Below, one piece after another: positions 1 to 64,000 of a stretch of 64,000 nt of DNA; position 1 is the first letter of the stretch, and each line of letters begins with the position of its first letter. The stretch covers positions 3,371,501-3,435,500 of the forward strand of contig NZ_CP020100.1 of NCBI RefSeq assembly GCF_002056295.1. Reading direction: 5' to 3'. The notes below the pieces were generated by a model. It saw nothing but the letters and a program-made list of their open reading frames with translations, ran no database searches and was not told the DNA's origin. This DNA comes from Halopseudomonas phragmitis (lineage in GTDB: Bacteria; Pseudomonadota; Gammaproteobacteria; Pseudomonadales; Pseudomonadaceae). The position numbers were made by a program, and so were the translations under genes.

Positions 1-174
1 CGGCACACCAGAGGCATACAGCGTCTGCACGATCTGGGCGTCTGCCTCGTCCACCGTCCATACCACCTGACGCCCACCCTCTTCGCTGATCCGATGCACT
101 ACGCCGCGGCTGCGCAGAAAGCGCGCCAACTGGCTCAAGTCTTCATCGAGAGGGCATTGCAAAGCACGGATCAT
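1..174 (-). CDS. glpG: Rhomboid protease GlpG, N-terminal fragment (cut by window edge)
   Basis: The reading frame starts at an ATG (172-174) and runs off the left edge after 58 codons. Only the cytoplasmic N-terminal region is visible (MIRALQCPLDEDLSQLARFL, then a VVHRISEEGGRQVVW strand). It resembles the small cytosolic domain that precedes the membrane serine protease core in Pseudomonas GlpG. The catalytic Ser and His helices would lie outside the window. Its position next to a metallophosphoesterase and nadK matches the usual Pseudomonas order, which supports the call. The assignment is inferred from weak N-terminal similarity and synteny. Confidence 0.55.
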   Translation of the reverse strand, partial: MIRALQCPLDEDLSQLARFLRSRGVVHRISEEGGRQVVWTVDEADAQIVQTLYASGVP

Positions 175-191
175 GCAGGCATTCCTTGGCG

Positions 192-1160
192 TCAGGCCAG
201 TCGGGGCACATCGACCCAGACAAAGTGGTTACGATCAAGATGACGTTCGCCATCCCAGCGATAGGCGACCAGCTTGCCATATTTGACCGCACTGTAGTCC
301 AGACAGGCCAGATTGGGACGGATCGGATGCGGTTTGCCCTGCTGCCAGTAATGCCCGACGAACAGAATCGGCTCATCACGGCCATACACCAGCAACTCGG
401 CCTTCTGATCATCACTCAAAGGCCGGGCAGCAACCTCCTCAGGCAAGCCATCGGGCTGAAACACGATATCGCCATAGGTCTGCGGATCCTCTTCCCAGAA
501 CTTGGTCCGGAAAAAAGCGCGGGTCAAACCATCCTTGCCGGTCATGGTCTGACCGTGCGGCAGGCGCATATCGGTGCCGCGCAGTAGCCGGTCAAGTACC
601 TGGACGGCAAAACTGTCACGCTCAACCGAAGCCCGAACAAACTCGTCATCGATGCAGGCGTCCGGGTACTGGGCCGCAAATGGCTGTATCAGGCTGTCAT
701 CCCAGCAGGCATGCACCAGACGCAGCGGCCCCAGGTCAAGAAACAGTGGCAACTGGTAGAACCAGTCAAGAAACGCCTTCCACTCCTGGGGCCAGGCTGC
801 GAACTGCTCAAGGGTTTCGCGAATCTGCCGATGATGGCGCTCGGTATGCTCGCGGACAAACTGCCGTCCGCTTCCGGCTGGTGCCGGAGTCTCCCAACCC
901 AGCGCATTGAACTCGTGATTGCCCATGATGCAACGTGCCTCACCGGCATCAACCATATCGCGAACCAGATGCAAAGCCTCGCGAATACGTGGCCCACGAT
1001 CGACGATATCGCCAAGAAACAATGCCTGACGCCCCTCCGGGTGACGCCAGACACCAGCCTGCTGACGGTAGCCGAGCAACTCAAGCAGGCGCACCAGGGT
1101 CTGGGCGCACCCGTGCACGTCGCCAATGATGTCGTAGCCTGGGTGTTCAACCTCTGCCAT
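192..1160 (-). CDS. Calcineurin-like metallophosphoesterase
   Basis: This is a 322-residue cytosolic protein with the binuclear-metal phosphoesterase signature. The motifs are GDVHG (13-17), GDIVDRGP (50-57) and GNHE (80-83), which bring the metal-binding Asp, His and Asn residues together. The family includes PrpE- and ApaH-like phosphatases that cleave phosphoproteins or nucleotide phosphates, and the substrate here is unknown. An in-frame codon 16 residues upstream is possible, but the ATG at 1160 follows GGAG at a good distance. That ATG also lies 5 bp after the nadK stop, so nadK and this gene are probably co-transcribed, with glpG following 17 bp downstream. Confidence 0.85.
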   Translation of the reverse strand: MAEVEHPGYDIIGDVHGCAQTLVRLLELLGYRQQAGVWRHPEGRQALFLGDIVDRGPRIREALHLVRDMVDAGEARCIMGNHEFNALGWETPAPAGSGRQFVREHTERHHRQIRETLEQFAAWPQEWKAFLDWFYQLPLFLDLGPLRLVHACWDDSLIQPFAAQYPDACIDDEFVRASVERDSFAVQVLDRLLRGTDMRLPHGQTMTGKDGLTRAFFRTKFWEEDPQTYGDIVFQPDGLPEEVAARPLSDDQKAELLVYGRDEPILFVGHYWQQGKPHPIRPNLACLDYSAVKYGKLVAYRWDGERHLDRNHFVWVDVPRLA

Positions 1161-1165
1161 GACAG

Positions 1166-2047
1166 TCACTCCGTCAAACGACTGGACCAACCCAGCTTGT
1201 TGCGGCAAATTTCGTAGAAATTATGATCAACTGGATGCAGCAGCCGAAGCTTTTGTGGTTTTTTGCGGATCGTCAGGCTGTCACCGGGGGCACAGGTAAT
1301 ATGTACCTGCCCGTCACAACTGACCTGGGGATAAATGCCGCTCTGTTTGGAAATCAGAATTTTCAGCTCGCTGTTGCCGTCGACCACAATCGGCCGGCTG
1401 GACAGGGTATGCGGGAACATCGGCACCAGCACGATGGCATCCAGCTTCGGGTGCATGATCGGCCCACCAGCTGACAATGAATAGGCTGTCGAACCGGTTG
1501 GCGTGGCGACGATCAGGCCATCGGATTTCTGGCTGTAGACGAACTGGCCATCGACATGCAACTCGAACTCAATCATCCGCGCCGATTTGCCAGGGTGCAG
1601 CACCACATCGTTGAGTGCCTCGCTGCTGCCCAATTGTTCCTCGTCGCGACGGACAAAGGCATCCAGTAAAAAGCGGGTTTCGACCAAATAACGTCCAGCC
1701 AGCACCTCGCCAACCCGACGCTCCAGATCGTCCGGCGAAATATCGGTGAGAAAACCCAGCCCACCGCGGTTCACTCCCAATACCGGGACGTTGTAGCGGC
1801 ACAGCGCCCGCGCCGCACCCAGCAAACTGCCGTCACCACCGACCACGATCACCAGATCGCAGATCTCGCCCATCATCTTGCGCGAGCAGACCTGCAACTG
1901 ATGACCTGGCAGCAGATCGGCCACGGCGTCCTCAAGAATCACGCCATGGCCGTGATCGAGCAGAAACCGCTTCAGGCGCTTGAGAGTATCGACCACCTTG
2001 CCGCTGCCCAAACGACCGATTAACCCGACATTGCGGAACTGCTCCAT
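1166..2047 (-). CDS. nadK: NAD kinase
   Basis: The 293-residue product is an ATP-dependent NAD kinase that makes NADP in the cytosol. It shows the GGDG motif (70-73, within VVGGDGSLLGAAR) that binds ATP and NAD. It also has the NRGGLGFLTD segment and the TPTGSTAYSLSAGGPI signature of the C-terminal beta-sandwich domain. The length is typical of the family. The start at MEQFRNVGLIGR is chosen because it follows GAGGTGG directly and matches the usual N-terminus. The longer upstream frame would overlap the divergent gene's leader. The gene heads a three-gene minus-strand group with the phosphoesterase and glpG. Confidence 0.95.
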   Translation of the reverse strand: MEQFRNVGLIGRLGSGKVVDTLKRLKRFLLDHGHGVILEDAVADLLPGHQLQVCSRKMMGEICDLVIVVGGDGSLLGAARALCRYNVPVLGVNRGGLGFLTDISPDDLERRVGEVLAGRYLVETRFLLDAFVRRDEEQLGSSEALNDVVLHPGKSARMIEFELHVDGQFVYSQKSDGLIVATPTGSTAYSLSAGGPIMHPKLDAIVLVPMFPHTLSSRPIVVDGNSELKILISKQSGIYPQVSCDGQVHITCAPGDSLTIRKKPQKLRLLHPVDHNFYEICRNKLGWSSRLTE

Positions 2048-2194
2048 ACCACCTCGCAAATTGACGACTTGAGGGTTGCCCGTACATGCATGAGACTGAA
2101 CAGACAACCATACAACATGGGAGACCGTCACCCGACGGCATTTCAGAGGATTATCCGTGGCCAACCGGCAGCTGGCAAATCAACGAGGGCGATC

Positions 2195-3139
2195 ATGATT
2201 GAGCAACTGCGCCACCCTGTTGTCAGGGATCTCGCCTGGGTGGCTCTGTCAGCACCATTGCTAGGGCCTGGCGCCCTGCCCCTGCGCGACCCGTTGGATG
2301 GCTCAATCTGGCGCAGCGAACCCATGCGCTTGCACCAGGCCTTGGTACAACTTGAACGCCAACCCCAGCGCCTGGACGATGTCTTTGCCAATGCCCGCGA
2401 CAGGCGCCTGGGCAGTTACTATGAGCGACTCTGGCATATGCTGCTGGAGCTGGCTCCCGACGTGCGTCTGTTGGGCCACAACATTACTCTGCATCGCCAG
2501 GGGCGCACCCTGGGCGAGCTGGATCTGTTGCTCGAGACCCCGAACGGAGAAGTGCTGCACCTGGAGCTGGCGATCAAGTTCTTTCTGGGCTACCCGCAAG
2601 GAGTAGATACCAGTTTGAGCAGCAGTCCGGCTTCGGCCTGGTGGGGGCCAGACCCGCAGGACCGGCTCGACCGCAAGCTCAACCACATGCTCACACATCA
2701 GCTCCCGCTCGGTGTGCAACTCGACCTGAGCGACAGCGCTTGGCCACGCGTTGAGCGCTCCTGTGCCTGGCTACAGGGTTGTCTGTTTTATCCGGCGGCT
2801 CAGCCCATGCCACGGATGATCCATGCAACTGATACCCCTCAGACGCATCTTTGGTGTCATGTTCACCAGGCCAGCGAGCGACTCCCGGCTGACAGCCACT
2901 GGAGCCCACTAGCCCACAAAGCCTGGCTGATGCCGCCCTCAAGCCCGTCTGTGGTGCTGAGCCCGGATCAGATTGCAGCGCAACTCGGCGGACTGCTCGA
3001 CAGCAGTCCGGGCGGCGTCATGCTGTGGCGCATTGATGATGCCGGCACCGACCCGCTTCAGGCTCAGCGCCTGTTTCTGGTCAGCCGGCACTGGCCAAAT
3101 AAGGGAGACTCTGAGCAACTCCTTGCGTACTCAGCGTGA
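2195..3139 (+). CDS. DUF1853 family protein (PD-(D/E)XK nuclease-like fold suspected)
   Basis: This is a 314-residue protein of the DUF1853 family, divergent from nadK. The start ATG follows CGAGGG. Residues 105-130 contain TLGELDLLLE followed by LHLELAIKFFLG. That is an acidic-D-then-E-xxx-K layout (D110, E124, K128) like the core of restriction-endonuclease-fold proteins, so a nucleic-acid or nucleotide-cleaving role is conceivable but unproven. The last dozen codons (NKGDSEQLLAYSA) and the stop lie inside a palindromic repeat at 3103-3173. The natural C-terminus therefore seems to have been replaced by repeat-derived sequence. No function has been demonstrated for the family to my knowledge. 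Confidence 0.75.
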   Translation: MIEQLRHPVVRDLAWVALSAPLLGPGALPLRDPLDGSIWRSEPMRLHQALVQLERQPQRLDDVFANARDRRLGSYYERLWHMLLELAPDVRLLGHNITLHRQGRTLGELDLLLETPNGEVLHLELAIKFFLGYPQGVDTSLSSSPASAWWGPDPQDRLDRKLNHMLTHQLPLGVQLDLSDSAWPRVERSCAWLQGCLFYPAAQPMPRMIHATDTPQTHLWCHVHQASERLPADSHWSPLAHKAWLMPPSSPSVVLSPDQIAAQLGGLLDSSPGGVMLWRIDDAGTDPLQAQRLFLVSRHWPNKGDSEQLLAYSA

Positions 3140-3173
3140 CCTGAAGCATGCAAGGAGTTGTTCAGAGGCTCCC
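3103..3173. repeat. Palindromic repeat element overlapping a gene's 3' end
   Basis: Two 24-bp arms (3103-3126 and 3150-3173) are inverted copies with two mismatches around a 23-bp spacer. The arms begin GGGAG and contain CTCTGA(A/G)CAACTCC. The left arm encodes the C-terminus of the DUF1853 protein, and the stop codon sits in the spacer. As RNA it would form a long hairpin separating the two convergent genes, without a U-tract. Its form suggests a small mobile palindromic unit, but only one copy is seen in this window. Confidence 0.65.
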
Positions 3174-3188
3174 TAGACACCTGATCGC

Positions 3189-4034
3189 TTAACCCGGATC
3201 GCTGGTATTGCGACTCTGAAAGCGCGCCAGATCACGCTTGAGTGACAAGTTGAGCTTCTGCTGTTGCTCCAGCTCTTTCTTGACGTCGAGCAACTCACCC
3301 TGTACCACGCCCAGATGCTCGGCATGACGCGACTGCATCGCAGCCAATGCCCGCTGCTGGTTTTCTTCCTGCTCACGAAGCTGGGCCTGCAACTCGGCCA
3401 CCTGCAGAGCAAAAGCCTTGAGTTGCTGCTTCAATTTGGGCGTTTCATCATCCACTGACGGGGATGGGGGTGGCGCCGGCTCTGGCTCAGGGCGCTCGAT
3501 CAGCGGGTCCGTATTTTTGCCGTACCAACCTTCCTCGGCAGCGATTTGCAGCCGCTCGGTCGCGATCACCGCCAGCGCTTCTTCGTCTTCACCGAGGATA
3601 CCCAGGGTATTACGGGTCACCGCTTCCTTGACATGCATCAGATCGGAACGCCCGCCACGCTGCCCCGGCTTCCACAACAGCGGCCGGTATTCGGGGTTCT
3701 GATTAAAGCCCAGACACACCAGACGGATAGGCCCGCCGCCCATATCCGGACCACGTCCGGCCTTCTCTGCCAGCGAGCGCAGCGGCAGGTTCCAGAGCCG
3801 GTTGATGTAACCGTTCTGGTCAAAATCGATGGTGAAAAACACGGCTGCCCTGACATGCAGCCGGGCATTGATCTGGAGAAAGACCGCTTCGACAGTTTCG
3901 TCAATGTACTCGGGATGACTGACCATGCCGTCGAGCAAAGCCTCGAACTCGGGATACAGCATCTCGCTGCAGATCCCGCGTTCGGAAAAGAACATTACCG
4001 CTTCGATCAGCGCAGGCTTGCGTGTCGTACTCAT
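3189..4034 (-). CDS. Hypothetical protein with C-terminal coiled coil
   Basis: I do not recognise this 281-residue protein beyond a general resemblance to conserved Pseudomonas hypotheticals. Residues 1-175 look like one globular domain (ALIEAVMFFSERGICSEMLY near the N-terminus). A Pro/Glu-rich linker follows (about 178-196, PEPEPAPPPSPS). A strongly heptad-like, Gln/Glu/Leu-rich coiled coil runs from about 197 to 272. There is no signal peptide or membrane segment, so it is probably cytosolic and oligomeric. It converges on the DUF1853 gene and is divergent from pyrC across 200 bp. No enzyme motif is evident. Confidence 0.7.
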   Translation of the reverse strand: MSTTRKPALIEAVMFFSERGICSEMLYPEFEALLDGMVSHPEYIDETVEAVFLQINARLHVRAAVFFTIDFDQNGYINRLWNLPLRSLAEKAGRGPDMGGGPIRLVCLGFNQNPEYRPLLWKPGQRGGRSDLMHVKEAVTRNTLGILGEDEEALAVIATERLQIAAEEGWYGKNTDPLIERPEPEPAPPPSPSVDDETPKLKQQLKAFALQVAELQAQLREQEENQQRALAAMQSRHAEHLGVVQGELLDVKKELEQQQKLNLSLKRDLARFQSRNTSDPG

Positions 4035-4234
4035 TCATCGGCTCCCGCCATGATTCTTTCTAATACTCTGCGCCCTTGCGTGGAGGCTTACACCCGCCGC
4101 CAGTGTAGGCCAAAGCCCGCCAATGGTGTGTGATGCACTTGGCAGACAGCCCAACCCATTCACCGCCGCACGAGTGTCAAAAAGGCAGCGTTTCCGGTAG
4201 CATGGCGGCATCGCCACTGCCCGGAAACCTCTCG

Positions 4235-5269
4235 ATGACTGACCGCCTGACCCTGATCCGGCCCGATGACTGGCACATTCACCTGCGCGACGGTGAGGTG
4301 CTCAAACACAGCGTAGCTGATGCTGGCCGGGTTTTCTCTCGCGCCATCATCATGCCCAATCTGGTACCTCCGGTCCGTGATGGCCAACAGGCCGACGCCT
4401 ACAAGGCCCGCATTCTGGCCGCCCGCCCGGCAGGCAGCCAATTCGAGCCGCTAATGGTACTGTACCTGACCGATCAGACCACCCCCGAGATGGTCCGTGC
4501 AGCCAAGCTGCAAGGTCAGGCCGTGGCCGCCAAGCTCTATCCGGCCGGCGCCACCACCAACTCGCAATCTGGCGTGACCGCCCTGGAAAACATCTACCCG
4601 GCGCTTGAAGCCATGGCTGAAGTAGGCATGCTGCTGCTGGTCCACGGTGAGGTTACCCATGCCGAGGTCGACATCTTCGATCGTGAAAAGGCCTTTATCG
4701 ATCAGCAACTGGTCAAGGTGGTCGAGCGCTTTCCCACGCTCAAGGTGGTCTTCGAGCACATTACCACTGGCGACGCCGTTGACTTCGTGCGCAGCGCCTC
4801 GGACCAGGTCGGCGCCACCATCACCGCCCACCACCTGCTGTACAATCGTAATCACATGCTGGTTGGCGGCATTCGTCCGCACTTTTATTGCCTGCCGATT
4901 CTCAAGCGTCAGCGCCACCAGCAGGCTCTGGGCGATGCGGTCGTATCCGGTTCGAACAAGTTCTTCCTGGGGACCGACTCGGCTCCCCATGCCCGCCATG
5001 CCAAGGAAGCCGCCTGCGGCTGTGCTGGCTGCTACACTGCACATGCGGCCATCGAATTGTATGCCGAGGCCTTCGATGAACTCGGCGCCCTGGACAAGCT
5101 CGAAGGCTTTGCCAGCCTGCACGGCCCAGACTTCTACGGCCTGCCGCGCAACACCGATCAGATTACCCTGATACGTGAAGACTGGCAGGCCCCCAACAGC
5201 CTGCCGCTGGGTGATCATGAGGTGGTGCCGCTGCGCGCCGGTGAAACCATTCATTGGCGAGTCATTTGA
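4235..5269 (+). CDS. pyrC: Dihydroorotase (class II)
   Basis: The 344-residue enzyme catalyses the reversible cyclisation of N-carbamoyl-L-aspartate to dihydroorotate in pyrimidine synthesis. Metal ligands are visible: the HIH pair (His14, His16), the carbamylated Lys100 in [13 protein letters not shown], His137 in LLVHGEVTH, and the Asp in [14 protein letters not shown]. The length fits the class II (E. coli-like) family. The start [20 protein letters not shown] matches the family N-terminus, and the upstream extension in the same frame lacks conservation and is rejected. rnt follows after 28 bp, an order typical of Pseudomonas. Confidence 0.96.
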
Positions 5270-5297
5270 CCCGTCAAAACAGCATTAAGGACCGCGT

Positions 5298-5969
5298 GTG
5301 AGCGAGTTTGAGTTCGATCCCGACCTGCACGAAGAGCAATTGAACAAGGGGCCAAAGCCTCCCATGGCCTACCGGTTCCGGGGGTTCCTGCCAGTAGTGG
5401 TGGACGTTGAAACCGGCGGTTTCAACGCCGCCACCGATGCCCTGCTGGAAATTGCCGCGACCACCATCGGCATGGACGATGAAGGTCTGGTCTATCCAGA
5501 CCAAACCCATTTCTTCCGGGTTGAACCCTTCGCAGGCGCCAACATCGAGGCCTCAGCCCTGGAGTTCACCGGCATCAAGCTGGATCATCCGCTGCGCATG
5601 GCGGTTTCCGAGCAGCATGCGCTGGGCGAGATTTTCAAGCACGTACGCAAGGCGGTGAAGTCCGCCGGCTGCAAGCGGGCGGTTCTGGTCGGGCACAACG
5701 CCTTCTTTGACCTGGGCTTTCTCAATGCCGCAGTCGAGCGCTGCGAGATCAAACGCAACCCGTTCCACCCGTTCTCCTGCTTTGACACCGCCACTCTGGG
5801 CGGCCTGGCCTATGGCCAAACCGTGCTGGCCAAGGCCTGTTCGGCTGGCGGCATCGATTTCGACGGCCGCGAGGCCCACTCGGCACGTTACGACACAGAA
5901 AAAACCGCCGAACTGTTCTGCGCCATCGTCAACCGCTGGCGTGAAATGGGCGGCTGGCCACCGGTCTAG
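5298..5969 (+). CDS. rnt: Ribonuclease T
   Basis: This 223-residue DEDDh 3'-5' exoribonuclease trims the CCA ends of tRNA and matures the 3' ends of stable RNAs. The catalytic residues are Asp36 and Glu38 in VVVDVETGG, Asp138 in [13 protein letters not shown], and His194 and Asp199 in [15 protein letters not shown]. The start codon is GTG, preceded by AAGG at 7 bp spacing. It lies 28 bp after pyrC and is probably co-transcribed with it. The length is as expected for the family. Confidence 0.95.
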
Positions 5970-6323
5970 TCCCTACGGCTCCGGGCTCGCATGCGAGCCC
6001 GCTCGAGCAAGCAACAGCATTCATATTGGGCAACACTACGTTCGACGACTTGCTCGAATCGGGTTAGCCGGTTATTGTCAAAAAAGAGTTCCCAGGCCGG
6101 CGTACAACGGAATGAACCTTGCTTGATCCCTCATCGGGAGCCTTCCGCATATCTCCGTTTCCGGCTTCCAGCTCTGCTGGCGGCATCTTCCGCTACACTT
6201 ATTAGTCTGTGATCCAGACGTTGGCCCTGAACGGGCCTGACTGTTAACTACAGTCATTAGCAAGTGACGTCGACACCGTACCTAAGGTGTCGATCCAAAA
6301 TCAGAAAAAGGAGTCACCCTCTC
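5970..6323. other. Intergenic region upstream of the TRAP operon
   Basis: No gene is supported here. Position 5983-6000 is a perfect 18-bp palindrome (GGGCTCGCATGCGAGCCC) just after the rnt stop. It may act as a weak terminator or RNA 3'-end stabiliser, although no T-run follows. A second hairpin, CGACACC/GGTGTCG, lies near 6270-6292. The promoter of the TRAP operon must lie in this interval, but I could not identify convincing -35/-10 boxes. Confidence 0.5.
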
Positions 6324-7298
6324 ATGAAACGTCAATCCCTCGCCACGCTGTTTTGCGCAGCCATCGGTTACGCCACCCTGGCGGCTACCCCGGCTGTAGC
6401 CCAGCAGAACTTCGTCACCATCGGCACTGGCGGCCAGACCGGCGTGTATTACGTAGTCGGCCAGTCAGTCTGTCGACTGCTGAATCGCAACAGCAGCGAG
6501 CACGGCATCCGTTGCAACGCCCCTTCAAGTGGCGGCTCGGTCGCCAACGTCAACGCCATTCGCGGCGGTGAAATGGACATGGGCGTAGTGCAGTCCGACA
6601 TCCAGTACAAAGCCTATGCCGGAGTCGAAAACTTCGAAGCCGCCGGCCCCTATGAAGGCATGCGTGCCATGTTCGCCCTGCATGGCGAGCCGCTGACCGT
6701 TGTGGCCCGTCGCGATGCCGGCATCACAACGGTCTACGACCTCAAGGGTAAGCGGGTCAATATCGGCAACCCCGGCTCCGGTCAGCGCGACACCATGGAC
6801 GTGGTGATGGCGTCACTGGGCTGGACAACCCGCGACTTCTCGCTGGCCTCCGAACTGAGCGCTGCCGAGCAGGCTGCGGCCCTGGGTGACAACAACGTCG
6901 ATGCCATGGTCTATGTCGCCGGCCACCCCAACGGCTCGATTCAGGAAGCCACCACCACCGTCGACTCGGTCATGGTTGAGGTTGCGGGTGAGGAAATCGA
7001 CAAACTGATCGAAGAACGCCCCTACTACGCCAAGGCTATCATTCCCGGCGGCATGTACCGCGGCAACGACAACGACGTAGCTACCTTCGGGGTTCGCGCC
7101 ACACTGGTGACCTCTACCGCTACCTCTGACGAAGTCGTGTACCAGACAGTCAAGGCAGTGTTCGAGAATTTCGACCGCTTCAAGCGCCTGCACCCGGCCT
7201 TCGCTACCCTCACTGAAGAGCAGATGATCAAGGAAGGTCTTTCGGTACCTCTGCATGACGGCGCCATCCGCTACTACAAGGAACGCGGCTGGATGTAA
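6324..7298 (+). CDS. TAXI-family TRAP transporter solute-binding protein
   Basis: The 324-residue precursor has a cleavable signal peptide (MKRQSLATLFCAAIGYATLA, cut near ATPAVAQQ) and is predicted to be periplasmic. The mature start FVTIGTGGQTGVYYVVG is the hallmark of TAXI proteins, the binding subunits of one TRAP transporter class. The ligand cannot be read from sequence; characterised or proposed TAXI ligands include glutamate and other dicarboxylates. The ATG is chosen because AAGGAG precedes it and the signal peptide begins there. The permease follows after a 76-bp gap containing a hairpin. Confidence 0.92.
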   Translation: MKRQSLATLFCAAIGYATLAATPAVAQQNFVTIGTGGQTGVYYVVGQSVCRLLNRNSSEHGIRCNAPSSGGSVANVNAIRGGEMDMGVVQSDIQYKAYAGVENFEAAGPYEGMRAMFALHGEPLTVVARRDAGITTVYDLKGKRVNIGNPGSGQRDTMDVVMASLGWTTRDFSLASELSAAEQAAALGDNNVDAMVYVAGHPNGSIQEATTTVDSVMVEVAGEEIDKLIEERPYYAKAIIPGGMYRGNDNDVATFGVRATLVTSTATSDEVVYQTVKAVFENFDRFKRLHPAFATLTEEQMIKEGLSVPLHDGAIRYYKERGWM

Positions 7299-7307
7299 GC
7301 CAGACCC

Positions 7308-7333
7308 ACGGACCGCCCCACCGGGCGGTCCGT
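7308..7333 (+). terminator. Hairpin between binding-protein and permease genes
   Basis: A perfect 11-bp stem (ACGGACCGCCC / GGGCGGTCCGT) with a 4-base loop begins 10 bp after the binding-protein stop and is followed by only a weak T-rich stretch (TCGTTTG). It probably gives partial termination or protects the upstream mRNA 3' end, so that the binding protein is made in excess over the permease. Confidence 0.6.
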
Positions 7334-7374
7334 TCGTTTGAACCGTTCAAAAAATCAGAAGAAAAGTGCCTGTC

Positions 7375-9966
7375 ATGAGTGAACCGAGTACCAAACGGGA
7401 AGACCTCAACACTGAACTGGAAGACCTGGTCGCCACCAGCGACACGGGTGCACGCAAACCCCGGGGGATCCCCGGCAAATTGCTTGTCAGCATTGCGGCC
7501 GCCTGGTCGCTTTTTCAATTATGGATTTCCTCGCCGCTGCCGTTCATGGTCGGCTTCGGCGTGTTTAACAGCACCGAAGCTCGCTCCATTCACCTGGCTT
7601 TCGCGGTGTTCCTGGGCTTCATGGCCTTCCCCGCCTTCAAGCGTTCCCCCCGTGACCGGGTACCGCTGCTGGACTGGATTCTGGCGCTGCTGGCTGCGTT
7701 CTGCGCAGCCTATCTGTTTCTGTTCTACACCGACCTGGCCCGCCGCCCGGGCAGCCCGACCCAGGTCGATGTAATAGTCGCCGTCACTGGTCTGGTGCTG
7801 CTGCTGGAGGCCACCCGCCGGGCGCTGGGGCCGCCGTTGATGATCGTCGCCCTGGTGTTCATCGTCTATTCGCTGGCCGGCCCGCACATGCCGGGGATTC
7901 TGGCGCACCGGGGCGTGAGCCTGGAGGCGCTGACCAACCATCAATGGCTCACCACCCAAGGGGTATTCGGGATTGCCCTGGGGGTGTCGACCAGTTTCGT
8001 GTTTCTGTTCGTGCTGTTCGGCTCACTGCTGGATAAGGCTGGTGCCGGCAATTACTTCATCAAGGTAGCCTTCTCGCTGCTTGGTCACTACCGAGGCGGG
8101 CCGGCCAAGGCAGCCGTAGTGGCCTCGGGCATGACCGGGCTGATCTCCGGCTCCTCGATCGCCAATACCGTGACCACCGGCACCTTCACCATCCCAATGA
8201 TGAAGCGGGTTGGCTTCCCGGCGGAAAAGGCCGGCGCAGTCGAGGTGGCGTCATCGGTCAATGGCCAGATCATGCCGCCGGTCATGGGCGCCGCCGCCTT
8301 TCTGATGGTCGAGTATGTCGGCATTTCCTATGTCGAAGTGATCAAGCATGCCTTCCTGCCGGCGCTTATTTCCTATATCGCCCTGGTCTACATCGTCCAC
8401 CTGGAAGCGATGAAGGCCGGCATGCAGGGGCTGCAGAGCAGCAATCCGCAGCGCCCGCTGCTGCGCAAGCTGATCGGTTTTCTCACCGGCCTGCTGTTGC
8501 TCATGGGGCTGTCGTTTGCGGTCTATTACGGACTGGGCTGGCTCAAGCCGCTGCTCGGCGACGCCGCCAGCTGGGTAATTGCCGGTGGCCTGGCAGTGGT
8601 TTATGTCAGTCTGTTGAAACTCGGCGCACGCTATCCGGAACTGGAGCTGGACGACCCCAACTCGCCAGTGGTCAAACTGCCGCAGACCAAGCCTACGGTA
8701 ATGTCCGGGCTGCACTACATCCTGCCGGTCATCGTGCTGATCTGGTGCTTGATGGTCGAGCGCCTGTCACCCGGCCTGTCGGCCTTCTGGGCCACGGTGT
8801 TCATGATTGCCATCATCCTTACCCAGCGCCCGCTGATGGCTCTGTTCCGAGGACGCAGCAAGGTGGTCAACGACCTGCTGCACGGCCTGGATGATCTTTG
8901 GCAGGGTCTGGTATCAGGCGCGCGCAACATGATCGGCATCGGTATTGCCACTGCTACCGCCGGGATCATCGTCGGTGCGGTATCGCAGACCGGGGTCGGT
9001 CTGGTACTGGCCGACCTGGTGGAAATCCTGTCGATGGGCAACCTGATGCTGATGCTGGTACTGACGGCTGTGCTCAGTCTGATTCTCGGTATGGGCCTGC
9101 CAACCACCGCCAACTACATCGTGGTCTCGGCCCTGCTGGCACCGGTGATCGTCACCCTCGGCCAGCAGAACGGTCTGATCGTACCGCTGATCGCCGTACA
9201 TCTGTTCGTGTTCTATTTCGGCATTATGGCTGACGTTACCCCTCCCGTAGGATTGGCCTCATTCGCAGCAGCGGCAGTGTCCGGCGGCGACCCCATCCGC
9301 ACCGGCTTTCAGGCCTTCTACTACAGCCTGCGTACTGCGGCGTTACCATTCCTGTTCATCTTCAACACCGACCTGCTGCTGATCAACGTCGACTTCTGGC
9401 ACGGGATACTGATCTTCATCGTCGCGACCATCGCCATGCTGATCTTCGCCGCTGCGACCCAGGGCTGGCTATTGGTACGCAGCCGCTGGTACGAAAATCT
9501 GCTATTGCTGCTGGTGGCCTTCACCCTGTTCCGCCCGGGGTTCTGGATGGACATCATTCATGATCCCTACGAGTCGGTGCCACCGGCGCAATTGGCCGAA
9601 GTGCTGAACCGGGTCGATGACAACAGTTACCTGCGCATGCAAGTGGCTGGTGAAGACGATATCGGCAACCCCCGTACTTTCTTCCTGCTGGTCCCGGTAC
9701 CCGACGGCACTGACGGCCAGGAGCGGCTGGATAACCTGGGCTTGGGTCTGATTCAGGAAGATGAACGCACTCTGGTCGATATGGTCAACTTCGGTAGCCT
9801 GGCCGCGGAACTGGGTTTCCAGTTCGATCAGGAAATCATCGAGGTCATGGCCCCGGTTGATCGCTGGGCCAAGGAATGGATGTGGATACCGGGCTTCCTG
9901 CTATTTGGGCTGATTGTCGGCCTGCAATGGCTGCGCCAGCGTGCCCATGCCCCGGCACTGCCCTGA
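7375..9966 (+). CDS. TRAP transporter permease, fused small and large subunits, with DUF3394-like C-terminus
   Basis: This 863-residue inner-membrane protein has a hydrophilic N-terminal tail (about 50 residues), a four-helix DctQ-like part, and then the large DctM-like transport domain. Conserved patches include SGMTGLISGSSIANTVTTG, SSVNGQIMPPVMGAAAF and GMGLPTTANYIV. It ends with a periplasmic-looking segment and one last helix, as in the DUF3394 extension of fused TRAP permeases. It should import the ligand of the TAXI protein using an ion gradient. An in-frame GTG three codons earlier is an alternative start. The UspA-like gene follows after 9 bp. Confidence 0.92.
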   Translation: MSEPSTKREDLNTELEDLVATSDTGARKPRGIPGKLLVSIAAAWSLFQLWISSPLPFMVGFGVFNSTEARSIHLAFAVFLGFMAFPAFKRSPRDRVPLLDWILALLAAFCAAYLFLFYTDLARRPGSPTQVDVIVAVTGLVLLLEATRRALGPPLMIVALVFIVYSLAGPHMPGILAHRGVSLEALTNHQWLTTQGVFGIALGVSTSFVFLFVLFGSLLDKAGAGNYFIKVAFSLLGHYRGGPAKAAVVASGMTGLISGSSIANTVTTGTFTIPMMKRVGFPAEKAGAVEVASSVNGQIMPPVMGAAAFLMVEYVGISYVEVIKHAFLPALISYIALVYIVHLEAMKAGMQGLQSSNPQRPLLRKLIGFLTGLLLLMGLSFAVYYGLGWLKPLLGDAASWVIAGGLAVVYVSLLKLGARYPELELDDPNSPVVKLPQTKPTVMSGLHYILPVIVLIWCLMVERLSPGLSAFWATVFMIAIILTQRPLMALFRGRSKVVNDLLHGLDDLWQGLVSGARNMIGIGIATATAGIIVGAVSQTGVGLVLADLVEILSMGNLMLMLVLTAVLSLILGMGLPTTANYIVVSALLAPVIVTLGQQNGLIVPLIAVHLFVFYFGIMADVTPPVGLASFAAAAVSGGDPIRTGFQAFYYSLRTAALPFLFIFNTDLLLINVDFWHGILIFIVATIAMLIFAAATQGWLLVRSRWYENLLLLLVAFTLFRPGFWMDIIHDPYESVPPAQLAEVLNRVDDNSYLRMQVAGEDDIGNPRTFFLLVPVPDGTDGQERLDNLGLGLIQEDERTLVDMVNFGSLAAELGFQFDQEIIEVMAPVDRWAKEWMWIPGFLLFGLIVGLQWLRQRAHAPALP

Positions 9967-9975
9967 GGAGGATGC

Positions 9976-10404
9976 ATGTACAACAAGATCCTGTTACCCA
10001 TCGATCTTAACCACAAGGCCTCCTGGGACCGCGCCCTGCCGACCGCACTAGTGCTGTGCAAAACCTATGACGCTTCGCTGCATGTGGTCACGGTGATGCC
10101 TGATTTCGGCCTGCCACTGGTAGGCGGCTTCTTTCCCAAGGAGTTCACCGATCAGGCAAAGAAAGCCCTGACCGACCAGTTCAAAGAGTTCATCAAGGAG
10201 CATGTGCCCAAGGACATCAAGGTCCAGCGCATTGTGGTTGACGGCAAGCCCTATGAGGCCATTCTGCGGGTCTCGAAGAAGCTCAACGTCGACCTGATCG
10301 TCATGGCCTCACACAAACGCAAGCGTCTGGAGGAGTACCTGCTCGGCACCAACGCCATGCGGGTGGTCCAGCAGTCGAAGAAGTCGGTGATGATCGTGCG
10401 TTAA
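9976..10404 (+). CDS. UspA-family universal stress protein, TRAP-associated
   Basis: The 142-residue cytosolic protein begins MYNKILLPIDLNHKASWDRA, typical of the UspA fold. It is translated from a strong AGGAGG site 9 bp after the TRAP permease. USP proteins are known partners of TRAP systems; TeaD of the Halomonas ectoine transporter binds ATP and regulates uptake. Here the expected G-2x-G-9x-G-S/T nucleotide motif is degenerate: ASHKRKRLEEYLLGTNAMRV keeps only the last Gly-Thr. ATP binding may therefore be lost. A regulatory role for the TRAP system is inferred from the operon. Confidence 0.88.
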   Translation: MYNKILLPIDLNHKASWDRALPTALVLCKTYDASLHVVTVMPDFGLPLVGGFFPKEFTDQAKKALTDQFKEFIKEHVPKDIKVQRIVVDGKPYEAILRVSKKLNVDLIVMASHKRKRLEEYLLGTNAMRVVQQSKKSVMIVR

Positions 10405-10455
10405 AGAAGCGCTGGTTAATTGCGTAGCCCGGTTGGCGCTGACCTGCTCTGGACC

Positions 10456-10471
10456 CGGCACGCACCTTGCT
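10456..10471 (+). promoter_or_regulatory. Sigma-54 type promoter of nasST
   Basis: CGGCAC-N5-TTGCT has GG (10457-10458) and GC (10469-10470) exactly 10 bases apart, one mismatch from the TGGCAC-N5-TTGC consensus. The predicted start, about 12 bases downstream of the GC, falls at the first base of the leader hairpin. Sigma-54 control fits nitrogen regulation through NtrC. Confidence 0.65.
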
Positions 10472-10483
10472 TGCTTCTCGACA

Positions 10484-10523
10484 GGGCATCAATGGCGATG
10501 CCCATTAACGACAACGGCGTCGT
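10484..10523 (+). ncRNA. ANTAR-target dual-hexaloop leader before nasS
   Basis: Hairpin P1 is GGGCATC-AATGGC-GATGCCC (10484-10503) and hairpin P2 is ACGAC-AACGGC-GTCGT (10508-10523), joined by a short linker. Both loops have six bases with A at position 1 and G at position 4, the known recognition pattern of ANTAR RNA-binding proteins such as NasR and EutV. The 3' strand of P2 is also the base of the following terminator, so P2 and the terminator exclude each other. NasT, encoded just downstream, is the likely ligand. Confidence 0.72.
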
Positions 10524-10566
10524 GCTGACAGATCGGTAATACCGAGGCTGCGGCACGGCGTTTTTT
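10518..10566 (+). terminator. Attenuating terminator before nasS
   Basis: CGTCGTGC (10518-10525) pairs with GCACGGCG just before a run of six T (10561-10566). An inner hairpin, TCGGT-AAT-ACCGA, sits above an internal loop. The base of this stem uses the same bases as the 3' strand of leader hairpin P2. Confidence 0.6.
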
Positions 10567-10585
10567 ATTGCCTGTGGAACATGAC

Positions 10586-11803
10586 ATGCAAACGGATACC
10601 CCAAAGCAGTCCGACCCTCTGGCCTGGGTTGCGGGCAACGACGCCCCGGAAAAACCGGTACTCAACATCGGTTTTATGCCCTTGACCGACTCAGCTTCGC
10701 TGATTGTTGCCGCCACCCAGGGATTTGCCCAGCAATACGGCCTAAGCATCAACCTCAAACGACAAAATTCCTGGGCAAGCTTGCGTGACAGGCTGCTCAG
10801 CGGTGAACTGGATGCCGCTCAGGGCCTGTACGGCCTGGCCTATGGCATTCACTTGGGGCTGGGTTGCCCTGCCACCCCCATGGCGGTGCTCATGGGGCTG
10901 AACCAGAACGGCCAGAGCATCAATCTGTCACGCGCAATGCTTGAGACCGGCGTGACCAGCGGTGAGGCACTGGCGCGCAAAGCGCACCACGATGGGGCAA
11001 AATTGCGTCTGGCACAGACCTTCCCCACCGGCACCCATGCCATGTGGCTGTATTACTGGCTGGCCGCCCACGGCGTCCACCCGCTGCGCGATGTCGAGAC
11101 CCTGGTGGTGCCTCCTTCGCAGATGGTCGAGCACCTGCGAGCTGGACGTATCGACGGTTTCTGTGCCGGCGAGCCCTGGGGCGCCTGCGCGATTGCCGAA
11201 GGGATGGGCTTCACCCTGGCGACCAGTCAGTCAATCTGGCCGGATCATCCGGAGAAAGTGCTATGCACCACCGCTGCATTCGCCGAACAGTACCCTAACA
11301 CCGCCCGCGCCCTGGTCATGGCTCTGCTCGATGCCAGTCGGTTCATTGATGAAAACGCTGCCAATCGCGCCGGTACCGCGCAACTGATCAGCGCCAGCGA
11401 GTATGTCGACGCTCCCCTGGGTGCCCTGCTCCCACGTTTTCAAGGAGAGTATGATGACGGTAACGGGCGAGTCTGGCAGGATAGCCACCCGCTGCGTTTC
11501 CATGCTGGCGGTGCGGTCAACCAGCCCTACCTGTCCGACGGCATCTGGTTCATGACCCAGTTCCGGCGCTGGGGCCTGTTGCGCCACGATCCTGACTATC
11601 TGGCCGTGGCTCGTCAGGTTCAGCAGACCGGCCTGTATCATGAGGCAGCCTCGGCGCTGGGCATTGCAACAGCCCCTGGCGACATGCGCAGCGCCTGCTT
11701 GATGGACGGCATAGACTGGGACGGTAGTAACCCCCATGACTATGCCCATGGTTTCAAGCTTCATGCCCTGAGTGATGACAAGACGTTATGCGAATCCTGC
11801 TGA
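10586..11803 (+). CDS. nasS: Nitrate sensor NasS
   Basis: The 405-residue protein is related to the NrtA/TauA-type nitrate-binding proteins (PVLNIGFMPLTDSASLIVAA near the N-terminus). It lacks a signal peptide, as expected for the cytosolic sensor NasS. In the characterised systems NasS holds NasT inactive and releases it when nitrate or nitrite binds. An earlier in-frame TTG exists, but the ATG at 10586 gives the usual N-terminus. The end overlaps nasT by 16 bp, so the two are translationally coupled. The gene lies behind a leader with ANTAR-type hairpins, suggesting autogenous control. Confidence 0.9.
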   Translation: MQTDTPKQSDPLAWVAGNDAPEKPVLNIGFMPLTDSASLIVAATQGFAQQYGLSINLKRQNSWASLRDRLLSGELDAAQGLYGLAYGIHLGLGCPATPMAVLMGLNQNGQSINLSRAMLETGVTSGEALARKAHHDGAKLRLAQTFPTGTHAMWLYYWLAAHGVHPLRDVETLVVPPSQMVEHLRAGRIDGFCAGEPWGACAIAEGMGFTLATSQSIWPDHPEKVLCTTAAFAEQYPNTARALVMALLDASRFIDENAANRAGTAQLISASEYVDAPLGALLPRFQGEYDDGNGRVWQDSHPLRFHAGGAVNQPYLSDGIWFMTQFRRWGLLRHDPDYLAVARQVQQTGLYHEAASALGIATAPGDMRSACLMDGIDWDGSNPHDYAHGFKLHALSDDKTLCESC

Positions 11804-12363
11804 TCAACGATACCGCCCGCAAGGTCGGTCGCCTGAGCGAGGCACTGCGAGACGCCGGGTTCGAGGTGTTCGACGAATCCGGCCTGTCAATCGACCTGCC
11901 GGCCCGGGTGCAGAGCTGCAAGCCGGATGTCATTCTGATCGACAGTGACTCTCCCGGACGCGACGTACTGGAACAACTATGCCTGGTCAGTCGCGACCAG
12001 CCCAAGCCGATCGTCATGTTCACCGACGAACAGGACCCGGCCATCATGCGCCAGGCCATTCAGGCCGGGGTCAGCGCCTATATCGTCGAAGGTATCAACA
12101 GTACCCGACTCAAGGCCATTCTCGACGTGGCCCAGGCCCGTTTCGAAACTGACCAGCAGTTGCGCGCCGAACTGCAGGCCCGCGAGCAGCAACTCAACGA
12201 GCGCAAGCGGATCGAAAAGGCCAAGGGGCTGTTGATGACCATGAAACAGTGCAGCGAACCCGAGGCCTACACCCTGATGCGCCGCCAGGCCATGGCCCGC
12301 CAGCAGAAGCTGATCCAGGTCGCCGAGCAGATCATCGCCATGCACGAGATGCTCAACGATTAG
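11788..12363 (+). CDS. nasT: ANTAR-domain antiterminator NasT
   Basis: The 191-residue protein has a receiver-like N-terminal domain (1-120; MRILLINDTARKVGRL, with acidic Asp52 and Asp54 in IDSDSPG) and a linking helix. A C-terminal ANTAR domain follows (about 128-189), with the hallmark RIEKAKGLLM (141-150), EAYTLMRRQAMA and VAEQII. ANTAR domains bind paired hexaloop RNA hairpins and block terminators. Three such leaders lie in this locus. It is expected to be held by NasS when nitrate is absent and to switch on nasA and nirB transcripts when freed. Confidence 0.95.
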   Translation: MRILLINDTARKVGRLSEALRDAGFEVFDESGLSIDLPARVQSCKPDVILIDSDSPGRDVLEQLCLVSRDQPKPIVMFTDEQDPAIMRQAIQAGVSAYIVEGINSTRLKAILDVAQARFETDQQLRAELQAREQQLNERKRIEKAKGLLMTMKQCSEPEAYTLMRRQAMARQQKLIQVAEQIIAMHEMLND

Positions 12364-12426
12364 TGCAACGGCACTGCACACCACCTCAACACCTCCCTAT
12401 ACCGTCATCGCGAGACAAACCAACCC

Positions 12427-12442
12427 TGGCACACTTACTGCA
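12427..12442 (+). promoter_or_regulatory. Sigma-54 type promoter of nasA
   Basis: TGGCAC-ACTTA-CTGCA has GG (12428-12429) and GC (12440-12441) 10 bases apart, close to the sigma-54 consensus. The predicted transcript start coincides with the first base of the dual-hexaloop leader, about 12 bases downstream. Confidence 0.7.
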
Positions 12443-12453
12443 TATATCTCCTG

Positions 12454-12493
12454 CAGGTAACCAACGGCGGTTGCCTGAACAGACAACGACGTC
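12454..12493 (+). ncRNA. ANTAR-target dual-hexaloop leader before nasA
   Basis: P1 is CAGGTAACC closed by GGTTGCCTG around the loop AACGGC (12454-12477). After a 4-base linker, P2 is GAC-AACGAC-GTC (12482-12493). Both loops have A1 and G4. P2 is short (3 bp), and its 3' strand overlaps the base of the terminator stem. A bound NasT that stabilises P2 would therefore open the terminator next to its T-run. Confidence 0.72.
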
Positions 12494-12540
12494 ATCCCCG
12501 ACCCGGACCAAGTCCGGGGTCGGGGGTGGCGTTTTTTTTT
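12490..12540 (+). terminator. Attenuating terminator before nasA
   Basis: A stem of about 19 bp (5' arm 12490-12508, 3' arm 12512-12531, one bulged G) has a 3-base loop and is followed by nine T (12532-12540). It is the strongest terminator in the window. It sits between the nasT stop and nasA, so without antitermination nasA and the downstream kinase would hardly be transcribed. Confidence 0.88.
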
Positions 12541-12601
12541 GCCGCAATGCTGCAGGCAAAAGCCCCCAAAGCCTGATTTTGCGTACGTTGAGGGATTGCA
12601 C

Positions 12602-13813
12602 ATGAATACAAGCTTCTGGAAAGCCGGCCACGCACCCACGCTGTTCGCCGCTTTTCTCTACTTCGATCTGAGCTTCATGGTCTGGTACGTGCTCGGCCCC
12701 CTTGCGGTGCAGATCGCCACCGACCTGGGCCTGACTGCACAGGAACGGGGCATGATGGTAGCCACGCCGATCCTGGCTGGTGCAATTCTCCGACTGCTAC
12801 TTGGCTTTCTGGCTGATCGCACCTCACCCAAGACTGCCGGCATCTTCGGCCAGGTAGTCGTAATTCTGGCCCTGCTCGCCGCCTGGACGCTGGGTATCAA
12901 CAGTTATGAGCAGGCGCTGTTGCTTGGCCTGGGCCTGGGCTTTGCCGGGGCGGCCTTCGCCGTCGCCCTGCCGTTGGCCTCGCAATGGTACCCGCCGGAG
13001 CACCAGGGCAAAGCCATGGGCATCGCCGGCGCCGGCAACTCCGGTACCGTGCTGGCTGCATTGTTCGCCCCAGGCCTGGCCTATCTGTTCGGTTGGCAGA
13101 ACGTGTTCGGCTTAGCCCTGATCCCTCTGGTGGCAACCCTGCTTATCTTCACTCTGGTGGCCCGTAACGCTCCACAACGTCCCAAGCCCAAGGCTGCCCG
13201 TGACTATCTGATGGCACTGAATGATCGTGACAGCTGGTGGTTCATGTTCTTCTACAGCGTTACCTTCGGTGGCTTCATCGGCCTAGCCAGCGCCCTGCCT
13301 GGCTACTTCAATGACCAATACGGGCTCGATCCAGTGATCGCCGGCTACTACACCGCTGCCTGCGTCATGGCCGGCAGCCTGATGCGCCCGCTCGGCGGTG
13401 CCCTGGCCGACCGCATCGGCGGTATTCGTTCCCTGTTGTTCATGTACTCGGTGGCCGCCATCTGCATAGCGCTGGTGGGCTTCAACCTGTCCAGCTCGTT
13501 CGCCGCACTGGCCCTGTTCGTTGCTGCCATGCTCGGCCTGGGGGCTGGCAACGGCGCGGTTTTCCAGTTGGTACCCCAGCGCTTCCATCGTGAAATCGGG
13601 GTCATGACAGGCCTGATCGGCATGGCTGGCGGGGTCGGCGGCTTCGTGTTGGCGGCCGGCCTGGGCACCATCAAACAGCATACCGGCGACTACCAGCTTG
13701 GCCTGTGGCTGTTCGCGGCACTCGGCGTACTGGCCCTGATCGGTCTGAGCGGCGTCAAGCGCCGCTGGCGGACCACCTGGGGCTCTTCGGCCGTCACCAC
13801 GGCCAGGGTCTGA
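12602..13813 (+). CDS. nasA: Nitrate/nitrite transporter, MFS (NarK/NasA family)
   Basis: The 403-residue, 12-helix inner-membrane protein belongs to the nitrate/nitrite porter family. The N-terminus (HAPTLFAAFLYFDLSFMVWY) and the segments GLGFAGAAFAVALPLASQWY and LGLGAGNGAVFQLVPQRF match the Gly-rich nitrate signature regions of helices 5 and 11. The genetic context (nasST, nirBD, nasC) points to nitrate uptake for assimilation. The start follows a GAGGG site. The leader upstream carries a sigma-54 promoter, ANTAR hairpins and a terminator. The PP2C-kinase gene begins 2 bp after the stop. Confidence 0.93.
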   Translation: MNTSFWKAGHAPTLFAAFLYFDLSFMVWYVLGPLAVQIATDLGLTAQERGMMVATPILAGAILRLLLGFLADRTSPKTAGIFGQVVVILALLAAWTLGINSYEQALLLGLGLGFAGAAFAVALPLASQWYPPEHQGKAMGIAGAGNSGTVLAALFAPGLAYLFGWQNVFGLALIPLVATLLIFTLVARNAPQRPKPKAARDYLMALNDRDSWWFMFFYSVTFGGFIGLASALPGYFNDQYGLDPVIAGYYTAACVMAGSLMRPLGGALADRIGGIRSLLFMYSVAAICIALVGFNLSSSFAALALFVAAMLGLGAGNGAVFQLVPQRFHREIGVMTGLIGMAGGVGGFVLAAGLGTIKQHTGDYQLGLWLFAALGVLALIGLSGVKRRWRTTWGSSAVTTARV

Positions 13814-13815
13814 GC

Positions 13816-15474
13816 ATGAGCCTGCAACTGCGCATTGACGAGGCCAGCGCCGCTGGTCCACGCAAGGAAAATCAGGATGCTGTGCGGGTGGTTACCCCCG
13901 CACCGCAGCTGGCGGCCAGCAAGGGCCACCTGCTGGCCCTGGCCGATGGCGTGAGCCAATGCAGCGATGGCGGCCTGGCCGCCCGTGCCACCCTACAGGC
14001 TCTGGCGCTGGACTACTACTCCACACCGGAAACCTGGTCGGTCACTCAGGCGCTGGAGCGTCTGCTGACCGCCCACAATCGCTGGTTGCGAGCCAATGGC
14101 GGTGGCCTGCCGCTGCTGACTACCCTGACCGCCCTGGTGCTGCGCGGGCGTCGTTATACCTTGGCCCATATCGGTGACTGCCGGGCCTATCTGCTGCGCA
14201 ACGGTCGACTGCGCAAGCTGACCAATGAGCATGTCTGGGAACAACCGGGCATGGAACACGTGCTCAAACGGGCGATGGGATTGGATGAACACCCGCTGAT
14301 CGATTACCTGGATGGCGAACTCGACGAAGGCGATCAGCTGTTGCTGGTCAGCGATGGGGTATGGGCCTATCTCAACGACCAGGCAATCCATGACACCCTG
14401 GCTGCCAACGACGCCCCCGGCCGCTGTCAGCGGCTGATCGATCTGGCCCTGGCCAATGGCGGGCAGGACAATGCCAGCGCACTGCTGGTCGGTATCGACA
14501 CACTGCCTGACAGCAGCCTCGACGACGCCCTGCAACCGGCTGACGAGCGCGCCCTGCCGCCGCGCCTGAAACCCGACCAGCAGTTCGAGGGCTGGCATGT
14601 CCAGCGGGAACTGGGCGAAACCCGCCAGTCCCTGCTGTACCGGGTCAAGGATGGCCTCGGTCAGCCCTGGCTGCTTAAGACCCTGCCCCCTCAGCGTCAG
14701 GATGAACCACAGGCCTGCCGCGAACTGCTGCAGGAGGAATGGTTCCTGCGTCGGGTGGCCGGGCAATCGGTCCCTGAGCTGCATCCGCTGCCCGAACGTC
14801 AGCACCATTACTACGTGATGCGCGAGTACGCCGGACAGACCCTGGAGCAGCACAAGCGCGAGCACGGACTCTGGAGTCTGGCACTGTTCCAGCAACTGGC
14901 ACCGCAACTGATCAAGGCCGTCGGCCTGCTGCACCGACGCAACCTGCTGCACCGCGACATCAAGCCGGACAATTTGCATCTGGGCGATGACGGCGTGCTG
15001 CGCCTGCTCGATTTCGGCCTTGCTTTCTGCCCCGGCTTGTCCCAGTGGCAGACCGGCAACCCGCCTGGCACTCCCAGTTTCATTGCTCCGGAAGCCTTTG
15101 CCGGGGCCGAACCCAGCCCGCAACAGGACCTGTATGCGACCGGCGTCAGTCTCTATTACTTGCTGACCGGGCATTACCCCTACGGCGAGATCGAGGCCTT
15201 CCAGCGCCCCCGCTTTGGCCGCCCCGCCCCACCCAGTCGCTATCGCCATGATTTGCCGGGCTGGGTCGACGAATGCCTGCTCAAGGCTCTGGAACCCGAT
15301 CCTGATAAACGCTACGAAACCGCCGAAGAGTGGTTATTGGCTCTGGAACAGGCCGAGCGCCTGCCCCAGCCCAGCCGCCCTTTGATCGAACGCGAGCCGC
15401 TGGTGGTTTGGCGCGCCGTGGCCCTGACCTCACTCGCACTCAATCTGGTGCTGTTGATGCTATTGCTTCGCTGA
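13816..15474 (+). CDS. PP2C phosphatase / Ser-Thr protein kinase fusion with C-terminal membrane anchor
   Basis: The 552-residue protein fuses two opposing activities. Residues 1-230 form a PP2C-type phosphatase with metal-binding Asp21 (KENQD), Asp44 (ADGVS), Asp121 (GDCRA), Asp180 (SDGVW) and Asp218 (GGQDN). Residues 257-515 form a Hanks-type kinase with Lys288, HRDIKPDN (379-386), DFG (399-401) and GTPSFIAPE. The glycine loop is weak (LGETRQSLLY). One membrane helix ends the chain (about 530-551), leaving the enzymes cytosolic. It starts 2 bp after nasA, and a similar gene occupies the same place in Pseudomonas aeruginosa. The target is unknown; NasA is a natural candidate by context. Confidence 0.93.
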   Translation: MSLQLRIDEASAAGPRKENQDAVRVVTPAPQLAASKGHLLALADGVSQCSDGGLAARATLQALALDYYSTPETWSVTQALERLLTAHNRWLRANGGGLPLLTTLTALVLRGRRYTLAHIGDCRAYLLRNGRLRKLTNEHVWEQPGMEHVLKRAMGLDEHPLIDYLDGELDEGDQLLLVSDGVWAYLNDQAIHDTLAANDAPGRCQRLIDLALANGGQDNASALLVGIDTLPDSSLDDALQPADERALPPRLKPDQQFEGWHVQRELGETRQSLLYRVKDGLGQPWLLKTLPPQRQDEPQACRELLQEEWFLRRVAGQSVPELHPLPERQHHYYVMREYAGQTLEQHKREHGLWSLALFQQLAPQLIKAVGLLHRRNLLHRDIKPDNLHLGDDGVLRLLDFGLAFCPGLSQWQTGNPPGTPSFIAPEAFAGAEPSPQQDLYATGVSLYYLLTGHYPYGEIEAFQRPRFGRPAPPSRYRHDLPGWVDECLLKALEPDPDKRYETAEEWLLALEQAERLPQPSRPLIEREPLVVWRAVALTSLALNLVLLMLLLR

Positions 15475-15556
15475 GTTCCCTGGGGGTGTCGTCCCTCACT
15501 CGACGGCATGCCTGGTACCCCCCCATGTTGGGTCGAGGTACGACATCCCCAGGAAC
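15475..15556. repeat. Imperfect long hairpin after the kinase gene
   Basis: Arms at 15475-15494 and 15538-15556 are inverted copies with three differences (GTTCCCTGGGGGTGTCGT versus the complement of ACGACATCCCCAGGAAC). Inner arms CTCGAC/GTCGAG also pair. It begins directly after the kinase stop and may end the nasA-kinase transcript or be a dispersed palindrome, although no clear T-run follows. Confidence 0.55.
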
Positions 15557-15591
15557 CTTTTTCACCCAACCGGGCCACAAGCCCAACAAAC

Positions 15592-15606
15592 GCACCATTG
15601 CAGTGC
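15592..15606 (+). promoter_or_regulatory. Candidate NtrC-binding site upstream of nirB
   Basis: GCAC-CATTGCA-GTGC is an exact match to the GCAC-N7-GTGC core of NtrC enhancer sites. It lies about 77 bp upstream of the -24 element of the nirB promoter, a normal enhancer distance. A second half-site (GGTGCAC, 15621-15627) lies closer. The role is inferred from pattern and position. Confidence 0.55.
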
Positions 15607-15681
15607 AAAACGCCACAATAAGGTGCACAAGAAGAGCCCGGCAAGTGGCTCAAGCCATTGAAAAACAATAAAAATATAAAT

Positions 15682-15697
15682 TGGCACACTGTGTGCA
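15682..15697 (+). promoter_or_regulatory. Sigma-54 type promoter of nirB
   Basis: TGGCAC-ACTGT-GTGCA has GG (15683-15684) and GC (15695-15696) 10 bases apart. It is preceded by an A/T-rich stretch and an NtrC-like site. Transcription should begin near 15707, upstream of the ANTAR hairpins. Confidence 0.7.
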
Positions 15698-15728
15698 TTG
15701 CTATTACCAGCAATTCACATACAACGGT

Positions 15729-15767
15729 CCTGTCAACGGCGACAGGTCGTTTCCTGACCGATCAGGA
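15729..15767 (+). ncRNA. ANTAR-target dual-hexaloop leader before nirB
   Basis: P1 is CCTGTC-AACGGC-GACAGG (15729-15746) and P2 is TCCTG-ACCGAT-CAGGA (15752-15767), with a 5-base linker. Both six-base loops carry A1 and G4. A terminator follows 10 bases later. An alternative pairing, AGGAC (15764-15768) with GTCCT (15781-15785), could open the terminator's 5' arm but would also compete with P2, so the exact switch is unclear. Confidence 0.75.
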
Positions 15768-15777
15768 CCTGGACAAA

Positions 15778-15818
15778 GGCGTCCTACCGCGCGAGCGGTG
15801 GGGCGCCTTTTTTGTTTT
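15778..15818 (+). terminator. Attenuating terminator before nirB
   Basis: A 13-bp stem including two G-U pairs (15778-15790 with 15795-15807) closes a GCGA loop and is followed by TTTTTTGTTTT. It ends 28 bp before the nirB start, so it can only act as a leader attenuator. Confidence 0.88.
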
Positions 15819-15845
15819 ACGCTCATTACAACGGAGCACAACAGG

Positions 15846-18302
15846 ATGCAAAAGCTCAAGCTGGTGATGGTTGGTAACGGCATGGCCGGGGTACGAACCC
15901 TGGAAGAACTGCTGAAACTGACGCCCGACCTCTACGAGATCACCGTGTTCGGCGCCGAGCCGCACCCCAACTACAACCGGATCCTGCTGTCACCGGTCCT
16001 GGCCGGGGAACAGACCTTCGAGGAAATCATCCTCAACCCGCTGTCCTGGTACGAGGAAAACGGCATTACCCTGCACACCGGCCGCAAGGTGGTGAAGATT
16101 GATCGGCGCAACCGCAAGGTGATCGCCGACGACGGCACCGAAGCTGAATACGACCGTCTGCTGCTGGCCACCGGCTCCAACCCGTTCATTCTGCCGATTC
16201 CAGGCAACGATCTGGACGGTGTGATCGGCTACCGCGATATCGCCGATACCGAAACCATGATGGAAACCGCCAAGACCCACAAGCATGCGGTGGTAATTGG
16301 TGGCGGCCTGCTTGGTCTGGAAGCGGCCAATGGTCTGAAACTGCGCGGCATGGATGTGACCGTGGTGCATATCGGTGACTGGCTGCTGGAGCGCCAGCTC
16401 GACCGCACCGCTGGCGAACTGCTGCAGAAGTCGCTGGAAGATCGCGGCCTCAAATTCCTGCTGCCGCAGTTCACCAGCGAGCTGCTGGACGATGGCGACG
16501 GCCGTGTCTGCGGCGTCAAGTTCAAGGATGGCAGCGTGATTCCAGCCGATCTGGTGGTGATGGCGGCCGGGATCCGGCCCAACACCGAACTGGCGGAAAG
16601 CGCGGGTCTGGCCTGCAACCGCGGGATTTTGGTCAGCGACACCCTGCAAACCTACGACCCGCGCGTCTACGCTATCGGCGAGTGCGCCAATCATCGCGGC
16701 ATTGCCTACGGCCTGGTAGCCCCGCTGTTCGAGCAGGCTAAGGTCTGCGCCAACCATCTGGCGATGCTCGGCTATGGCCGCTACGAGGGTTCGATCACCT
16801 CGACCAAACTCAAGGTCACCGGTATCGACCTGTTCTCCGCTGGCGAGTTCATGGGCGATGACAGCACTGAGCAGATCACCCTGTCCGATCCGATTGGCGG
16901 GGTCTACAAGAAGCTGGTGATCAAGGATGACATTCTGGTCGGCGCCTGCATGTACGGCGACACTGCCGACGGTGGCTGGTATTTCCGGATGGTCAAGGAG
17001 CGCCACAACATCCGCGAGATTCGTGACCACCTGATGTTCGGCGAGAACGCTATCGGCGACACCGGCCACCAGGGCCAGAACAAAGCCGCCAACATGCCTG
17101 ACGATATGGAGGTATGTGGCTGCAACGGGGTGTGCAAGGGCACCATCGTCAAAGCGATTCAGGAACACGGGCTGTTCAGTGTCGATGATGTGAAGAAACA
17201 CACCAAGGCTGGCAGTTCCTGTGGTTCCTGCGTGGGCCTGGTGGAACAGATCGTGATCAATACCGTGGGCGGTGCAGCCGATGTGAAGCCCAAGAGCGAG
17301 AAGCCGGTCTGCGGCTGTACCGACCTGAATCACGGCCAGGTGCGCAAGGCGATTCGCGAGCATCACCTGACCAGCATTCCGGAGGCGATGGCTTTCATGG
17401 AGTGGCGCACGCCGAACGGCTGTGCGACCTGCCGTCCGGCACTGAACTATTACCTGATTTCGACCTGGCCGGGTGAGGCCAAGGATGATCCGCAGTCGCG
17501 CTTCATCAACGAGCGGGCCCATGCCAACATCCAGAAGGATGGCACCTATTCGGTGGTGCCGCGGATGTGGGGCGGCGTGACCAATGCCTCGGAACTGCGG
17601 CGGATTGCCGATGTGGCGGACAAGTACAACGTGCCGATGGTCAAGGTGACCGGTGGTCAGCGGATCGATCTGCTGGGCATCAAGAAAGAGGACCTGCCCA
17701 ATGTCTGGAAGGATCTGGACATGCCCTCGGGGCATGCCTACGGCAAGTCGATTCGTACCGTGAAGACCTGTGTGGGCAGCGAGTTCTGCCGTTTCGGTAC
17801 GCAGAACTCGACGCAGATGGGGATTGATCTGGAGCACGCCCTGTTCAACATGTGGTCGCCGCACAAGGTGAAGCTGGCAGTTTCGGGTTGCCCGCGCAAT
17901 TGTGCCGAGTCGGGCATCAAGGATGTGGGGATCATCGGGGTGGATTCCGGCTGGGAGCTGTATATCGGCGGCAACGGCGGGATCAAGACCGAGGCCGGTG
18001 AGTTCTTTGTGAAGGTGAAGACCGAGGATGAGGTGATGGAATACTCGCTGGCGTTCCTGCAGCTCTACCGTGAGGAGGCCTTCTATCTGGAGCGTACGGT
18101 GCACTATATGCAGCGGGTCGGTATGGAGCACATCAAGCAGGCGGTACTGGAGGATGCTGAACGGCGCAAGGCGCTGCATGAGCGGCTGCTGTTCTCGTTG
18201 TCGTTCGAGCAGGATCCGTGGAAGGAGCGGATCGAGAAGGAAGACTTGAAACAGGAATTCCGCCGCATTGCGGTACAGCAGTTGGAAGGAGTGAACGCAT
18301 GA
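15846..18302 (+). CDS. nirB: Assimilatory nitrite reductase [NAD(P)H], large subunit
   Basis: The 818-residue cytosolic enzyme reduces nitrite to ammonium with NAD(P)H. In order it has an FAD/NAD(P)-binding reductase part (VMVGNGMAGV near residue 7; VVIGGGLLGLEAANGL), two BFD-like [2Fe-2S] modules (Cys clusters about 423-470 and 489-540), and a sulfite/nitrite reductase half-domain. The siroheme-[4Fe-4S] ligands are CVGSEFC (about 641-647) and SGCPRNC (about 680). The start at MQKLKLVMVGNGMAG fits the family. A longer upstream frame would run through the leader terminator and is rejected. nirD overlaps its stop by 4 bp. Confidence 0.97.
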   Translation: MQKLKLVMVGNGMAGVRTLEELLKLTPDLYEITVFGAEPHPNYNRILLSPVLAGEQTFEEIILNPLSWYEENGITLHTGRKVVKIDRRNRKVIADDGTEAEYDRLLLATGSNPFILPIPGNDLDGVIGYRDIADTETMMETAKTHKHAVVIGGGLLGLEAANGLKLRGMDVTVVHIGDWLLERQLDRTAGELLQKSLEDRGLKFLLPQFTSELLDDGDGRVCGVKFKDGSVIPADLVVMAAGIRPNTELAESAGLACNRGILVSDTLQTYDPRVYAIGECANHRGIAYGLVAPLFEQAKVCANHLAMLGYGRYEGSITSTKLKVTGIDLFSAGEFMGDDSTEQITLSDPIGGVYKKLVIKDDILVGACMYGDTADGGWYFRMVKERHNIREIRDHLMFGENAIGDTGHQGQNKAANMPDDMEVCGCNGVCKGTIVKAIQEHGLFSVDDVKKHTKAGSSCGSCVGLVEQIVINTVGGAADVKPKSEKPVCGCTDLNHGQVRKAIREHHLTSIPEAMAFMEWRTPNGCATCRPALNYYLISTWPGEAKDDPQSRFINERAHANIQKDGTYSVVPRMWGGVTNASELRRIADVADKYNVPMVKVTGGQRIDLLGIKKEDLPNVWKDLDMPSGHAYGKSIRTVKTCVGSEFCRFGTQNSTQMGIDLEHALFNMWSPHKVKLAVSGCPRNCAESGIKDVGIIGVDSGWELYIGGNGGIKTEAGEFFVKVKTEDEVMEYSLAFLQLYREEAFYLERTVHYMQRVGMEHIKQAVLEDAERRKALHERLLFSLSFEQDPWKERIEKEDLKQEFRRIAVQQLEGVNA

Positions 18303-18625
18303 ACTGGCTGGATATCTGTGCTTTGGAAGAGATTCCGCGTTTGGGTTCGCGGGTGATCGATGGTCCCAAGGGTGATATTGCGTTGTTTCGCACCAGCGAG
18401 GATGAGGTGTTTGCGCTGGATGACCGTTGCCCGCATAAGGGTGGGCCGCTGTCGCAGGGGATTATCTACGGTAAGCAGGTGGCCTGTCCGCTGCACAACT
18501 GGCAGATCCAGTTGGAGAGTGGCGAGGCGGTAGCGCCGGATGTGGGCTGCACCCATCGCTATCCGACCCGGGTTGAGGGTGGTCGGGTGCAGGTGGTTTT
18601 GGAAAAGGCGTTGGCGTCGGCATGA
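18299..18625 (+). CDS. nirD: Nitrite reductase small subunit NirD (Rieske-like)
   Basis: The 108-residue cytosolic subunit works with NirB. It keeps an intact Rieske [2Fe-2S] binding set: CPHKGG (Cys44, His46) and CPLHNW (Cys63, His66). Many NirD proteins have lost these ligands, so this one probably binds a cluster. The ATG overlaps the nirB stop as ATGA, giving translational coupling. An inverted-repeat element separates it from nasC. Confidence 0.95.
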   Translation: MNWLDICALEEIPRLGSRVIDGPKGDIALFRTSEDEVFALDDRCPHKGGPLSQGIIYGKQVACPLHNWQIQLESGEAVAPDVGCTHRYPTRVEGGRVQVVLEKALASA

Positions 18626-18630
18626 CGTTG

Positions 18631-18874
18631 GCACTGATTGATTCGAGTTTCGACGCTGGCGCCATTGCCGGTCGGCTGAGCTGGACACGCTACAAGCACC
18701 CTCCGGGGCCTGCCTGCGATCACAGATCGACAAGCGTTCGGCTGCGCGCGAAGCAGTGCTTCGCAATCGCTTGCCTCACCCCTGTGCGCTCGGCGATGCC
18801 CATCCCTGGGCATCGACGGTCCAGCTCAGCCGACCGGCAACAGCGCTGCCAAGACTTGCGCAGTCAATCAGTGC
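18631..18874. repeat. Inverted-repeat element A between nirD and nasC
   Basis: The outer arms GCACTGATTGA (18631-18641) and its complement (18864-18874) enclose perfect 22-bp inner arms (18665-18686 and 18819-18840). The centre holds small palindromes (GCGAAGCA/TGCTTCGC; GATGCCC/GGGCATC around ATCCCT). It shares termini (CACTGATT), a GGACACGC junction and a GATGCC-type hairpin near the other end with element B after cobA. It encodes nothing visible and would fold into a very long hairpin in the nirD-nasC transcript. The whole nirD-nasC gap (277 bp) is essentially this element. Confidence 0.7.
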
Positions 18875-18902
18875 TCCCACGATCAGACTCGGATTTCTAC
18901 AG

Positions 18903-21608
18903 ATGACCAAGACTACAGCTTCCACCTGCTGCTACTGCGGCGTCGGCTGCGGGGTGCTGATCGAGCATGACAACGAGCGCATTCTCGGGGTCAGCGGTGA
19001 TCCGCAGCATCCGGCCAACCTCGGGCGGCTGTGCAGCAAGGGTTCGACCCTGCATCAGACCGGGGATCTGGCGGCGCGGGCGTTGTTTCCCGAGCTGCGC
19101 CTGGGCAAGGGGCTGGCCCGCAGTCGTACCGACTGGGAAACCGCGATGGGTCATGCGGCCCAGGTATTCGGTCAGGCGATTGCCGAGCATGGCCCGGACA
19201 GTGTGGCGTTCTACATTTCCGGGCAGTTGTTGACCGAGGATTACTATGCCTTTAACAAGCTGGCACGGGCCCTGGTCGGTACCAACAATATCGACAGCAA
19301 TTCACGGCTGTGCATGTCCAGTGCGGTGGTGGGTTACAAGCGCAGTCTGGGGGCGGATGCACCGCCCTGCTCTTACGAGGATATCGAGACCAGTGATTGT
19401 CTGTTGATCGCTGGCAGCAATATGGCCTTTGCCCATCCTGTATTGTTCCGCCGCCTGGAAGCGGCCAAGGCGGCCAATCCCGACAAACGCATTATTGTGG
19501 TTGATCCCCGGCGGACCGATACCTGTGAGATCGCCGATCTGCACCTGGCGGTACAGCCAGGGACCGATGTGGCGCTGTTTCACGGGATTCTGCATATCCT
19601 GCTGTGGGAAGGCTGGGTTGATCGGCGTTTTATCGATGCGCATACCGAAGGTTTTGATCAGTTGAAGTCGCTGGTACGAGATTACACGCCGGCGCTGGTC
19701 AGTGAGTTGTGTGGTATTCGCGTGCAGGATCTGATGGAAGCGGCGCGGATGATCGGCAGTGCACCGAGCTTTCTGTCGCTGTGGTGCATGGGGCTGAATC
19801 AGTCAAGCTCAGGCAGTGCCAAGAACAGTGCCTTGATCAATCTGCATCTGGCCACCGGGCAGATCGGCAAGCCAGGTAGCGGGCCGTTCTCGCTGACCGG
19901 CCAGCCCAATGCCATGGGTGGGCGTGAGACTGGTAGTCTGGCCAATCTGTTGCCGGGCCACCGCGATGCTGCCAATGCTGAGCATCAGGGTGAGGTGGCG
20001 GCCTATTGGGGAGTTGAGCGGATGCCGCTGAACCCGGGACTCTCGGCCATCGAGCTGTTCGAGGCGGTGCGGGCGGGCAAGATCAAGGCGCTGTGGATTG
20101 CCTGTACCAATCCGGCGCAGTCGCTGCCGAATCAGGCGCTGGTGCATGAGGCATTGGCCGGTTGTCCGTTTGTGGTGGTGCAGGAGGCCTTTGCCACTAC
20201 CGAGACCTGTGCCTATGCCGATTTGCTGCTACCGGCGGCCAGTTGGGGTGAGAAGGAAGGCACTGTAACCAATTCCGAGCGCCGGGTCAGTCATGTGCGC
20301 CCGGCGGTGCCGGCCCCCGGAGAGGCGCGGCCGGATTGGGCGATTGTCTGTGATCTGGCCCAGCGGCTGGAGAAACAATTGCGTCCGGGCCAACCGAGCC
20401 TGTTCGCGTTTGCCAACCCGGCCGAGCTGTTCGATGAATACAAGGGTCTAACGGCAGGTCGCGATCTGGATTACAGCGGTCTGAGTCATGCCTTGATTGA
20501 CGAACTGGGCCCGCAGCAGTGGCCGTTTCCATCTGGCGCTGAGCGCGGCACCGAGCGTTTGTATACCGATGGCCGCTTCCCTACTCCGGATGGCCGGGCG
20601 CGCTTTATCGCCGAGCAGTTCCAGCCGCCCAAGGAGAAGCGTGAGGCCCGTTTCCCGCTGCTTCTCAATACCGGTCGCCTGCGCGATCAGTGGCATGGCA
20701 TGAGCCGCACCGGTACGGCGGCGCAGTTGTTCGGTCATGTCGAGCAGGCGCTGATCAGCCTGCATCCCGATGAGCTGCGCAGCCGCAAGCTGAGCGAGGG
20801 GCAGTTGGTGCGGGTCAAGAGCCGGCGCGGCAGTCTGGTGCTGCCGGTTCAGGCCGATGAACAGGTGCGTCCGGGCCAGGCTTTCATGCCGATGCATTGG
20901 GGTAACCGTTTTCTCAAGGGGCTGGGCATCAACGTGCTGACCCAGCCGGAATTCGATCCGCTGTCCAAGCAGCCGGAACTCAAGCAGGCGGCGATCAATC
21001 TGCAGCCGGTGGAGCTGCCCTGGGAGCTGTTCATTCTGGTCGAGGATCAGGTGCAGCAACGCTTCGCTGCTTTGCGTCCGCTCTGTGAAGACTTCGAGTA
21101 CGCCAGCTTTGCCCTGACCGGACGCGAGCGCTCAGCCTTGCTGGTGCGGGTGGCGCATACCGAGGCTGCCGATGCTGCCTGGCTGGCCAAGGTCGATGCC
21201 CTGCTCGGCTTGGATGACGGCCCGGTACTGGTCTATGACGACCCGCGTCGGGCAGTGGGCAAGCGGGTGCGGATTGAAGACGGACGCATCACTGCGATTC
21301 GTCTGACCGGCGAAACCGCCGCCCGCGACTGGCTGCGCAATGTCTGGACCAGTGGTGAGGCCGATGCCGACCTGCGTCGCTGGTTCCTCGCCCCGCTCAG
21401 CAGTCCGCCCGGTGGAGCAGCGGTCAGTAGCGACAAGACCCTGTGTAACTGCATGAACGTCAGCCAGAGCCAGATCGAAGCCGGCATTGCCCGCGGCCTG
21501 GATCTGGACGGTCTCAAGGCCGAACTGGGTTGCGGCACCCAGTGCGGCTCCTGCGTGCCGGAAGTCAAGCGACTGATCGGTCGGCGAGCGAATTTTGTGG
21601 AGGCTTGA
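18903..21608 (+). CDS. nasC: Assimilatory nitrate reductase catalytic subunit
   Basis: The 901-residue cytosolic molybdoenzyme reduces nitrate to nitrite. The N-terminal [4Fe-4S] motif is TCCYCGVGCGV (Cys9-Cys16), followed by GRLCSKG with Cys44 and the Lys46 seen in this family. The central part carries bis-MGD binding segments (NSRLCMSSAVVGYKRSLGAD; GQPNAMGGRETG). The C-terminus adds a BFD-like [2Fe-2S] module (about 847-890, CNCMNVSQ to CGTQCGSC). No flavoprotein partner (NasB) is encoded nearby, so the electron donor is not evident here. The start MTKTTASTCCYCGVGC fits the family. cobA follows after 3 bp. Confidence 0.95.
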   Translation: MTKTTASTCCYCGVGCGVLIEHDNERILGVSGDPQHPANLGRLCSKGSTLHQTGDLAARALFPELRLGKGLARSRTDWETAMGHAAQVFGQAIAEHGPDSVAFYISGQLLTEDYYAFNKLARALVGTNNIDSNSRLCMSSAVVGYKRSLGADAPPCSYEDIETSDCLLIAGSNMAFAHPVLFRRLEAAKAANPDKRIIVVDPRRTDTCEIADLHLAVQPGTDVALFHGILHILLWEGWVDRRFIDAHTEGFDQLKSLVRDYTPALVSELCGIRVQDLMEAARMIGSAPSFLSLWCMGLNQSSSGSAKNSALINLHLATGQIGKPGSGPFSLTGQPNAMGGRETGSLANLLPGHRDAANAEHQGEVAAYWGVERMPLNPGLSAIELFEAVRAGKIKALWIACTNPAQSLPNQALVHEALAGCPFVVVQEAFATTETCAYADLLLPAASWGEKEGTVTNSERRVSHVRPAVPAPGEARPDWAIVCDLAQRLEKQLRPGQPSLFAFANPAELFDEYKGLTAGRDLDYSGLSHALIDELGPQQWPFPSGAERGTERLYTDGRFPTPDGRARFIAEQFQPPKEKREARFPLLLNTGRLRDQWHGMSRTGTAAQLFGHVEQALISLHPDELRSRKLSEGQLVRVKSRRGSLVLPVQADEQVRPGQAFMPMHWGNRFLKGLGINVLTQPEFDPLSKQPELKQAAINLQPVELPWELFILVEDQVQQRFAALRPLCEDFEYASFALTGRERSALLVRVAHTEAADAAWLAKVDALLGLDDGPVLVYDDPRRAVGKRVRIEDGRITAIRLTGETAARDWLRNVWTSGEADADLRRWFLAPLSSPPGGAAVSSDKTLCNCMNVSQSQIEAGIARGLDLDGLKAELGCGTQCGSCVPEVKRLIGRRANFVEA

Positions 21609-21611
21609 ACA

Positions 21612-22388
21612 ATGCACGCACTAACCCCGAACAACCCCGACACTGTGAATATCTGGCTGGTCGGCGCTGGCCCCGGCGACCCGGAGCTGATTACCCTCAA
21701 GGCGGTGCGGGTACTGGCTCAGGCCGAGGTGGTGATGGTCGATGATCTGGTCAACCCGGCGATTCTCGAGCACTGTCCGCAAGCGCGGATCATCCGGGTT
21801 GGCAAGCGCGGCGGCTGTCGTTCGACGCCGCAGGCGTTCATCAATCGGCTGATGCTGCGCTACGGTCGTCAGGGCAAGCGTCTGGTGCGGCTCAAGGGCG
21901 GTGATCCATGCATCTTCGGCCGCGCTGGCGAAGAAGCCCAGTGGCTGGCCGAGCGCGGGCTCAAGGCCGAGATCATCAACGGCATTACCGCTGGGCTGGC
22001 CGGGGCTACTCAATGCGGCATTCCACTGACACTGCGCGGCGTCAGCCGGGGTGTGACGCTGGTGACAGCCCACACTCAGGATGACAGCGAGCTGAACTGG
22101 CAGGGTCTGGCTCAGGGTGGCACCACTCTGGTGGTGTATATGGGCGTGGCCCGCTTGCAGCAGATCCAGCAAGGCTTGCTGGAAGGCGGCCTGCCCGCCA
22201 GCACCCCGGTGGCCATGATCGAGCGTGCCAGCCTGGCCGACCAGCGCCAATATCAGTGCCGGCTGGATCAGTTGTGCCAGCAGGCCCGCGCGTTCAAACT
22301 GCAAAGCCCGGCCGTGCTGGTGATTGGTGAGGTAGTGGCCGAAGCCAAGGCGCTGCTGCCGCAGCTTGCCGAACAGGCAAGTGCCTGA
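21612..22388 (+). CDS. cobA: Uroporphyrinogen-III C-methyltransferase (siroheme branch)
   Basis: The 258-residue SAM-dependent enzyme methylates uroporphyrinogen III at C-2 and C-7 to precorrin-2, the precursor of siroheme. The motifs are VGAGPGDPELITLKA (N-terminal SAM-binding loop) and RLKGGDPCIFGRAGEE. It has no CysG-type oxidase/ferrochelatase domain. Its place directly behind nasC and downstream of nirBD explains its job: siroheme supply for NirB. An inverted-repeat element follows immediately. Confidence 0.94.
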   Translation: MHALTPNNPDTVNIWLVGAGPGDPELITLKAVRVLAQAEVVMVDDLVNPAILEHCPQARIIRVGKRGGCRSTPQAFINRLMLRYGRQGKRLVRLKGGDPCIFGRAGEEAQWLAERGLKAEIINGITAGLAGATQCGIPLTLRGVSRGVTLVTAHTQDDSELNWQGLAQGGTTLVVYMGVARLQQIQQGLLEGGLPASTPVAMIERASLADQRQYQCRLDQLCQQARAFKLQSPAVLVIGEVVAEAKALLPQLAEQASA

Positions 22389-22390
22389 GT

Positions 22391-22564
22391 GGAAACACTG
22401 ATTAATTGCACGCAGGCCCGGCAGCCTGGTTGTCGTTGAGCTGTTCTGGACCGTTAGATGCCAGGGATGGCATCTACGAGCCCCCAGGGATGGGTTCACG
22501 GCGTGTCCAGAACAGCTCAACGACAACCAGGCCGACACTAAAACCTGACTTAATCAGTGTTTCC
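22391..22564. repeat. Inverted-repeat element B between cobA and the ABC exporter
   Basis: The outer 15-bp arms (22391-22405; GGAAACACTGATTAA) and inner 27-bp arms (22425-22451 and 22505-22531) are perfect inverted copies. The centre carries GATGCC-AGGGAT-GGCATC (22457-22474) and a second hairpin, GAGCCC/GGGTTC (22478-22497). It fills the space between two convergent genes, 2 bp after the cobA stop and 8 bp from the other stop, and may end both transcripts. Element A is a diverged relative. Confidence 0.75.
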
Positions 22565-22572
22565 TTAACGTC

Positions 22573-24357
22573 CTACTCCAAACGCTCGCGCTGCTGGTCG
22601 GCCCATAGCCGGGCGTAGGCGCCGCCGGTTGCCAGCAGTTCAGTGTGGGTCCCCTGCTCCACTACGCGCCCCTGATCCAGCACCAGAATCCGTTCGGCAT
22701 GAACGATGGTCGACAGCCTGTGGGCAATCGCCAGGGTAGTGCGCTTGCGGGCTACGGCGTTGAGCGCATCGAGAATCAGCCGCTCGGCATGGGTGTCCAG
22801 TGACGAGGTGGCTTCATCAAGGATCAGAATCGGCGGATCCTTGAGCAGCACCCGGGCAATGGCGATCCGCTGCTTCTCACCCCCGGATAATTTCAACCCG
22901 CGCTCACCGACCTGGGTGTTCAGCCCCTCGGGCAGGCGCTTGACGAAGTCTTCCAATTGGGCCGCACGCAGCACCCGCCAGATATCGTCCTCACTGGCCC
23001 CGGGGCAGCCGTAGGCGACGTTGTAGCCGATGCTGTCGTTGAACAGCACGGTATCCTGCGGTACCACGCCGATGGCCCGGCGCAGACTGTCCTGGGTGAC
23101 CTCGCGCAGATCCTGGCCATCGATGCGGATGGCTCCGGCGCTGACATCGTAGAAGCGAAACAGTAGCCGGGCCAAGGTTGATTTGCCCGCACCACTGGGG
23201 CCAACAATCGCCAGGGTGTGCCCGGCGGGAATCTCCAGGCTGACACCCTTTAGAATCGGTCGCTGCGGCTCATAAGCATAGCCGACCGCCTCGAAGCTCA
23301 CCGCCCCGCCCTGCACTTTCAGAGCCGGCGCGCCGGGCTTGTCAGCGACCTTGACCGGCTGTTCGAGCAGGCCGAACAGACGTTCGATATTGGTCAGCGC
23401 CTCACGAATCTCACGGTAGATGAAGCCGAGAAAGTTCAGCGGAATGAACAGCTGGATCATGTAGGCGTTGATCATTACCAGCTCACCCAGGCTCATGCTG
23501 CCAGCTGCCACCTGGTTGGCCGCCAATACCATCATCAGGGTCACCGAACCAGCGATGATCAGCGCCTGGCCGGAGTTCAAGGCCGCCAGCGACAGGCGGT
23601 TCTTCATCCGTGCCGCTTCCCATCCAGCCAGATGGCGGTCGTACTCCTGGGCTTCAAACCGCTCATTGCCGAAATACTTGACCGTCTCGTAATTGAGCAG
23701 GCTGTCTACCGCACGGGTATTGGAGCGGTTGTCCATCTTGTTGCTTTCACGCACGAAGCGGTTGCGCCACTCAGTGCACCAGATTGAAAACGTCCCGTAC
23801 AGAATCACCGAGCCCAGCACGGTCAGCGCATACACCGGACTGAAATTGACCAGCAGGATCACTGCAATCAGGCCAATTTCCAGCAGGGTTGGCAGGATAT
23901 TGAAGACCATGAAGCGCAGCAGAAAGCTGATGCCACTGGTCCCGCGCTCGATATCACGGGCCAGACCACCGGTACGTCGTGCCAGGTGAAAACCCAGATC
24001 CAGCCGGTGCAGATGCTCGAAAACCCTGAGTGAGATACGCCGCATGGCCCGCTCGGCAACCCGGGCGAATACCGCATCACGCAGTTCGGAGAAAAACACC
24101 GAGGAAAAACGCAGAAGGCCGTAGGCTGCAAGCAAGGCTACTGGCACCAGGATCAGGGCCTCAGTGACCGATTCGAAATGCTCGACGATCAGCTTGAGCA
24201 CCCAGGGCACCGCTACCCCGGCAAGCTTGGCCACGAACAGAAAGGCCATGGCCAGTAATACTCGGCCACGAAATTCGTTGAGATAGGGAATCAGGCTGGT
24301 GATGATCCGCCAGTTGACCGGAGCGTTGGCGTACTGATTATCGGAGTGAGGACGCAT
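22573..24357 (-). CDS. ABC exporter of the Atm1/HMT1 type (fused permease-ATPase)
   Basis: The 594-residue half-transporter has a six-helix ABC type-I exporter domain (about 20-320) and an ATPase domain (about 350-594). Walker A is GPSGAGKST (386-394), the signature is LSGGEKQRIAIAR, and Walker B is ILILDEATSSLD. The segment NYETVKYFGNE (about 222-232) is characteristic of Atm1-like exporters, which export glutathione or glutathione-conjugated metal species. An upstream in-frame ATG (24408) would add 17 residues; neither start has a strong Shine-Dalgarno. It is transcribed toward cobA. Confidence 0.88.
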   Translation of the reverse strand: MRPHSDNQYANAPVNWRIITSLIPYLNEFRGRVLLAMAFLFVAKLAGVAVPWVLKLIVEHFESVTEALILVPVALLAAYGLLRFSSVFFSELRDAVFARVAERAMRRISLRVFEHLHRLDLGFHLARRTGGLARDIERGTSGISFLLRFMVFNILPTLLEIGLIAVILLVNFSPVYALTVLGSVILYGTFSIWCTEWRNRFVRESNKMDNRSNTRAVDSLLNYETVKYFGNERFEAQEYDRHLAGWEAARMKNRLSLAALNSGQALIIAGSVTLMMVLAANQVAAGSMSLGELVMINAYMIQLFIPLNFLGFIYREIREALTNIERLFGLLEQPVKVADKPGAPALKVQGGAVSFEAVGYAYEPQRPILKGVSLEIPAGHTLAIVGPSGAGKSTLARLLFRFYDVSAGAIRIDGQDLREVTQDSLRRAIGVVPQDTVLFNDSIGYNVAYGCPGASEDDIWRVLRAAQLEDFVKRLPEGLNTQVGERGLKLSGGEKQRIAIARVLLKDPPILILDEATSSLDTHAERLILDALNAVARKRTTLAIAHRLSTIVHAERILVLDQGRVVEQGTHTELLATGGAYARLWADQQRERLE

Positions 24358-24434
24358 GTTGGGCTGAGGGCCAAGGCTGAAGAAGCCGACAGAGTGTGGG
24401 CTTGCCATCGATGATGGTCAAGCCCACGATTGTC

Positions 24435-25790
24435 TCAGTCCTCGTGCGGAATCGGGTCCGGGTTACGATCCCAGCCGACCATCAGCAGCGTGGCCAGGAC
24501 CCCCAACCCCAGACCGGTCCAGGGATCGAAGAACGCCAGCCCGGCGCCAATCACCAGTACCGTACCCCGCGCGGTGTTGTTGCGTGGAATAGACATGGCC
24601 ACATAGGCACAGGCGAAGGCGGTCAGCATCAGGGTCAGCGCCAGCGCCACATACAGCAGTGGTTGCAGCCCGGTGAGCAGCGGCTTGAGGAAGAACAGCA
24701 GCGGAATCCCCATCAGGTAATAGGAAATCAGTCCGCTGTGCAGGCTGTTCATGGCCTGTTTACCCTGAGCCCAGCGCTGCACGATGATCACCTGCACCCC
24801 AGTCCACATCGCGCCCTGGGTCGGGAAGAACGGCGCGAACAGCCCCAGCAATGCGTTGCGGATACCGACCGACAGGTGGGTCCGGGTCGGATTGATGTCG
24901 ACATGCTCGTCGTGACGCTTGCTCAGGCCGTCGCGGATCACTTCGTTGCCGGTGACGATATCGCCGAACAGGATCACGTAGGTGATGATCGCCAGCGGTA
25001 TGGCCTTGATATACATATCCCAGCTCGGCCAGCCAATAGCGAAGGGCGACATCTTGGCGAAGGCGTCACCCACCGGCGGAATCAAGATGCCCCACTGGAT
25101 GTTGTAACTGATCTCGCCGACCATCGGCCCAACTACCGCTGCAATGAAAAAGCCCGGCAACAGACCTAGTGCCGCAATCAGTGCGACCAGTTTGTGCCTC
25201 TCCTTGAGCTTCTGCATCGGCAGCGAAAAGGAGAAGATCAGGCACACCGCGCAAGCCAGCATGATGCTTACCGGTTGATGCGAGAGCAACGCCGGCTGCG
25301 AACCGTCACCGACAAACACCCGCTGCACCGCAGCAATCGCGGCGCCGAGGATGATCCCGGCCTTGAGCGTGTCTGGCAGCCAGAGCACCAGTTTCTTGCC
25401 CAGCCCGGTTATCCCCAACAACACCAACAGTACGGCAAAGTTCAGTGATAGCGCGGTCATCACCTGGAACCGCGAGGCCGGGTCTTCGTATCCGGTCAAC
25501 ACGAAGGTCAGCACCAGCGGCAACGCCGGGGTGATCCAGCCAGGAGCATAGGGTTCGCCAAAGAAGATCAGCGCGGAGCCGATCAGAATGGAGTGCAGCA
25601 TGGAAACGGCCACGGCTTCTTCGAAGCTCAGGCCGAAGGCACCGGTCATGATCGGGATCAGGGCCAGGCCGGTAGCGGCGGCCACGAAGAACCCCTGCAG
25701 GGCCTCCTGCCAGTAGAACCGCGTGTGGTAGAACGGCAAACGGAAAGTGAACGGCCCCCAGCGCCATCCAGGCAATTCGGGTTGAGACAT
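24435..25790 (-). CDS. NCS2-like membrane permease, substrate unknown
   Basis: The 451-residue polytopic inner-membrane protein has about 12-14 predicted helices. Segments such as FYWQEALQGFFVAAATGLAL and IPLAIITYVILFGDIVTG suggest the nucleobase-cation symporter 2/SLC23-26 fold, a group that includes xanthine and uracil permeases. I cannot read a substrate. It ends 77 bp before the ABC exporter on the same strand. The 253 bp upstream (25791-26043) hold no gene, and no purine-type riboswitch was recognised. Confidence 0.6.
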   Translation of the reverse strand: MSQPELPGWRWGPFTFRLPFYHTRFYWQEALQGFFVAAATGLALIPIMTGAFGLSFEEAVAVSMLHSILIGSALIFFGEPYAPGWITPALPLVLTFVLTGYEDPASRFQVMTALSLNFAVLLVLLGITGLGKKLVLWLPDTLKAGIILGAAIAAVQRVFVGDGSQPALLSHQPVSIMLACAVCLIFSFSLPMQKLKERHKLVALIAALGLLPGFFIAAVVGPMVGEISYNIQWGILIPPVGDAFAKMSPFAIGWPSWDMYIKAIPLAIITYVILFGDIVTGNEVIRDGLSKRHDEHVDINPTRTHLSVGIRNALLGLFAPFFPTQGAMWTGVQVIIVQRWAQGKQAMNSLHSGLISYYLMGIPLLFFLKPLLTGLQPLLYVALALTLMLTAFACAYVAMSIPRNNTARGTVLVIGAGLAFFDPWTGLGLGVLATLLMVGWDRNPDPIPHED

Positions 25791-26043
25791 AGCTGACTCC
25801 GTGGTTCTTATTGGACTTATTGTGTGGCCTGGCCGCAGTGCAACTCAGGCAGCAGTCATTATGCCCAGCGCGGCAAAAAAGTACATGCACCCCGCCAACC
25901 ATGCGGGTTACGCCTTATGGGCCCCAGCCAGCGTCGGAAGCGCCCAGTGACGCGGGCTGGAGCCGGGTCTGCGGGCCTGACAGCGCCCACGCCCAGGCCG
26001 CACCCGAATTATCACGCTGATGAATAGATCATTTCCGACTGTT

Positions 26044-29000
26044 TCAGGCGCTGGCTTGCTGCTCACTGTCCAGGCGATGACGCACCGCATCCGGTGAGCC
26101 AGTCCCTCGCGCCATCAGGCTATACAGTACCGGGATCACAAACAGGGTCAGGAACATCGACACGCTGACTCCGGACACCACCACGATGCCAATGACCTGG
26201 CGGGTTTCCGCGCCCGGACCGAACGCCAGCACCAAGGGAATCGAGCCTGCCACCGTGGTTACCCCGGTCATCAGGATCGGCCGCAGACGCAGAGTGCTGG
26301 CCTCGATCAAAGCCTGCTCGAAGGGCTTGCCGGCATCACGCAACTGGTTGGCGAACTCGACGATCAGGATACCGTTCTTGGCCGCCAGACCAATCAGCAT
26401 CACCAGGCCGATTTGGCTGTAGAGGTTCAGGGTGTTGCCGGTCAGCCACAGCCCGACCAGGGCTCCGCCCACCGCCAGGGGTACACCAAACATGATCACC
26501 AACGGGTGAATAAAGCTTTCGAACTGAGCCGCCAGCACCAGAAATACCACGATCAGGCCCAGCACAAACACGAACAGCAGTGAGCCACTGGCATTACGCA
26601 GGTCCAGTGATTGGCCCTTGTAGTCGATCACCAGGTTTTCCGGCAGGTGCTCACGGGCCAGGCGCTCGACATGATCCAGGGCGGTGCCCAGGGCCACGCC
26701 ATCGGCCAGCGAGGCATCAATGGTGATCGCCCGATTGCGGTTGTAACGGTTCAGGGTGGTCGAGCCGGCATATTCTTCCAGACTGACCAGGTTCGACAAT
26801 GGAATCAGCTGCCCGCTACTGGCCGAGCGCACATAGATATTTTCCATGCTGGCCGCCCGGCGCTGGGTCTCGCGCTCACCTTCGAGGATGACATCGTATT
26901 CCTCGCCTTCATCAATGTAGGTAGTCACCCGCCGCGAACCCAGCATGGTTTCCAGGGTCCGGCCAATAGTACTGATATTGACCCCCAGATCGGCAGCCCG
27001 GTCATAATCGATCTGCACCTCCAGCTGTGGCTGGGTTTCCTTGTAGTCGGAATCGATATTGGTCAGCCCTGGATTGTCCTCAGCGATCTTGCTCAGCAGG
27101 ATATCGCGCCACTCGGCCAGTTCGTCGTAGCTGCCCGCCCCGCCAATCACCAGCCGGAATGGCTGCTGTTGACCGCTGGCAAAGCCCTGGCGCATGACCG
27201 GGAAGGCCCGGACCCCGGGCAGATCGCTCAGGCGCGCCTGAATGTCCGCCATGATTTCCCAACCACTGCGGCGCTGCCCCCAATCCTCCAGCACTACCAC
27301 GGCAATCCCGGTATTGAAGGTGGTCACCGCGCCAAAGGCCCGTGGCGCACGCACCAGCAAGCGACTGATCTCACCAGCGTCGACCAGATCCATCAGGCGT
27401 TTTTCGATTTCATCCATGTACTCAAGCATGTAGTCATAGGAGGCGCCTTCCGGGCCATTAACCATGACGAACAGAGAACCACGGTCCTCACGCGGGGTGT
27501 ACTCACTGGGCAGCTTGTTGAACAGCCAGCCAGTGCCAGCAAACATCAACAGGAACACCAGCAACGCCGCCCAACGGAAACGCAAGACGAAACGCAGAGC
27601 CTTAGCGTAAATACCCCGGGACAGCAACAGTACCCGCTCAACCCAGCGGCTCAGCCAGTTATCTTCGTCATGCGCCTTGAGCACCTTGGATGCCAGCATT
27701 GCCGACAAGGTCAGCGCCACGAAACTGGAGAAGGCCACGGCTGCAGCCATGGTCAGGGCAAACTCGGAGAACAGCCGACCGACATCACCCTGCAAAAAAG
27801 CGATGGGGACGAACACCGCCACCAGCACCAGGGTGGTCGAGACCACCGCAAAGGCCACCTGCCGGGCTCCGTAGAAAGCCGCCACCAGAGGCGTTTCTCC
27901 CTCTTCATCGATACGCCGGCGAATGTTCTCGAGCACAATGATGGCATCATCCACCACCAGACCGATCGCCAATACCAGCGCCAGCAGGGTCAGCAGGTTG
28001 ACGGTAAAGCCAAATAGCAACAGGCCGATGAAGGTTGCAGTAATCGAAACCGGCAGGGTCACCGCAGGCACCAGAATCGCCCGCGGACTGCCAAGAAACA
28101 GGAAGATCGCCAGCACCACCAGTACCAGCGCGATCAACAGGGTACTGTAGACCTCTTTGATCGCGCCCTCGATAAACACCGAGCTATCGAAACTGGGCAG
28201 AATCTGCATGCCCTCCGGCAGGGTCGGATTCAGCGCTTCAACCAGCTCACGAGCTGCCCTGGACACATCCAGGGTGTTGGCGGTGGACTGCCGCTCCAGG
28301 CCAATACCGACCATGGGCACGCCATTGCCACGGAACAGATTGCGCTCTTCTTCGGTGCCCCGCTCGACCCTGGCCACATCACCCAGACGCACCAGATAGT
28401 TGTCATCGCCCCGGGCAATCACCAGCCGGGCGAACTCTTCAGGCAAGGTGAAACTGCGTGCTACCCGTACGGTAAACAAACGGTTCAGCGACTCGATACT
28501 GCCGGCCGGCAGTTCAACGTTCTCGGCCCGCAGTGCATTCTCGACATCCGCTACGGTCAGATTACGCGCTGCCAGCGCCTCACGGTCGAGCCAGACCCGC
28601 ATGGCATAACGCTGGGCGCCACCAACACGCACCTGGCCTACCCCATCTAGAGTGGAAAACCGGTCAACCAGATAGCGCTCAGCGTAATCGGTCAGCTCCG
28701 GCAGGGTCATCCGGTCACTGGCCAGGTTCCACCAGACGATCACGTCCTGGTTGGCATCCAGCTTGCGGACCTGGGGTGGGTCGGCCTCATCGGGCAGTGA
28801 ACGCAGCAGCCCGGAAACCCGGTCACGGATATCGTTGGCCGCTTCGTTGACGTCCTTGTTGATCGAAAACCGCACGGTAATGATCGAACGACTGTCTTCG
28901 CTGCGCGACTCGATATATTCGATACCCTCAACCCCGGCGATCCGCTCCTCAATCACCTGAGTGATTTGCGAGTCGATCACGCTGGCGGCGGCGCCGACAT

Positions 29001-29151
29001 AGGTGGTGTCGATATTGACCACCGGCGGGTCGATGTCGGGGTATTCGCGCAACGGCAGCATACTGAAGGCAACCAGGCCAAAGATTACCAGCAACAAAGC
29101 CAGTACCGTGGCGAAGACCGGCCGAACGACTGCCGTATCCGAAAGAATCAT
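26044..29151 (-). CDS. RND multidrug efflux permease (HAE1 family)
   Basis: The 1035-residue inner-membrane antiporter starts MILSDTAVVRPVFATVLALL. The proton-relay residues are intact: the DD pair in IGLVVDDAIIVLEN (about residue 400) and Lys in GLAAKNGILIVEF (about 923). It should expel hydrophobic compounds using the proton gradient. It begins 10 bp after the adaptor gene and has a GAGGA ribosome site. No outer-membrane channel gene is next to it, so it must borrow a TolC/OprM-like protein. Substrates are unknown; the name MexB-like would be only generic. Confidence 0.93.
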   Translation of the reverse strand: MILSDTAVVRPVFATVLALLLVIFGLVAFSMLPLREYPDIDPPVVNIDTTYVGAAASVIDSQITQVIEERIAGVEGIEYIESRSEDSRSIITVRFSINKDVNEAANDIRDRVSGLLRSLPDEADPPQVRKLDANQDVIVWWNLASDRMTLPELTDYAERYLVDRFSTLDGVGQVRVGGAQRYAMRVWLDREALAARNLTVADVENALRAENVELPAGSIESLNRLFTVRVARSFTLPEEFARLVIARGDDNYLVRLGDVARVERGTEEERNLFRGNGVPMVGIGLERQSTANTLDVSRAARELVEALNPTLPEGMQILPSFDSSVFIEGAIKEVYSTLLIALVLVVLAIFLFLGSPRAILVPAVTLPVSITATFIGLLLFGFTVNLLTLLALVLAIGLVVDDAIIVLENIRRRIDEEGETPLVAAFYGARQVAFAVVSTTLVLVAVFVPIAFLQGDVGRLFSEFALTMAAAVAFSSFVALTLSAMLASKVLKAHDEDNWLSRWVERVLLLSRGIYAKALRFVLRFRWAALLVFLLMFAGTGWLFNKLPSEYTPREDRGSLFVMVNGPEGASYDYMLEYMDEIEKRLMDLVDAGEISRLLVRAPRAFGAVTTFNTGIAVVVLEDWGQRRSGWEIMADIQARLSDLPGVRAFPVMRQGFASGQQQPFRLVIGGAGSYDELAEWRDILLSKIAEDNPGLTNIDSDYKETQPQLEVQIDYDRAADLGVNISTIGRTLETMLGSRRVTTYIDEGEEYDVILEGERETQRRAASMENIYVRSASSGQLIPLSNLVSLEEYAGSTTLNRYNRNRAITIDASLADGVALGTALDHVERLAREHLPENLVIDYKGQSLDLRNASGSLLFVFVLGLIVVFLVLAAQFESFIHPLVIMFGVPLAVGGALVGLWLTGNTLNLYSQIGLVMLIGLAAKNGILIVEFANQLRDAGKPFEQALIEASTLRLRPILMTGVTTVAGSIPLVLAFGPGAETRQVIGIVVVSGVSVSMFLTLFVIPVLYSLMARGTGSPDAVRHRLDSEQQASA

Positions 29152-29161
29152 CGGCGCGTCC

Positions 29162-30247
29162 TCAGTTGACTACAGGGTTGTTGGACAGCGCCTCAGCCAA
29201 GGGTGCGCCCGGCTCCAGTACCGCCTTGATCACGACCCTCTGCCCCGGCTGGACCCGGAAGCCGCCGTGACTGATCACCTGTTCGCCCAATTGCAGCCCA
29301 GAGGTCACTTCGACCAGACCTGGATAACGCTCGCCGATGTTGATCTGGCGCCGCTCGGCTACCCAGCCCCCGTCTCGCTCGCTCAACAACATGACGAACT
29401 GACGCCGCCCGACCGGCACCAGAGCTTCCTCGGGAATCACCAGGGCCTCACGCGGGGCGCTGGCAATCCGCACCGTCATTAGCATCCCCGGGCGCAGCAG
29501 GCCATCGGGGTTGGGAATCAGCGCCCGCACCCGGATCGACCGGGTCACCGGGTCGACTTCATTGTCCACACCACTGATCTCGCCCTCGAACAGCCGACCA
29601 GCGAAGGCTGCACTACTGGCAGTGATCGCCAGCCCCGGACGAATCGAAGCCAGGCGGGTTTCCGGCACACTGAAATCGAGTTTCATGACACTGTCGTCAT
29701 GCAGGGTTGCCACCGGCGTCCCGGGGGTCAGCAGACTGCCGACACTGACCTGACGCAGCCCCACCACGCTGTCGAACGGAGCCCGGATCAGGCGATCGGC
29801 CAGGCGTGCCTCAACAGCCCTGAGACGAGCTTGGGCCAGTTCGCGCTCACGGCGCCGGTCATCCAGTTCCTGATCGGAGACAAACCGCCGCTCGACCAGT
29901 TGTTGGGCCCGTTGCAGTTGCCGCTCGGCATCATTGAACGCCACCCGGGCTTCTTCGAGCTGAGCGAGTTGTTCACGGTTGGTCAACTCGACCAGAATAT
30001 CGCCAGCCTTGAGCCGCTGGCCGTCGGTAAAGTGAATACGGGAGATGGTTTCGGTCATGTTGGCGGTGACCACTGCGGTTTCGTTAGCCTGCAGCGTGCC
30101 GAGCGCCTCGATTTCATTGGCGATCTCGCGCTGTTCGACGGCGGCTACGATGACCTGCATCGGTTGTTGCGCCAGAGCCGGCAAAACCATACAGCATCCC
30201 AAGAGCCAACCGGCGGCCCAGCGCCTGACTCGTACCATCCTAAACAT
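29162..30247 (-). CDS. RND efflux periplasmic adaptor (HlyD/AcrA family)
   Basis: The 361-residue protein starts with a signal peptide (MFRMVRVRRWAAGWLLGCCM, cleaved near ALAQQ). It has a lipoyl/barrel-sandwich hybrid domain (EALGTLQANETAVVTANMTE), a short alpha-hairpin (EARVAFNDAERQLQRAQQLV) and beta-barrel/membrane-proximal domains. It links the RND pump encoded 10 bp downstream to an outer-membrane channel. AGGAA precedes the ATG. It has no lipobox, unlike the adaptor of the second RND pair in this window. Confidence 0.93.
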   Translation of the reverse strand: MFRMVRVRRWAAGWLLGCCMVLPALAQQPMQVIVAAVEQREIANEIEALGTLQANETAVVTANMTETISRIHFTDGQRLKAGDILVELTNREQLAQLEEARVAFNDAERQLQRAQQLVERRFVSDQELDDRRRERELAQARLRAVEARLADRLIRAPFDSVVGLRQVSVGSLLTPGTPVATLHDDSVMKLDFSVPETRLASIRPGLAITASSAAFAGRLFEGEISGVDNEVDPVTRSIRVRALIPNPDGLLRPGMLMTVRIASAPREALVIPEEALVPVGRRQFVMLLSERDGGWVAERRQINIGERYPGLVEVTSGLQLGEQVISHGGFRVQPGQRVVIKAVLEPGAPLAEALSNNPVVN

Positions 30248-30443
30248 GTTTGATTCCTACTTACGCTTTGGCAGAAAGCCGCGAATTATACGTGACCCGA
30301 TAGTCGCTCAATGATGACGCTGCGGCCGGCTTTTGCATACGGCTAATTCCTACAGGATGTGACAGCCCGTCTGAACGACGCGTTCAGCGTAATGGAACCC
30401 TGCGCCCACCTGCGCCAACGCGGCGGCCAGTGGGCGCAACCAG

Positions 30444-31226
30444 TCAATTGCCAAGGGTCTCGGCAAAGAACTGGTGCATGGCATTGAACGCCCTGGTGGC
30501 AACCTTTTCATGGTACTGCGCCTGCCCAGGCACATTAGCGGTCGGGTCGGTAAACGAGTGAACCGCGCCGCCATAGCTGACCAGTTGCCAGTCCACGCCA
30601 GCCTCACGCATCTCAGCCTCGAAAGCCAGCACCTGTTCGGTCGGCACATAGGGATCATCGGCGCCATGCAACACCAGCACGGGTGCCTTGATCGCCTTGG
30701 CATCGGCCACATTGGGCGTATCGAGATTGCCATGGAAGGACACTACAGCGCCAATCGAGGTACCCGAGCGAGCCAGCTCCAGCACCGTCCCACCGCCGAA
30801 ACAGAAGCCAATGGCCGCCAGTCGTTCGGCATCCAGCCCAACTTCATCGGCTTGATCCTTGAACACCTCCAGCGCGGCATTGACCCGCTGGCGCATCAGC
30901 GCCCGGTCCGAGCGCACGAAGCTGGCAGCCTTGCCCGCCTCGTCGGTGTTCTGCGGGCGAATATCCTTGCCGTACATGTCCGCCACGAACACCACATACT
31001 CAGAGCCGCCGGCACGATAGGCTTTCTTTGCCGCATTCTCGGTCACACCCATCCAGTTGGGTACCATCAGGATGCCTGGCCGCCGCTCACTGACCGCATC
31101 GTCATACACCAACATGCCCTGATAGGCCTCGCCGTCAATCTCATAGTCGACCCGTTCAACAACCATTGCAGCCTGCGTCATTCCCGTTACTCCCGCCATC
31201 AGCAAGGTGGACACTATCCTTTTCAT
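30444..31226 (-). CDS. Exported dienelactone hydrolase family protein
   Basis: The 260-residue alpha/beta hydrolase has a signal peptide (MKRIVSTLLMAGVTGMTQAA) and is probably periplasmic. The catalytic triad of the dienelactone hydrolase family is visible: Cys142 in GFCFGGGTVLEL, Asp in HGADDPYVP (about 193) and His in GAVHSFTDP (about 225). The physiological substrate is unknown. The ATG at 31226 is preceded by AAAGGGG and opens the signal peptide, so the slightly longer frame is rejected. Confidence 0.9.
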   Translation of the reverse strand: MKRIVSTLLMAGVTGMTQAAMVVERVDYEIDGEAYQGMLVYDDAVSERRPGILMVPNWMGVTENAAKKAYRAGGSEYVVFVADMYGKDIRPQNTDEAGKAASFVRSDRALMRQRVNAALEVFKDQADEVGLDAERLAAIGFCFGGGTVLELARSGTSIGAVVSFHGNLDTPNVADAKAIKAPVLVLHGADDPYVPTEQVLAFEAEMREAGVDWQLVSYGGAVHSFTDPTANVPGQAQYHEKVATRAFNAMHQFFAETLGN

Positions 31227-31304
31227 GCTTTTCCCCTTTATCCATCGGTTCATTTACAGTGCATCAAGCTTAGCAGCAGTACCACACCGGCATGGGCGCT
31301 CGGC

Positions 31305-32564
31305 TCATGCCGCTTGCACGCCCGTAGCAGCCAGCTCCGCGCCGTTCAGCGTCAGGTTGCTCAGGGCCAGTTGGCGGTCAAACAGCAAGCCGGTCTTGAG
31401 CCCGGCAACGGTACGCAATGCTTCACGCCGGGAGAGAGGCAACTGATTGGCCAGACGAAAACAGGCGTCACGCCATACCGCATAACCGGCTCGGTCCGAC
31501 TGAAACAACGGAGTCAGCATGCGGCTGGCCAGTTGGTAGAAACGCAAGTGACGTCGGCGCACTGCACTGTAACGGGCGAAAGCCTCGGCCAGCCCGGACT
31601 CACGCTGAACCGCAGCGGCTAGTTCCCAGCCATCGACCAGAGCCAGATTGGCACCCTGCCCCAACTGCGGACTCATGCCGTGCGCGGCGTCACCAATCAC
31701 CACCACCCGCCCCTGATGCCATTGGCGCATGCGCACATCGGCATACATCGCCATCGGCAACTGCTCGTGGGTTTCGATATGCGCCAACGCAGTCCCGGTA
31801 TCCGGCCAGCAATCAATCACTTGCTGCTTCCAGACGTTCAGGTCCGTGGCCTGCCAGGCCGGATAATCGGATACCTTGAGGCTCCAGAAAAAACTGCGGC
31901 AGGGCTGTTCAGTACCTGGTTGCAACCCACTGGGCATCAGCCCGACCATGATCCTGGCAGCGTCATAGCGCTGCAACAAGGCTGCAGGCTGGTCAAACGG
32001 CGATGGGCTGATATGCCAAAGAGCGCCCCAGGGGTATGGCCGTATCTGCTGCTTCACCGCCAGCTGGGCACGCAGGCGTGACTGGGTGCCATTGGCAATG
32101 ATCAGGCCATCGAAGCCGCCAAGGCGCCGGCCATCGGCCAGCTCAAGCTGCAGCTGGCGTGCGCCCGGATCGCCGAAACTCTCCACCTCAGCCTCCAGTT
32201 CAATCTCCACGCCGGTTGCCAGAGCCTCGGCATGCAGCACCGCCAACAGATTGCCACGATGCACACCCAAGCCGTAGGCGCCACTGCCCAGATCGCTGTA
32301 GCGAACATCCATTACCCGCAGCCCATCACGACGGCGGCCATCCAGCGCCTCGATCCGAGTGGCCCGGCCGGCCACCGCCGGCAACATCTGCATGCGGTCC
32401 AGCACCTCGATGCCCGATGGCTGAATCAGCAGCCCGGCCCCCCGGGCCTGCGGCTGAGCGAAACGCTCAAACAGCGTTACCCGATGCCCCAACCGGACCA
32501 GCATGATCCCTGCGCTTAGCCCAGCGGTTCCACAGCCAACAATGGCGAAATGATGATGTGACAT
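31305..32564 (-). CDS. FAD-dependent aromatic-type monooxygenase
   Basis: The 419-residue group A flavoprotein monooxygenase has an N-terminal FAD dinucleotide fold (FAIVGCGTAGLSAGIMLVRL) and the second FAD motif VVIGDAAHGMSPQLGQGAN. The fold is that of UbiH/salicylate-hydroxylase relatives, and the substrate is unknown. GGGAGG precedes the ATG. Only 10 bp upstream of that ATG lies the end of a 269-bp MITE, so the native promoter has been pushed away or replaced. Expression may now depend on the element. Confidence 0.88.
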   Translation of the reverse strand: MSHHHFAIVGCGTAGLSAGIMLVRLGHRVTLFERFAQPQARGAGLLIQPSGIEVLDRMQMLPAVAGRATRIEALDGRRRDGLRVMDVRYSDLGSGAYGLGVHRGNLLAVLHAEALATGVEIELEAEVESFGDPGARQLQLELADGRRLGGFDGLIIANGTQSRLRAQLAVKQQIRPYPWGALWHISPSPFDQPAALLQRYDAARIMVGLMPSGLQPGTEQPCRSFFWSLKVSDYPAWQATDLNVWKQQVIDCWPDTGTALAHIETHEQLPMAMYADVRMRQWHQGRVVVIGDAAHGMSPQLGQGANLALVDGWELAAAVQRESGLAEAFARYSAVRRRHLRFYQLASRMLTPLFQSDRAGYAVWRDACFRLANQLPLSRREALRTVAGLKTGLLFDRQLALSNLTLNGAELAATGVQAA

Positions 32565-32574
32565 CCTGCCCTCC

Positions 32575-32843
32575 CTAGGGTCTGTTGACGTTTCATCGCA
32601 AACCACGTTGCTGCGAAAAATGTCGCCAGGCTAGGCGTGGGACGCAGGTAATGGTCGCTCCCTTGCCAAGTCCCACAACAACGCATGGCGACATTTTACG
32701 CGCAACCCGAAGGGCCGGGCCTGTTTTTGCGCGATGCTGCGTTGCTCAATGCTTATTTGGCCCACCAAACCTCGCATCTCGCGCCTTGCCTCGCGCAAAA
32801 ACAGGCGCCGGCGCGGTTGCGATGAAACGTCAACAGACCCTAG
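32575..32843. mobile_element. MITE with 27-bp perfect terminal inverted repeats
   Basis: The termini 32575-32601 and 32817-32843 are perfect 27-bp inverted repeats beginning CTAGGGTCTGTTGACG. CTAG at both ends fits a CTAG/TA target duplication as used by IS5-group elements. The interior has no coding frame. It contains nested inverted repeats (AAAATGTCGCCA/TGGCGACATTTT; GCCTGTTTTTGCGCG/CGCGCAAAAACAGGC), so each half can fold back on itself. It sits directly before the FAD monooxygenase. The rest of the gap to the LysR gene (32844-32974) shows nothing. Confidence 0.88.
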
Positions 32844-32974
32844 CGATTGATGTCTGCGGCGGATTGCTGTAGCCAGTCTCTCGTTTGCTCTGACCACAGC
32901 CCAGTGCGCTCACAAGGGCTGCAAATTCAGCGGCTAACAAATGCAACGAATGCGATGGAGCAATCAACTGGTAT

Positions 32975-33928
32975 TTACGGCAGTGCGAGCCCTTTGCGTT
33001 GCTCGCGCTCAAGACCGTTACGGATATCTAGATGTGGCTGTATCAACGCCTCGAACCACTCATGGAAGACAGCCAACCGCCGCGAACGCTGGCGGCGGTG
33101 TGGGTAGAGCAAGGACACTGGCATCGAAGCCGCACGGTGGGTCGGCATGACCTCCACCAACTGGCCTGAGTCCAGCAGGTTCTGGATATCAAAACGTGGG
33201 ATTTGAATCAACCCCAACCCTGCCAGACAGCAGGCAATGTAGTTTTCAGCATTGTTAACGACTACCCGACTGGGCACGTCGAGCAGTTGCTCGCTACCAT
33301 CATCGGACTGGAACTCCCAGGGCAGCTCCCTGCCTGACTTCGGCGAGGCATAGCCCACAGCCCAATGCCCGTCGAGCAACTCGGCTGGCTGATTCGGTTC
33401 TCCATGCTCGCGCAGATAGCTCGGACTCGCACAATTGATCAAGGTGATGTGACCCAGCGGTCGTACCACGAGACTGCTCTCATGCAACGAACCAACGCGT
33501 ATTGCGCAGTCCACACCTTCCTGTACCAGATCGATGACGCGGTCGGTCGAGCTCAGGGTCAATTGCAGCCGGGGATAGCGGCGCAGCAGATCTGGTAGCG
33601 CCGGCGCAATCAAACGTCGGGCGATACGGCTGGGAGCATCGATGATGAGCCGGCCAGCAGCCTCGCGCTGGCCGGTTCGGAACAACTGCTCGATGTCTTC
33701 CACTTCAACCAACAAAGGACGCACACGATCCAGCAACCGCTCACCATCGGGTGTCAATCGTACCTGGCGCGTCGTCCGGTGCAACAGGCGCACGCCCAGT
33801 TGTGCCTCCAACTGCTGGACGGCCGCAGACACCGACGCACGCGGCACCTCCAGGGCGTTGGCCGCCTTGATGAAGCTGCCCATTTCAGCAACCTGAGCAA
33901 ATACTCGATACTGCTCGAACCTGTCCAT
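32975..33928 (-). CDS. LysR-family transcriptional regulator
   Basis: The 317-residue regulator has an N-terminal winged helix-turn-helix (residues 1-60; FAQVAEMGSFIKAANALEVP then RASVSAAVQQLEAQLGVRLL). An effector-binding domain follows (about 90-295). Its closest visible partner is the SDR gene 87 bp upstream on the same strand, so the two may form a unit. LysR genes more often control a divergent neighbour, and none lies on the other side. The inducer is unknown. Confidence 0.93.
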   Translation of the reverse strand: MDRFEQYRVFAQVAEMGSFIKAANALEVPRASVSAAVQQLEAQLGVRLLHRTTRQVRLTPDGERLLDRVRPLLVEVEDIEQLFRTGQREAAGRLIIDAPSRIARRLIAPALPDLLRRYPRLQLTLSSTDRVIDLVQEGVDCAIRVGSLHESSLVVRPLGHITLINCASPSYLREHGEPNQPAELLDGHWAVGYASPKSGRELPWEFQSDDGSEQLLDVPSRVVVNNAENYIACCLAGLGLIQIPRFDIQNLLDSGQLVEVMPTHRAASMPVSLLYPHRRQRSRRLAVFHEWFEALIQPHLDIRNGLEREQRKGLALP

Positions 33929-34015
33929 GCCTCTGCCCTGTCGATCATCTGGAGGTTAGCCCGCCAAGCCTCGCAGCACACTCCGATCAGGCCGCCTGTA
34001 CGGGTGCCAGCATGC

Positions 34016-34789
34016 CTACTTCGTAGTGTAGCCACCGTTGATGAGGATGGTCTGCCCGGTAATCCACCAGCCATCGCTGACCAGGTGCCGGATGAAAGGA
34101 ACTACATCCTCAATTTCGGTCAGGCCGGTCTTGCTGAACGGCGACAGCGCAGCAGCAGTCTTGTGATAAGCCACCGCGTCCGCCCCCTCGGCCGGGTAAA
34201 AGAACGGCGTATCCATCGGACCAGGACCGACCGCTGTCACCGAGATACCGCGAGCACCGAACTCCTTGGCGGCCGCACGAGTGTAGTGCTCGACCGGCGC
34301 CTTGGCGCCAGCATAGGCAGCATAGAACGGAGTAAAAGCACCTAGCAGCGACGTCACCACGGTGCAGACTTTGCCATTGTCGTTGAGGTTCTTGCCCGCC
34401 TCTTTTAGGAAAAAGAAGGCGGTCTTGGAATTGACTGCCGCCATCTCGTCGTACTCAGCTTCGCTGATCTCGACCAACGGTTTCTTGAGCACCTTACCAA
34501 CAGTGTTGATGGCGATGTCTGGCTTGCCAACGGCAGCAATGGCATCGGCGAACAGCTTCTCGATAGCACCGGCCGTCGTCAGATCAGCCTGCAGGGCCAC
34601 GGCCTGCGCGCCGCTGGCCTGGATTGCGGCGACGGTCGCGTCGGCATCGGCTTTGGACGCAGCGCTGTTGTAGTGGATCGCAACAGCCTTGGCGCCCTGT
34701 GCGGCCAAATCCCGGGCGATCAGACCGCCGAGGTTCTTGGCACCACCGGCGATGAGAACAACTTTGTCTTGGATGGAATGGTCTGCCAT
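34016..34789 (-). CDS. Short-chain dehydrogenase/reductase (SDR)
   Basis: The 257-residue oxidoreductase has a slightly atypical coenzyme loop (VLIAGGAKNLGGLIARDLA in place of TGxxxGxG). The catalytic Tyr and Lys lie in YAGAK, preceded by VVTSLLGAF with the Ser, and the C-terminus ends WITGQTILINGGY. A basic residue soon after the loop and the IHYN strand end suggest NADP preference, but this is inference. The substrate is unknown. It precedes the LysR gene on the same strand. Confidence 0.9.
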   Translation of the reverse strand: MADHSIQDKVVLIAGGAKNLGGLIARDLAAQGAKAVAIHYNSAASKADADATVAAIQASGAQAVALQADLTTAGAIEKLFADAIAAVGKPDIAINTVGKVLKKPLVEISEAEYDEMAAVNSKTAFFFLKEAGKNLNDNGKVCTVVTSLLGAFTPFYAAYAGAKAPVEHYTRAAAKEFGARGISVTAVGPGPMDTPFFYPAEGADAVAYHKTAAALSPFSKTGLTEIEDVVPFIRHLVSDGWWITGQTILINGGYTTK

Positions 34790-34944
34790 GAGAAATCTCC
34801 TTCACGAGTCAACGGAGAGTTCAGCTTAGGCGGCAATCAGCCAGGCAATAAACTGCCTGTGACTGGATGGATCATCCAGAAAAACAGCCTAATCAGGGGT
34901 ATTTTGGCAAACAAAACATGCAATTCATGAATCATAAATGACGA

Positions 34945-34975
34945 AAGCCCCCTGTGCAGCAGCGTCAGGGGGCTT
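34945..34975 (-). terminator. Terminator of htpG
   Basis: The stem AAGCCCCCTG / CAGGGGGCTT lies 21 bp after the htpG stop. Read on the minus strand it ends with TTTCGTCATTT. No other gene lies in the 34790-34996 gap. Confidence 0.82.
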
Positions 34976-34996
34976 GTTGTGAGCAGGGCTCAGGGC

Positions 34997-36898
34997 TTAC
35001 TTGCTGAGCTCTACCAGCAGTGCGTTGAGCCGGCGCACATAGCTGCCCGGATCCTGCAGCGCTTCACCAGCGGCCAGTGCGGCCTGATCGAACAGAATCC
35101 GGGTCAGGTCGGCGAAACGCTCCTCGTCCTGCTCGGCATCGAGTTTCTCCAGCAGCGGATGGGTCGGATTGACCTCAAGGATCGGCTTGCTCTCCGGCGC
35201 TTTCTGGCCGGTGGCCTCAAGGATCTTGCGCATCTGCAGACCCATGCCGTCCTCGTTGATCACCAGTACCGCAGGCGAGTCAGTCAGACGGTGCGAGACC
35301 TTGACCGCGTCGACTTCCTCGCCCAGCACACCCTTGATGCGCTTGAGCAGATCTTCCTTGGCCTTGGCTACCTCTTCCTGGGCCTGCTTGTCTTCCTCTT
35401 CGAGCTTGCCAAGATCGAGGTCGCCGCGGGCAATATCGACGAACTGCTTGCCCTGGTATTCGCTCAGGTGGCTCATCAGCCACTCGTCGATACGGTCGGT
35501 CAGCAGCAGTACCTCGATGTTCTTCTTGCGGAAGATCTCCAGGTGCGGGCTGTTCTTGACCTGGCTGTAGCGCTCGCCGGTCAAGTAGTAGATCTTGTCC
35601 TGGCCCTCGCTCATGCGCTCAAGGTAGGTATCCAGACTCACACTTTCACTGTCATCGTTGTTGGCGGTGGAAGCAAAGCGCAGCAAGCCGGCAATCTTCT
35701 CGCGGTTAGCGAAGTCTTCGGCCGGGCCCTCTTTCATCACACTGCCGAAGGCCTTCCAGAACTCTGCGTATTTCTCCGGCTCGTTCTTGGCCAGCTTCTC
35801 CAGCATATCCAGCACGCGTTTGGTCAGTGCCGACTTCATGCTGTCGATCGCCGGATCCTTCTGCAGGATCTCGCGCGAGACGTTGAGCGACAGATCGTTG
35901 GAGTCGACCACACCCTTGATAAAGCGCAGGTACAGCGGCAGGAACTGCTCGGCGTCATCCATAATGAACACCCGCTGCACGTACAGCTTAAGCCCGCGTG
36001 GAGCCTCACGCTGATACAGATCGAACGGTGCCCGACCCGGCACATACAGCAGGCTGGTGTATTCCAGTTTGCCTTCGACCTTGTTGTGACTCCAGCTCAA
36101 CGGGTTCTCGAAGTCGTGGGCAACGTGCTTGTAGAACTCCTGGTACTCCTCATCCTTGACCTCAGTACGCGGGCGGGTCCACAGGGCGCTGGCACGGTTG
36201 ACGCTTTCCCACTCGGTCTCGGCAGGCTTATCGGCCTCTTCGCCAAAATGCTGCTTCGGCAGCTCGATCGGCAAGGAGATGTGGTCGGAGTACTTCTTGA
36301 TGATGCTGCGCAGGCGCCAGCCATCGGCGAACTCACTCTCGGCCGCCTTAAGGTGCAGCACAATGCGGGTACCACGCTCGGGCTTGTCGACGGTCTCGAT
36401 GGTAAACTCCCCCTCACCGCTCGACTCCCAGCGCACCCCCTCTTCGGCCTTGAGGCCGGCGCGGCGGGTGAACACTTCAACCTTGTCGGCAACGATAAAG
36501 GCGCTGTAGAAACCGACCCCGAACTGGCCGATCAGGTGTGAATCCTTTTTCTGGTCACCGGTCAGTTGCTGCATGAACGCGGCGGTACCGGATTTGGCAA
36601 TGGTACCGAGATTCTCGATCACCTCAGCGCGCGACATGCCGATACCGTTATCTTCGATGGTCAGGGTCTTGGCAGCTTCGTCTCCACTGATGCGAATGCG
36701 CAGGTTCGGCTCGTTTTCGAGCAGTTCCGGCTTGGCGATGGCTTCGAAACGCAGTTTGTCCGAGGCATCCGAGGCGTTGGAAATCAACTCGCGGAGAAAG
36801 ATCTCCTTGTTCGAGTACATCGAATGGATCATCAGGTGCAGCAGTTGCTTCACCTCGGTCTGAAATCCAAGCGTTTCCTTATGGGCGTCCACGGTCAT
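34997..36898 (-). CDS. htpG: Molecular chaperone HtpG (Hsp90)
   Basis: The 633-residue cytosolic Hsp90 has the N-terminal GHKL ATPase domain ([42 protein letters not shown]), a middle domain, and a C-terminal dimerisation domain. It helps fold client proteins under heat and other stress. The start [20 protein letters not shown] matches the family and follows GGAGA; nine extra upstream codons are rejected. No clear heat-shock promoter was found in the 87 bp upstream. Confidence 0.97.
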
Positions 36899-36985
36899 GG
36901 CGTCAAGTTCTCCACTCAAGGTCAAATGTAGGGGCTATTGCCGCTATTGGAATGACCTAGTAGATGGGGCGTGACTGATGACTTT

Positions 36986-37969
36986 TCAAGGGCTGGACAA
37001 CACCTCGAGACTACGAACATCAAGCGGATGGAAATGCAGATCGACCTGATTGGGTCCTTGAGGCAGCGCCAATACCAGTCGGCGCGACTCACTGACCTCA
37101 CGCAAACGGCCCTCATAGACCCGTCCACTCCAGGTAGTCAGGCGCAGTGGCTGCCCCAGAAAGGGGTCAGGCTCATCGACCAGCCCGAGGACGCTGAAGG
37201 GTTGCCACGAACGATCCGCCATCGCCTGGCGCGCTGGCTGAGCGAGTTCGGTCGTGGCTGGTTCCGGCGCTGGCTGACGCGCCTTCTGGCCCAGTTGGCG
37301 TAGCCAGTCCGGCACAGGCACAAGAGTCGCCTCACCGTTCAACCAGGTCGCATGTGATACCGGCAAATGCAAGTGGATACGCACCTGCGCCGACTGCTGC
37401 CCCGGGTCAGGAATGAACTGCAGGCTCAGGCTGTATTCATCGGCGATCCGGCGCAGCCCTGGGGCCTCCAGAGCACCGGCATGCCATTGCAGGACCAGTT
37501 CCGGCCAGCCACCCTGATCGCCCGGCAACCGTTCAATCAGCGAGTCCTCCAGCAGCATCGGCACCTGACTGAACTCAAGGCTGAGAGCCCGGCGCAGACG
37601 CTCCCCGGAGCGCTCCTCAAAAATCAGCGTCTGCCCCTGCCAGTACACCCGCTCCGGATTGAAAACCTGACCCAGCATCTGGCCCTGGACACTGGCCTCG
37701 GGCGTTGCCATCCACTGCCCACTGATCAAAGCGGCAAAACGCTCGGGCTGGTCGCGCTGCAACAGGTACAGGCCCGAGCCGGCAGCCACTAGCCCCATCA
37801 CCAACAGCAACCGGGGCAGCAGCTTGAAACCACGCAGAAACAACGTCAGCCAGGGCAGCAGCAGAGCCAGCACAAAAACACCGACCGATTGTCGCCAGGC
37901 CAGACTCGCCAGCCACACCCAGGCAACCAGGGTCAGAACTATACCGGTGAGAATCAGCAGCGCATCCAT
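36986..37969 (-). CDS. Hypothetical membrane-anchored protein
   Basis: The 327-residue protein is not assigned to a family. Two or three hydrophobic helices (residues 1-75; LILTGIVLTLVAWVWLASL, FVLALLLPWLTLFL, LLLVMGLVAAGSGLYLL) are followed by a soluble region of about 250 residues. It seems to contain beta-rich segments and a Pro/Ala/Gln-rich stretch (about 230-250). It lies 9 bp after a thioesterase gene and upstream of htpG, an order also known in Pseudomonas. Its role is unknown. Confidence 0.72.
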   Translation of the reverse strand: MDALLILTGIVLTLVAWVWLASLAWRQSVGVFVLALLLPWLTLFLRGFKLLPRLLLVMGLVAAGSGLYLLQRDQPERFAALISGQWMATPEASVQGQMLGQVFNPERVYWQGQTLIFEERSGERLRRALSLEFSQVPMLLEDSLIERLPGDQGGWPELVLQWHAGALEAPGLRRIADEYSLSLQFIPDPGQQSAQVRIHLHLPVSHATWLNGEATLVPVPDWLRQLGQKARQPAPEPATTELAQPARQAMADRSWQPFSVLGLVDEPDPFLGQPLRLTTWSGRVYEGRLREVSESRRLVLALPQGPNQVDLHFHPLDVRSLEVLSSP

Positions 37970-37978
37970 GTCAGTTAC

Positions 37979-38425
37979 TCAGTCCAGCTTGAAGTGGGCT
38001 CGCGCCGTGGCGATGGGCTCGTTGGAACGAGTCTGCCAGGCAGTTATCGCGACATTGCCGACCCGCCGCCCCTGCCGCCAGACCTGACAGGTGGCGTAGG
38101 TATCGCGGTAGAGTCCAGCCCGCAGATAGTCAATTGAAAAGTCGATGATCTTGGGAAACGTCGGGCTGTTCATGAAAATCATCAGGTGCAGCATCGCCGC
38201 CTGTTCCATAAACCCGGCAATCACCCCGCCATGCAACGCCGGCAACACCGGGTTACCAATATTGTCCTTGCTGCTGGGCAACTGGAAGACCACCTCCTCA
38301 CCCAGGCGCTTGACCTGCAAGCCGATCATCCGCGCATAGGGGATGACCTCTACCAAGGGTGCATAATCGCCGGAGGTATGAGCCTCGCGCACCAAAGTCT
38401 CGATTCGTGCCGCGTCCAGACTCAT
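37979..38425 (-). CDS. Hotdog-fold thioesterase, PaaI/YigI type (second of a pair)
   Basis: The 148-residue hotdog-fold protein is likely an acyl-CoA thioesterase. The core reads GNPVLPALHGGVIAGFMEQAA, with HGG starting the central helix as in PaaI-type enzymes. Its start overlaps the stop of the preceding thioesterase gene as ATGA. The pair may form a heteromer or act on different acyl chains. The substrate is unknown. Confidence 0.85.
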   Translation of the reverse strand: MSLDAARIETLVREAHTSGDYAPLVEVIPYARMIGLQVKRLGEEVVFQLPSSKDNIGNPVLPALHGGVIAGFMEQAAMLHLMIFMNSPTFPKIIDFSIDYLRAGLYRDTYATCQVWRQGRRVGNVAITAWQTRSNEPIATARAHFKLD

Positions 38426-38889
38426 GCCTGCTCTCCATCGATGGCCTTGGTCAGTTGCCCCTGTTTACCGGGCTTGCCCATGCGCATGAAGGTGCCGACC
38501 ACATGGGCAATCGGTTGATCACGACTGTCCTGGTAGGCCACACCACGGGTAAAGATCACCGTCGATGTCACACGATAACACTCGGCAAACCCATAGATCG
38601 GCTTGCCCGGTTCTGCCGGGTGCATGTAGTCGATGCGCAGGTCCAGGGTCGGACAGATTTCGAACTCGGGCAGATAGCACACCGTGGAAATCCCACAACA
38701 GGTGTCCATCAAGGTGGTTATCGCGCCACCATGGACCATGCCCGTCACCGGGTTGCCAATGATTCCTTCGCTGTAGGGCAGTTTCAGTACCAGCCCCTGT
38801 TCATCGGCCTGCTCGACCGTCATACCCAATGTCTGGCAGTGGCGCAACACGGATAAAAAATTGTGCGCGCGTTCTTGTATCGAACTCAT
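38422..38889 (-). CDS. Hotdog-fold thioesterase, PaaI type (first of a pair)
   Basis: The 155-residue PaaI-like acyl-CoA thioesterase has the core GNPVTGMVHGGAITTLMDTCCG and the later strand CPTLDLRIDYMHPAEPGKPI. The start MSSIQERAHNF is preferred over an upstream frame because of family length. It heads a three-gene run with the second thioesterase (4-bp overlap) and the membrane protein. The exact substrate is unknown. Confidence 0.87.
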   Translation of the reverse strand: MSSIQERAHNFLSVLRHCQTLGMTVEQADEQGLVLKLPYSEGIIGNPVTGMVHGGAITTLMDTCCGISTVCYLPEFEICPTLDLRIDYMHPAEPGKPIYGFAECYRVTSTVIFTRGVAYQDSRDQPIAHVVGTFMRMGKPGKQGQLTKAIDGEQA

Positions 38890-39044
38890 GGCAACGCTTG
38901 ACCTGAAAATAACCGCAAATCGGCCCAGCATATTAACCAGATCGTGCCCGATACTCCAGATTTCGGCTATTCTGATGAAGCGCTAAGGAACTCTTCTGCG
39001 CAGCGCATGACTAACTTGCAGGATCAAGTAACTAGGAGAATTCG

Positions 39045-39377
39045 ATGAAAAAGCTTTGCGCAACCGCCGTTCTGATGGCCAGCCTTGGACTTCTGGCAGC
39101 CTGTCAGAGTGAGCCGGAAGACAAGGTCGAAGATGCTCGCGAATCGGTATCCGAAGCGATGGACAACCTCGGTGAAGCGGCGGAAAGCACCGGCGAAGCC
39201 ATCGAGCAGCAAGCCGAAGAACTGATGGGCCATGAGCCCACCACTGGCGAGAGAATCCACGAGAACATGGATGAAGCCGGCGAAGCTATTGGCGATGCTT
39301 ACGACAGCAGTGCCGAGTATCTCAAGGAAAAACGTGACCAGGCCAAAGAAGCCTACGAGGACGCTATGGAAGAGTAA
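39045..39377 (+). CDS. Small acidic lipoprotein
   Basis: The 110-residue lipoprotein precursor has a signal peptide ending in the lipobox LLAAC (Cys20). The residue after Cys is Gln, so sorting to the outer membrane is likely. The mature part is highly acidic, Ala/Glu-rich and predicted helical (EAMDNLGEAAESTGEAIEQ), like a free-standing coiled coil. AGGAG precedes the ATG. The function is unknown; an envelope stress role is only a guess. Confidence 0.85.
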   Translation: MKKLCATAVLMASLGLLAACQSEPEDKVEDARESVSEAMDNLGEAAESTGEAIEQQAEELMGHEPTTGERIHENMDEAGEAIGDAYDSSAEYLKEKRDQAKEAYEDAMEE

Positions 39378-39392
39378 TAACTATCGGCTCCA

Positions 39393-39416
39393 GGTACCCG
39401 GCTTCGGCCGGGTACC
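39393..39416 (+). terminator. Hairpin after the lipoprotein gene
   Basis: A perfect 10-bp stem GGTACCCGGC/GCCGGGTACC with a TTCG tetraloop lies 15 bp after the stop. No T-run follows, so it may be a weak terminator or an RNA stabiliser. Confidence 0.6.
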
Positions 39417-39457
39417 GCCCTCCACTGGATCAGCCATCCAGTCTCTCCCGGCAAAAT

Positions 39458-40204
39458 TCACTCGCTCTTCTCTTGCACTGCACCGTCGCTGAACAACGTC
39501 GGGGTGAACATCATCACCTTGAGCACATCGGAATGAAACTCGCGCCGATAGAGCACCGCAACGACCCCGGTGGTAATCAGCATATAGAGCCAGGGGTTGA
39601 TGAACCAGCTCAGTGTCGCCAAGGCAAAGTAATACGAGCGCAAGCCCAGGTTGAACTCGTTGCCAGCCATCGACAGCACTCTTGCCGCCCGCTCGGCATA
39701 GGCCCGCCGCTCGCTTTCATTGACACTCTTCTCCCCCAGCAACGGTGCCGACCCCAGCAGCACCGAGGCAAAGTTGTATTGGCGCATACCCCAGGAAAAG
39801 GTAAAGAACGCATAGACGAAGATTGCCAACAGTACCAGCAACTTCATTTCTGAGATTTCGCGGCTGACCTGAGCCACGAATGGCAACTCTTGAAGCAGGT
39901 TCTGGGCTCGGTCGGTCGCACCCAGCACCGTGATCAGACCTGCCAGGATCAGCAAGGTGCTGGAGGCAAAGAACGCAGTATTGCGCTCCAGGTTGCCGAT
40001 CACGCTGGCATCAGCTATCCGCTGCTCACGCATCAGCAACCGAGTCATCCAATCCTTGCGGTAAAGGTGCAGCACACTGGCCAGGCAGGCGGTATCACGG
40101 CCCTTGTAATGCGCGTAGAAGGTATAGCCTACCCAGCAGAACAGGAACCACAGAAAGGCGATCAGATTGAGCAGAACATCATCAGCTGCGGGTAATACGG
40201 GCAT
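39458..40204 (-). CDS. DUF599 family membrane protein
   Basis: The 248-residue inner-membrane protein has four or five helices (LNLIAFLWFLFCWVGYTFYA; TLLILAGLITVLGA; LLVLLAIFVYAFFTFSWGM; PWLYMLITTGVVAVLY). It also has the cytosolic EFNLGLRSYYFALATLSWF segment typical of DUF599. A strong AAGGAGAAGGA site precedes the ATG. Its function is unknown, and it stands between brnQ and the lipoprotein as a single gene. Confidence 0.85.
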   Translation of the reverse strand: MPVLPAADDVLLNLIAFLWFLFCWVGYTFYAHYKGRDTACLASVLHLYRKDWMTRLLMREQRIADASVIGNLERNTAFFASSTLLILAGLITVLGATDRAQNLLQELPFVAQVSREISEMKLLVLLAIFVYAFFTFSWGMRQYNFASVLLGSAPLLGEKSVNESERRAYAERAARVLSMAGNEFNLGLRSYYFALATLSWFINPWLYMLITTGVVAVLYRREFHSDVLKVMMFTPTLFSDGAVQEKSE

Positions 40205-40310
40205 TCCTTCTCCTTAGAGTACGCTGTTGGCCGGAACCTGATGATCAGACGACGCCTGAGCGCCGCCTGGCACATATTGCAAGATCAGGCCGACAGTCTG
40301 ATCGGCAGCA

Positions 40311-41636
40311 TCAGGAGTCCGCAGAGGCGACCGGAACTCTCAAATGCCCATGCCGCAACTGCTCCGCCAGTATAGCCAGCACCAGGGCAACCAGCACAGG
40401 CACCAGCCAACCCAGCCCATCCTGAGCCAGCGGCAAACGATCCAGCCAGCCCGCCGAAGTAATCAGCCCGGCGGCCTTGAGCCCGTCCACTACACCAAAC
40501 ACCAGAGTAACCAGCATCACCGGACGCATGATATTGCCCGGACGCGCCCAGTTGCCACAAAGCAGGCCCAGACACACCAGCACAATCGCCAGCGGGTAAA
40601 GCCCCACCAGCACCGGCACCGACACCTGGATCAGGTTGTCCAGGCCCTGATTGGCCACCCCCAGGCTGAACAGCGCAAATACCCAGACCACGGAAGCGTA
40701 ACTGACCGGCAACCAGCGACTGAAGAACTCACCACAGGCCGTCAGCAGACCCACAGCAGTGGTCATACAGGCCAGGATGATGACCAGCGCCAACAGCAGA
40801 CTGCCAAAGGTGCCGAACCGGTACTGCACGTAAGCGGCCAGGATCTGTCCGCCATTAGCACCTTCGGTCACCAGACTGCCGCTGGTCGAGCCCAGGTGGA
40901 ACAGAGCCAGGTACACCAGTGACAGACCGATGGCCGCCACCACACCGGCAATGACGGTATAACGGGTAACCAGAGCCTCATTGCTAACCGCCCGATCACG
41001 AATCGCCGTAGTAATCACGATGCCGTAAACCAGAGCACCCAGCGTATCCATGGTCAGATAACCCTGCAGGAAGCCCTGAATCATCGGGCTGCTGCGATAG
41101 GCGCCAGAGGCCAGGCTCTGCTCCCCTGCGGGCATCAGCAGTGCGGCGCAGCCGAGCACAATCAGGCACAGCAGCAATAGCGGAGTAATGAACTTGCCCA
41201 CCCGATCAATCAGTCGTCCGGGATTGAGCGCCAGCCCGACCACTAGAAGGAAGTAGACCAGGGTATAGATCAGCAAGGCCTTCCAGTCGCTGCCTGTGAA
41301 GGGCGCGACACCCATTTCATAGGACACTACGGCCGTACGCGGCGTGGCAAACAGTGGACCAATGGCCAGGTAGACCAGCACCGCCAGCGCCAGGCCGGCG
41401 GTACGTCCCAGCGGAGCCGTCAAGGTATCCAGCCCACCACCGACCCGGGCCAACGCCACTACAGTCAACAACGGCAGCCCCACTGCCGTGAGCAGAAATC
41501 CCAACGAGGTCAGGCCCATTTGATCGCCAGCGGCCAGACCGGCGCTTGGCGGGAAAATTACGTTACCGGCACCCAGGAACAGGGCAAAGGTCATGAACCC
41601 CAAGGCCAGCAAATCTAACGGTTTAAGTGTAGTCAT
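40311..41636 (-). CDS. brnQ: Branched-chain amino acid transporter (LIVCS family)
   Basis: The 441-residue, 12-helix inner-membrane symporter imports leucine, isoleucine and valine with sodium or protons. The N-terminus (LALGFMTFALFLGAGNVIFP) is the family signature, and GPLFATPRTAVVSYEMGV is also conserved. It lies downstream of the sucCD terminator on the same strand, the same neighbour as in Pseudomonas aeruginosa. The Shine-Dalgarno is weak. Confidence 0.95.
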   Translation of the reverse strand: MTTLKPLDLLALGFMTFALFLGAGNVIFPPSAGLAAGDQMGLTSLGFLLTAVGLPLLTVVALARVGGGLDTLTAPLGRTAGLALAVLVYLAIGPLFATPRTAVVSYEMGVAPFTGSDWKALLIYTLVYFLLVVGLALNPGRLIDRVGKFITPLLLLCLIVLGCAALLMPAGEQSLASGAYRSSPMIQGFLQGYLTMDTLGALVYGIVITTAIRDRAVSNEALVTRYTVIAGVVAAIGLSLVYLALFHLGSTSGSLVTEGANGGQILAAYVQYRFGTFGSLLLALVIILACMTTAVGLLTACGEFFSRWLPVSYASVVWVFALFSLGVANQGLDNLIQVSVPVLVGLYPLAIVLVCLGLLCGNWARPGNIMRPVMLVTLVFGVVDGLKAAGLITSAGWLDRLPLAQDGLGWLVPVLVALVLAILAEQLRHGHLRVPVASADS

Positions 41637-41708
41637 AACAATCGTGCGAGGGCATCCTGCCGCTTGTCTCGCGCTTACTCCAGATTGCAGGATAAAAGGA
41701 TCAATAAA

Positions 41709-41734
41709 ACAAACCCCGCCGAAGCGGGGTTTGT
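41709..41734 (-). terminator. Terminator of the sdh-suc transcript
   Basis: The stem ACAAACCCCGC / GCGGGGTTTGT with a CGAA loop (TTCG on the transcript) lies 22 bp after the sucD stop. On the minus strand it is followed by TTTATTG. It separates sucD from brnQ. Confidence 0.88.
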
Positions 41735-41756
41735 CAGGGCCTAGATAGGTCAGGCC

Positions 41757-42638
41757 TTACTTCATGGACCAGCCGGTCAACTCGGCCAGCGCTGCGCCGA
41801 TATCGGCCAGCGAACGTACGGTTTTGACACCGGCGTCTTCCAGAGCAGCGAACTTCTCGTCAGCAGTACCCTTGCCACCGGAGATGATCGCACCGGCATG
41901 GCCCATGCGCTTGCCGGCCGGAGCGGTCACACCAGCGATGTAGGACACAACCGGCTTGGTGACGTTGGCCTTGATGAAGGCTGCGGCCTCTTCCTCGGCG
42001 CTACCACCAATCTCACCGATCATGACGATGGCTTCGGTCTTCGGATCGTCCTGGAACAGCTTCAGGATATCGATGAAGTTGGAACCCGGGATCGGGTCAC
42101 CACCGATGCCCACACAGGTGGACTGACCGAAACCGGCGTCAGTGGTCTGCTTGACGGCTTCATAGGTCAGGGTGCCGGAACGCGAAACGATACCGACCTT
42201 GCCCGGCAGGTGAATGTGACCAGGCATGATGCCGATCTTGCACTCGCCGGGAGTGATCACGCCCGGGCAGTTCGGGCCGATCAGGCGAACGCCCAGCTCG
42301 TCACACTTGACCTTGGCGTCGAGCATGTCGAGAGTCGGGATACCTTCGGTGATGCATACGATCAGCTTGATGCCAGCGTTGGCGGCTTCCAGGATCGAGT
42401 CCTTGCAGAACGGAGCCGGTACGTAGATGACGCTGGCGTCAGCACCGGTGGCCTCAACGGCTTCGGCAACGGTGTTGAACACCGGCAGGCCGAGGTGGGT
42501 GGTACCGCCCTTGCCGGGGGTAACGCCGCCAACCATCTGGGTGCCGTAGGCAATCGCCTGTTCGGAGTGGAAAGTGCCCTGGGAACCGGTAAAGCCCTGG
42601 CAGATGACTTTGGTGTCTTTGTTGATCAGGATGCTCAT
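41757..42638 (-). CDS. sucD: Succinyl-CoA synthetase, alpha subunit
   Basis: The 293-residue subunit forms the TCA-cycle enzyme that converts succinyl-CoA to succinate with substrate-level phosphorylation. The N-terminus [20 protein letters not shown] is the CoA-binding fold. The phosphorylated histidine lies in [12 protein letters not shown] (about residue 247). The ATG overlaps the sucC stop by one base (TAATG), giving tight coupling. Confidence 0.97.
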
Positions 42639-43804
42639 TATTTACCCTCCGCGGCCTTGACGACTTGCTGGGCAGCGTCGGTCAGACTGGTTGCAGCGAT
42701 GATGTTCAGACCACTTTCGGCCAGGACCTTGGCGCCCAGGTCGGCGTTATTGCCTTCCAGACGCACAACCACCGGCACTTTCACGCCAACTTCCTTGACC
42801 GCGCCGATGATGCCTTCGGCGATCATGTCGCAGCGCACGATACCGCCGAAGATGTTGACCAGAACAGCCTGGACATTGCTGTCGGACAGGATGATCTTGA
42901 ACGCTTCGGTTACGCGCTCCTTGGTCGCACCGCCACCAACGTCGAGGAAGTTGGCCGGCTTGCCGCCGTGCAGGTTGACGATGTCCATGGTACCCATGGC
43001 CAGACCGGCACCGTTGACCATGCAGCCGATATTGCCTTCCAGGGCAACGTAGTTCAGTTCGAACTTGGCAGCGTGGGCTTCACGCGGGTCGTCCTGGGAC
43101 GGATCGTGCATGGCGCGCAGCTTGGGCTGACGGTACATGGCGTTGCCGTCGATGTTGATCTTGGCGTCCAGGCAGTGCAGATTGCCGTCTTCCTTGATCA
43201 CCAGCGGGTTGATTTCCAGCAGGGCCAGATCATAATCGGCGAACAGTTTACCCAGGCCAACGAAGATGTTGGTGAACTGCTTGATCTGGTCGCCTTGCAG
43301 GCCCAGTTTGAAAGCCAGCTCACGGCCCTGGTAGGGCTGCGGGCCCACCAGCGGATCGATAGTGGCCTTGAGGATTTTCTCAGGAGTTTCCTCGGCGACC
43401 TTCTCGATCTCGACACCACCTTCGGTGGAGGCCATGAACACGATACGACGGGTGGAGCGATCTACTACCGCACCGAGGTACAGCTCTTTGGCGATATCGG
43501 TGCAGGCTTCAACCAGAATCTTGCTGACCGGCTGACCATTGGCGTCTGTCTGGTAGGTCACCAGGCGCTGACCCAGCCACTGCTCGGCGAAAGCCTTGGC
43601 GTCTTCGCGGCTCTTGACCAGCTTCACACCGCCAGCCTTGCCACGACCACCGGCATGCACCTGGGCTTTGACAACCCACATGTCGCCGCCGATCTTGTCG
43701 CAGGCTTCAGCCGCTTCTTCGGGAGTGTCTACAGCAAAGCCTTTGGATACAGGAAGACCGTATTCAGCGAACAGCTGCTTCCCCTGATATTCGTGAAGAT
43801 TCAT
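42638..43804 (-). CDS. sucC: Succinyl-CoA synthetase, beta subunit
   Basis: The 388-residue ATP-grasp subunit begins [19 protein letters not shown] and binds the nucleotide. Conserved parts include [19 protein letters not shown] and [17 protein letters not shown]. It pairs with SucD in the TCA cycle. A 179-bp leader with strong hairpins separates it from lpd, so it may have its own regulation. Confidence 0.97.
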
Positions 43805-43983
43805 GCTTATCTACCGTTTCATCGTGTAGGAATTGCGTTTATGACAGTAGCCGACCCTGCACCACCGCCACCCTTGACCCTCCGGAGAAGGTCCAACCGG
43901 CCGCAACCGGAATTGCCACATCGTGCTGAAGCCAACCCGACTACCGGGCCCAATCAGGACCCGGCAGTCACGGACGCGCTAGT
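43805..43983 (-). promoter_or_regulatory. Structured leader upstream of sucC
   Basis: The lpd-sucC gap holds three hairpins on the transcript strand: a 10-bp stem at 43939-43969, CCGG/CCGG at 43897-43910, and one at 43876-43893. A conserved Pseudomonas RNA motif named sucC is known upstream of this gene. Identity with that motif is inferred from position and not checked. Confidence 0.5.
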
Positions 43984-45497
<1,514 letters not shown>

Positions 45498-45505
45498 AGC
45501 GAGGT

Positions 45506-46738
45506 TCAGACTTCCAGCAGCAGACGAGCCGGGTCTTCCAACAGGTCCTTGATGGCCACCAGGAAGCTCACCGCTTCCTTGCCGTCGATCAGACGGTGGT
45601 CGTAGGACAGGGCCAGATACATCATCGGCAGGATCACCACCTGACCGTTAACCGCCATCGGGCGCTCCTGGATCTTGTGCATGCCCAGAATTGCAGTTTG
45701 CGGCGGGTTGACGATCGGCGATGACAGCAGTGAACCGAACACACCACCATTGGAAATGGTGAAGGTGCCGCCGGTCATTTCTTCGATCGACAGTTTGCCA
45801 TCACGCGCCTTGCGGCCGTAGTCGGCGATACCGCCTTCGATCTGAGCCAGGCTCATGAACTCGGCGTTGCGCAGGACCGGCACGACCAGGCCACGATCAC
45901 TGGATACGGCGACGCCGATGTCCATATAACCGTGGTAGACAATATCGTTGCCATCGATGGAAGCGTTGACCGCCGGGAAGCGCTTGAGCGCCTCGGTAAC
46001 AGCCTTGACGAAGAACGACATGAAGCCCAGGCGCACGCCATTGTGCTTCTTCTCGAACAGGTCCTTGTACTTGCTGCGCAGGTCCATGACCGGCTTCATG
46101 TTGACTTCGTTGTAGGTAGTCAGCATAGCCATGGTCGACTGGGCAGAGACCAGACGCTCGGCAACGCGGGCGCGCAGACGGGTCATGGGCACGCGCTTCT
46201 CGATCCGGTCACCCTCACCCAGGCTGACTGCCGGGGCCGCCGCAGCGGGCTTGGCAGCCGCAGCCGGAGCAGCCTGCGGAGCATTTTTCTTGGCTTCGAT
46301 GGCGTTAAGCACGTCTTCCTTGGTGATCCGGCCACCCTTGCCAGTGCCGTTAATTTCCCCAGAGCTCAGGCCATTCTCCTCAGCCAGTTTACGCGCAGCC
46401 GGCGACAGCAGCAGCTCGTCGTCCGACTCAGCCGCCTTGGCAGCCGGTGCGGCTTCGGCTTTGGCTTCAGACTTTGCTTCAGCCTTGGGAGCGGCAGTCG
46501 CGCCAGCGTTCAGGGTGCCCAGCAGCTCACCACTGAGTACGGTATCGCCTTCACTCTTGACGATATCGCCCAGTACGCCGTCAGCCTCGGCCAATACTTC
46601 CATCACAACCTTGTCGGTCTCGATGTCAACGATCAGCTCGTCACGCTTGACGGCATCGCCAGGCTGCTTGTGCCAGGTGGCCACGGTGCCATCGGCAACC
46701 GATTCCGGAAAAGTGGGGGCTTTGATTTCAATAGCCAT
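45506..46738 (-). CDS. sucB: 2-oxoglutarate dehydrogenase E2 (dihydrolipoyl succinyltransferase)
   Basis: The 410-residue core subunit has an N-terminal lipoyl domain with the lipoylated Lys43 in [10 protein letters not shown]. An Ala/Lys-rich linker, a peripheral-subunit binding domain (about 108-145) and a second Ala/Pro-rich linker follow. The catalytic domain carries [12 protein letters not shown] (His and Asp of the active site). It transfers succinyl groups to CoA. AAGGA precedes the ATG, 38 bp after sucA. Confidence 0.97.
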
Positions 46739-46776
46739 TGTCGATCCTTATGAATTCTTCGTTAGCTGCAAGGTGC

Positions 46777-49611
46777 TCAAACAGTAAAGGCGTCCTGCAG
46801 GAGTTTTTCCTGTTGTTCCGCGTGCATGGACGGGTAGCCGCAAGCCGGTGCCGCCGAAGCTTCACGACCAGCGTAGTCCAGATACAGATTCTTGACCTTG
46901 TGCTGAGCGAGAACCCGACGCATGTGGTGCTGACTGGAGTACCAGGCGCCTTGGTTCATCGGCTCTTCCTGACACCAGACCACCTTCTTCAGGTTCTTGT
47001 AGGGTGCCAGCACTTCAGCCAGGTCGTCCTCAGGGAACGGATACAGTTGCTCAATCCGGATGATGGCAATGTTGTCCTGCCCTTCGTTGCGACGCTTTTC
47101 CAACAGATCGTAATAAACCTTGCCGCTGCACATGACCACTCGATCGACCTTCTTCGGATCGATGCTGTCGATCTCAGGGATCACGGTGTGGAAGGAACCG
47201 TCGGCCAGTTCTTCCAGGGTTGAGGTGGCCAGTTTGTGGCGCAGCAGCGACTTCGGCGTCAGAGCGATCAGCGGCTTGCGCAGCGGACGGATCACCTGAC
47301 GGCGAAGCATGTGATAAACCTGAGCCGGGGTCGAAGGCACGCAGACCTGAATGTTGTGCTCGGCGCACAATTGCAGGAAGCGCTCCAGACGCGCCGAAGA
47401 GTGTTCCGGACCCTGACCTTCATAGCCATGCGGCAGCAGCATGGTCAGGCCGCACAGACGCCCCCACTTGTGCTCGCCACTGGTGATGAACTGGTCAACT
47501 ACCACCTGGGCACCGTTGAAGAAGTCACCGAACTGGGCTTCCCAGATCACCAGCGCATTCGGCGTGGTGGTGGCGTAGCCGTATTCGAAAGCCAGTACCG
47601 CCTCTTCGGACAGCAGCGAATCATAAATGTCAAAACGCGGCTGCGGCTCGGCCAGATTGGCCAGCGGAATGTAAGGTACGCCATCCTTCTGGTTGTGCAG
47701 CACGGCATGGCGGTGCGAGAAGGTGCCACGCCCGACGTCCTGACCGGTGATCCGGATCGGATGGCCTTCATGCAGCAAGGTGGCGTAGGCCATGGTCTCG
47801 GCGAAGCCCCAGTTCAGCGCCAGCGCACCGGCGGCCATCTTGCGACGGTCTTCGACGATCTTGCCAACCTGGCGCTGCAACACCAGACCGTCCGGCAGGC
47901 TGTTCAGGCGATTGGCCAGTTCCTGCAGGGTCTTGAGGTCGAAACGGGTGTCATGACGCGCGGTCCACTTGTGGCCCAGGTACGGCGCCCAGTCGACGAA
48001 CGAACCAGTATCCGGCTCCTTGACCAGACTCTTGACCACGTGCTGGCCGTTGTCCAGCGCGTTGCGGTAGTCCTCGATCTTGGCCTGCACATCATCGCCG
48101 CTCAGTACACCTTCGGCCACCAGACGCTCAGCATACAGCTCACGAGTCGTTGGATGCTTGGCGATTTTCTCGTACATCAACGGCTGGGTACCGGACGGCT
48201 CGTCAGCCTCGTTATGGCCACGACGACGGTAGCAGACCAGATCGATCACCACGTCACGCTTGAACTGCATGCGGTAATCGACAGCCAGTTGGGTAACGAA
48301 CAGCACGGCTTCCGGATCATCGCCATTCACATGGAAGATCGGCGCCTGAATCATCTTCGCAACGTCGGTGCAATACTCGGTAGAGCGGGCATCTTCCTGG
48401 CGGCTGGTGGTGAAGCCGACCTGGTTGTTGACGATGATGTGGATGGTCCCACCGGTCTTGTAGGCCCGGGTTTGGGACATCTGGAAGGTTTCCATGACCA
48501 CGCCCTGACCGGCAAAGGCGGCGTCGCCGTGGATACTGATCGGCAGTACCTTGTCGCCAGTGACATCCTTGCGGCGATCCTGACGGGCACGCACCGAACC
48601 TTCGACTACAGGAGAGACGATCTCCAGGTGCGAAGGGTTGAACGCCAGCGCCAGGTGGACTTCACCACCGGAGGTCATGACGTTGGACGAGAAGCCCTGA
48701 TGGTATTTAACGTCACCGGAGCCCAGGTCGATGATCTTCTTGCCTTCGAACTCGTCGAACAAATCACGCGGGTTCTTGCCCAGGGTGTTGACCAAGACGT
48801 TCAGGCGGCCACGGTGAGCCATGCCCAGCACCACTTCGCTGGTGCCGTAGGAGCCGGCGCGCTGAATGATTTCGTCCAGCATCGGGATCAGGCTCTCGCC
48901 ACCCTCGACGCCGAAACGTTTGGTGCCCGGGTATTTGGTGCCCAGATATTTTTCCAGACCTTCAGCGGCAGTCAGGCGCTCGAGCAGATGACGCTTGCTC
49001 TCGACCGAGTGCTGCGGCTTGCCACGCACGCTTTCCAGACGCTGCTGGAACCAGCGGCGCTGGTTGGAGTCGACGATGTGCATGTACTCGGCACCGTAAG
49101 TCGAGCAGTAGGTCGACTTCAGTGCTTCGAGGATTTCACGCAGGGTGGCCTCTTCCTTGCCAATCTGCAGTTCGCCGGTATGGAACGGGGTGTCCAGATC
49201 GGCGTCGGTCAGGCCGTAATCATCGAGGCTCAGATCAGCGATTGCTTCCCGCTTCCACAAACCCAGCGGATCCAGGGTAGAAGCCTGGTGGCCACGCATG
49301 CGGTAGGCCTGGATCAGGCGCAGGACATCAACCTGCTTCTTCTCATGAGCACTGCTGACTTGACCGGCAACAGCCTGAGGGCGGCGCTGGTTGCGGGTAA
49401 GCAGTTCGAAGTGTTCACGAATGGTGGAATGGGAAATATCCGACGCAGCATAACCGTTGACCTGGGGCAGCTTCTGAAAATAGCTGCGCCACTCTTCGGC
49501 GACGCTGTTCGGGTCGTGCAGATAGAGCTCGTAGAGCTCCTCAACGTAGGAGGCATTCCCACCGGATAGATGAGATGTGCTCCACAGCTGCTGCATTTCG
49601 CTGTCTGGCAT
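46777..49611 (-). CDS. sucA: 2-oxoglutarate dehydrogenase E1
   Basis: The 944-residue thiamine-diphosphate enzyme decarboxylates 2-oxoglutarate and passes the succinyl group to SucB. It includes MPDSEMQQLWSTSHLSGGNA at the N-terminus (binding E2), the VVLGMAHRGRLNVL segment, and the ThDP/Mg motif region ISIHGDAAFAGQGVV to HIIVNNQVGFTTS. GAGGGTGA precedes the ATG. A 303-bp structured gap separates it from sdhB. Confidence 0.97.
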   Translation of the reverse strand: MPDSEMQQLWSTSHLSGGNASYVEELYELYLHDPNSVAEEWRSYFQKLPQVNGYAASDISHSTIREHFELLTRNQRRPQAVAGQVSSAHEKKQVDVLRLIQAYRMRGHQASTLDPLGLWKREAIADLSLDDYGLTDADLDTPFHTGELQIGKEEATLREILEALKSTYCSTYGAEYMHIVDSNQRRWFQQRLESVRGKPQHSVESKRHLLERLTAAEGLEKYLGTKYPGTKRFGVEGGESLIPMLDEIIQRAGSYGTSEVVLGMAHRGRLNVLVNTLGKNPRDLFDEFEGKKIIDLGSGDVKYHQGFSSNVMTSGGEVHLALAFNPSHLEIVSPVVEGSVRARQDRRKDVTGDKVLPISIHGDAAFAGQGVVMETFQMSQTRAYKTGGTIHIIVNNQVGFTTSRQEDARSTEYCTDVAKMIQAPIFHVNGDDPEAVLFVTQLAVDYRMQFKRDVVIDLVCYRRRGHNEADEPSGTQPLMYEKIAKHPTTRELYAERLVAEGVLSGDDVQAKIEDYRNALDNGQHVVKSLVKEPDTGSFVDWAPYLGHKWTARHDTRFDLKTLQELANRLNSLPDGLVLQRQVGKIVEDRRKMAAGALALNWGFAETMAYATLLHEGHPIRITGQDVGRGTFSHRHAVLHNQKDGVPYIPLANLAEPQPRFDIYDSLLSEEAVLAFEYGYATTTPNALVIWEAQFGDFFNGAQVVVDQFITSGEHKWGRLCGLTMLLPHGYEGQGPEHSSARLERFLQLCAEHNIQVCVPSTPAQVYHMLRRQVIRPLRKPLIALTPKSLLRHKLATSTLEELADGSFHTVIPEIDSIDPKKVDRVVMCSGKVYYDLLEKRRNEGQDNIAIIRIEQLYPFPEDDLAEVLAPYKNLKKVVWCQEEPMNQGAWYSSQHHMRRVLAQHKVKNLYLDYAGREASAAPACGYPSMHAEQQEKLLQDAFTV

Positions 49612-49914
49612 GCTTGGTCACCCTCTATAAGGGGACACCACCTGGCGCAAAGACCATTAATTGGCAAAACACTGCCATCCGTGCAGAACCGACCAGAGGG
49701 TTGCCGGCATTGTCTCTACCGATCGCCCTACCCTGCCCAGGCTCTGCGAAACCGGAAAATTGCCGGCCCCGACAGATAGTTCGGGTGTTACCCGATTGCC
49801 CCTGTTGGTTTAGGTATTACAAACCGCGGCTTTGTGAGCTGCGGCCCGATTCACTTCTGACCGGCACCCTATAGCAGGTGCCGGCACAGGTTCATTTGAT
49901 GCAGAGATCGCCGA
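49612..49914 (-). promoter_or_regulatory. sdhB-sucA gap with structured sucA leader
   Basis: No gene is supported here. A 24-base hairpin (CCGGCACC/GGTGCCGG, 49861-49884) begins 30 bp after the sdhB stop and may end or process the sdh message. Further hairpins lie at 49782-49794 (CGGGT/ACCCG) and around CCGG repeats near 49752-49766. A Pseudomonas RNA motif called sucA-II is known at this position. Whether this sequence is an instance was not tested. Confidence 0.5.
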
Positions 49915-50619
49915 TCAGGTTCCGCTCTGCAGCAACATGTTGCGGATGTGGCCAATGGCACGGGTCGGGTTCAGACCCTTGGGGCACACATTCACGCAGT
50001 TCATGATGCCGCGGCAACGAAATACGCTGAACGGATCGTCCAGTGCTGCCAGACGCTCTTCGGTCTGGGTGTCGCGGCTGTCCGCCAGGAAGCGGTAGGC
50101 TTGCAACAGACCCGCAGGGCCGATGAACTTGTCCGGGTTCCACCAGAACGACGGGCACGAAGTCGAACAGCAGGCACAGAGAATACACTCGTACAGGCCA
50201 TCCAGCTTTTCGCGCTCCTCAGGCGACTGCAGGCGCTCGATAGCCGGCGCCGGCGTGTCATTCTGCAAATACGGCTGAACCTTTTCGTACTGCTTGTAGA
50301 AGATGCTCATATCCACGACCAGGTCACGGATTACCGGCAAACCCGGCAGCGGACGCAGCACCAGCTTGTTACCCTTGACCACAGCAGACAGCGGCGTGAC
50401 GCAAGCCAGACCGTTCTTGCCGTTGATGTTCATACCGTCCGAGCCACATACGCCCTCGCGGCAGGAGCGACGGTAGGAAAAGCTGCCGTCCTGCTCCTTG
50501 ATCAGCGCCAGCACGTCCAGGACCATGATGTCCTTGCCGCCGGTGTCGACCTGAAAGTCCTGCATGTGGGGAGCGTTGTCGCTCTCCGGGTTGTAACGAT
50601 AGACACTCACTTGCAACAT
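49915..50619 (-). CDS. sdhB: Succinate dehydrogenase iron-sulfur subunit
   Basis: The 234-residue subunit carries three Fe-S clusters. SCREGVCGSDGM begins the [2Fe-2S] set, and CILCACCSTSCPSFWW and CRGIMNCVNVCPKGLNP hold the [4Fe-4S] and [3Fe-4S] ligands. It passes electrons from SdhA to ubiquinone. The start MLQVSVYRYNPES fits the family; three upstream codons are rejected. It follows sdhA after 11 bp. Confidence 0.97.
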   Translation of the reverse strand: MLQVSVYRYNPESDNAPHMQDFQVDTGGKDIMVLDVLALIKEQDGSFSYRRSCREGVCGSDGMNINGKNGLACVTPLSAVVKGNKLVLRPLPGLPVIRDLVVDMSIFYKQYEKVQPYLQNDTPAPAIERLQSPEEREKLDGLYECILCACCSTSCPSFWWNPDKFIGPAGLLQAYRFLADSRDTQTEERLAALDDPFSVFRCRGIMNCVNVCPKGLNPTRAIGHIRNMLLQSGT

Positions 50620-50630
50620 ATCGGTCACCC

Positions 50631-52403
50631 TTAGTAAGTACGTACTTTAGGTTCAAAGGCCGGAACGGTTTTCGGCGCGAAGTTCACAGCCCGCTTGCTG
50701 ACCTCTTTGGTCTCGGGCTTGTACAGGCTGTGGCACAGCCAGTTCGCGTCATCACGCTCCTCGAAGTCTTCACGGGCGTGCGCACCACGGCTTTCCTTGC
50801 GGATCTCCGCGGCAATCGCAGTAGCCTCAGCCACTTCGAGCAGGTTTTGCAGTTCCAGCGCTTCAATACGCGCGGTGTTGAATGCCTGGCTCTTGTCATT
50901 GATCTTGACGTTGGCAATACGCTCACGCAGATCAGCCAGTTGCTTGATACCCTTCTGCATGTATTCACCGGTACGGAATACACCGAAGTAGTTCTGCATG
51001 CAGCTCTGCAGCTCTTTGCGCAGCGGAGCGACATCTTCGCCAGAGCTGCGCTCATTGAGGCCGGCCAGACGAGCCATGGAGGCATCGATGTCGGACTCGG
51101 AGGCGCCACGGTACTCGATGCCTTCCTTGAGCGCGCTTTCCAGGTGCAGACCGGCAGCCCGACCGAACACCACCAGATCCAGCAGAGAGTTGCCACCCAG
51201 ACGGTTGGCGCCGTGTACGGATACGCAGGCCACTTCACCGACAGCAAACAGACCTTCGATGATCTTGTCGTTGCCGTTGGCATCCTGGGTGATCGCCTGA
51301 CCATGGATATTGGTGGCGATGCCGCCCATCATGTAGTGACAGGTCGGAACAACAGGAACCGGAGCGACGACCGGATCAACGTGGGCAAAGGTCTTGGACA
51401 GTTCACAGATACCCGGCAGACGGCTGTGCAGAACCTCTTCACCGAGGTGATCGAGCTTCAGCATCACGTGGTCGCCATCCGGACCACAACCATTACCGGC
51501 AAGGATTTCCTTGACCATGGAGCGGGCAACTACGTCGCGGCCAGCCAGGTCCTTGGCGTTGGGAGCATAGCGCTCCATGAAACGCTCGCCATGCTTGTTG
51601 ATCAGGTAGCCACCCTCACCACGGCAACCTTCGGTCACCAGCACACCAGCGCCGGCGATACCGGTCGGGTGGAACTGCCACATTTCCATGTCCTGGGCCG
51701 GAACGCCGGCGCGCAGGGCCATACCCATGCCATCACCAGTATTGATCAGGGCATTGGTGGTCGAAGAGTAGATACGGCCGGCACCGCCAGTGGCCAGTAC
51801 CGTGGCCTTGGCACGGATATAGACGGTTTCGCCAGTTTCGATGCAGATGGCGATGACACCAACGATCGCGCCATCCTGGTTCTTGACCAGATCAACCGCG
51901 TACCACTCATTGAGGAAGGTGGTGTCGTGCTTGACGTTGTTCTGATACAGGGTATGCAGCAAAGCGTGACCGGTACGGTCAGCGGCGGCGCAGGTACGGG
52001 CTGCCTGGGTCGGGTTGTCCGGGCCCTTTGACTGACCACCGAACGGGCGCTGGTAAATGCGGCCTTGCTCGGTACGCGAGAACGGCAGCCCCATGTGCTC
52101 CAGCTCAAATACCGCTTCCGGGCCTACCGAACACATATATTCGATAGCGTCCTGGTCACCGATATAGTCGGAACCCTTGACGGTATCGTACATGTGCCAG
52201 CGCCAGTCATCGTTCGGATCAGCCGAAGCGATGGCGCAGGTAATACCGCCCTGGGCGGATACAGTGTGCGAACGGGTCGGGAACACCTTGGTTACAACGG
52301 CAGTCTTGTGACCGCCCTGAGCCAGTTGCAGCGCAGCGCGCATACCGGCACCGCCACCACCCACGATGATGGCATCAAAAGTCAGAGTACGCATGTTAGC
52401 CAT
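50631..52403 (-). CDS. sdhA: Succinate dehydrogenase flavoprotein subunit
   Basis: The 590-residue subunit oxidises succinate to fumarate. It shows the FAD fold [17 protein letters not shown], the covalent FAD His46 in [10 protein letters not shown], and substrate residues near [17 protein letters not shown] and YMMGGIATN. It starts directly after the sdhD stop and is very close to known Pseudomonas SdhA. Confidence 0.98.
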
Positions 52404-52772
52404 TTAGAAACCCCACAGAATCTGCACGCCCCAGACGAAAAGAACAAACATGGCCAGACCACAAACCGCCTGGAACAGGAAGCGGATCGGGGTAGCAACT
52501 TTGCCAAGAGCCATGGGAGTCAGGTAATCGGTCGAGATGGTCCACATGCCGACCCAGGCGTGAGCACTCAGGGCCACCAGAGTGAGCAGGCTGAAGATTC
52601 GCATCCAGTTCTGGCTGAACAGACCGTGCCAGGCTTCATAGGTCAGACCCGGATTGGCAACCATCCAGCCCAGCAGGAACAGAACATATACCGCCAGAAC
52701 CACAGCCGATACGCGCTGGACCATCCAGTCATAAAGACCGCTGCGCGACAGGTTGGTGACGTTGGTTACCAT
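52404..52772 (-). CDS. sdhD: Succinate dehydrogenase membrane anchor SdhD
   Basis: The 122-residue, three-helix anchor binds heme b and ubiquinone with SdhC. The heme/quinone side lies in SLLTLVALSAHAWVGMWTIS (His) followed by DYL. The start MVTNVTNLSRSGLYDW matches Pseudomonas SdhD and overlaps the sdhC stop by 7 bp. Confidence 0.96.
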   Translation of the reverse strand: MVTNVTNLSRSGLYDWMVQRVSAVVLAVYVLFLLGWMVANPGLTYEAWHGLFSQNWMRIFSLLTLVALSAHAWVGMWTISTDYLTPMALGKVATPIRFLFQAVCGLAMFVLFVWGVQILWGF

Positions 52773-53158
52773 ATCCAAACCCCCAGAAGAACAATCAGAA
52801 CGACCGAAACCACGATTACGATCTTCGAACCCAACTTGCCGCTTTCCAGCTCTTCGCCCACACCAGCGTCCATCAGCAGGTGGCGAATGCCGGCGACCAA
52901 GTGGTACAGCAGCGCAGACAGCACGCCCCAGATAACCAACTTGGCCAGCGGATTTTGCAGACAGGCCTTAACCTGCTCGAAACCACTTTCGGAACTCAGC
53001 GAGGTGTCCAGCATCCAAAGCAGACCAGCGATGGCGATGAACAGGATGATGCCCGAAATGCGGTGAGCGATTGACGTGTATGCAGTGATAGGTAGTTTGA
53101 TTGTCCTGAGATCCAGGTTGACAGGTCTTTTGCTATTCACGGCTATATTCACACTCAT
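52766..53158 (-). CDS. sdhC: Succinate dehydrogenase cytochrome b556 subunit SdhC
   Basis: The 130-residue, three-helix anchor has the family motifs RPVNLDLRTIKLPITAYTSI, AHRISG (His and Arg/Ser near quinone) and HLVAGIRHLLMD (heme His). The ATG gives MSVNIAV before the conserved part. An in-frame GTG six codons later (53140) is an alternative start. It is the first gene of the sdh-suc cluster, divergent from gltA. Confidence 0.96.
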   Translation of the reverse strand: MSVNIAVNSKRPVNLDLRTIKLPITAYTSIAHRISGIILFIAIAGLLWMLDTSLSSESGFEQVKACLQNPLAKLVIWGVLSALLYHLVAGIRHLLMDAGVGEELESGKLGSKIVIVVSVVLIVLLGVWIW

Positions 53159-53269
53159 GGCCCTGCGGGACAGGGCTGGATTATAGGAAGGTGCACTTTT
53201 GTGGGTACCCCAATGACCTCGTGGTCAGCCTTGCAATGAAAGCCGTTAAGGTCATTTTGCCGGACAAGG

Positions 53270-53298
53270 AGTATAGAGACTTACCCCCCTGATTACAA
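53270..53298 (-). promoter_or_regulatory. Candidate sigma-70 promoter of sdhC
   Basis: On the minus strand, TTGTAA (53293-53298) and TATACT (53270-53275) are separated by 17 bases. This would give an sdh leader of about 105 nt. Confidence 0.55.
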
Positions 53299-53413
53299 TG
53301 CAACAACCTGTTGCAATAGGCCTATTTCAAACCTTGTCGGGCGATTAACGCGCACAGCCAAAAGACCAATAAAAGCTTTTTATTGGCTTCATATCTATTG
53401 ACTATCCGCACAA

Positions 53414-53441
53414 TTGACAAACGGGATTATCACCTTATAGT
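53414..53441 (+). promoter_or_regulatory. Sigma-70 promoter of gltA
   Basis: A perfect -35 box TTGACA (53414-53419) and a -10 box TATAGT (53436-53441) are separated by 16 bases. Transcription would start near 53448, giving a leader of about 50 nt. Confidence 0.75.
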
Positions 53442-53498
53442 GATGCGGGCCCTGCGTGGGGGGTCACACTTTCGATACAGCAATTAAGGAGGCCATCA

Positions 53499-54773
53499 AT
53501 GGCTGACAAGAAGGCGCAGTTGATCATCGAGGGCGCTGCCCCCATTGAGCTGCCAGTATATTCCGGCACCATGGGGCCGGATGTAGTGGATGTGCGCAGC
53601 CTGACTGCCGAAGGTATTTTCACCTTCGATCCTGGCTTCATGGCCACTTCATCTTGCGAGTCCAAGATCACTTTCATTGATGGTGACAAGGGCGTTCTGC
53701 TCCACCGCGGCTACCCGATCGAGCAACTGGCCGAGAAGGCCAATTTCCTCGAGACCTGCTTTTTGCTGCTCAAGGGCGAGCTGCCCAATGCCGAGGAAAA
53801 ACAGAAATTCGAGAGCACCATCAAGAACCACACCATGGTGCACGAGCAGCTCAAGAGCTTCTTCAACGGCTTCCGCCGCGACGCCCACCCGATGGCCATC
53901 ATGTGCGGTGTAGTCGGAGCCCTGTCTGCCTTCTACCACGACTCGCTGGACATCAATGACCCGCATCACCGGGAAATTTCCGCCATCCGTCTGATCGCCA
54001 AGATGCCGACCCTGGCGGCCATGGTCTACAAGTACTCTATCGGTCAGCCGATGATGTACCCGCGCAACGACCTGAGCTATTCAGAAAACTTCCTTCACAT
54101 GATGTTCAACACACCCTGTGACGAGAAGAAGATCAGCCCGATCCTGGCCCGCGCTATGGACCGCATTTTCGTTCTGCATGCCGACCACGAGCAGAACGCT
54201 TCGACTTCGACCGTTCGTCTGGCCGGCTCATCCGGGGCCAATCCGTTCGCCTGTATCGCCGCCGGCATCGCCGCGCTGTGGGGACCGGCTCACGGTGGCG
54301 CCAACGAAGCAGTGCTGCGCATGCTCGACGAAATCGGCGACGTCTCCAACATCGAGAAATTCGTCGCCAAGGCCAAGGACAAGGACGATCCGTTCAAACT
54401 GATGGGCTTCGGCCACCGGGTCTACAAGAACTTCGACCCGCGCGCCAAGGTCATGAAACAAACCTGCGACGAGGTTCTGAGCGAGCTCGGCATCAACGAT
54501 CCGCAACTGGAACTGGCCATGAAGCTGGAAGAGATCGCCCGTACCGATCCCTACTTCATCGAGCGCAACCTGTACCCGAACGTCGACTTCTACTCGGGCA
54601 TCATCCTCAAGGCCATCGGCATTCCCACGGAGATGTTCACCGTAATCTTCGCCACCGGCCGTACTCCGGGCTGGATCGCCCACTGGAACGAGATGATCAG
54701 CGGCCCATATAAGATCGGCCGTCCGCGCCAGCTCTACACTGGTCACAGCCAACGGGACTACCCGAGCAAGTGA
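53499..54773 (+). CDS. gltA: Citrate synthase (type II)
   Basis: The 424-residue enzyme condenses acetyl-CoA with oxaloacetate to open the TCA cycle. The length and the N-terminal beta-rich domain indicate the hexameric, NADH-sensitive gammaproteobacterial type. Catalytic segments are [36 protein letters not shown] and [26 protein letters not shown] precedes the ATG. It is divergent from the sdh-suc cluster and has its own terminator. Confidence 0.98.
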
Positions 54774-54777
54774 TCCG

Positions 54778-54804
54778 AAAAGCCCCGCTTGGCGGGGCTT
54801 TTTC
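54778..54804 (+). terminator. Terminator of gltA
   Basis: The stem AAAAGCCCCGC / GCGGGGCTTTTT with a 3-base loop lies 4 bp after the stop. It ends in a T-run. Confidence 0.92.
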
Positions 54805-54869
54805 GTTATTGCCGAAACCTGTGTCGAGCAGACACGCGCCCCCCCCAGACAACAACGCAGCGTTGAGCG

Positions 54870-55121
54870 CTACGCCGTAGCCTCCTCCCACCACGTCAGG
54901 ATCTGCAGCGCATCTTCCCGGCTACTACCACACGAGACCGACTCGGCAGTAAATCCCGCACATACCGGAGGGCGCCGCGGATCAGCAAAGATCGCGCAGC
55001 GATACTCGGCAGTCAGATGGATACAGGGCACACCAGCCGGCTTGCCCTGCGGCATACCGGGGATAGCAGAACTGATCGAGGGCGCAATGCAGCAGGCGCC
55101 ACAACCTTCACGACACTGCAA
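54870..55121 (-). CDS. YkgJ family cysteine-cluster protein
   Basis: The 83-residue protein begins with a Cys pattern (CREGCGACC), and two more Cys (PPVC and VSCG) follow a CIHL segment, the probable metal or Fe-S site of the YkgJ/UPF0153 family. No ATG is available at the conserved N-terminus. TTG at 55121 is chosen because GGAGG lies 6 bp upstream and the product then begins at the conserved Cys block. A TTG at 55148 would overlap the previous gene by 4 bp but lacks a ribosome site. The function is unknown. Confidence 0.78.
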   Translation of the reverse strand: MQCREGCGACCIAPSISSAIPGMPQGKPAGVPCIHLTAEYRCAIFADPRRPPVCAGFTAESVSCGSSREDALQILTWWEEATA

Positions 55122-55144
55122 GCAATACCTCCAGCCCCAACAAT

Positions 55145-56017
55145 TCAAGCATCACGCTTGAGCCGGGCAATCAGACTGGAGGTATCCCAGCGCCCGCCAC
55201 CCATGGCCTGGATATCGGCATAGAACTGGTCGACCAGCGCCGTCACCGGCAACTGCGCGCCATTGCGCCGCGCCTCGTCGAGCACGATCCCCAGATCTTT
55301 GCGCATCCAGTCGACCGCAAAACCGAAGTCAAATTCACCCGCCAGCATGGTCTTGTGTCGATGCTCGAGCTGCCAGGACTGGGCCGCACCCTTGCTGATC
55401 ACTTCCATCGCCGCCTCACCATCCAGGCCGGCGCTCCGGGCAAAATTCAGCGCCTCGGCCAAGCCCTGAACCAGACCGGCGATACAGATTTGATTAACCA
55501 TTTTGGTCAATTGCCCCGACCCGGCCGCTCCCATCAGGCGAACCATCCGGGCATAGCTGCTGATCACTGGCCGGGCCAGATCATAGACCGCCGCATCACC
55601 ACCCACCATGACCGTCAACTGACCATGCTCGGCACCGGCCTGACCACCGGAAACCGGCGCATCAAGAAAACCCACACCCTGCCGGGACGCCAGATCTGCC
55701 AACTCCCGGGCCACATCAGCAGAAGCAGTGGTATGGTCCACAATCACCGCACCACTGCGAATCCCCTTGAGCACGCCATGCTCACCACTGATCACTTCGC
55801 GCAGATCATGGTCGTTCCCTACGCAAACCATGACGAAATCCTGATCGACCGCCGCCTGCGCCGGTGTCTCACATGCCCGGCCGCCATGCTGCACCACCCA
55901 CTCGGCAGCCTTGCTGGCAGTACGGTTGTAGACTGTCAGCTCGTGCCCGGCACGCAGCAGATGTCCCGCCATGGGATAGCCCATGACGCCCAGACCGATA
56001 AACGCCACATTTGCCAT
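55145..56017 (-). CDS. Beta-hydroxyacid dehydrogenase (3-hydroxyisobutyrate dehydrogenase family)
   Basis: The 290-residue NAD(P)-dependent enzyme has the Rossmann motif VAFIGLGVMGYPMAGHLL. The substrate-binding loop is DAPVSGGQAGAE, and the catalytic Lys lies in GSGQLTKMVNQ. Relatives act on 3-hydroxyisobutyrate, tartronate semialdehyde or glyoxylate/succinic semialdehyde. The Asn-Arg after the second strand (VYNRT) favours NADP, but the substrate is uncertain. It precedes the YkgJ gene and is divergent from the second RND pair. Confidence 0.9.
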   Translation of the reverse strand: MANVAFIGLGVMGYPMAGHLLRAGHELTVYNRTASKAAEWVVQHGGRACETPAQAAVDQDFVMVCVGNDHDLREVISGEHGVLKGIRSGAVIVDHTTASADVARELADLASRQGVGFLDAPVSGGQAGAEHGQLTVMVGGDAAVYDLARPVISSYARMVRLMGAAGSGQLTKMVNQICIAGLVQGLAEALNFARSAGLDGEAAMEVISKGAAQSWQLEHRHKTMLAGEFDFGFAVDWMRKDLGIVLDEARRNGAQLPVTALVDQFYADIQAMGGGRWDTSSLIARLKRDA

Positions 56018-56212
56018 AACCGCCTCTCAATACGTCAACCCAAGCCGATCAACTACGGCCATCGATCAATGAAATGATAACAAGGCTGTTTTTCCGCCTC
56101 GCCCTCTCATTGACATTTTTTACCAATAAAACTCCAACATAATACCCCTCCCCCCATGTCATGGCACGCCAGTACAGGTAGCATGGGGCCTCAATCCAGC
56201 AATGGAACAGTG

Positions 56213-57265
56213 ATGCCATCTATCCGCTTACAACGTCTGCTCGTACTGTTCGCCAGCCTGCTACTGGTCTCTGCCTGTCAGCCCGAAGCGCCACCGGTCA
56301 GCGCCAGCAACAATGCCACGCCAGTTGCGGCCTACAGTGTCAGCACCCGTGACCTGTCGCGCCCGTTGCGCCTGTCAGCCAGCGTCGAGCCGCGTACCCA
56401 GATCCGTCTGGCCGCGCGCACTGCCGGCACCGTTCAGGCCGTTCATCATGAAGAAGGCGAACGAGTTCAACGCGGTCAACTACTGGCTCAGCTCGATGTC
56501 GCCGAGGCCGCCGCCGAACTGGCCCGCACCGAAGCCCAACTGAACTCAGCCAGACTGGACTACCAGCGCGCCGTAGAATTGCGGCGCCGGGGCGTTGCCA
56601 CCGAACTGGAACTGCAAACCGCCCAGGTCGCACTGCAGGTCGCTGAAAGCCATCAAGCGTTGTGGAGCAGCCGCGTGGCCTATGGCCGGATTGAAGCTCC
56701 GCAAAACGCTACCATCACCGCCCGACATATCGACCCAGGCGAAGCAGTCGACGCCCAGGACACCCTGTTCGAACTGGCCGACATGGACCACCTGGTTCTG
56801 CGCCTAGGCGTATCGGAACTGGATGTGGTGCACCTAGCCCCCGGCCAGCAGATCCCGGTACATCTGGATGCCCTCCCCGACCTGCGACTGACGGGAGAGG
56901 TGCGGCGCATCTTTCCTGCCGCTATGGGAACCAGCCGACTGATCACCGTGGAACTGGTCCTGCCCCCAAGCTCCTGGGACCTGGGCGTAAAACCCGGCTT
57001 TCTGGCCCGAATCGACACCGGTATCGATCCGCGCCCCGACACACTGGTGGTACCTTCGGCCGCTATCGGCAGCGGTGACAACGGCAATTATGTCTACACC
57101 ATCACTCAGGAGCAGCTCGGCTATCGTCCGATCCAGACCGGCATCACTCGTGGCCGCTGGACCGAGATCATCGACGGACTGGAACCCGGTGAAACCATTC
57201 TGGCCAGCAACCCTATCGACATGCAGGACGCCCAGCCAGTGCGTATTGTCACTTACCTGGAGTAA
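56213..57265 (+). CDS. RND efflux adaptor lipoprotein
   Basis: The 350-residue HlyD-family adaptor has a lipoprotein signal (LLLVSAC, Cys22). It has biotinyl-lipoyl halves (AARTAGTVQAVHHEEGERVQ and APQNATITARHIDPGEAV), a short helical hairpin and a C-terminal barrel. The permease follows after 3 bp. GGAACAG precedes the ATG; an earlier in-frame ATG (56156) would spoil the lipoprotein signal and is rejected. No outer-membrane channel gene is adjacent. Confidence 0.9.
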   Translation: MPSIRLQRLLVLFASLLLVSACQPEAPPVSASNNATPVAAYSVSTRDLSRPLRLSASVEPRTQIRLAARTAGTVQAVHHEEGERVQRGQLLAQLDVAEAAAELARTEAQLNSARLDYQRAVELRRRGVATELELQTAQVALQVAESHQALWSSRVAYGRIEAPQNATITARHIDPGEAVDAQDTLFELADMDHLVLRLGVSELDVVHLAPGQQIPVHLDALPDLRLTGEVRRIFPAAMGTSRLITVELVLPPSSWDLGVKPGFLARIDTGIDPRPDTLVVPSAAIGSGDNGNYVYTITQEQLGYRPIQTGITRGRWTEIIDGLEPGETILASNPIDMQDAQPVRIVTYLE

Positions 57266-57268
57266 GTC

Positions 57269-60200
57269 ATGGCCCAGCAGCAACCTCCGCCGCGCGGCGG
57301 ACTGGCTGGTCTGGCGATCAGCCGCCCAGTCGGCACCCTGGCCATCGCTTCGGTAGTACTGGTGATCGGCCTGTATTTTCTCCAGCGCCTGCCGATCGAT
57401 CTGTTGCCCAGCATCGAATACCCGCAGATCCGGGTAACCGTCAACTACCCCGGCGTCTCTCCCGAGGTCATGGAAGAACAGGTGACCCGGGTTCTGGAAC
57501 GTAACCTGGCAGCGACCGAAGGCCTTCGCTTGATGTCCAGCCGAGTTGAGGACAGTCGCACCGATATCGACCTGACTTTCGAATTCGGCACTAATCTCGA
57601 TATTGCCATGCAGAACACCTCGCGCGAACTGGAGCAGGCCCGCGCCCAGTTGCCGGATATCAACCCGCCCCGGGTGCGCAAGTTCGACGGCAGCGAAGCG
57701 GTTGTCTGGCGCGGCGGCTTCAGCTCCACCGTGCGCAATGAGGCTGCCGTCAACGACTGGATCGAAAACATCCTGTTCCCACAACTGATCGGCATTGCCG
57801 GCGTCTCCTCGGTTGAGTCAGCCGGCGGCATGGTCCGCGAGATCGAGGTCATCGTCGACCAACCCCGCCTGCATTCCTACGGGCTCGGCCTGCAGGACCT
57901 GAGCAACACCCTGGCAGCCGAAAACCGCGACCTCGCAGTCGGCCGGATCAGCTCCAGCGAGTTCGACGTGGCCGGCAAGACCGAGGGCCTGTTCAACTCG
58001 CTGGAACAGATCCGCGACACTCTGCTGCCACTGCCCCGGGAGGCCCAGCGACTTGGCCAGAACATCCGCCTGGCCGATGTCGCCGAAGTACGCGACGGCC
58101 ATCGGCGCCAGCGGGTGTTCGCCCGACTCAACGGCACACCTGCGGCCCAGGTCACCATCTACAAGCTGCCCGAAGCCAATACAGTCGCCGTCGCCGATGA
58201 CGTGCGTGCAACCCTGGAGCGCCTGCAGCGCTCAGGCTTCATCCCTATAGACATCCGCTTCGAACCAACCCAGGACCCGAGCTTCTTCATCCGCGGCGCC
58301 CTGTCCAGCGTCAGCACCGCCGCCCTGATCGGCGGTGCCCTGGCAATGCTGGTGGTGCTGTTATTCCTCGGCAGCCTGCGCAAGGGCTTTGTCATCGGCC
58401 TGTCGATCCCGATCGCAATCATGGCCACCTTCGCCCTGATGGGCGTCAGCGGCCTGACTCTCAATATCATCAGCCTGGGTGGGCTGGCTCTGGGCGTCGG
58501 ACTACTACTGGACAACGCCATCGTCATGCTGGAAAACATCTACCGGCACCGTGACAGCCTGGGCAAGGACCCGGACCAGGCCGCGCGCGACGGCGCCCGC
58601 GAAGTCGTCTCGGCGATTACTGCCGGCACTCTGACCAACCTCGCTGCAGTACTGCCCTTCCTGCTGGTCAGCGGCATTGCCGCTCTGGTCTTCCAGGAAA
58701 TGATTCTGACCATCGCCTTCGCCATCATCGCCACCCTGGTCGCAGCACTGACCCTGGTCCCGAGTCTGGCGGCGCTACTGGGCAAACTGACACTGAACAG
58801 CGGCCTGGATCGCAGCCTGCCAGTACGCCTGTTTTCTGGCCTGGTCGAGCGCCTGCGCCAAGGCTATACCACAGCCCTGCCGACAGTACTGCACTGGCGC
58901 TGGGGCGTACTGGGGCTGGCCAGTCTGGCACTGGCCGGCTCGGCCTGGCTGTTCAGCCAGCTCGGCAGCGAATTTCTGCCGCAAATGGACGACGGCGCGG
59001 TTCAGATCCGTATCAGCCTGCCACCTGGTACTCCACCGGAAGAAACCCAGCAGGTGGCACGGCGAATCGAACAACTGCTGACCAGTCGCGAGTATGTCGA
59101 AAGCGTCTTCACCCTGGCTGGCGGCGCTCTGTGGGGCGGCGTGATCAGCGAGCGGCCAGGCTCGGGCATTTTCATGATTCAACTGGTACCAGCCAGTGAA
59201 CGCCCAGAGATGCCGGCCGGACGCTGGATCGCCGACACCCAGCAAGCCGTCAGGGCCCTGGATATTCCCGGCGCCCGGATCTTCGCCCGCCCGCCACAGA
59301 TTCGCGGCCTGCGCTTTACCAGTGAAGGCAATGATCTGGCGATCGGCGTCATGGGCCCGGATCTCAGGCAACTGCAAACCCTGGCCAACCAGATCGCCCA
59401 GCACCTGCAAGGCATTCCAGGCCTGGAAGGGTTGGACAGCGGCCAGGAAGACCTGAACCCTCTGCTGCGCCTGCATGTTGATCGGCAGCGGGCCGCCGAG
59501 TACGGCCTGCGGGTCGCCGAAATCGGTCAGGCCGTACGCGATGCCGTTGACGGCGCGGTACCAACCCGCTATATCGACGGCAATCAGGAATACGACGTAC
59601 GGGTACGCCTGCCCTACAGCGCCGCCGAAGACAGCGACGCACTGGGCAACCTCATGCTATTCCGCCAGCAGAACGAACCGGTACTGTTGCGCGACCTGGC
59701 CCGACTGGAACTGGGCGACGGCCCGGCAACCATCTACCGTGAAAACCAGAGTCGGATCGTGCGAGTGGTCGGGGACATAAACACCAGCATCAACGATGTC
59801 GGCAGCGTCATGCAGCAAGTCCAGCAGCGTCTGGCCGAACTCGACATCCCCGAACGCTACAGCCTGCTCTATGGCGGCCAATGGGAAACAATTCAGGACA
59901 CCAACCGTGAACTGAGCGTGGTGATAGCGCTGTCAATCTTTCTGGTGTTCGTGGTCTTGGCGGTGCAGTACGAGCGCCTGAGCAACCCTCTGATCATCAT
60001 GGCAGCCGCGCCACTGTCACTGGTCGGCGTCAGCCTGGCCCTGTGGCTGACCAGCACCCCGGTCTCTGCTCCGGTCCTGATCGGCCTGATTCTGCTGATC
60101 GGTATCGTGGTAAACAACGCCATCTTACTGGTCGAGTACATCGAGCAGGGCCGCCGCCAGGAAAGTCTGAGCCTGCACGAGGCCATCGTTCAGGCTGGCA

Positions 60201-60439
60201 GTGTGCGCCTGCGACCGATCCTGATGACCACCCTGACCACCGTACTGGGTATAACGCCACTGGCCGTAGGACTAGGTGAAGGTGCTGAAATCATGCGCCC
60301 GCTGGCCCTGGCGGTCGTTGGCGGCCTACTACTGTCGATGCTGCTGACCCTGTTCGTGGTGCCCTGCCTTTATCTGGTCATCAACCGCTTCGCCGAACGG
60401 CTACGCGAGCGCCTGACCGGTCAGCCAGCCAGCAGCTGA
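57269..60439 (+). CDS. RND family permease with altered proton-relay residues
   Basis: The 1056-residue, 12-helix RND protein has two large periplasmic loops. The helix 4 pair that is Asp-Asp in drug pumps is Asp415-Asn416 (GVGLLLDNAIVMLEN). The helix 10 Lys is Asn949 (GIVVNNAILLVEY). Such residues occur in a branch of RND proteins distinct from AcrB/MexB, so energetics and substrate may differ. It forms a two-gene unit with the lipoprotein adaptor. The substrate is unknown. Confidence 0.9.
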   Translation: MAQQQPPPRGGLAGLAISRPVGTLAIASVVLVIGLYFLQRLPIDLLPSIEYPQIRVTVNYPGVSPEVMEEQVTRVLERNLAATEGLRLMSSRVEDSRTDIDLTFEFGTNLDIAMQNTSRELEQARAQLPDINPPRVRKFDGSEAVVWRGGFSSTVRNEAAVNDWIENILFPQLIGIAGVSSVESAGGMVREIEVIVDQPRLHSYGLGLQDLSNTLAAENRDLAVGRISSSEFDVAGKTEGLFNSLEQIRDTLLPLPREAQRLGQNIRLADVAEVRDGHRRQRVFARLNGTPAAQVTIYKLPEANTVAVADDVRATLERLQRSGFIPIDIRFEPTQDPSFFIRGALSSVSTAALIGGALAMLVVLLFLGSLRKGFVIGLSIPIAIMATFALMGVSGLTLNIISLGGLALGVGLLLDNAIVMLENIYRHRDSLGKDPDQAARDGAREVVSAITAGTLTNLAAVLPFLLVSGIAALVFQEMILTIAFAIIATLVAALTLVPSLAALLGKLTLNSGLDRSLPVRLFSGLVERLRQGYTTALPTVLHWRWGVLGLASLALAGSAWLFSQLGSEFLPQMDDGAVQIRISLPPGTPPEETQQVARRIEQLLTSREYVESVFTLAGGALWGGVISERPGSGIFMIQLVPASERPEMPAGRWIADTQQAVRALDIPGARIFARPPQIRGLRFTSEGNDLAIGVMGPDLRQLQTLANQIAQHLQGIPGLEGLDSGQEDLNPLLRLHVDRQRAAEYGLRVAEIGQAVRDAVDGAVPTRYIDGNQEYDVRVRLPYSAAEDSDALGNLMLFRQQNEPVLLRDLARLELGDGPATIYRENQSRIVRVVGDINTSINDVGSVMQQVQQRLAELDIPERYSLLYGGQWETIQDTNRELSVVIALSIFLVFVVLAVQYERLSNPLIIMAAAPLSLVGVSLALWLTSTPVSAPVLIGLILLIGIVVNNAILLVEYIEQGRRQESLSLHEAIVQAGSVRLRPILMTTLTTVLGITPLAVGLGEGAEIMRPLALAVVGGLLLSMLLTLFVVPCLYLVINRFAERLRERLTGQPASS

Positions 60440-60512
60440 CAGGCATTGCCGCAGGGCTGGACGGCTCGGCATAATGAGCGCCCTTTAAGCCTCGCTCCCA
60501 AGGAGTCATTCG

Positions 60513-60794
60513 ATGTTCAAGGTCAACCAGTACTTCGACGGCAAAGTCGCCTCCATCGCCTTCCAGCAGCCCGAAGGCGCCGCCACCGTGGGCGTCATGG
60601 CCCCCGGCGAGTACGAATTCGGCACCAGCCAACTGGAAATCATGCACGTGATCAGCGGCCTACTGACCGTCAAGCTGCCGGGTAGCGAGCAGTGGCAGGA
60701 CTTCGCCGGCGGCAGCCAGTTCACCGTCCCGGCCAATAGCAAGTTCCAGCTCAAGGTAGCCCAGGACACTGCCTATCTCTGCGAATACCGCTAG
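60513..60794 (+). CDS. ppnP: Pyrimidine/purine nucleoside phosphorylase PpnP
   Basis: The 93-residue single-domain cupin ([20 protein letters not shown]) matches PpnP (formerly YaiE/DUF1255). PpnP phosphorolyses a broad range of nucleosides to base and ribose-1-phosphate. The family signature [20 protein letters not shown] is present. AAGGAG precedes the ATG, and the length is exactly as usual. Confidence 0.95.
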
Positions 60795-60823
60795 GATCCC
60801 TAAGCGTTCGTCTGGAGCGCACT

Positions 60824-61267
60824 TTACGCCGGGCTGACTTCGGTCAGCCCCTTGGCGTAGCCCTCGAGAAACAGCGGCGGCATGCGTTTCGGTTTGCCGC
60901 TGCTGAGTTCAATACAGGCAAAGGTCGTCCGCCCACGCAGCAGCGTCAGCCCGTCGCTGTTGCGACACAACTGAAAATGCCGGGTCATGCGCAGTTTCTT
61001 GTCCCAATGCACAATCCAGGTCGCCATGGTTAGCTCATCGCCTTCATAGGCCGAGGCCAGATAGTCGATCTCATGACGTACCACCGCCATCGCCCGATCC
61101 AGCTCGCGATATTCCTCCAATCCCAACCCCAGGGATTTTGAGTGCTGCCAGGCGCAACGCTCCAGCCAGCGAACATACACCGCATTATTGGCATGCCCCA
61201 GCTCGTCGATATCATCCGGCTGCACACTAATGGCCAGGGTATAGGGGTTATCCAGATCCCAGTTCAC
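60824..61267 (-). CDS. Acyl-CoA thioesterase, 4-hydroxybenzoyl-CoA thioesterase type
   Basis: The 147-residue hotdog-fold enzyme has the YbgC/FadM-like active-site region DDIDELGHANNAVYVRWLE, with Asp near the start of the first helix. GTG at 61267 is chosen: AGGAG lies 9 bp upstream and the conserved fold starts soon after. A longer frame to 61315 would add 16 unconserved residues. The substrate is unknown. It converges on ppnP and is divergent from the decarboxylase gene. Confidence 0.88.
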   Translation of the reverse strand: MNWDLDNPYTLAISVQPDDIDELGHANNAVYVRWLERCAWQHSKSLGLGLEEYRELDRAMAVVRHEIDYLASAYEGDELTMATWIVHWDKKLRMTRHFQLCRNSDGLTLLRGRTTFACIELSSGKPKRMPPLFLEGYAKGLTEVSPA

Positions 61268-61414
61268 GGGCAATGACTCCTGCTGACAAAATTCGATCAG
61301 CGCACAGGATACCACACAGCCCTACCGGCAACTGTCGGCAGCCTCCGGCAAAGCACCACTTGCAGTCACCGACGGCAGCGACAACACTGTCTGCAGGCAA
61401 CAAGGAAATCGTTC

Positions 61415-63667
61415 ATGTTCAAACACCTGCACTTCCCTATCCTGGTCATCAACCCGCATATCGGCCAGGCCAATGTGGCCGGCAAGCAACTCGACGATCT
61501 GTTCAGCGCCCTGAGCCAGGAGGGCTTCGAAGTCCTGGCCACCGGCTCGCTGGATGAAGGACGACTGATAGCCGAAGCCCACCGCGGCCTGTCCTGCATC
61601 CTGTTCAGCACCGACGACGGTAACGACCTGGCGCCTGTCCAGGCTCTGTTCGAGGCTGCCCACTCGCGCTCGCCCGAACTGCCGATCATCGCCCTGAGCA
61701 CCCGTCAGCACCTGGACAGCCACTACCTCAGCGCGCTGCGCGATCTGCTGCAGCTGCGCGGCATCATCTATCTGTTCGAGGACACCCTGCCGTTCATTGC
61801 CGGACAGATCGCCCGTACCGCCCGCGCCTATCTGGCACAACTGCTGCCACCCTTCTTCAAGGCCCTGCTCGACTACACCGCGCGTTCCAGCTATTCCTGG
61901 CATTCACCCGGCCATGGCGGCGGCGTGGCCTTTCGCAAGAGCCCGGTCGGCCGGGCCTTCCATGACTTTCTAGGCGAGAACACCCTGCGCTCGGACCTGT
62001 CGGTCTCGGTACCCGGCCTGGGCTCGCTGCTCGATCACAACGGCCCGATTGCCGAGGCCGAGGCGAACACCGCTCGCACCTTCGGCGCAGATCACAGCTT
62101 CTACGTAATCAACGGCACCTCGACCGCCAACAAGATCATCTGGCACGCCTTCGTCAGCCGCGATGATGTAGTGCTGGTCGATCGCAACTGCCACAAGTCA
62201 ATCCTCCATGCCATCATCATGACCGGCGCCATCCCGCTCTACCTGACCGGCTCGCGCAACGACTACGGCATCATCGGCCCGATCAGCCTGGAAGAGTTGG
62301 CCCCCGAGCGGCTCAAGCAGCGCCTGGCCGAGCATCCACTGCTCAAGGATCGCCAGGTCGACAATATCCGCCTGGCGGTGCTGACCAACTCGACCTATGA
62401 CGGCCTGTGCTACAACGCCGAGCTGATCAAGGAACAGCTGCAGGATGCCGTCGACATCCTGCACTTCGACGAAGCCTGGTACGGCTACGCTGCCTTTCAC
62501 GAATTTTATGCCGGTCGCCATGGCATGGGTCGCAATCGCGGCCTGCCTCGCGCACGTCACCCACTGGTATTCGCCACCCAATCGCCGCACAAGGTGCTGG
62601 CAGCGCTGAGTCAGGCCTCGATCATTCTTGCCCAGGACAGCGAGGAGCAGCAGCTAGATCGCGAGCGCTTCAATGAAGCCTTCATGATGCACACCTCAAC
62701 CTCCCCGCATTACGGCATCATTGCCTCGATCGACGTAGCCACCGGGATGATGGCTGGCGAGCCTGGCCGCTCACTGGTCCAGGAGACCCTGGACGAGGCC
62801 CTGAGCTTCCGCCAGGCCATGCAGCAGACCGCCGAACGACTGGACGAGGATCAGTGGTGGTTTGATGTCTGGGAGCCAGAAGAAGCGCTGGACAGCGAGC
62901 AACTGCAAGCCAGTGACTGGACCCTGGATAATGGCGAGAGCTGGCACGGCTTTGGCGACATGGCGCCGGACTACGCCCTGCTCGACCCGATCAAGGTCAC
63001 CCTGCTGACTCCCGGCGTCGAGGAACAGGGCCGGCTGGCCAAAAGTGGCATTCCGGCCGCCATCGTCACCCGTTTTCTGGCCGAGCGCGGTCTGGTCGTG
63101 GAAAAAACCGGCCTTTACTCGTTTCTGATTCTGTTCTCACTGGGCATCACCAAGGGCAAATGGAGCACCCTGGTATCCGAACTACAGGAGTTCAAGCGCC
63201 TCTACGACGCCAACGCACCACTGGAAACGACCCTGCCGGGCATCGCCCAGGGCGGCCATTATCCGGGCCTGGGACTGCAGGATCTGTGCGAACGCCTGCA
63301 CAGCTTCTACAAGCAGCAGCGCATGGTGAAGATCCTGCGCCAGATCTATACCGAGCTGCCAGACATGCTGGTGCGCCCAGCCGACGCCTATCAGCACATG
63401 GTTCGCGGTCAGGTCGAGATGGTCCCGATCGAGCAACTGGCCGGCCGAATCAGCGCCGTCATGCTGGTTCCCTACCCGCCAGGTATTCCGGTGATCATGC
63501 CCGGCGAGCGGTTCCCGACCGATTGCACCGCAATAACCGACTACCTGCGCGTGGCGCAGCAACTGGACCAGCAGTTCCCGGGCTTTGAAAGCGATATTCA
63601 CGGTCTGCGCGAAATCCGCCAGGAGGACGGCAGCGTGCGGTTCTGTGTGGACTGCCTGAAGGAGTGA
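61415..63667 (+). CDS. Orn/Lys/Arg decarboxylase, LdcA-like (lysine decarboxylase probable)
   Basis: The 750-residue fold-type I PLP decarboxylase has an N-terminal wing domain (1-135). Its catalytic domain carries SWHSPGHGGGVAFRKSPVG, FVINGTSTANK and the PLP-binding Lys393 in TQSPHKVLAA, and a C-terminal domain ends the chain. Length and sequence strongly resemble Pseudomonas aeruginosa LdcA, which makes cadaverine from lysine. The substrate is inferred from that likeness; ornithine or arginine is less likely. It stands alone before the tRNA genes and has its own terminator. Confidence 0.92.
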   Translation: MFKHLHFPILVINPHIGQANVAGKQLDDLFSALSQEGFEVLATGSLDEGRLIAEAHRGLSCILFSTDDGNDLAPVQALFEAAHSRSPELPIIALSTRQHLDSHYLSALRDLLQLRGIIYLFEDTLPFIAGQIARTARAYLAQLLPPFFKALLDYTARSSYSWHSPGHGGGVAFRKSPVGRAFHDFLGENTLRSDLSVSVPGLGSLLDHNGPIAEAEANTARTFGADHSFYVINGTSTANKIIWHAFVSRDDVVLVDRNCHKSILHAIIMTGAIPLYLTGSRNDYGIIGPISLEELAPERLKQRLAEHPLLKDRQVDNIRLAVLTNSTYDGLCYNAELIKEQLQDAVDILHFDEAWYGYAAFHEFYAGRHGMGRNRGLPRARHPLVFATQSPHKVLAALSQASIILAQDSEEQQLDRERFNEAFMMHTSTSPHYGIIASIDVATGMMAGEPGRSLVQETLDEALSFRQAMQQTAERLDEDQWWFDVWEPEEALDSEQLQASDWTLDNGESWHGFGDMAPDYALLDPIKVTLLTPGVEEQGRLAKSGIPAAIVTRFLAERGLVVEKTGLYSFLILFSLGITKGKWSTLVSELQEFKRLYDANAPLETTLPGIAQGGHYPGLGLQDLCERLHSFYKQQRMVKILRQIYTELPDMLVRPADAYQHMVRGQVEMVPIEQLAGRISAVMLVPYPPGIPVIMPGERFPTDCTAITDYLRVAQQLDQQFPGFESDIHGLREIRQEDGSVRFCVDCLKE

Positions 63668-63678
63668 CAGGCAAAGAA

Positions 63679-63706
63679 AAAGGGCTCGTCTTGCGACGAG
63701 CCCTTT
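63679..63706. terminator. Bidirectional terminator between decarboxylase and tRNA genes
   Basis: The stem AAAGGGCTCGTC / GACGAGCCCTTT closes a TTGC loop. With A-rich and T-rich flanks it can stop the decarboxylase transcript and the minus-strand tRNA transcript. Confidence 0.85.
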
Positions 63707-63709
63707 AAT

Positions 63710-63785
63710 TGGTGGAGCTAAGCGGGATCGAACCGCTGACCTCCTGCATGCCATGCAGGCGCTCTCCCAGCTGAGCTATAGCCCC
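63710..63785 (-). tRNA. tRNA-Ala (anticodon GGC)
   Basis: The 76-nt cloverleaf starts GGGGCTATAG and has the D-arm AGCTCAGCTGGGAGAGC. The anticodon stem is CCTGC/GCAGG with loop ATGGCAT (GGC), the T-arm is GGTTCGATCC, and CCA is encoded. It is the second of two minus-strand tRNAs, 43 bp after tRNA-Glu. Confidence 0.97.
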
Positions 63786-63828
63786 GTGGTCTTGCGACCG
63801 CCGGCACATGGGTACCGGTTGGTAAAGA

Positions 63829-63904
63829 TGGCGTCCCCTAGGGGACTCGAACCCCTGTTACCGCCGTGAAAGGGCGGTGTCCTAGGCCACTAGACGAAGG
63901 GGAC
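63829..63904 (-). tRNA. tRNA-Glu (anticodon TTC)
   Basis: The 76-nt cloverleaf starts GTCCCCTTCG. The anticodon stem is CCGCC/GGCGG with loop CTTTCAC (TTC), the T-arm is GGTTCGAGTCC, and CCA is encoded. It is probably co-transcribed with the following tRNA-Ala. Confidence 0.97.
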
Positions 63905-64000
63905 GCAAACCCTTCTGGAAACGATGCTGGTATCGTTTCTTTACCTGACCGCCTGGGAGCGATACAGGCCAGTGTAAAACAGGTCAACACTTACGCGCTG
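63905..64000 (-). other. Upstream flank of the tRNA pair
   Basis: A hairpin GAAACGAT/ATCGTTTC (63918-63925 with 63932-63939) lies just upstream of tRNA-Glu. It may be a processing site if another tRNA or gene lies beyond the edge. Nothing else can be supported. Confidence 0.4.

What the first reader, a model, noticed from the sequence alone, without database searches (positions are those of the whole stretch)
10456..10566. NasS/NasT operon appears to control itself through an ANTAR-type leader
Upstream of nasS I see a sigma-54-like promoter, two hairpins with six-base loops (AATGGC, AACGGC; A1 and G4 in both), and a terminator ending in six T. The base stem of the terminator reuses the 3' strand of the second hairpin. 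NasT is the ANTAR protein encoded behind it. This predicts positive autoregulation of nasST by antitermination, a feedback loop beyond the usual NasT targets (nitrate and nitrite reductase operons).
Basis: partly seen in the sequence, partly recalled or inferred. Interest (0 to 1): 0.72.

Follow-up and report, generated by a model that had tools for sequence, protein, structure and literature searches.

The report
Self-regulating RNA switch before nasST
A short RNA switch in front of the genes for a nitrate-sensing regulator pair has every sequence feature of the switches this regulator works on elsewhere, so the pair very probably turns up its own production when nitrate is present, although this has not been tested in cells.

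Summary
Between usp and nasS lie a sigma-54-type promoter (10456-10471), two hairpins with A1/G4 six-base loops (AAUGGC 10491-10496; AACGGC 10513-10518) and a terminator with six T (10561-10566) whose 5' arm reuses the second hairpin's 3' arm. Rfam narK RNA (RF03032) matches above its gathering score (53.2 bits); a promoter-free model built only from narK leaders finds it at 38.8 bits, E 3e-9. Across Pseudomonadaceae, hairpin 2 precedes nasS in 52 of 69 loci examined, with overlapping terminator in 51 of those 52 and covariation in hairpin 1. In 40 of the 52 genomes NasT is the only ANTAR protein found, so NasT is the likely reader and the circuit closes on itself. Limits: no binding or expression data; this genome also encodes a NasR-like ANTAR protein; only 4 of 13 loci of the window's genus keep both A1/G4 loops; hairpins are absent in the Stutzerimonas loci seen. 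New member of a known kind, placed before its own regulator. I found no description of nasST autoregulation in papers I could reach; key ones are not held.

The parts
9976..10404 (+). universal stress protein gene upstream (follows TRAP-transporter genes); context
   Evidence: Pfam PF00582
10456..10471 (+). sigma-54-type promoter, -24 GG at 10457-10458, -12 GC at 10469-10470; transcription start inferred near 10481-10483, just before hairpin 1
   Evidence: sequence; one mismatch to TGGCAC-N5-TTGCT; inside the RF03032 match. TGGC[AG][CT]-N5-TTGC[AT] lies within 230 nt before nasS in 57 of 69 unnamed and 77 of 79 named loci; the window's own site begins CGGC and is not among the 57
10484..10503 (+). 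hairpin 1 (P1), 7 bp stem GGGCATC/GATGCCC, loop AATGGC 10491-10496 (A1, G4)
   Evidence: folds; covariance models; stem covariation across the family
10508..10523 (+). hairpin 2 (P2, antiterminator), 5 bp stem ACGAC/GTCGT, loop AACGGC 10513-10518 (A1, G4)
   Evidence: folds without the terminator; present in 52 of 69 loci
10516..10566 (+). intrinsic terminator; 5' arm contains the 3' arm of hairpin 2 (10519-10523); stem about 10516-10562, T run 10561-10566
   Evidence: minimum-energy fold; same overlap in 51 of 52 loci with hairpin 2
10586..11803 (+). nasS, nitrate/nitrite-binding sensor; ATG 10586 chosen by comparison with relatives (the listed ORF begins at TTG 10568)
   Evidence: ORF; Pfam NMT1_2; the name NasS rests on gene order and relatives
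11788..12363 (+). nasT, response-regulator-like domain plus ANTAR RNA-binding domain; overlaps the end of nasS by 16 nt
   Evidence: Pfam Response_reg and ANTAR
12428..12495 (+). second ANTAR leader, before the NarK-type nitrate transporter gene (12539-13813)
   Evidence: RF03032, 50.5 bits
15670..15807 (+). third ANTAR leader (Rfam P11, the NalA-type leader) before nirB
   Evidence: RF00625, 96.9 bits; same architecture found by the scan

Best explanation
The leader is an ANTAR-type transcription attenuator that places nasST under NasT's own control. Under nitrogen limitation sigma-54 polymerase (probably with NtrC) starts at about 10482. Without nitrate NasS holds NasT, the 3' arm of hairpin 2 pairs downstream, the terminator forms and transcription mostly stops before nasS. 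With nitrate or nitrite NasS releases NasT, which binds the two A1/G4 hexaloop hairpins, holds hairpin 2 in its antiterminator form and lets polymerase read into nasS-nasT. More NasS and NasT are then made, so nasST is induced together with narK and nirB, which have leaders of the same kind. Shown here: the anatomy, the terminator/antiterminator overlap, family-wide conservation and hairpin-1 covariation, and NasT as the only ANTAR protein found in 40 of 52 leader-bearing genomes. Inferred: sigma-54/NtrC initiation, NasT binding, nitrate dependence, and the net positive sign of the loop.
For: RF03032 above gathering score at the site; of 13 further loci with a nasS leader given to Rfam, 7 pass the threshold at that leader, among them Azotobacter vinelandii (43.7 against 43.2 bits), 6 do not. 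Model R1, built without promoter from 24 leaders that all precede narK: 38.8 bits, E 3.1e-9 at 10481-10523; best match in the window that is not a leader 14.5 bits. On 69 loci (231,561 bases) all 59 R1 matches at E <= 0.1 lie before nasS (38) or after nasT (21), none elsewhere. Hairpin 2 in 52 of 69; overlapping terminator in 51 of 52. Hairpin 1 covariation, 36 distinct windows: 59 cells changed on both sides against 24.7 in shuffles, score 0.451 against 0.174 (0 of 500), best at slide 0. Named genomes: hairpin 2 in 59 of 79, terminator in 58 of 59 (several are the same genomes as in the unnamed set). In 40 of 52 leader-bearing genomes NasT is the sole ANTAR protein found. Energies fit a default-off switch: hairpin 2 alone -3.1, terminator -29.0 kcal/mol. 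Published: NasT acts by antitermination on NalA (PMC12830290, passages); NasS-NasT dissociates on sensing nitrate/nitrite (PMC3795266, abstract start as listed); nasS and nasT fall strongly in a P. stutzeri ntrC mutant (PMC8443478, passage).
Against: No binding, read-through or expression data for this leader. The genome encodes a second ANTAR protein (NIT-ANTAR, NasR type) that might serve the same leader. Only 4 of 13 loci in the window's genus keep A1/G4 in both loops. 17 of 69 loci lack hairpin 2, including 6 of 6 of genus g15 and 5 of 5 of g5, so the loop is dispensable. 31 of 69 nasS loci give no R1 match at E <= 0.1. Hairpin 2's stem hardly varies, and the selection rule required its core, so it gives no independent covariation. 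In one search one of five measures (number of pairs with a double change, 8) is not exceptional: 66 of 500 shuffles reach it. No strong NtrC site was seen near the promoter (nearest inside usp at 10044, 2 mismatches; the pattern is commoner in shuffles than in the window). In Paracoccus nasT and nasS were transcribed with all nitrogen sources tested (PMC5424462, passages). In P. putida KT2440 nasT rose 7.25-fold on nitrogen limitation in wild type and 4.00-fold, not significant, in an rpoN mutant (PMC7801951, passages), so dependence on sigma-54 may not be complete.
Confidence: 0.85

Rival explanations
1. The leader is an ANTAR attenuator, but in this species it is read mainly by the NasR-type protein (NIT plus ANTAR, 429 aa) encoded about 60 kb upstream of it, so nasST is controlled by NasR rather than by itself.
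For: A NIT-ANTAR protein is present and sits before an nrt-type nitrate ABC transporter operon. Between them lie, read by eye, a sigma-54-like site and a terminator, and a GGGC-AACGGC-GTCC hairpin, so the loops resemble each other and cross-talk is plausible. 9 of the 11 genus loci with hairpin 2 come from genomes with two ANTAR proteins.
Against: In 40 of 52 leader-bearing genomes NasT is the only ANTAR protein found, so the leader does not need NasR. In genus g15 5 of 6 genomes have a second ANTAR protein and yet 6 of 6 lack the nasS hairpins. The presumed NasR leader before nrt is matched neither by Rfam at gathering score nor by R1, so it differs from the nasS/narK kind.
Confidence: 0.1
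2. The terminated short leader RNAs (nasS, narK and nirB) matter mainly in trans, as decoys that hold free NasT, so the nasS leader is chiefly a NasT sponge.
For: Termination would release RNAs of about 85 nt that keep hairpin 1 intact; the nirB leader is listed in Rfam as an sRNA (RF00625). Sequestration of an ANTAR protein by an sRNA is known in Gram-positive eut systems (recalled, not checked here).
Against: In the terminated RNA hairpin 2 is consumed by the terminator, which should weaken NasT binding. All leaders counted lie directly before nasS, though they were sought only there.
Confidence: 0.05
3. The structure is the ordinary terminator of the upstream TRAP/usp genes, and the hairpins are incidental.
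For: It lies between usp and nasS on the same strand and ends in a good T run.
Against: A sigma-54-like promoter lies between usp and the hairpins; two covariance models match; hairpin 1 covaries; the same leader precedes nasS in other genera, where no usp match was found beside nasS in the stretches held.
Confidence: 0.01

Closest known systems
narK RNA (Rfam RF03032)
   Same: Sigma-54 promoter followed by a 7-bp hairpin with an AACGGC-type loop and a conserved GAC-loop-GTC segment; above gathering score here and at 7 nasS leaders among 15 loci searched, 13 of which have such a leader
   Different: The Rfam name refers to narK; the model pairs only hairpin 1 and leaves hairpin 2 unpaired. Here the downstream gene is nasS, first gene of the regulator pair.
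NalA / P11 leader of nirBD (Rfam RF00625), a NasT target in Pseudomonas
   Same: Same window, same architecture (two A1/G4 hexaloop hairpins with an overlapping terminator); NasT antitermination reported (PMC12830290 passages)
   Different: Controls the structural operon; RF00625 scores only 20.8 bits on the nasS leader (gathering 70)
EutV/NasR/AmiR dual-hairpin ANTAR targets
   Same: Two hairpins, hexaloops with A1 and G4, second hairpin overlapping the terminator (PMC3369931 passages; PMC7496416 passages)
   Different: The leaders named in those passages precede metabolic genes; here the leader directly precedes the sensor/antiterminator pair
amiECBRS operon with AmiR/AmiC
   Same: Design precedent for a self-controlled ANTAR regulator: the leader is upstream of amiE and AmiR regulates the operon amiECBRS (PMC3369936 passages); that R and C of this name are amiR and amiC is recalled
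   Different: The ami regulators ride on the structural operon; nasST has a dedicated leader and promoter
Paracoccus nasTS
   Same: Homologous NasS/NasT pair; nitrogen control at the nasT promoter through an NtrC site (PMC5424462 passages)
   Different: Gene order nasT-nasS, and no ANTAR leader before nasT is described in the passages read. Likewise 20 of 20 loci fetched from other families of the same order have nasT-nasS order, and none shows two A1/G4 hairpins followed by a T run in the 260 nt before nasT.

Membership tests
narK RNA RF03032 | score at or above the curated gathering threshold (43.2 bits) | tested here: met
   53.2 bits, full length 1-72
narK RNA RF03032 | resemblance not due to the promoter letters alone | tested here: met
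   promoter-free model R1 from narK leaders: 38.8 bits, E 3.1e-9
ANTAR dual-hairpin antiterminator | two hairpins of at least 3 bp with six-base loops, A at 1 and G at 4 in both | tested here: met
   7 bp AAUGGC and 5 bp AACGGC
ANTAR dual-hairpin antiterminator | second hairpin mutually exclusive with an intrinsic terminator | tested here: met
   minimum-energy fold; 51 of 52 loci with hairpin 2, the window's own among them
ANTAR dual-hairpin antiterminator | hairpins conserved by compensatory change | tested here: inconclusive
   met for hairpin 1; hairpin 2 is nearly invariant and uninformative
ANTAR dual-hairpin antiterminator | both A1/G4 loops conserved in near relatives | tested here: inconclusive
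   4 of 13 in the genus keep both; 36 of 69 loci pass the sequence rule with at least 3 bp in hairpin 1, two of them with G instead of A at position 1 of loop 2 (L070, L102)
NasT target (NasT autoregulation) | NasT is the ANTAR protein available to act on it | tested here: inconclusive
   NasT is the sole ANTAR protein found in 40 of 52 leader-bearing genomes, but the window's own genome has two
NasT target (NasT autoregulation) | NasT binds the RNA and read-through depends on NasT and nitrate | not testable with these tools
   needs experiment
sigma-54 / NtrC promoter | -24/-12 element upstream of the leader | tested here: met
   CGGCACGCACCTTGCT, one mismatch; stricter form TGGC[AG][CT]-N5-TTGC[AT] in 57 of 69 unnamed and 77 of 79 named loci
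sigma-54 / NtrC promoter | NtrC enhancer sites upstream | tested here: inconclusive
   nearest site inside usp with 2 mismatches; over the window fewer matches than in shuffles

The most novel reading that the evidence does not exclude
In Pseudomonadaceae the nitrate regulator pair became self-amplifying: gene order nasS-nasT together with an ANTAR leader before nasS makes NasT's release by nitrate raise the amount of both NasS and NasT. This could give nitrate assimilation a threshold or memory (hysteresis), tuned by how leaky the terminator is. Some lineages (Stutzerimonas, genus g5) lack the loop, which makes them natural controls. In genomes with NasR, two nitrate sensors might feed one self-reinforcing switch.
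Probability: 0.3. Interest if true: 0.65.

Novelty: new member of a known kind. Interest (0 to 1): 0.5.

Why it matters
In the papers whose passages I read, NasS-NasT is described as a sensor that reports nitrate to reductase and transporter genes. If its own operon is under the same antitermination control, the sensor's level becomes part of the response: little regulator without nitrate, more with it, gated by nitrogen starvation through sigma-54. That changes how dose response, induction speed and memory should be modelled, and it makes nasS or nasT mutant phenotypes harder to read because the mutation also changes regulator supply. The wide presence with lineage-specific absences, and presence in Azotobacter vinelandii, a species in which nasST was studied genetically, make the prediction easy to test.

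Tried and rejected
A first alignment of genus leaders took the wrong strand for minus-strand loci and was discarded; leaders were re-extracted.

The 7044 match of model R1 (14.5 bits) lies inside a coding gene with broken pairs: chance. The match of RF00625 (P11) to the nasS leader (20.8 bits) is far under its gathering score and is not used as membership.

A consensus scan for sigma-70 promoters found none in 9900-16000, which gives no support for a second promoter before nasST; it does not exclude one. NtrC-site scan: nothing convincing. The loose sigma-54 pattern (78 of 79) was rejected as a count, because in some rows (L108, L151, L152, L170) the match printed is terminator-like; one search repeats the count with a stricter pattern.

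Rows dropped before counting: L007 was left out of all leader counts because its contig ends inside nasS. In one search, 1 of 80 named loci (L106) had no upstream sequence. In one search, L006 and L087 were probably given a wrong hairpin 1 by the sequence rule, and L078 was shifted by the aligner; all were kept in the counts. The hairpin-1 counts use different rules and are not interchangeable. The 56 family loci outside the genus are not a random sample: 16 came as best NasT matches and 40 were picked by me for spread over genera; named and unnamed sets share genomes.

Beyond the family (order level, 115 genomes, 27 other-family genomes with a NasT match) I fetched 20 loci; 7 were not fetched. 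None of the 20 has such a leader.

Papers asked for but not held, so not read: Wang 2012 (A. vinelandii NasT), Nie 2024 (c-di-GMP and NasT), PMC11387622, the 2017 paper that I recall as the source of the narK RNA, Gutierrez 1995 (nasST), Romeo 2012 (NalA). Whether any of these already reports nasST autoregulation is therefore unknown. The statement that I found no description rests on searches (listings) and the passages read; no paper was read in full.

Full report
What is there. The window carries a nitrate-assimilation cluster on the + strand: usp, nasS, nasT, a NarK-type transporter, a PP2C/kinase gene, nirB, an assimilatory nitrate reductase and a uroporphyrinogen-III methyltransferase. 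The unconstrained minimum-energy fold is the terminator form, in which the 3' arm of hairpin 2 belongs to the terminator stem (-42.6 kcal/mol, z -5.2). When the downstream half is left out, both hairpins form (-19.1 kcal/mol).

Is it more than chance? Rfam's narK RNA family matches 10457-10523 at 53.2 bits, over its gathering score of 43.2. Because that model includes the promoter, I built a promoter-free model, R1, from 24 distinct leaders (one of them the window's own narK leader), all 24 of which have narK as the first match downstream. It finds the nasS leader at 38.8 bits, E 3.1e-9, second in the window only to the narK leader; the best match that is not a leader has 14.5 bits, and the nirB leader only 12.4. 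A scan for two A1/G4 hexaloop hairpins followed by an overlapping terminator gave the nasS and nirB leaders on both strands of the window, and nothing in 20 simulated 64-kb sequences (one strand each). The promoter motif by itself is not rare.

Relatives. In the family, 232 of 298 sampled genomes have NasT at E <= 1e-50. I examined 69 nasS loci with upstream sequence: 13 of the window's genus and 56 of eight other genera, the latter partly best matches and partly picked for spread. Hairpin 2 is present in 52 of 69, and in 41 of 69 a hairpin-1 loop also meets a sequence-only rule, 36 of them with at least 3 bp. In 51 of the 52 the fold sends the 3' arm of hairpin 2 into a terminator that ends at a T run; L070 had no T run in reach. 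Hairpin 1 windows (36 distinct) covary: 77.3% of cells paired against 59.9% in shuffles, 59 cells changed on both sides against 24.7, 31 further pair types against 21.7, score 0.451 against 0.174, each 0 of 500; the fifth measure, pairs with a double change, is 8 against 7.0 and is reached by 66 of 500. Every slid version is much lower. A separate count gave 201 of 252 paired cells against a mean of 154.4 and a maximum of 177 in 2000 arm shuffles. R1 on these 69 loci gave 59 matches at E <= 0.1: 38 before nasS, 21 after nasT, none elsewhere. Some of the 21 were training sequences; the 38 were not. 31 of 69 nasS loci had no R1 match at that threshold. Rfam's own model passed its threshold at the nasS leader in 7 of 13 further leader-bearing loci given to it, and in neither of two without hairpin 2.

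Named genomes. A scan for NasS gave the best 80 loci of a capped list; several are the same genomes as above. Of 79 with upstream sequence, 59 have hairpin 2, 37 also a hairpin 1 of at least 3 bp by the rule used there, and 58 of the 59 have the overlapping terminator. A sigma-54 site of the form TGGC[AG][CT]-N5-TTGC[AT] lies before nasS in 77 of 79, and in 57 of the 69 unnamed loci. Azotobacter vinelandii has both hairpins and the terminator, with a slightly deviant promoter TGGCGCATCGGTTGCC. The seven loci whose record titles say Stutzerimonas (L119, L123, L132, L138, L168, L172, L184) have the promoter but no hairpin 2.

Results against a simple story. In the window's own genus hairpin 2 and terminator are kept in 11 of 13 loci, but both A1/G4 loops only in 4 of 13 (L003, L004, L009, L013). 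By eye, L011 has lost the hairpins, L005 keeps the promoter and one hairpin, and L015 and L016 show no clear sigma-54 site. Hairpin 2 is missing in 5 of 5 loci of genus g5 and 6 of 6 of g15. So the loop is widespread but dispensable, and hairpin 1 tolerates drift where hairpin 2 does not.

Who reads it? The window's genome has two ANTAR proteins: NasT, and a 429-aa NIT-ANTAR protein of NasR type outside the window, about 60 kb upstream of the leader, placed before an nrt-type nitrate ABC transporter operon. Between them I see by eye a sigma-54-like site and a terminator, and a GGGC-AACGGC-GTCC hairpin; Rfam and R1 do not match there. NasR could act on the nasS leader here. Across the family, however, 40 of the 52 genomes whose nasS leader has hairpin 2 show exactly one ANTAR protein, NasT. 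Among the 17 genomes without hairpin 2, 8 show one and 9 show two or three. This is the main argument for NasT acting on its own leader.

Boundary. In 20 of 20 loci fetched from other families of the same order the gene order is nasT-nasS. None has two A1/G4 hairpins followed by a T run in the 260 nt before nasT, while 12 of 20 have a sigma-54-like match there by the loose pattern. The self-targeting leader and the nasS-nasT order thus go together in Pseudomonadaceae, within this sample.

Mechanism. Published work gives the parts: NasS-NasT dissociates on sensing nitrate/nitrite (PMC3795266, abstract start as listed, passages); NasT antiterminates the NalA leader of nirBD, which is started from a sigma-54/NtrC promoter (PMC12830290, passages); ANTAR proteins bind two A1/G4 hexaloop hairpins of which the second excludes a terminator (PMC3369931 and PMC7496416, passages). 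In P. stutzeri A1501 (the named Stutzerimonas loci here lack the hairpins; A1501 itself was not examined) nasS and nasT fall strongly in an ntrC mutant (PMC8443478, passage), as expected if nitrogen control acts at the promoter and the leader adds nitrate control. In P. putida KT2440 nasT rose 7.25-fold on nitrogen limitation, and 4.00-fold, not significant, in an rpoN mutant (PMC7801951, passages). Applied here, nasST should be an AND gate of nitrogen limitation and nitrate. Since both NasS and NasT rise, the loop is positive only while nitrate keeps NasT free. Basal NasT must come from leaky termination or an unseen promoter; a sigma-70 consensus scan found none in 9900-16000.

Known or new. 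The element is a member of the narK RNA / ANTAR leader kind. Self-control of an ANTAR regulator has a design precedent in amiECBRS, the operon whose leader AmiR reads (PMC3369936, passages). Sigma-54 promoters for the NasT gene group have been predicted (PMC12316311, passages). I found no statement that nasST is autoregulated by antitermination in searches or in the passages read, but several key papers are not held.

Noticed in passing
L105 7060-7200 (minus strand; same genome, about 50 kb before the window): Possible fourth ANTAR-like leader (by eye a sigma-54-like site and terminator; GGGC-AACGGC-GTCC hairpin) between a NasR-type NIT-ANTAR gene and an nrt-type nitrate ABC transporter operon; not matched by Rfam or R1. 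Two ANTAR proteins coexist in this genome.
   Followed up: partly
window 15670-15861: The P11/NalA leader overlaps the start of the longest nirB reading frame (TTG 15681); the NirB model begins at residue 61 of that frame, so the true nirB start probably lies downstream of the leader's terminator.
   Followed up: no
nasS upstream regions of L006, L008, L010, L012, L014: By eye a hairpin at the hairpin-1 position is kept, but its loop has lost the A1/G4 six-base form while hairpin 2 stays nearly invariant: relaxed need for the first hairpin?
   Followed up: partly
nasS upstream regions of Stutzerimonas loci (for example L138, L168, L184; L089-L093, L099): Sigma-54 promoter present but hairpin 2 and its terminator not found: a possible natural loss of the predicted feedback.
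   Followed up: partly
L186-L205 (other families of the order): Gene order is nasT-nasS in 20 of 20, the reverse of Pseudomonadaceae, with a sigma-54-like match in 12 of 20 but no ANTAR leader before nasT.
   Followed up: yes
L105 3700-3943 (minus strand): A cobalamin riboswitch (RF00174, 88.7 bits) lies downstream of the nrt genes in the same genome.
   Followed up: no
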